14,362 bases of DNA from Actinomycetota bacterium (lineage in GTDB: Bacteria; Actinomycetota; Humimicrobiia; Humimicrobiales; Humimicrobiaceae): positions 1-14,362 of the forward strand of contig JAHIPJ010000136.1 in NCBI GenBank assembly GCA_018894445.1. The letters run 5' to 3'. Position 1 is the stretch's first letter, and every line of letters starts with the position of its first letter. Made by a program: the position numbers and the translations under genes. A model generated the notes under the pieces. It was not told the origin of the DNA and made no database searches. It saw only the letters and a list, made by a program, of their open reading frames with translations. This document shows positions 1 to 14,362 of this stretch, in pieces.

Positions 1-1243
1 CTGAAATAGATTCAACAGTATAGAGGTAGTTTTCATTTAAGCTATAAGCTCCTGCAGAGATCGGATGAAAACTGTCCGATAAACTTATTATGATTAAATC
101 AAACTTCTTGTCAGTTGTTTTTGAAAAGTTTCTACTTGAAACCTCACAAACTTTAACTCTTTTATTATTATATATATTTCCACTATACCCGGAAAAATTG
201 TCCTTAAGCACATCTACTATCAAGCTGCTATTCTGTGACACATATATATTTTTTCCATCAAAATATAAAGCCCCGGCAACATCCATTCCTCCTTCCGGTT
301 CTACCACCAGAACCTTCTCTGGTTCGGGTTTTACAGTAAAAAAAATAGAGATGGGCAAAAATTCCATAAACTCAAGTTCAGTCACATTATTTTCAATTCT
401 GGTTACTGCAGAGAGATTGTCCCCATCAATGGTAATTCCAATCTGTGGAGGAGGGACTTTTTGATACTGCAAACTGATCCCCGGCGCAGATTTTATACTG
501 GGACTTTCTATTATATCCAGCCGGGCATAAGAACTCTCTTTGCTGTAAATTACTTTAGAGTCAGGAAACCTCAAGTATGTGGGCAGGCTTTTATATGGCG
601 ACATCCTTATTTCCATAATCTGGGGCTGAAAAACAATGACAGATGTGATTAAAACTACAAAGATAAATATTAAAGATGTAAAGGTTTTTAGATATTTCTT
701 ATTTATCAGTACAACCGTTGCAATAAGACCTACAGCTGTTGAAATATAAATTGCCCCATCTTTTCCCATAAGCTGCATTATAAAAATGGCTATAATTGCT
801 CCTGCTGCGGAACCAATCAGGTTATAAAAATAGGTAAGTCCAGGCTTTTCCTGCCTGTAAAATGCATATCCTATAAAAGAGCCCCCAAAGAAAAAAGGGA
901 GTACCAAAAAAATATAATATACAGCCAGATAAAAAATCTGTTTCATTTCCCAGGCAATCTTAAAAGAATCAAAGGGAATAAAGTTGCTTGCTAAAAAACT
1001 TGTTATTATGGACACAGAAAATCCAAAAGAAAAGATGAGGAGTATCAGATCAGGATTCTTTATTTTACCAATAAAGAAATACAGAAAACTTCCGCTTATA
1101 CCAAATCCCAGAAGAGATATGCTTACGATCATAAAGGCAAAGTGGTAATAATCTGCTATTGAAAAAATCCGGAGCAGGCATACCTGATAGAGAAAAAGTG
1201 AAAAAGAGATAAGCAGAAGAGAGATATCTATCTTACTTTTCAT
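1..1243 (-). CDS. Membrane protein with spermidine-synthase-like domain (partial, C-terminus outside window)
   Basis: Reading down from an ATG at 1243, 414 codons stay open to the window edge, so the C-terminus is missing. Residues 1-205 are very hydrophobic and hold about six membrane segments. Residues 210-414 follow the Rossmann core of membrane-fused spermidine synthase-like proteins: SPYKSL (215-220), a nucleotide-loop strand VLVVEPEGG (311-319), and FDLIIISLSDSF followed by AGAYSLNENYLYT near residues 381-409. Enzymes of this type transfer an aminopropyl group from decarboxylated SAM, but many fused members have no proven activity. The loop is EPEGG rather than GxGxG, and the acidic residue expected after the next strand (usual form VEINP) is replaced by VSQNS (335-339), so SAM binding may be impaired. 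An in-frame stop upstream leaves ATG 1243 as the only good start; the ribosome site is weak. It lies 121 bp downstream of the DUF2779 gene on the same strand. Confidence 0.8.
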   Translation of the reverse strand, partial: MKSKIDISLLLISFSLFLYQVCLLRIFSIADYYHFAFMIVSISLLGFGISGSFLYFFIGKIKNPDLILLIFSFGFSVSIITSFLASNFIPFDSFKIAWEMKQIFYLAVYYIFLVLPFFFGGSFIGYAFYRQEKPGLTYFYNLIGSAAGAIIAIFIMQLMGKDGAIYISTAVGLIATVVLINKKYLKTFTSLIFIFVVLITSVIVFQPQIMEIRMSPYKSLPTYLRFPDSKVIYSKESSYARLDIIESPSIKSAPGISLQYQKVPPPQIGITIDGDNLSAVTRIENNVTELEFMEFLPISIFFTVKPEPEKVLVVEPEGGMDVAGALYFDGKNIYVSQNSSLIVDVLKDNFSGYSGNIYNNKRVKVCEVSSRNFSKTTDKKFDLIIISLSDSFHPISAGAYSLNENYLYTVESIS

Positions 1244-1364
1244 ACTTTTTATTATAACTTTCTCACTCTTAAATTTATACTACAAATACCAGTATTATTA
1301 TCTATCGCAGATCAATAAGAGAGAGGGTAATACTGTATGGGTATGAATAATAAGGAAAATGAGA

Positions 1365-2858
1365 TTACACAACTTCTTTCACCAGCGCCCTTAGTATATG
1401 TATCATCCCTCCGGTATCCATTCCGCAGTATTTTATAAGTGATTTCCTTACTTTTTCAACTTCTTCCTTTGCAGGGCAGCTTTCACCAGTATTATAATTC
1501 CCGCAGATATATAGAAAATATACACTCGCTGCCATACCATCAGCTATCTCCATTCCCTCATAACTTAAATCGGTAATTGCCGGAAGAACATTTTTTACCG
1601 AAGCACTCCCCTTCTGGGAAGAATGGTAATAATGAAAATTACCAAAAGGCTTATAGAGGTCAACTATCCTGATAAGAATCGAACTAATCCACTGACTATA
1701 GTCAGGAAAAGTTTCAGCCAGTTCTTTTAGGACTCCCTTTTCAAATGATTCATAATAAACAATTATACTTCCTGTTTCACCTATCTGCTTTCTTAAGTTT
1801 AACAGAAGTTCTTCTCTTGGATCTTCAGCTCCTTCAGCCAGAAAATCATGGTGTTTTGGCTGTCCTTCAATAGAATCCAGTATATGTATTGAATACTGGA
1901 AAGGTATTCTCTGATAAGGCTTAACTCCGGTGTATAATGGAATAGCAGTTGAAAATGTCTCAAAATCAAAAAAATACAGGGGGTATTCCAGCCTGTTTAT
2001 AAATTTTAATATCTCACCTTTATCTATTTTGGGCTTGTCTGCTTTTGCACATTCAAGCTGTATTTTTTGTTTAAAATTTAAATTATATCCGTCAGGAATA
2101 TCCTTTATGGAAAGAATTCCTTTACTGTAAAGCTCAGCAGCTTTGTCTTTACTTCCATATAGATTAAAAACATGATTATCCGGTAAAAATTCCCAGCACT
2201 TATCTTTAAGCGGACAAATGTAGGGCTCGTTACATTGCTTTCCGATAAAAATTTCCGGAGAGCTTTTTCTGGCTGCAAACAGCAGCATCTCTTCAACTCT
2301 ACCTTCTATTTCCTTGAAAGTTTCTTCCACTTCTGCTGTAATATCGGCCTTTTTAAATAACTCCCCGGGATTAATATCTCCCTTTCTTATATACTGATTA
2401 TTAATATTGGCAAGATAACATTTCCTTATTTTAACTCCGGCTTTATCAAAGCAGTATTTCTGAAATGAAACATCGTGGATATGCTCCTCTTTAAGCTGGG
2501 TGGAGCTCTTAACTTCAATAATATCCCATCTGTCTGTATCTGCCGGCACCAGTATATCAGCTCTGCTGTAAACATTTCCAAAACTACAGCTGGCTTCGAA
2601 CAGAGGTTTTCTTTCGGACAAGAGTTCGGAAGTTTTTACCAGTTGTTCTTTTAAATCACCTATCTTTCCAAGGTCAATTCCCTCAGAGTAAAACTTCTTT
2701 GCATATTCACCTACCAGTAATCCCTGTTTAAAAATAAATCGTGCCGTAAAACCCGGTTCCGGAATCTCTTCGGAGGCATTGACCTGGTACCATAAATATT
2801 TCAGGCACTGCAGCCCTGCCAGATATTTTGATTTTGATATGATAATTTTTCTATCCAT
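1365..2858 (-). CDS. DUF2779 protein: Cas4-like PD-(D/E)XK nuclease domain plus DEDDy exonuclease domain
   Basis: This 497-residue protein appears to join two nuclease folds. The N-terminal half has a RecB/Cas4-type core, with D101 in SRADIL and E115-x-K117 in IIEVKSS. Four cysteines, C18 and then C209, C215 and C221, have the one-plus-three layout of the 4Fe-4S cluster in Cas4 and AddB nucleases. The C-terminal half is RNase-H-like. FFDFET gives D298 and E300 (ExoI), VYYESFE (367-373) fits the ExoII region, and YCGMD (477-481) gives the Y-x3-D ExoIII motif of DEDDy exonucleases. Both domain readings are motif-based; DUF2779 itself has no settled function. The expected role is DNA or RNA degradation or repair in the cytoplasm. 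The start lies 13 bp after the stop of the HD gene upstream, so the two are probably co-transcribed and may act on related nucleic-acid or nucleotide substrates. The ribosome site is weak. Confidence 0.85.
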   Translation of the reverse strand: MDRKIIISKSKYLAGLQCLKYLWYQVNASEEIPEPGFTARFIFKQGLLVGEYAKKFYSEGIDLGKIGDLKEQLVKTSELLSERKPLFEASCSFGNVYSRADILVPADTDRWDIIEVKSSTQLKEEHIHDVSFQKYCFDKAGVKIRKCYLANINNQYIRKGDINPGELFKKADITAEVEETFKEIEGRVEEMLLFAARKSSPEIFIGKQCNEPYICPLKDKCWEFLPDNHVFNLYGSKDKAAELYSKGILSIKDIPDGYNLNFKQKIQLECAKADKPKIDKGEILKFINRLEYPLYFFDFETFSTAIPLYTGVKPYQRIPFQYSIHILDSIEGQPKHHDFLAEGAEDPREELLLNLRKQIGETGSIIVYYESFEKGVLKELAETFPDYSQWISSILIRIVDLYKPFGNFHYYHSSQKGSASVKNVLPAITDLSYEGMEIADGMAASVYFLYICGNYNTGESCPAKEEVEKVRKSLIKYCGMDTGGMIHILRALVKEVV

Positions 2859-2871
2859 GAAATTAATCTAC

Positions 2872-3993
2872 TCAATCAAAGTCAGCAAATATTTTTCCGA
2901 AGTTTATACCTGCGATAGTTCTAGATTTATACTTATGGTTTAATTTATTTTTAGCATAAATCAGGTCCTCATTTTTTATCCCATTTTTTAAAGCAAGATA
3001 TGCTTCTATAAATGCAGCCAGATCATCGGATGCCTTAACCAGTTCTCCATTTCTCTGGCTGGTATCAGAAAATTCATCTTCCGTAAACATCCTTATGTCA
3101 TTTTGCCAGCCCTCAGGAATTAATTTATATATTTTTTTCTCCATCTCCTCAACTTCATAATCCTTTATAAGCTCATCAAGTCCTTTCACTGATTTTTTTA
3201 CAGGATTAATTATATCCCTGGTTAAAACTTCCGGAAGGTCATGAAAGAGTCCTGTAAAGTAATTATTTATACAATTTTTCCTGTCCAATCTTGTTACATA
3301 AGAGAACAGGAATGAAAATATAGCAACAATTAACATATGCCCCAATACGGAAGTTTTTGGAATCCGGTAAAGATGACTCCATCTCTGCTGGAACCGAAGC
3401 TGTCCACATATATCGGCAAAATCCAATAAGTTTCTTTTTTCCATAAAAACCTTCATACACTTCAAATCGTGATATTTTCTCTGCTCCTGGGAAATGCTTT
3501 CAACAATCTCTTCAATTAAATAAACTCTGGGATTTGCTGATTTAATAATATCAAACTCCCACTTCGTTACATAGAAATGTGCCCCATTTACAATCTTTTT
3601 TTCAAGAGTTTCTTCCTCCTCCAGTAGATAATTTTTAAGACGTAAATTAAAGCTTTTCCCTATCTGCTTTGCGAAAGGACTGATCCTCTCAAAAACCCAG
3701 CAGTTCAGCTTTTCATACTGTTTTTTATCTTCTTTTATCCTGTAAATCAAGGGAGGTTTCAGGTCAGTTAGAATAATTCTTTTTAAAAACTCGAATAATC
3801 CACATTCTATTATTTCAAGCCAGTTAACTTTCCCAGCATTTATATCCTCTTCACATCTTCCCAGAATATAAGCAACAATCATCTTATGGGCCTGCTTATC
3901 CAGTTCCGTAAGCTCAATTGTGCGGATTTGGTCATTCCATCTCTGCATACTGGCTGCTTCATAAATTTTTAAAAGAAGTGATTTTTTTATCAT
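2872..3993 (-). CDS. HD-domain phosphohydrolase, YfbR-like, with a degenerate second HD domain at the N-terminus
   Basis: This is a 373-residue soluble protein. The C-terminal half carries the residue set known from the E. coli 5'-deoxynucleotidase YfbR: R204-W205, H219, H251-D252, E255, D260 and D323. The context GLFHDLPEVLTRDI is close to the YfbR signature, so dephosphorylation of deoxynucleoside monophosphates or a related nucleotide is the best guess. The N-terminal half looks like a second copy of the fold. It has R18-W19, H36 and D77, and GLFEFLKRIILTD aligns with the HD stretch, but the metal-binding H-D pair is E68-F69. H36 to E68 is 32 residues, exactly as H219 to H251. A divergent promoter region lies upstream, and the nuclease gene follows 13 bp downstream. 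ATG 3993 is kept although no strong ribosome site is seen; M16, just before RWND, is a weaker alternative start. Confidence 0.85.
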   Translation of the reverse strand: MIKKSLLLKIYEAASMQRWNDQIRTIELTELDKQAHKMIVAYILGRCEEDINAGKVNWLEIIECGLFEFLKRIILTDLKPPLIYRIKEDKKQYEKLNCWVFERISPFAKQIGKSFNLRLKNYLLEEEETLEKKIVNGAHFYVTKWEFDIIKSANPRVYLIEEIVESISQEQRKYHDLKCMKVFMEKRNLLDFADICGQLRFQQRWSHLYRIPKTSVLGHMLIVAIFSFLFSYVTRLDRKNCINNYFTGLFHDLPEVLTRDIINPVKKSVKGLDELIKDYEVEEMEKKIYKLIPEGWQNDIRMFTEDEFSDTSQRNGELVKASDDLAAFIEAYLALKNGIKNEDLIYAKNKLNHKYKSRTIAGINFGKIFADFD

Positions 3994-4081
3994 AAAAACT
4001 TTCGTATTTTATATAACCAATAAGTTAAAATAAATTTTTGGCAACAGTTAAAGTTTGTGATCACCAGAGCTTTAAAACTAG

Positions 4082-4109
4082 TTTATATCATAGATGTTAA
4101 TTCTTCAAA
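4082..4109 (-). promoter_or_regulatory. Candidate promoter for the HD-nuclease operon
   Basis: Read on the minus strand, TTTGAA (4109-4104) is followed after 16 bp by TATAAA (4087-4082), which is preceded by TG as in an extended -10. The predicted leader is about 80 nt. This is pattern matching only, in AT-rich DNA. Confidence 0.4.
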
Positions 4110-4147
4110 TAAAAGTTGTAGGCGTAGTATTATAAGTACAATTGATG

Positions 4148-4156
4148 TGCTATAAT
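4148..4156 (+). promoter_or_regulatory. Extended -10 promoter for the DUF2007 gene
   Basis: TGCTATAAT is a perfect extended -10 box (TG at 4148-4149, TATAAT at 4151-4156). No good -35 lies 17 bp upstream, which is usual for extended -10 promoters. It gives a leader of about 65 nt to the ATG at 4229. Confidence 0.5.
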
Positions 4157-4228
4157 TTTATTTCTTTTAATCTACCTTAAAACCGGTTAAGTATTAAAAT
4201 TTTATTTAATATAAATTAAAGGCATAAA

Positions 4229-4459
4229 ATGGATAAATTTCTCACAGTTAAAACTTTTAATTCCAGAATAGATGCAGAGATTGCTAAAAGTTACCTGGAA
4301 AGTTTTGGTATAAAAGCCGAGATATTTTCAGATGATGCCGGCCAGAGTTACCCCTCCTTGCAGAGTATAAGAGGAGTAAAACTTTTGACCAATCGGAAGG
4401 ATATTCAAAAAGCCCGCAAGCTGCTCGATAAAAAAGACTTATCAAATGAAATTTCATAA
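4229..4459 (+). CDS. DUF2007 family small protein
   Basis: This 76-residue protein matches the DUF2007 pattern: an N-terminal strand (VKTFNSRIDAEIAKSYLES), then GIKAEIFSDDAGQSYPSLQ, then a final strand and helix (GVKLLTNRKDIQKARKLLD). Family members form a small ferredoxin-like alpha/beta fold and are often called putative signal-transducing proteins, but no biochemical role is established. It is probably cytoplasmic, since no signal peptide is seen. AAAGG at 4218-4222, six bases before the ATG, is a good ribosome site. The gene stands alone on the plus strand and ends five bases before the convergent hydrolase gene, so the two transcripts probably overlap at their 3' ends. Confidence 0.85.
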   Translation: MDKFLTVKTFNSRIDAEIAKSYLESFGIKAEIFSDDAGQSYPSLQSIRGVKLLTNRKDIQKARKLLDKKDLSNEIS

Positions 4460-4464
4460 TCCTT

Positions 4465-5295
4465 TTAGTATCTGGAGATAAAAGATTTTATGCCCTCTAT
4501 GTAGATTTCTTCTAACTTTATGTAATTGTCATTATGTTTGCCCCTTATCTTAAGGAATTGCCTGGGCTCATTTGCGGCATTATACAGCTTTATTGCATGT
4601 GAAAATGGAATATCATCATCTTCGCTGCTGTGGATAATCAATACCGGAATGCTTGCACCTTTTAAATAATCAATAGTAGAATAGTCAAATTTGAAGAATT
4701 TTCTTACCGGCAGATAGGGGTGCATCTCAGCTGCGATATCCTTGATTGAAGTAAAAGTAGAGTCTAAAATCAATGCCCTCGCCTTTACCTCTTTAGCCAG
4801 CCAGGCTGCAATAGGGCCGCCCAGAGACCGCCCAAAAATTATGATATCCTGAGGTCTTATTTTCTTAGAACCTGTTAAATATTCCCAGGCTGCCCTGGCA
4901 TCCAGATAGGTTCCCTTCTCAGTCGGCCTGCCTTCGCTCTTACCATATCCGCGGTAATCAATTATAAAAACAGACAGCCCCAGTTTTCTATTGAAATAAT
5001 CTATAAAGGTAAGCCTGGTCGAAATGTTCCCTCCGTTTCCATGTAAGAACAGCATCACCCCTTTATGGTTTCTTGCCGGCACAAACCAGCCAGAAAGGTT
5101 TATCCCATCAGAAGAACTGAAAATGATTTCTTCAAAATACAACCTTATATCAAAAGGAGTAGCCGTAATTTCTTTTTTTGGATAATATACATGGTATGAC
5201 TGAGTCAGAAATTCATAAATAGCTGAAAACAAATATATAATAATAATTACTGCTACAACTGAACCGAATCCAATAAGTATTTTTTGATATAACAT
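4465..5295 (-). CDS. Membrane-anchored alpha/beta hydrolase (Bem46/ABHD13-like)
   Basis: This 276-residue hydrolase has an N-terminal membrane helix (about residues 5-30) and a catalytic domain outside it. HGNGGN (85-90) supplies the oxyanion-hole region, FGRSLGG holds the nucleophile elbow with S157, the likely acid is D226 in the EDDDIP stretch, and H254 (GKHND) completes the triad. YRGYGKSEG (114-122) is also typical of this Bem46/ABHD13-like group. The substrate cannot be told; esterase, thioesterase or peptidase activity is possible. It lies 18 bp downstream of the transglutaminase-like lipoprotein. AAGGATAA about 12 bases before the ATG is an acceptable ribosome site close to the upstream stop, which suggests co-transcription and a shared envelope setting. 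Confidence 0.85.
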   Translation of the reverse strand: MLYQKILIGFGSVVAVIIIIYLFSAIYEFLTQSYHVYYPKKEITATPFDIRLYFEEIIFSSSDGINLSGWFVPARNHKGVMLFLHGNGGNISTRLTFIDYFNRKLGLSVFIIDYRGYGKSEGRPTEKGTYLDARAAWEYLTGSKKIRPQDIIIFGRSLGGPIAAWLAKEVKARALILDSTFTSIKDIAAEMHPYLPVRKFFKFDYSTIDYLKGASIPVLIIHSSEDDDIPFSHAIKLYNAANEPRQFLKIRGKHNDNYIKLEEIYIEGIKSFISRY

Positions 5296-5313
5296 CTTAT
5301 ACTATCTTATCCT

Positions 5314-7119
5314 TTAGTATTTTTGGTTAAATCTTAGCACCATATTATTATAATAATCAAACAAAGCTTCCATAGAATCAATAAACATATTATATTGATT
5401 CATATTACAATCATAATCGCCGTTTTTCATACATTTTAACTGCTCTTCTTTATGAAGATTAATCCTGCGGGATATCGCTACCAGATTGTCACTATCTGCA
5501 GAGTTGCTTTCTGAATAACTAATACTCTCTAATTCTTGAGAGAGTTCTATTAGCCTGGTTAAAAGAGTTTCTTCCACGGCAATTTCCTGGGGATCATCAA
5601 ATATCCAGTTTTCAGGATGTACCGAATTAACGTGATTTATGGCAGCTTCATATTCAGAAAGTATATAATTGACTTTCTCTAAGAAATCTTTTTCAGATAT
5701 TATACTAATCTCTTTTAAGTCCAGGCCGCTTACACTATAGATTACTTCTCTTTCTACATCTGGTTCAGTATTTCCCTCCCAGGAATAATAAAACCCATTT
5801 GGATAGAAATTTTCACCATCAATGGAAAGACTTTCATAAAATACTCCAGAGCCTTTATAGGTTTCCATATTAAGATAATAATTATAAGCCATAAACCCGC
5901 TTTCTGCAGTTATATCTATAGGGATCCACCCATATCCTGGGAGCTTTATTTCTACCCAGGCGTGACCATATGGTAGCTTGCCACCTTCTTTTAATATGCT
6001 GAATGCTGGCACTCCCTGTACTAATTTAGCAGGAATTCCGGCAGCCCTGCATAAAGCTGCGTATAAAATGGAATAATCAGTACAAACCCCTTTTCTCTCT
6101 TGCAGGATATCTGAAGCGTAAGAGTAACTGGATGTTTTCTTGCCTAACTTTTCCTCATCATATACCATCCTGTCCGCTACAAAATTATATAGTTTCTCAG
6201 CAACTATCCTGGGGGCTTTTTCTTCCCCGACAATAGATTTTACTGTGGATTTGATTATCTGGGAGTAGCTATTTATATAATATTCACCACTGGTATAAAG
6301 TGATAAATCTCTATCCCCCAGATCATACGATCCTGGCCCATCTCCTATATCTGCATACCCATATTCATATAGCACAGCATCGCAACTAATATATGCATTA
6401 GCTGATTCTCCTGCTGAAAGATTACCCAGAGAAAATTTAGCAATTAAATTATAGTCATCACTATATATCTCATCAGTTTCGCTGTAATCGGATTTACTGC
6501 TTTTTATAATCTGAAAAGGCCGGTAGGTTTGAGGAATTTCAAACAGGCATATAAGGTCTTTTATGTCTCCCGGTCCATTATTCGTAATAATATATTCAAT
6601 ACCAACTGTCATCTCATGAGCTTTCGTAATTAGTATATTTCCATTTAGTTCTGCCAGGTAAATCTTTTTTGAAACTTTGACAGTATCAGTTCCATCATCA
6701 ACTATAAGGGTTATTTCATATTCTCCGGTACTGTCAAAAATATAGGGGATTTCTTTCCCGGTTAATTCCTGCATAAACGATATCTCCACACCTCTTATCT
6801 GCCACTGGAAACTTAAAGCATCACCATCGGCATCAGTCGAACCTGCAGCAGAGAAATACACTGGATTTCCAACCGTAAAATAATTTCTGCTGGAACTTTG
6901 CTGATATACCTCCATAACTGCTACAGGTAAGGTGTTTACCGGTTTTTCGCCTTCTATATTTTCAGTGTCCTGGAACCTGCCATTTATATTATTTTGCCCA
7001 CTATCCTCATGTAGTCTTCCACCGGTTATACTTTCCAGAATGGAGCAGCACCCAGCTGTAAAAACAAAAACAAGTGCGGTTAAAATAATTGATGTTAAAA
7101 AATAGGCTTTTCTTCTCAT
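5314..7119 (-). CDS. Lipoprotein with PKD-like domain and transglutaminase-like domain
   Basis: This is a secreted protein of 601 residues. A basic start and hydrophobic stretch end in FTAGCC, a plausible lipobox with C24 as the lipidated residue. Residues 60-155 look like a PKD/Ig-like domain (AAGSTDADGDALSFQWQ, then GEYEITLIVDDGT). Residues 156-250 resemble the DUF11-type surface domain (YIITNNGPGDIKDLI). Residues 300-405 are a transglutaminase-like core with the full triad C346 (KGVCTDYS), H386 (GHAWVE) and D402 (IPIDIT). About 190 further residues have no fold I recognise. Such proteins act as cysteine proteases or cross-linkers at the cell surface; the exact reaction is unknown. No Shine-Dalgarno site precedes the ATG. 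TTGCTT-N17-TATCGT on the minus strand, just upstream, is a weak promoter candidate that would give a very short leader. Confidence 0.85.
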   Translation of the reverse strand: MRRKAYFLTSIILTALVFVFTAGCCSILESITGGRLHEDSGQNNINGRFQDTENIEGEKPVNTLPVAVMEVYQQSSSRNYFTVGNPVYFSAAGSTDADGDALSFQWQIRGVEISFMQELTGKEIPYIFDSTGEYEITLIVDDGTDTVKVSKKIYLAELNGNILITKAHEMTVGIEYIITNNGPGDIKDLICLFEIPQTYRPFQIIKSSKSDYSETDEIYSDDYNLIAKFSLGNLSAGESANAYISCDAVLYEYGYADIGDGPGSYDLGDRDLSLYTSGEYYINSYSQIIKSTVKSIVGEEKAPRIVAEKLYNFVADRMVYDEEKLGKKTSSYSYASDILQERKGVCTDYSILYAALCRAAGIPAKLVQGVPAFSILKEGGKLPYGHAWVEIKLPGYGWIPIDITAESGFMAYNYYLNMETYKGSGVFYESLSIDGENFYPNGFYYSWEGNTEPDVEREVIYSVSGLDLKEISIISEKDFLEKVNYILSEYEAAINHVNSVHPENWIFDDPQEIAVEETLLTRLIELSQELESISYSESNSADSDNLVAISRRINLHKEEQLKCMKNGDYDCNMNQYNMFIDSMEALFDYYNNMVLRFNQKY

Positions 7120-7147
7120 TTACAAAATAACAAATAAACGATAGAAT
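7119..7147 (+). promoter_or_regulatory. Candidate promoter of the small membrane protein gene
   Basis: TTTACA (7119-7124), a 17-bp spacer, and TAGAAT (7142-7147) give one mismatch to consensus in each box. The predicted start near 7154 is only about three bases before the ATG at 7157, which would make the mRNA essentially leaderless. This agrees with the absence of a ribosome site. Confidence 0.45.
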
Positions 7148-7156
7148 TTATAAATT

Positions 7157-7357
7157 ATGGAAGCAATAAAAAATTTCTTTACACCGGAAAATATGCGCTC
7201 ATTATTTGAAACTATATATACCTGGCTGGAAGATTTACTTATGAGGGTTTTTGGTAATTTAGGATATGAACCTTTAAGGAATTTACTTACCAATCCCTGG
7301 TTCTGGATAATCATACTGGCGTTAATCTTGTTGAGTATCATCTTTAGAAGAAGATAA
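7157..7357 (+). CDS. Small single-pass membrane protein, unknown function
   Basis: This 66-residue ORF is the only plus-strand gene inside the envelope block. It begins with an amphipathic, helix-rich stretch (about 1-45). One strong membrane segment follows (NPWFWIIILALILLSIIF, about 46-63), closed by three arginines, which suggests that the C-terminus stays in the cytoplasm. I recognise no family. The residue order looks like a real protein, whereas the opposite-strand ORF over the same DNA does not. No Shine-Dalgarno site is visible, but a fair promoter places its start almost on the ATG. The 3' end overlaps the tail of the convergent 114-residue membrane protein gene by 36 bp, and the 5' end is 37 bp from the divergent lipoprotein start. 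It could be a regulator or partner of those envelope genes, or a chance ORF. Confidence 0.55.
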   Translation: MEAIKNFFTPENMRSLFETIYTWLEDLLMRVFGNLGYEPLRNLLTNPWFWIIILALILLSIIFRRR

Positions 7358-7666
7358 CCTATTGTTTTTTCCACCAGTTTTTTCCTCACCTGAAAATATT
7401 TTAATCATAAAAGCAATAAAAACAATAATAAAAAATACAGCTATTACCGCAGCCATAAAAGTTCCTGGATTATTTTTAATTTTTTCAATAGTTAGATATA
7501 ACCTTGAATTGTTTTTTTTAAAATAATCTATAAATTTTTCATCCAGTAGTTTTTCATCTGACTTGCCAATATTGGATATTCTATCTATTATTTTTTTATC
7601 TATATCTTTAGAAGGCTCTATAACAGCATCTTTTGCAATTTTTAAATATCTATTTATATTATTCAT
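7322..7666 (-). CDS. Single-pass membrane protein, possible anti-sigma factor
   Basis: This 114-residue protein has a charged N-terminal domain of about 65 residues, one membrane helix (about 69-91) and a short polar tail (93-114) rich in Ser, Lys and Asp. It follows the ECF sigma factor gene by 79 bp on the same strand. A cytoplasmic domain with a single membrane helix next to an ECF sigma gene is the usual plan of an anti-sigma factor. It lacks the zinc anti-sigma motif H-x3-C-x2-C and has no cysteines, so this role rests on context alone. No clear ribosome site precedes the ATG at 7666. It could instead be an unrelated membrane protein. Confidence 0.65.
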   Translation of the reverse strand: MNNINRYLKIAKDAVIEPSKDIDKKIIDRISNIGKSDEKLLDEKFIDYFKKNNSRLYLTIEKIKNNPGTFMAAVIAVFFIIVFIAFMIKIFSGEEKTGGKNNRLSSSKDDTQQD

Positions 7667-7745
7667 AATAAATAATTTCTATAAGATTTTAAGTCCCGGT
7701 ATATTAGATTAAAATTAATTTTTTTTGTTTCAACTCATAATTTTA

Positions 7746-8339
7746 TCATCTATGCATTTTCAATTTTTCTTTTATCATCTTCCTCGCCCGGTGTATATTT
7801 GTCTTAACTGTTCCAATAGGTTTACCTGTGAGTTCTGAAATTTCTCTATAGCTGTAATCCTGCAGGTCCCTTAAAATTATTGGAATCCGGTAACTTTCAT
7901 CGAGGTTTACTATAATTTTTAATACTTCTTTTACCGTCTCTTTATTAAAAAAACCTATTTCAAGGCTCTGGCTGAATTTAGCAAAGACTACTTCATGCTC
8001 CTCGGTTATCTTGTCCAGGCTAACTTTTTTATCTTTTATTTTTGAGCGCAGCCTTAGTTTGTCAATACAGGTATTTACCGTAAGTTTCCTTATCCAGGTT
8101 TTGAAACTTGAAAGTCCTCTAAAACCCTTTATGGATAGATATACTTTTACAAATACTTCCTGGCTTGCATCTTCTGCTTCATGAGTGTCTCTTAATATAA
8201 AAAAGGCGGTAGTATAGACATATTTTGAGAATTGCTTAACCAGCTCTTCAAAAGCAGCCTTATCTCCCTTTTTTGATTTTGCAACCAATACCTTTTCATC
8301 TATTTCACGGGGTCTGCTTCTTTTATTATTGTTATCCAA
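7746..8339 (-). CDS. RNA polymerase sigma factor, ECF subfamily
   Basis: This 197-residue protein has the two ECF domains. Sigma region 2 spans about 25-97, with the core-binding segment DTHEAEDASQEVFVKVY (51-67) and FKTWIRKLTVNTCIDKLR behind it. Sigma region 4 spans about 135-190, with the helix-turn-helix YSYREISELTGKPIGTVKTN. It would direct RNA polymerase to a stress or envelope regulon. The start is TTG at 8339, chosen because AAGGAGAG lies about four bases upstream and no ATG fits. It lies 40 bp after the HtrA-like protease gene and before a small membrane protein, which suggests control by proteolysis of a membrane-bound inhibitor, as known for E. coli sigma-E with DegS and RseA. That mechanism is an analogy, not something seen here. 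Confidence 0.93.
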   Translation of the reverse strand: MDNNNKRSRPREIDEKVLVAKSKKGDKAAFEELVKQFSKYVYTTAFFILRDTHEAEDASQEVFVKVYLSIKGFRGLSSFKTWIRKLTVNTCIDKLRLRSKIKDKKVSLDKITEEHEVVFAKFSQSLEIGFFNKETVKEVLKIIVNLDESYRIPIILRDLQDYSYREISELTGKPIGTVKTNIHRARKMIKEKLKMHR

Positions 8340-8379
8340 TACTCTCCTTTTCCTGGGGTCACTCCGCTCCTTTCATATC

Positions 8380-9435
8380 TTAAGTTGCAGGAGCTTCTAC
8401 CAATTTGAGTGTAACAGTTAAGTATTCTCCATTTCTGTATATCTTAACCGTTACTTTGTCTCCTACGCTATGCCTGAGGATCTGAGCAAATAACTCATAT
8501 GGATTACTTACCTTAATGTTATCCATTTCGACAATTATATCTCCTGCTTTTATTCCAGTCTTTTCTGCTGGATATCCCTGAATAACACTATTGATATATA
8601 CTCCAATTACATCAGTAGTACTTTCAGCCATTTCTACACCCATATAAGGAATTATTGCTCTTCCGTATTCAATAATCTGTTTGGCGATATTGACTACCGT
8701 ATCGCTGGGGATAGCAAACCCAATACTCGTACCTGGTGCTGCTAGAGTATTAATTCCTATTACCTCCCCGTTTGAATTTACCAGCGGGCCGCCGCTGTTG
8801 CCTGGATTTATGGCTGCGTCTGTCTGGATCAAATTAACTGGAATTGTAATATCTCTTCCTTTGGCACTTATTACTCCCATAGTAACAGTCTGATCAAGTC
8901 CGTAAGGGCTTCCTACAGCAATAACTATATCTCCCACTTTTATATCATCCATGGAAGCAAAACTGGCAGCTTCCAGATTATCTGCCTCTATCTTTATAAC
9001 CGCCACATCAGTTTTTTCATCTGCTCCTACCAGTTCTGCCGGATATTCACTGCCATCATATAAAGTCACAAGAAGCTCTTCGGCGCTACCAGCTACATGA
9101 TTATTAGTGATAATATAACCATCTTCAGTATAAATTACTCCAGAACCTATTCCCTCTTGTTCCTGTGTCTGTCCGAATATATCCTGAACTTTTATAGTGG
9201 CTTGTACATTTACAACTGAAGGAGTAATACCTTCTACAACTTCATTTATTGCTTTATCAAATTCTTCAAGTAAAAGTTTACTGCTTCCTTTAAGCAAATC
9301 TGGTGGAGATACTTTATTTATTACAGACAGAATACCCAGCGTAAGCGCTCCCCCGATAAATAAAAAGACTATCGCTATCACTATTATGATAAGGCCTCTT
9401 ATAAAAAAAGACTTAAACCCATTATCCTCGTCCAA
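8380..9435 (-). CDS. HtrA/DegP-type serine protease with PDZ domain
   Basis: This 351-residue membrane-anchored protease has one N-terminal hydrophobic helix (about 14-38). The trypsin-like domain holds the triad H113 (TNNHVAG), D143 (TDVAVIKI) and S214 (PGNSGGPL). One PDZ domain follows, about 258-346 (GYPAEKTGIKAGDIIVEMDNIKV). Proteases of this family degrade or refold damaged proteins outside the membrane, and some (DegS) cut anti-sigma factors. The start is TTG at 9435 with AAGGATGG upstream; an in-frame stop further up rules out a longer protein, and the ATG inside that ribosome site is out of frame. The gene lies 36 bp after the solute-binding lipoprotein and 40 bp before the sigma factor, with no room for a strong internal promoter, so one mRNA is likely. 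Confidence 0.94.
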   Translation of the reverse strand: MDEDNGFKSFFIRGLIIIVIAIVFLFIGGALTLGILSVINKVSPPDLLKGSSKLLLEEFDKAINEVVEGITPSVVNVQATIKVQDIFGQTQEQEGIGSGVIYTEDGYIITNNHVAGSAEELLVTLYDGSEYPAELVGADEKTDVAVIKIEADNLEAASFASMDDIKVGDIVIAVGSPYGLDQTVTMGVISAKGRDITIPVNLIQTDAAINPGNSGGPLVNSNGEVIGINTLAAPGTSIGFAIPSDTVVNIAKQIIEYGRAIIPYMGVEMAESTTDVIGVYINSVIQGYPAEKTGIKAGDIIVEMDNIKVSNPYELFAQILRHSVGDKVTVKIYRNGEYLTVTLKLVEAPAT

Positions 9436-9471
9436 TTTAAATCCATCCTTACTGCTTTAAATATTAGATAT

Positions 9472-10839
9472 TCATTCCGTTCCATCAGCCTCTTCAACAG
9501 AAATAGTGCCGGATCTTAATCTGAGGGCATCTTCCTGAATTTTCAATGCTGCTTCCGCAGGCAGTATATCCCCGGATATGACATTTTTAACGTTATCCCT
9601 TATAGCATCTCTTATTACCCTTATAAGTTCTTCATGAGGTTTCCCCCGGCACACCTTCGCCTGCTGAAAGGCATTATAAACTATGTCATCATTTCTAATT
9701 ACTTCATCTCTATCAATATTCTTTAAAACCGGAAAAGTATCTGTATTTGAAGTCCAGCCTATCTGTACCTCTTCAGTCAACATATATTGTATGAATTCAT
9801 TTACTGCTTCTAATTCACTGCCGTAACAATTTACATTTATCATAAAACCAAGGCCTGAAATTAAAGGCGTAGGGTATTTATTGCCCTCCCAGGCCCTGGG
9901 TATTTTTGATACCCCAAAGTTTAATCCAGCTTCCTGATATTCTTTTATAGACCGGATATTGTTGATAATCATATGAGCGTTCCCGCTCTTGAATAATTCA
10001 TTTATCTCTTCATATTCTATATCATAAGGTAAAATTTTTTCTTCATTATACATATAAGTTAAGAATTCCATAGTCTTTTCAGTAGCTTTGGTATCCAGAT
10101 TCAGTGAATTGGAACTATAATCAACAATCCAATCCTCATATCCTCCTATAAAAGGTATTATCCAGTCTGGCTCACTGGCATTGAGTAAAAATCCATAAGT
10201 CAATTCCCTAAAATTATTCACTTCCTTGCAATATTCAATAACTTCTTCAAAATCCATAGGAGGTTTATCTATCAAGTCTTTATTATAAAAAAGGGCTAAA
10301 AAATCAAAGCTCCTGAAAGGAATTATGTAATTTCTGTTGTTATATTCAGAAATTTCCACAAGACCTTCTAAAAATAAAGAGTAATCTGCTTCATCTACTA
10401 TTTCTTTTATTACGTTTCCCGGAACAAGCCTTTGTACACCATCAAAATCAAGCAGCAGTAATTCAGGTCCTGCGCCGGCCAGACTAGCAGCTTCAAACTG
10501 GTCTTCCAGCTCCTCCTGGTTCCTAAAATGTCTTGTTTCTATATCAATATGACCATACTCAGCCATAAAATTGTCCACGCTCTCCATCAGGGCAAATCTC
10601 TCTTTGGGGTCAAGGCAATCCCAGAGAGTTATCCGGGTTGGAAGTTTTTCACTGGCTGTAATTTCACCATCCCCCTCCTCCACTACTTCCTCTTCCGCTT
10701 TTCCCATATCCCCTTCTACCTGGGGATTAATCAAATTACATGATGTGTTATTTAATAAAAAAAATAGGGAGAGTGCAATAGACATTATTATTAATCTTAC
10801 AGGTGCTCTGCTTTTGACCTTAAGCATATTTCCAACCAC
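9472..10839 (-). CDS. Extracellular solute-binding lipoprotein (family 1)
   Basis: This 455-residue secreted protein resembles the sugar-binding subunits of ABC transporters. After a signal stretch ending near C34 (LLNNTSCN, a loose lipobox) comes the first lobe (ITLWDCLDPKERFALMESVD), then FYNKDLIDKPPMDFEEVIEYC and a family-typical second lobe (GLGFMINVNC, then VNEFIQYMLTEEVQIGW). The ligand cannot be deduced. No permease or ATPase gene is next to it; instead it heads the protease-sigma operon, so it may serve as a sensor or work with a transporter elsewhere. The GTG at 10839 is preferred because GAGG lies seven bases upstream; an in-frame ATG at 10827 would shorten it by four residues. It is driven by the strong promoter at 10911-10939. 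Confidence 0.9.
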   Translation of the reverse strand: MVGNMLKVKSRAPVRLIIMSIALSLFFLLNNTSCNLINPQVEGDMGKAEEEVVEEGDGEITASEKLPTRITLWDCLDPKERFALMESVDNFMAEYGHIDIETRHFRNQEELEDQFEAASLAGAGPELLLLDFDGVQRLVPGNVIKEIVDEADYSLFLEGLVEISEYNNRNYIIPFRSFDFLALFYNKDLIDKPPMDFEEVIEYCKEVNNFRELTYGFLLNASEPDWIIPFIGGYEDWIVDYSSNSLNLDTKATEKTMEFLTYMYNEEKILPYDIEYEEINELFKSGNAHMIINNIRSIKEYQEAGLNFGVSKIPRAWEGNKYPTPLISGLGFMINVNCYGSELEAVNEFIQYMLTEEVQIGWTSNTDTFPVLKNIDRDEVIRNDDIVYNAFQQAKVCRGKPHEELIRVIRDAIRDNVKNVISGDILPAEAALKIQEDALRLRSGTISVEEADGTE

Positions 10840-10910
10840 TTTATATCCTCAATTCTATTAATATAACCAGACCTTCACCAATTATATTATAAATGCAATT
10901 TTCATTCCAT

Positions 10911-10939
10911 ATCATAAAATCATAAAAAATAGCTGTCAA
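10911..10939 (-). promoter_or_regulatory. Strong sigma-A-type promoter of the lipoprotein-HtrA-sigma operon
   Basis: Read on the minus strand, TTGACA (10939-10934) is a perfect -35, followed by a 17-bp spacer and TATGAT (10916-10911), one mismatch from consensus. The predicted leader is about 65 nt to the GTG at 10839. It diverges from the hipB promoters, which begin about 60 bp away. Confidence 0.75.
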
Positions 10940-10986
10940 ATAAAATACACTTTGGCGCATTAAGAATCCCAAAGCTTTATTATTTT

Positions 10987-11004
10987 TATACCCTATATGG
11001 TATA
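10987..11004. promoter_or_regulatory. hip operator O1
   Basis: TATACC-CTATAT-GGTATA is a perfect six-base inverted repeat around a six-base centre, 18 bp in all. This is the same total length as the TATCC-N8-GGATA operators of E. coli HipB. Its right arm overlaps the TATAAT box at 11001-11006. Confidence 0.75.
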
Positions 11005-11006
11005 AT
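10998..11006 (+). promoter_or_regulatory. Extended -10 element inside O1
   Basis: TGGTATAAT combines TG (10998-10999) with a perfect TATAAT (11001-11006). The -35 region is poor. A start near 11013 would give a leader of about 83 nt containing O2 and O3. Confidence 0.45.
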
Positions 11007-11028
11007 TATCAGCTAAATTGTTTTATTT

Positions 11029-11046
11029 TATATCTTAAGGGGTATA
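11029..11046. promoter_or_regulatory. hip operator O2 (one mismatch)
   Basis: TATATC-TTAAGG-GGTATA differs from the O1/O3 arms at one base on the left. Its centre is 42 bp from that of O1 and 41 bp from that of O3, which puts all three on the same face of the helix. Confidence 0.65.
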
Positions 11047-11060
11047 TATATATTTAAATC

Positions 11061-11089
11061 TTTACAATCTATACCTTGCAGGGTATACT
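11061..11089 (+). promoter_or_regulatory. Main hipB promoter, predicted leaderless
   Basis: TTTACA (11061-11066), a 17-bp spacer and TATACT (11084-11089) differ from consensus by one base each. A start seven bases after the -10 falls at 11096, the G of the hipB GTG codon. Operator O3 covers the spacer and most of the -10, so a bound repressor would block polymerase directly. Confidence 0.65.
11070..11087. promoter_or_regulatory. hip operator O3
   Basis: TATACC-TTGCAG-GGTATA is a perfect six-base inverted repeat. It lies between the -35 and the end of the -10 of the main hipB promoter and ends eight bases before the start codon. Confidence 0.75.
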
Positions 11090-11095
11090 ATTTTT

Positions 11096-11308
11096 GTGAA
11101 AGAAAAAAATATAATTAGCGAATTTATTAAAAAGTCAAGAACTGAATCAAAATTAACCCAAAAAGAACTTGCCCTAAAAGCTGGTGTAGGACTCAGATTT
11201 ATAAGAGATGTTGAGCAAGGGAAGATTTCTTTAAGAACAGATACTTTAAATAAGGTTCTCAGACTATTTGGTAAAGTTTTAGGGCCTGTTGATCTGCCAA
11301 AAGAATAA
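11096..11308 (+). CDS. hipB: HipB-like antitoxin and autorepressor (Xre-family helix-turn-helix)
   Basis: This 70-residue DNA-binding protein has an Xre-type helix-turn-helix (about 19-45: LTQKELALKAGVGLRFIRD, then VEQGK) and a tail LFGKVLGPVDLP typical of the HipB/Y4mF antitoxin group. It should dimerise on the three TATACC-N6-GGTATA sites just upstream and repress its own operon; that pairing is inference from position and from known HipB operators. The start is GTG at 11096. The only ribosome-site-like bases (AGGG at 11080) are 12 bases away and inside O3, so translation of a leaderless mRNA is more likely. hipS follows after 22 bp. In known hipBST systems HipB represses, while HipS is the main neutraliser of the toxin. 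Confidence 0.88.
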   Translation: MKEKNIISEFIKKSRTESKLTQKELALKAGVGLRFIRDVEQGKISLRTDTLNKVLRLFGKVLGPVDLPKE

Positions 11309-11330
11309 TCACATACAAAGAGGTCGGCAA

Positions 11331-11690
11331 ATGCAGAAAAAAATAAGTGCTGGTATAGTTTATTATAAAAATAAAAAAGCAGGCCTTCTTATTAAAACAA
11401 AGGAAGGATATGAATTCAGCTATAATCTTTCCTATCTTAATGATGATATGGCTAAACCTATTAGTTTGAGTATGCCCATGACAAAGGAAAGGTACAAATC
11501 CCAGACACTTTTTCCATTTTTTGATGGGATTCTTCCTGAAGGTTGGCTTCTCGGTCAAATAAGCTCAGCACTAAAAATAGATAGTAATGATAAGTTTAAT
11601 TTACTTATGCATGTAGGAAGGGATACCGTTGGAGCAGTAAGTATTGTGCCATTAACTGGTTTCCCCAACAAGAAGAAACAAATTAAATAG
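11331..11690 (+). CDS. hipS: HipS antitoxin (stand-alone HipA N-terminal subdomain)
   Basis: This 119-residue protein corresponds to the N-terminal subdomain of HipA kinases (the couple_hipA family) as a separate protein. Conserved pieces are SLSMPMTKE (46-53), FFDGILPEGW (63-72) and HVGRDTVGAVSIVPL (94-108). In the E. coli O127 hipBST system this piece is the antitoxin and blocks the HipT kinase; a HipS tryptophan there is reported to reach the kinase active site, and W72 in PEGW is the likely counterpart here. The ATG at 11331 is chosen because AAAGAGGT lies six bases upstream; a TTG in frame at 11289 would overlap hipB and is unlikely. A stop codon, a 36-bp gap and a new ribosome site separate it from hipT, so the split is genuine and not a frameshift. 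Confidence 0.87.
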   Translation: MQKKISAGIVYYKNKKAGLLIKTKEGYEFSYNLSYLNDDMAKPISLSMPMTKERYKSQTLFPFFDGILPEGWLLGQISSALKIDSNDKFNLLMHVGRDTVGAVSIVPLTGFPNKKKQIK

Positions 11691-11726
11691 AAGATAAAAA
11701 TATGTAGTATTTTAAGAGGGATTTTC

Positions 11727-12650
11727 ATGGAAAAATGTATGTGTTGCCGAAAAGTCATAAGCTATATAGAGAAAAAGTATCACCAGGAATGTATAAAAAA
11801 ATTATTTGGTGTGACCTGGATACCCAAAATTACTATCAACTCCTATGATTTACCTGCTGAAGTAAGGAAAAAAGCTGGAAAAATGTCTATATCAGGAGTG
11901 CAAATAAAAGCATCTGCAAAATTAAACCATAGTGCCAGGATAATTGAGGTTGTAGACCATGGCGCTACGCATATCCTTAAACCTGAACCAGCTGAATATC
12001 CTGAACTACCACAAAATGAAAATCTTTGTATGAATATTGCAGGAGAGCTTGGTATTGAAGTTCCAGCCCATGGACTTTTCTATATGGCAGATGGAAAGCT
12101 TTGTTACATAATTAGAAGGTTTGATAGAACTCTTGATGGTAATAAAATTCATGTAGAAGATATGGCACAGCTGTTGGAATTACCTTCAGATTCTAAGTAT
12201 GAATCTTCAATGGAAAAAGTTGGAAAGGTCATTTTAAAACATGTTAATAATATATACCTTGAGGCGATTAATTTTTTAGAAAGAGTTCTTCTTTGTTTCA
12301 TTATAGGAAATGGCGATATGCATCTAAAAAATTGGTCACTTATTACTAATGAAAATGGCAAAATTAGACTTGCTCCTTGTTATGATTTAGTATCATCGAA
12401 AATATATATACCAAATGAGGATGAATCTGCCCTTACAATAAATGGAAAGCGAAATAATTTAAAGAGGTCTGATTTTGAAGCATTTGCTAAATACTTAAAT
12501 ATTGATTTAAAAGCTGCCCAAAATGTTTTTAATAAAATTATCAATGCTAAAGATAAGATCTTGAATATGATAAATTCAGAAATGAAACCCGAGAGAGTAA
12601 AAAGATTAGAGGAAATTATACTCAAACGTTATGACAGAATCATCGTTTGA
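11727..12650 (+). CDS. hipT: HipT serine/threonine kinase toxin (split HipA kinase)
   Basis: This 307-residue kinase has a HipA-like core. The glycine-rich-loop segment KMSISGVQIK carries the S54-I-S56 pair that in E. coli HipT is autophosphorylated. K85 (HILKPEP) should bind ATP. GNGDMHLKN gives catalytic D197, and D220 in APCYDLVSS should bind magnesium; the two are 23 residues apart. Residues 4-22 hold C4, C7, H19 and C22, which could form a zinc knuckle. E. coli HipT phosphorylates tryptophanyl-tRNA synthetase and stops translation; the target here is untested. All key residues are present, so it is probably active. AGAGGG about seven bases before the ATG is a good ribosome site. The gene ends 46 bp from the convergent HEPN remnant, with no clear terminator between them. 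Confidence 0.9.
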   Translation: MEKCMCCRKVISYIEKKYHQECIKKLFGVTWIPKITINSYDLPAEVRKKAGKMSISGVQIKASAKLNHSARIIEVVDHGATHILKPEPAEYPELPQNENLCMNIAGELGIEVPAHGLFYMADGKLCYIIRRFDRTLDGNKIHVEDMAQLLELPSDSKYESSMEKVGKVILKHVNNIYLEAINFLERVLLCFIIGNGDMHLKNWSLITNENGKIRLAPCYDLVSSKIYIPNEDESALTINGKRNNLKRSDFEAFAKYLNIDLKAAQNVFNKIINAKDKILNMINSEMKPERVKRLEEIILKRYDRIIV

Positions 12651-12696
12651 ATTCCCCTTTTTTCTTCTCTGATATGCATACATCGCTATCATAATT

Positions 12697-12915
12697 TTAG
12701 ATAAGAAAGAGTTTACCAAAAAGAGTAGACCTATCTATAAAAAGCTCGGGCCTAAATTCATAAAAAAATCTATCAGGCATTACACAAGCCTTTTCAACTG
12801 TTTGTTGAGAAAGAAAACAAACATGCGAATAGAATTTATCTTTTAAACCAGATTTTGCAAAATTTAAATCTTGTTCTGCAAAATAAATCCACTTTTTAAA
12901 AATATCATTTTGCAT
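12697..12915 (-). pseudogene. Truncated HEPN-domain protein (toxin remnant)
   Basis: The first 42 residues match HEPN proteins: KKWIYFAEQDLNFAKSG, then YSHVCFLSQQTVEKA. HEPN toxins of this type are usually about 120-140 residues, with an RNase motif R-x4-6-H in the C-terminal part. Here the family match stops at EKA near residue 42, and 30 unrelated residues follow (from CVMPDRFFYEF) up to a TAA. The catalytic half is therefore missing, and no other frame downstream restores it before hipT. It overlaps the end of the MNT gene by 11 bp (ATG inside the last codons), the standard order for an MNT/HEPN pair. The foreign tail suggests a recombination or insertion point near 12790. It is almost certainly inactive as an RNase. 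Confidence 0.7.
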
Positions 12916-13237
12916 AAATTACTTTACCTTTTGTTACAATTTCTTCTCTAAAAAATAAATTCTTCTCTAATTGTTCGTCATATTCTTCAGGTGTATAAAC
13001 TAAAAAATCTACTCCTATATTATAATTGCAAATCTTTGTAACTTCTCTTAACCTGTCAAAGAACTTACTCTTAGTATCTTTTATTACAAGTAAATCCAGA
13101 TCACTAAAGTTTCTTACTTTGCCAGAAGCATAAGAACCGAAAAGAATAACTTTTTGAGGATTATATTTCTCCTTAAGGTCTATTATTATTCTATCCAGAT
13201 TTTCTTTTAATACTTTTTCTCTTTTATTTTTCATCAT
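12905..13237 (-). CDS. MNT-family nucleotidyltransferase antitoxin
   Basis: This 110-residue minimal nucleotidyltransferase has the motif G34-S35-x10-D46-x-D48 exactly (FGSYASGK, then NFSDLDLL). D77 in IGVDFLVYTPEE is the likely third metal ligand. In HEPN/MNT toxin-antitoxin pairs such proteins add AMP to the HEPN toxin and silence it. Here the antitoxin looks intact while the toxin gene behind it is truncated. Two ATGs (13237 and 13234) are possible; neither has a clear ribosome site. An extended -10 (TGCTATAAT) lies about 40 bp upstream. Confidence 0.87.
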   Translation of the reverse strand: MMKNKREKVLKENLDRIIIDLKEKYNPQKVILFGSYASGKVRNFSDLDLLVIKDTKSKFFDRLREVTKICNYNIGVDFLVYTPEEYDEQLEKNLFFREEIVTKGKVIYAK

Positions 13238-13276
13238 ATTAATTTAGTTGAACTATTTAATTTAAAATTTAGATTC

Positions 13277-13285
13277 ATTATAGCA
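13277..13285 (-). promoter_or_regulatory. Extended -10 promoter for the MNT gene
   Basis: On the minus strand TGCTATAAT is a perfect extended -10 box, the same nine bases seen before the DUF2007 gene. No convincing -35 is present. The leader would be about 35 nt. Confidence 0.45.
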
Positions 13286-13383
13286 TAATTTATAAGAATT
13301 TTTTGGATCTCCCAAGTATAAATAAGATATTTACCTAAAACTTATGCATTCTAAATAAAATAACTCTGTGGTTATAAAAACCC

Positions 13384-13423
13384 GCCAAGAACCCCCGTCC
13401 GCTTATGACGGGGATAAATTGGC
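13384..13423. repeat. End hairpin of the IS200/IS605 element
   Basis: Two nested stems are seen: GCCAA (13384-13388) with TTGGC (13419-13423), and CCCCGTC (13393-13399) with GACGGGG (13407-13413) around a seven-base loop. IS200/IS605 ends carry such hairpins, which TnpA recognises as single strands. It lies upstream of the tnpA/tnpB region, where a left end is expected. It is not followed by a T-run, so it is not a good plus-strand terminator. Confidence 0.65.
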
Positions 13424-13444
13424 AAAAGATTTTCAAAAAAAGAC

Positions 13445-13473
13445 TTGGTATTTAATAAATATGATAGTATGAT
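13445..13473 (+). promoter_or_regulatory. Promoter of the IS element genes
   Basis: TTGGTA (13445-13450), a 17-bp spacer and TATGAT (13468-13473). A start near 13480 gives a leader of about 42 nt to the small ribbon-helix-helix gene. It lies just inside the end hairpin. Confidence 0.5.
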
Positions 13474-13521
13474 AATATATGTGTATATATGTAAATATAT
13501 AAATAGTCAAGGAGACTAAAC

Positions 13522-13689
13522 ATAAATACACAGATAAACATAGCACTTCCAAAAGCATGGAAAGAAGAGCTTGAAAGATTGGCAAGAATCTATTCTGTTG
13601 AAGAAGAAATAGCTTTAACATATTTAAATTTAATTAGAAGAGCTATTCAGGAGAAGTACAATTTAAAAGAACTGAAAGATAATGAGTGA
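13522..13689 (+). CDS. Small ribbon-helix-helix (CopG-like) protein with apparent ATA start
   Basis: This is a 55-residue reading frame. It has a strand (NTQINIALP), a first helix (KAWKEELERLARIYSV) and a second helix (ALTYLNLIRRAIQEKYNL), the plan of ribbon-helix-helix DNA-binding proteins. AAGGAG at 13509-13514 lies seven bases before an ATA codon at 13522, exactly where the start should be. No ATG, GTG or TTG occurs in frame until far into the protein, and a TAG at 13504 closes the frame upstream. Either ATA is used poorly as a start or an ATG has mutated and the gene is dead. Its end overlaps the tnpA ATG by eight bases (13682-13689), so the two were translationally coupled. It may regulate the transposon genes or be an antitoxin-like passenger; both are guesses. 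Confidence 0.6.
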   Translation: MNTQINIALPKAWKEELERLARIYSVEEEIALTYLNLIRRAIQEKYNLKELKDNE

Positions 13690-13915
13690 ATATAAATCAA
13701 AACCCCATTGTAAATATCTTTGTCAATATCATATAACTTTCTGTTAAAAGTTTAGATATTCTGTTTTAAAAAGGGGATGTTGAAAAATCACTAAAAAATA
13801 CCCAAAACTTAAATCTTTCTATGGTAGATGTGGTTCGCTATGGTCGGTTGGTAAATTTATATCTACAATTGGTAATGTGGGTGCAGAAACTATAAAGAAA
13901 TATATAGAAGATTAA
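13682..13915 (+). pseudogene. tnpA: Degenerate IS200/IS605 transposase tnpA (Y1 type)
   Basis: Reading from ATG 13682 gives MSEYKSKPHCKYLCQYHITF, the family N-terminus, then a TAA where CPK is usual, then KFRYSVLK and a TGA. The same frame ends with YPKLKSFYGRCGSLWS, then GKFISTIGNV and ETIKKYIED, the family C-terminus. The Tyr of KKYIE is the likely catalytic tyrosine. The remnant spans 78 codons including stops, against about 130-150 residues in intact enzymes, so the middle with the H-x-H metal site is deleted, apparently in frame. It is certainly inactive. Confidence 0.82.
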
Positions 13916-13930
13916 AAAGGTAAATAAGAA

Positions 13931-14362
13931 ATGTTAGTACAAAAGGGATTTAAGTTCAGACTTGTTCCAACCAAAGAGCAAAAGCAAAAATTGCTACAAC
14001 AAGGTGGGAATACTCGTTTTGTATGGAATTACTTTTTGAAAATTAATATCGATTACTATAAAGAAACAGGTAAATTCAAGTTTTATCATGAATTGGCAGT
14101 ATTTTTACCAAAATTAAAAAAAGAATACCCATTTTTAAAAGAATCTTTTTCCCAATCATTACAAATGGCTGCAAGGCAATTTGATAAAGCATTAAAAGAT
14201 AGTTTTACTAAAGAGAAAGGGTTTCCTTCTTTTAAGAAAAAGAATCTTTTAAACGACAGTTTCACTTGCCCTCAAAAATGGAGATTAGGCAAAGGGTTTG
14301 TGTTCATACCTAAAATAGGGGAAGTAAAGTGGATAAAACATCGTGCTATGCAAGGTAAACCA
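13931..14362 (+). CDS. tnpB: TnpB (OrfB), RNA-guided nuclease of the IS605 family (partial, 5' part)
   Basis: The 144 residues from ATG 13931 to the window edge stay open. MLVQKGFKFRLVPTKEQKQ and NTRFVWNYFLKINIDYYKE are the typical N-terminal helix-turn-helix region of OrfB/TnpB. GFPSFKKKN and SFTCPQKW continue into the wedge/REC part of the protein. The RuvC catalytic residues and zinc finger lie beyond the window, so activity cannot be judged. Full proteins have about 370-430 residues. AAAGG ten bases before the ATG is a modest ribosome site. TnpB proteins cut DNA with a guide RNA made from the element's right end and help keep the element in place. The gene is 15 bp after the tnpA remnant. 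Confidence 0.85.
   Translation, partial: MLVQKGFKFRLVPTKEQKQKLLQQGGNTRFVWNYFLKINIDYYKETGKFKFYHELAVFLPKLKKEYPFLKESFSQSLQMAARQFDKALKDSFTKEKGFPSFKKKNLLNDSFTCPQKWRLGKGFVFIPKIGEVKWIKHRAMQGKP

What the first reader, a model, noticed from the sequence alone, without database searches (positions are those of the whole stretch)
10987..11087. Three helically phased hip operators, each carrying a -10-like box
TATACC-N6-GGTATA occurs perfectly at 10987 and 11070 and with one mismatch at 11029. Centres are 42 and 41 bp apart, close to four turns, so three HipB dimers could stack on one face or loop. The bases after each right arm give TATAAT, TATATA and TATACT, which ties operator and promoter together three times. 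E. coli HipB operators are TATCC-N8-GGATA, also 18 bp, so the motif is related but distinct.
Basis: partly seen in the sequence, partly recalled or inferred. Interest (0 to 1): 0.72.

Follow-up and report, generated by a model that had tools for sequence, protein, structure and literature searches.

The report
HipB operator array, copied by phages
The three short mirror-image DNA sites are most likely the on/off switch of a bacterial toxin-antitoxin operon, and look-alike pairs with the same spacing also turn up in many unlike bacteriophage sequences that lack the operon, which suggests that phages carry decoys for this family of toxin systems.

Summary
TATACC-N6-GGTATA lies at 10987, 11029 (one mismatch) and 11070, 42 and 41 bp apart, upstream of a hipBST toxin-antitoxin operon, beyond chance. 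It is a HipB operator array: 74 of 80 hipB loci from several phyla have such sites (up to 2 mismatches), mostly 40-41 bp apart. In 395 Bacteroidota genomes, 13 of 15 exact-pair loci lie at hipB, one at a decayed hipB, one elsewhere. Only the proximal window site has a good -35; strict helical phasing is not general. Legionella HipBST (three operators, 53-bp gaps) is the closest precedent.

The surprise lies outside the window. Viral contigs hold two-site copies, 67 of 96 at 40-41 bp, 1 of 96 beside hipB. HipBA arrays step by 27-28 bp. A prediction noted beforehand (viral TATACG pairs at 27, TATCC pairs at 28) was met: 55 of 56 at 27; 88 of 120 at 28, 26 at 27. One pair is in the isolated Caulobacter phage CcrBL9. 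Best reading: phages repeatedly evolve Hip-operator mimics, perhaps decoys. HipB binding and decoy function are untested.

The parts
10987..11004 (.). distal operator (perfect TATACC-N6-GGTATA)
11029..11046 (.). middle operator (TATATC-N6-GGTATA, one mismatch)
11070..11087 (.). proximal operator (perfect), lying between -35 and -10 and sharing TATA with the -10
11061..11066 (+). -35-like TTTACA (5/6), 17 bp before the -10
   Evidence: TTGACT at the same place in L012, L013 and L016, 3/6 only in L014 and L015
11084..11089 (+). -10-like TATACT (5/6); predicted +1 falls on the GTG at 11096 (leaderless reading, inferred)
11096..11308 (+). hipB, 70 aa, HTH_3 regulator
   Evidence: best solved relative HipB of Legionella, 8ezt
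11331..11690 (+). hipS, 119 aa, Couple_hipA (HipA N-terminal domain) antitoxin
11727..12650 (+). hipT, 307 aa, HipA_C kinase toxin
   Evidence: best solved relatives: HipT of Legionella, 8ezr, 7vkb

Best explanation
The three sites are the operator array of the hipBST operon. Each 18-bp site binds one HipB dimer, alone or carrying HipS-HipT (inferred from the Legionella and E. coli work). The proximal site lies between -35 and -10, so binding there should block RNA polymerase; neighbouring complexes at a fixed step of about 40-42 bp are expected to strengthen repression. The predicted start of transcription falls on the GTG of hipB, so hipB mRNA is probably leaderless. The window's 42-41 layout is best read as a deletion form of the family's 42-31-42 four-site array, by recombination between the two middle sites (inference). 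The array is a general feature of this HipBST clade, not a local oddity.
For: Gene content HTH_3, Couple_hipA, HipA_C. 5 of 5 other hipB-bearing genomes of the family (35 genomes searched, own included) carry 3-4 such sites with up to 2 mismatches, the proximal one starting 26-29 bp before the start codon. 80 named hipB loci (best 80 of 234, the 5 family ones among them): 75 with hipS and 71 with hipT hits by phmmer; 198 sites with up to 2 mismatches against a shuffle mean of 3.25 (maximum 7 in 20 rounds) and 0 in the downstream control; at least 1 site in 74, at least 2 in 65, at least 3 in 47; adjacent spacings 40 (50 times), 41 (40), 42 (8), 31 (5), 43 (4). Reverse test: 14 of 14 exact-pair places in 40 host genomes have hipB within 150 bp; 15 pair loci in 14 of 395 Bacteroidota genomes: 13 at hipB, 1 at a decayed hipB, 1 elsewhere. 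Legionella HipB binds three such sites in gel shifts (PMC10653801, section 9 read). E. coli HipB is enough to repress its hipBST promoter (PMC10627512, passages).
Against: No binding data for this HipB. 6 of 80 loci have no site with up to 2 mismatches; several Elusimicrobia have asymmetric variants. 5 of 80 hipB loci show neither hipS nor hipT in the fetched flank and 4 more no hipT, of which L043 and L094 are short loci. The proximal -35 is weak (3/6) in L014 and L015, and one distal site of L015 has a 5/6 -35 at 19 bp. The own genome has 11 further single places with one mismatch, more than the control, not followed up. The deletion history is not tested.
Confidence: 0.93

Rival explanations
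1. Phage-borne pairs: the two-site copies in phages are Hip-operator mimics acting as decoys. At high phage copy number they hold HipB-toxin complexes on phage DNA and protect HipB from proteolysis, so the toxin stays neutral during infection. This extends the best explanation rather than competing with it.
For: Spacing and half-site go together as in the host systems: TATACC at 40-41 as at HipBST, TATACG at 27 and TATCC at 27-28 as at HipBA. The inner N6, which no search specified, does not differ from hipB operators in the viral 40-42 pairs (p 0.83, 0.67, 0.10 at positions 7-9) and departs in the viral 25-28 pairs (p 0.003, 0.07, 0.00006). hipB within 400 bp in only 1 of 96 TATACC stretches. 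One exact pair of the pattern searched in each of 28 records counted. Beside one terminase gene 28 of 31 pairs are at 41 bp. Operator DNA protects E. coli HipB from Lon in vitro (PMC3376134, passages). Gel shifts fit HipB-HipT-DNA and HipB-HipS-HipT-DNA complexes in Legionella.
Against: No infection or binding data. Titrating HipB could instead derepress the toxin operon. Hosts of most of these phages are unknown. 65 of 96 distinct terminase-downstream stretches have no pair. One chromosomal pair sits at an abiE locus without hipB beside it. Two TATACG stretches and one TATCC stretch hold two pairs; two of these three (L388, L466) are hip loci in viral records.
Confidence: 0.55
2. Phage genes borrow host HipB as a regulator: the phage pairs are ordinary operators of phage promoters.
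For: Most flanking genes run in tandem (53 of 76 clusters with both flanks), so a downstream promoter cannot be excluded.
Against: Pairs also lie between convergent genes (13 clusters, against 10 divergent, over the three classes), directly behind stop codons, and between tRNA genes. The flanks are unlike at the DNA level (68 clusters); common neighbours at the protein level were not tested.
Confidence: 0.2
3. A phage-encoded or unrelated host protein that happens to share the motif binds the phage pairs.
For: No HipB (E <= 1e-3) in 44 of 45 viral records searched whole; binding is not shown.
Against: Exact pairs in the bacterial genomes sampled are almost confined to hipB loci; half-site and spacing change together as between HipBST and HipBA; the inner sequence matches.
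Confidence: 0.12
4. The window sites are terminators, RNA hairpins or chance AT-rich palindromes.
For: The upstream region is AT-rich (24% GC), the arms could pair in RNA, and perfect 6-6 repeats of any sequence are not rare there (225 of 5000 shuffles reach the observed two).
Against: 0 of 5000 shuffles hold two sites of the motif; fixed spacing and conservation over phyla; one control palindrome pair gives 0 viral hits.
Confidence: 0.02

Closest known systems
Legionella HipBST operators O1-O3 (PMC10653801: section 9 and the first part of section 14 read, other passages)
   Same: Three evenly spaced 18-nt sites with 6-nt arms upstream of hipBST, the proximal one over the predicted promoter and most conserved; HipB binding shown there
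   Different: 53-bp gaps (about 71 bp centre to centre) against 24 and 23 bp here; the site letters are in figures that are not held, so they were not compared
E. coli K-12 hipBA operators, TATCC-N8-GGATA
   Same: 18-bp inverted repeats in an array upstream of hipB
   Different: Other half-site; four perfect sites stepping 28-39-28 (measured); two-gene system
HipBA arrays on plasmids (Novosphingobium, Aeromonas, Mesorhizobium, Caulobacter and others)
   Same: Arrays of 18-bp sites upstream of hipB, TATACC or TATACG half-sites in several
   Different: 27-bp step in most that could be read, full-length HipA
Phage nucleic-acid mimics of antitoxins (pseudo-ToxI of phage TE; recalled, no call)
   Same: A phage carries a short nucleic acid that mimics part of a toxin-antitoxin system
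   Different: RNA antitoxin mimic there; double-stranded operator pair here, function untested

Membership tests
HipBST toxin-antitoxin system | hipB-hipS-hipT gene order with split HipA | tested here: met
HipBST toxin-antitoxin system | HipS is a HipA N-domain, HipT a HipA_C kinase; HipS and HipT chains of Legionella among the best solved relatives | tested here: met
HipBST toxin-antitoxin system | HipT toxicity, HipS neutralisation, TrpRS target | not testable with these tools
   needs the bench
Legionella-type HipBST operator array | three 18-nt sites with 6-nt arms, proximal one over the promoter | tested here: met
   description
Legionella-type HipBST operator array | 53-bp inter-operator gaps | tested here: not met
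   24 and 23 bp here
Legionella-type HipBST operator array | HipB binds each site | not testable with these tools
   gel shift needed
E. coli-type hipBA operator | TATCC-N8-GGATA, four sites at 28-39-28 | tested here: not met
Phage-borne Hip operator mimic (proposed here) | pair in a viral record without hipB beside it, with half-site and spacing of a Hip system | tested here: met
Phage-borne Hip operator mimic (proposed here) | half-site and spacing match the Hip system of the phage's own host | tested here: inconclusive
   only CcrBL9 has a named host; a plasmid hipBA of another Caulobacter species has the same half-site and step; the host's own operators were not seen
Phage-borne Hip operator mimic (proposed here) | binds host HipB and blunts the Hip system | not testable with these tools
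   needs the bench

The most novel reading that the evidence does not exclude
Many unlike phages, among them records of over 300 kb, carry one minimal two-site copy of a Hip operator array whose half-site and spacing match a Hip system (TATACC at 40-41 bp for HipBST; TATACG, TATCC or TATACC at 27-28 bp for HipBA), presumably that of their hosts. These are DNA decoys that hold HipB-toxin complexes on phage DNA, a new kind of anti-toxin-antitoxin element, and they imply that Hip systems matter to phages.
Probability: 0.55. Interest if true: 0.93.

Novelty: new variant of a known kind. Interest (0 to 1): 0.82.

Why it matters
For the window itself: one operator grammar (18-bp site, 40-42 bp step) is shared by HipBST operons in several phyla, while the HipBA operons that could be read use a 27-28 bp step, so the step probably reflects the architecture of the complex. 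Beyond it: the repeated appearance of just two such sites at the right step in phages without hip genes beside them is a sequence-level sign that Hip systems act on phages, an open question for the first persister locus, and makes it testable in a laboratory pair (Caulobacter crescentus and phage CcrBL9). Eight searches of the held library (listings, plus passages of seven papers) showed no report of phage-borne Hip operators; most subscription papers are not held.

Tried and rejected
Strict helical phasing as the design rule: rejected, since 40 and 41 bp are commoner than 42 and HipBA uses 27-28. A promoter at each window site: rejected for the two distal sites. Other HipB targets in the own genome: 11 single places with one mismatch; not followed further. 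Pairs in the phylum of G132 (46 genomes; G132 holds a MAG titled Deltaproteobacteria): none. Close named relatives of the phages in INPHARED by DNA: none, except a 48-bp terminase match to Flavobacterium phage 11b; the 59-bp and a 45-bp pair gave only partial weak hits there. In E. coli genomes the 45-bp pair gave only chance-level hits, and the region around the L430 pair matched 198 of 5426 genomes over a terminase small-subunit piece (best rows), not over the pair. TAnnTTTG (recalled Bacteroidota -7 element) occurs within 130 bp upstream in 16 of 62 non-Actinomycetota, non-Elusimicrobia loci, at -27 in 8, so the promoter of most of those loci stays undefined. HipBA plasmid survey: of 14 hits fetched 27-bp steps are found by the motif scan in L361, L365 (one of two steps), L366 and L372, double steps of 54 in L362 and L367, 28 in L368, 26 in L370 (no hipA annotated); L360, L363 and L364 have other or no clear sites, L369, L371 and L373 none in register. 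Structure prediction was not run.

Clusters (68, 31, 38) rest on 150-bp similarity around the pair and may join or split lineages. In the terminase set pairs were picked with up to 3 mismatches per site, which by itself raises the conservation of the arms; the 41-bp spacing is free of this bias (16-89 bp allowed).

Full report
What is there. Its closest named relatives by hipB are MAGs titled Actinomycetota or Actinobacteria bacterium. At 11096-12650 lies hipB-hipS-hipT: HTH_3 (70 aa), Couple_hipA (119 aa) and HipA_C (307 aa). The best solved relatives of HipB and HipT are those of the Legionella HipBST system; for HipS the Legionella chain is second to an uncharacterised Haemophilus protein, HI_0666.

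Family. 6 of 35 family genomes, the window's among them, carry this hipB. Layouts, start to start: L012 and L013 42-31-42; L016 41-31-42; L014 31-42, with no fourth site in register; L015 41-31-71; window 42-41. L012 looks like a tandem duplication of a 73-bp unit holding two sites (by eye). The window's layout would follow from recombination between the two middle sites of a four-site array, which removes 31 bp and leaves 42-42; this is inference. L014/L025 is decayed (stop in hipB, short hipS and hipT).

Promoter. The proximal site lies between TTTACA (11061-11066) and TATACT (11084-11089), 17 bp apart; TTGACT stands at the same place and distance in L012, L013 and L016, only 3/6 in L014 and L015. 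The predicted start is 0 to 3 nt before the start codon in all six. The two distal window sites have no -35 better than 3/6; in the family other distal sites reach 4/6, and one in L015 5/6 at 19 bp. So in the window the promoter is tied to one site, and the TATA in the others is best read as part of the HipB half-site.

Wider conservation. A genome scan with the HipB alignment kept 80 of 234 loci, titled Actinomycetota, Elusimicrobia, Bacteroidetes, Deltaproteobacteria and others. 75 have hipS and 71 hipT hits. In -250 to +5 there are 198 sites with up to 2 mismatches, against a shuffle mean of 3.25 (maximum 7 of 20 rounds) and 0 in the equal stretch downstream; 74 loci have at least one, 65 at least two, 47 at least three, 6 none. 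Adjacent spacings: 40 (50 times), 41 (40), 42 (8), 43 (4), 39 (1), 31 (5, the number of family loci in the set), 82-84 (11, as if one site were skipped), six others once each or less regular. Reverse test: exact pairs with an 18-28 bp gap, searched in 40 of these genomes, gave 14 places in 9 genomes, all with hipB within 150 bp. In 395 genomes of the phylum of Pontibacter (Bacteroidota; two of them also in the 40), 14 genomes hold 15 pair loci: 13 at hipB, 1 at a hipB remnant with stops, 1 with no hipB near, beside AbiEi/AbiEii and a QueC-like gene. In the bacterial genomes sampled the exact pair is thus almost a signature of hipB.

Viruses. The same pattern in IMG/VR gave 69 stretches with step 41 (49), 40 (18), 42 and 36 (1 each) although 36-46 was allowed; with gaps 0-17 a further 20, 16 of them at 27; with gaps 29-59 only 7, scattered. 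One control palindrome pair gave 0. Only 1 of all 96 stretches has hipB within 400 bp; 44 of 45 records searched whole (of 69) have no HipB by profile. The stretches form 68 clusters. Of 20 proteins encoded within 3.5 kb of a pair, 14 match PHROG families (terminases, an endolysin, helicase, SbcC-like and head-tail proteins, some of unknown function) and 6 none. Pairs are mostly intergenic: 4 of 57, 7 of 28 and 8 of 31 clusters of the three classes overlap an ORF of 80 aa or more by over 20 bp.

The inner six bases, left free in all searches, do not differ between exact hipB operators (105) and viral 40-42 sites (94): chi-square p 0.83, 0.67 and 0.10 at positions 7-9; the viral 25-28 sites (22) differ (p 0.003, 0.07, 0.00006). 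These p values count both strands at half weight; the viral sites are one pair per cluster, the host sites are not thinned for relatedness.

The 27-bp class. Its pair, used as a query, hit an Aeromonas salmonicida plasmid just upstream of hipB-hipA and a Novosphingobium plasmid upstream of a hipB and a 441-aa HipA; both arrays step by 27 bp; a third hit (Priestia) has one site and no hip genes annotated in the stretch. Of 14 further plasmid hits fetched, 27-bp steps are seen by the motif scan in L361, L365, L366 and L372, 54 bp (two steps) in L362 and L367, 28 in L368 and 26 in L370; the other six show other half-sites or none in register. E. coli K-12 hipBA has 28-39-28. So the HipBA arrays that could be read step by 27-28 (39 between the E. 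coli pairs) and HipBST by 40-42.

Prediction and test. Before the last two scans I noted that viral TATACG pairs should sit at 27 and TATCC pairs at 28. By clusters: 30 of 31 at 27, and 32 of 38 at 27-28. L408 is the isolated Caulobacter phage CcrBL9 (identical 292-aa protein and equal length of 322,272 bp; MH588546, host given as C. vibrioides CB15): the pair lies at 89285-89329 between two annotated tRNA genes, with a third, one-mismatch site at 89342, 30 bp on. A Caulobacter plasmid hipBA has TATACG-type sites stepping by 27 (L372), and regular inverted repeats are reported at C. crescentus hipBA1 and hipBA2 (PMC7029023, passages); their letters were not seen.

Evolution in phages. Four of the 28 had been found by the motif before. 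Arms are more uniform (mean majority frequency 0.92) than spacer (0.73), inner bases (0.69) and the following bases (0.56), partly because sites were picked by their arms. By eye, filled and empty junctions (L161 and L174 against L339 and others) differ by little more than the pair. In a second gene end, 6 of 11 stretches have the pair at 40 (4 of them found by the motif before); L355 lacks both sites but keeps part of the spacer and the flank. Each of 28 records counted holds one exact pair of the pattern searched (10, one of them a hip locus; 18).

How it may work. Shown elsewhere: HipB of Legionella binds three operators, and gel shifts fit HipT-HipB-DNA and HipS-HipT-HipB-DNA complexes (PMC10653801, section 9 read); operator DNA protects E. 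coli HipB from Lon in vitro (PMC3376134, passages); HipA dimerisation within HipA/HipB/operator complexes is thought to restrain HipA (PMC7029023, passage; the Schumacher 2015 structures are recalled, paper not held). Inferred: many phage copies of a two-site operator would hold assembled, inactive complexes and stabilise the antitoxin. The opposite result, derepression of the toxin operon, is not excluded.

Verdict. The window feature is a new variant of a known kind (HipBST operator array). The phage pairs are the surprising part: their existence as Hip-operator look-alikes is strongly supported by sequence; their binding and decoy role are hypotheses.

Noticed in passing
window 12697-13237 (-): A HEPN-like ORF (72 aa, matching only positions 2-38 of 117) and an MNT-type nucleotidyltransferase (110 aa) lie convergent to hipT: a second, perhaps truncated, toxin-antitoxin pair.
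   Followed up: no
L228 (G436:C20), array at 7336-7393: The one chromosomal exact pair without hipB nearby sits 22 bp behind an abiEii-like gene with abiEi and a QueC-like gene close by; the genome's only HipB relative is weak (6e-5) and on another contig.
   Followed up: partly
L121, L137, L146, L170: Four virus stretches share an identical 59-bp pair and short flanks with inverted GTGTGTA-like repeats, while sequence further out differs, most clearly in L170: perhaps a mobile cassette.
   Followed up: partly
L200 and L375 (contig IMGVR_UViG_3300033153_006411): One 83-kb virus contig carries both a TATACC pair and a TATACG pair, each at 27 bp.
   Followed up: no
downstream of the terminase gene, e.g. 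L339, L345: Another recurrent inverted repeat, GGTTACA-N3-TGTAACC, follows the same terminase gene in many stretches without the Hip pair and is seen in some with it.
   Followed up: no
L060, L074, L079, L089, L096: hipB loci with operator sites but no hipS or hipT found by phmmer, although at least about 1.1 kb downstream of hipB was at hand.
   Followed up: no
L027-L042 (mostly Elusimicrobia): Operator half-sites are often asymmetric (such as TGCATCC with GGGTATA), a drifted specificity.
   Followed up: no
L012: The array looks like a 73-bp tandem duplication, each unit holding two sites.
   Followed up: partly
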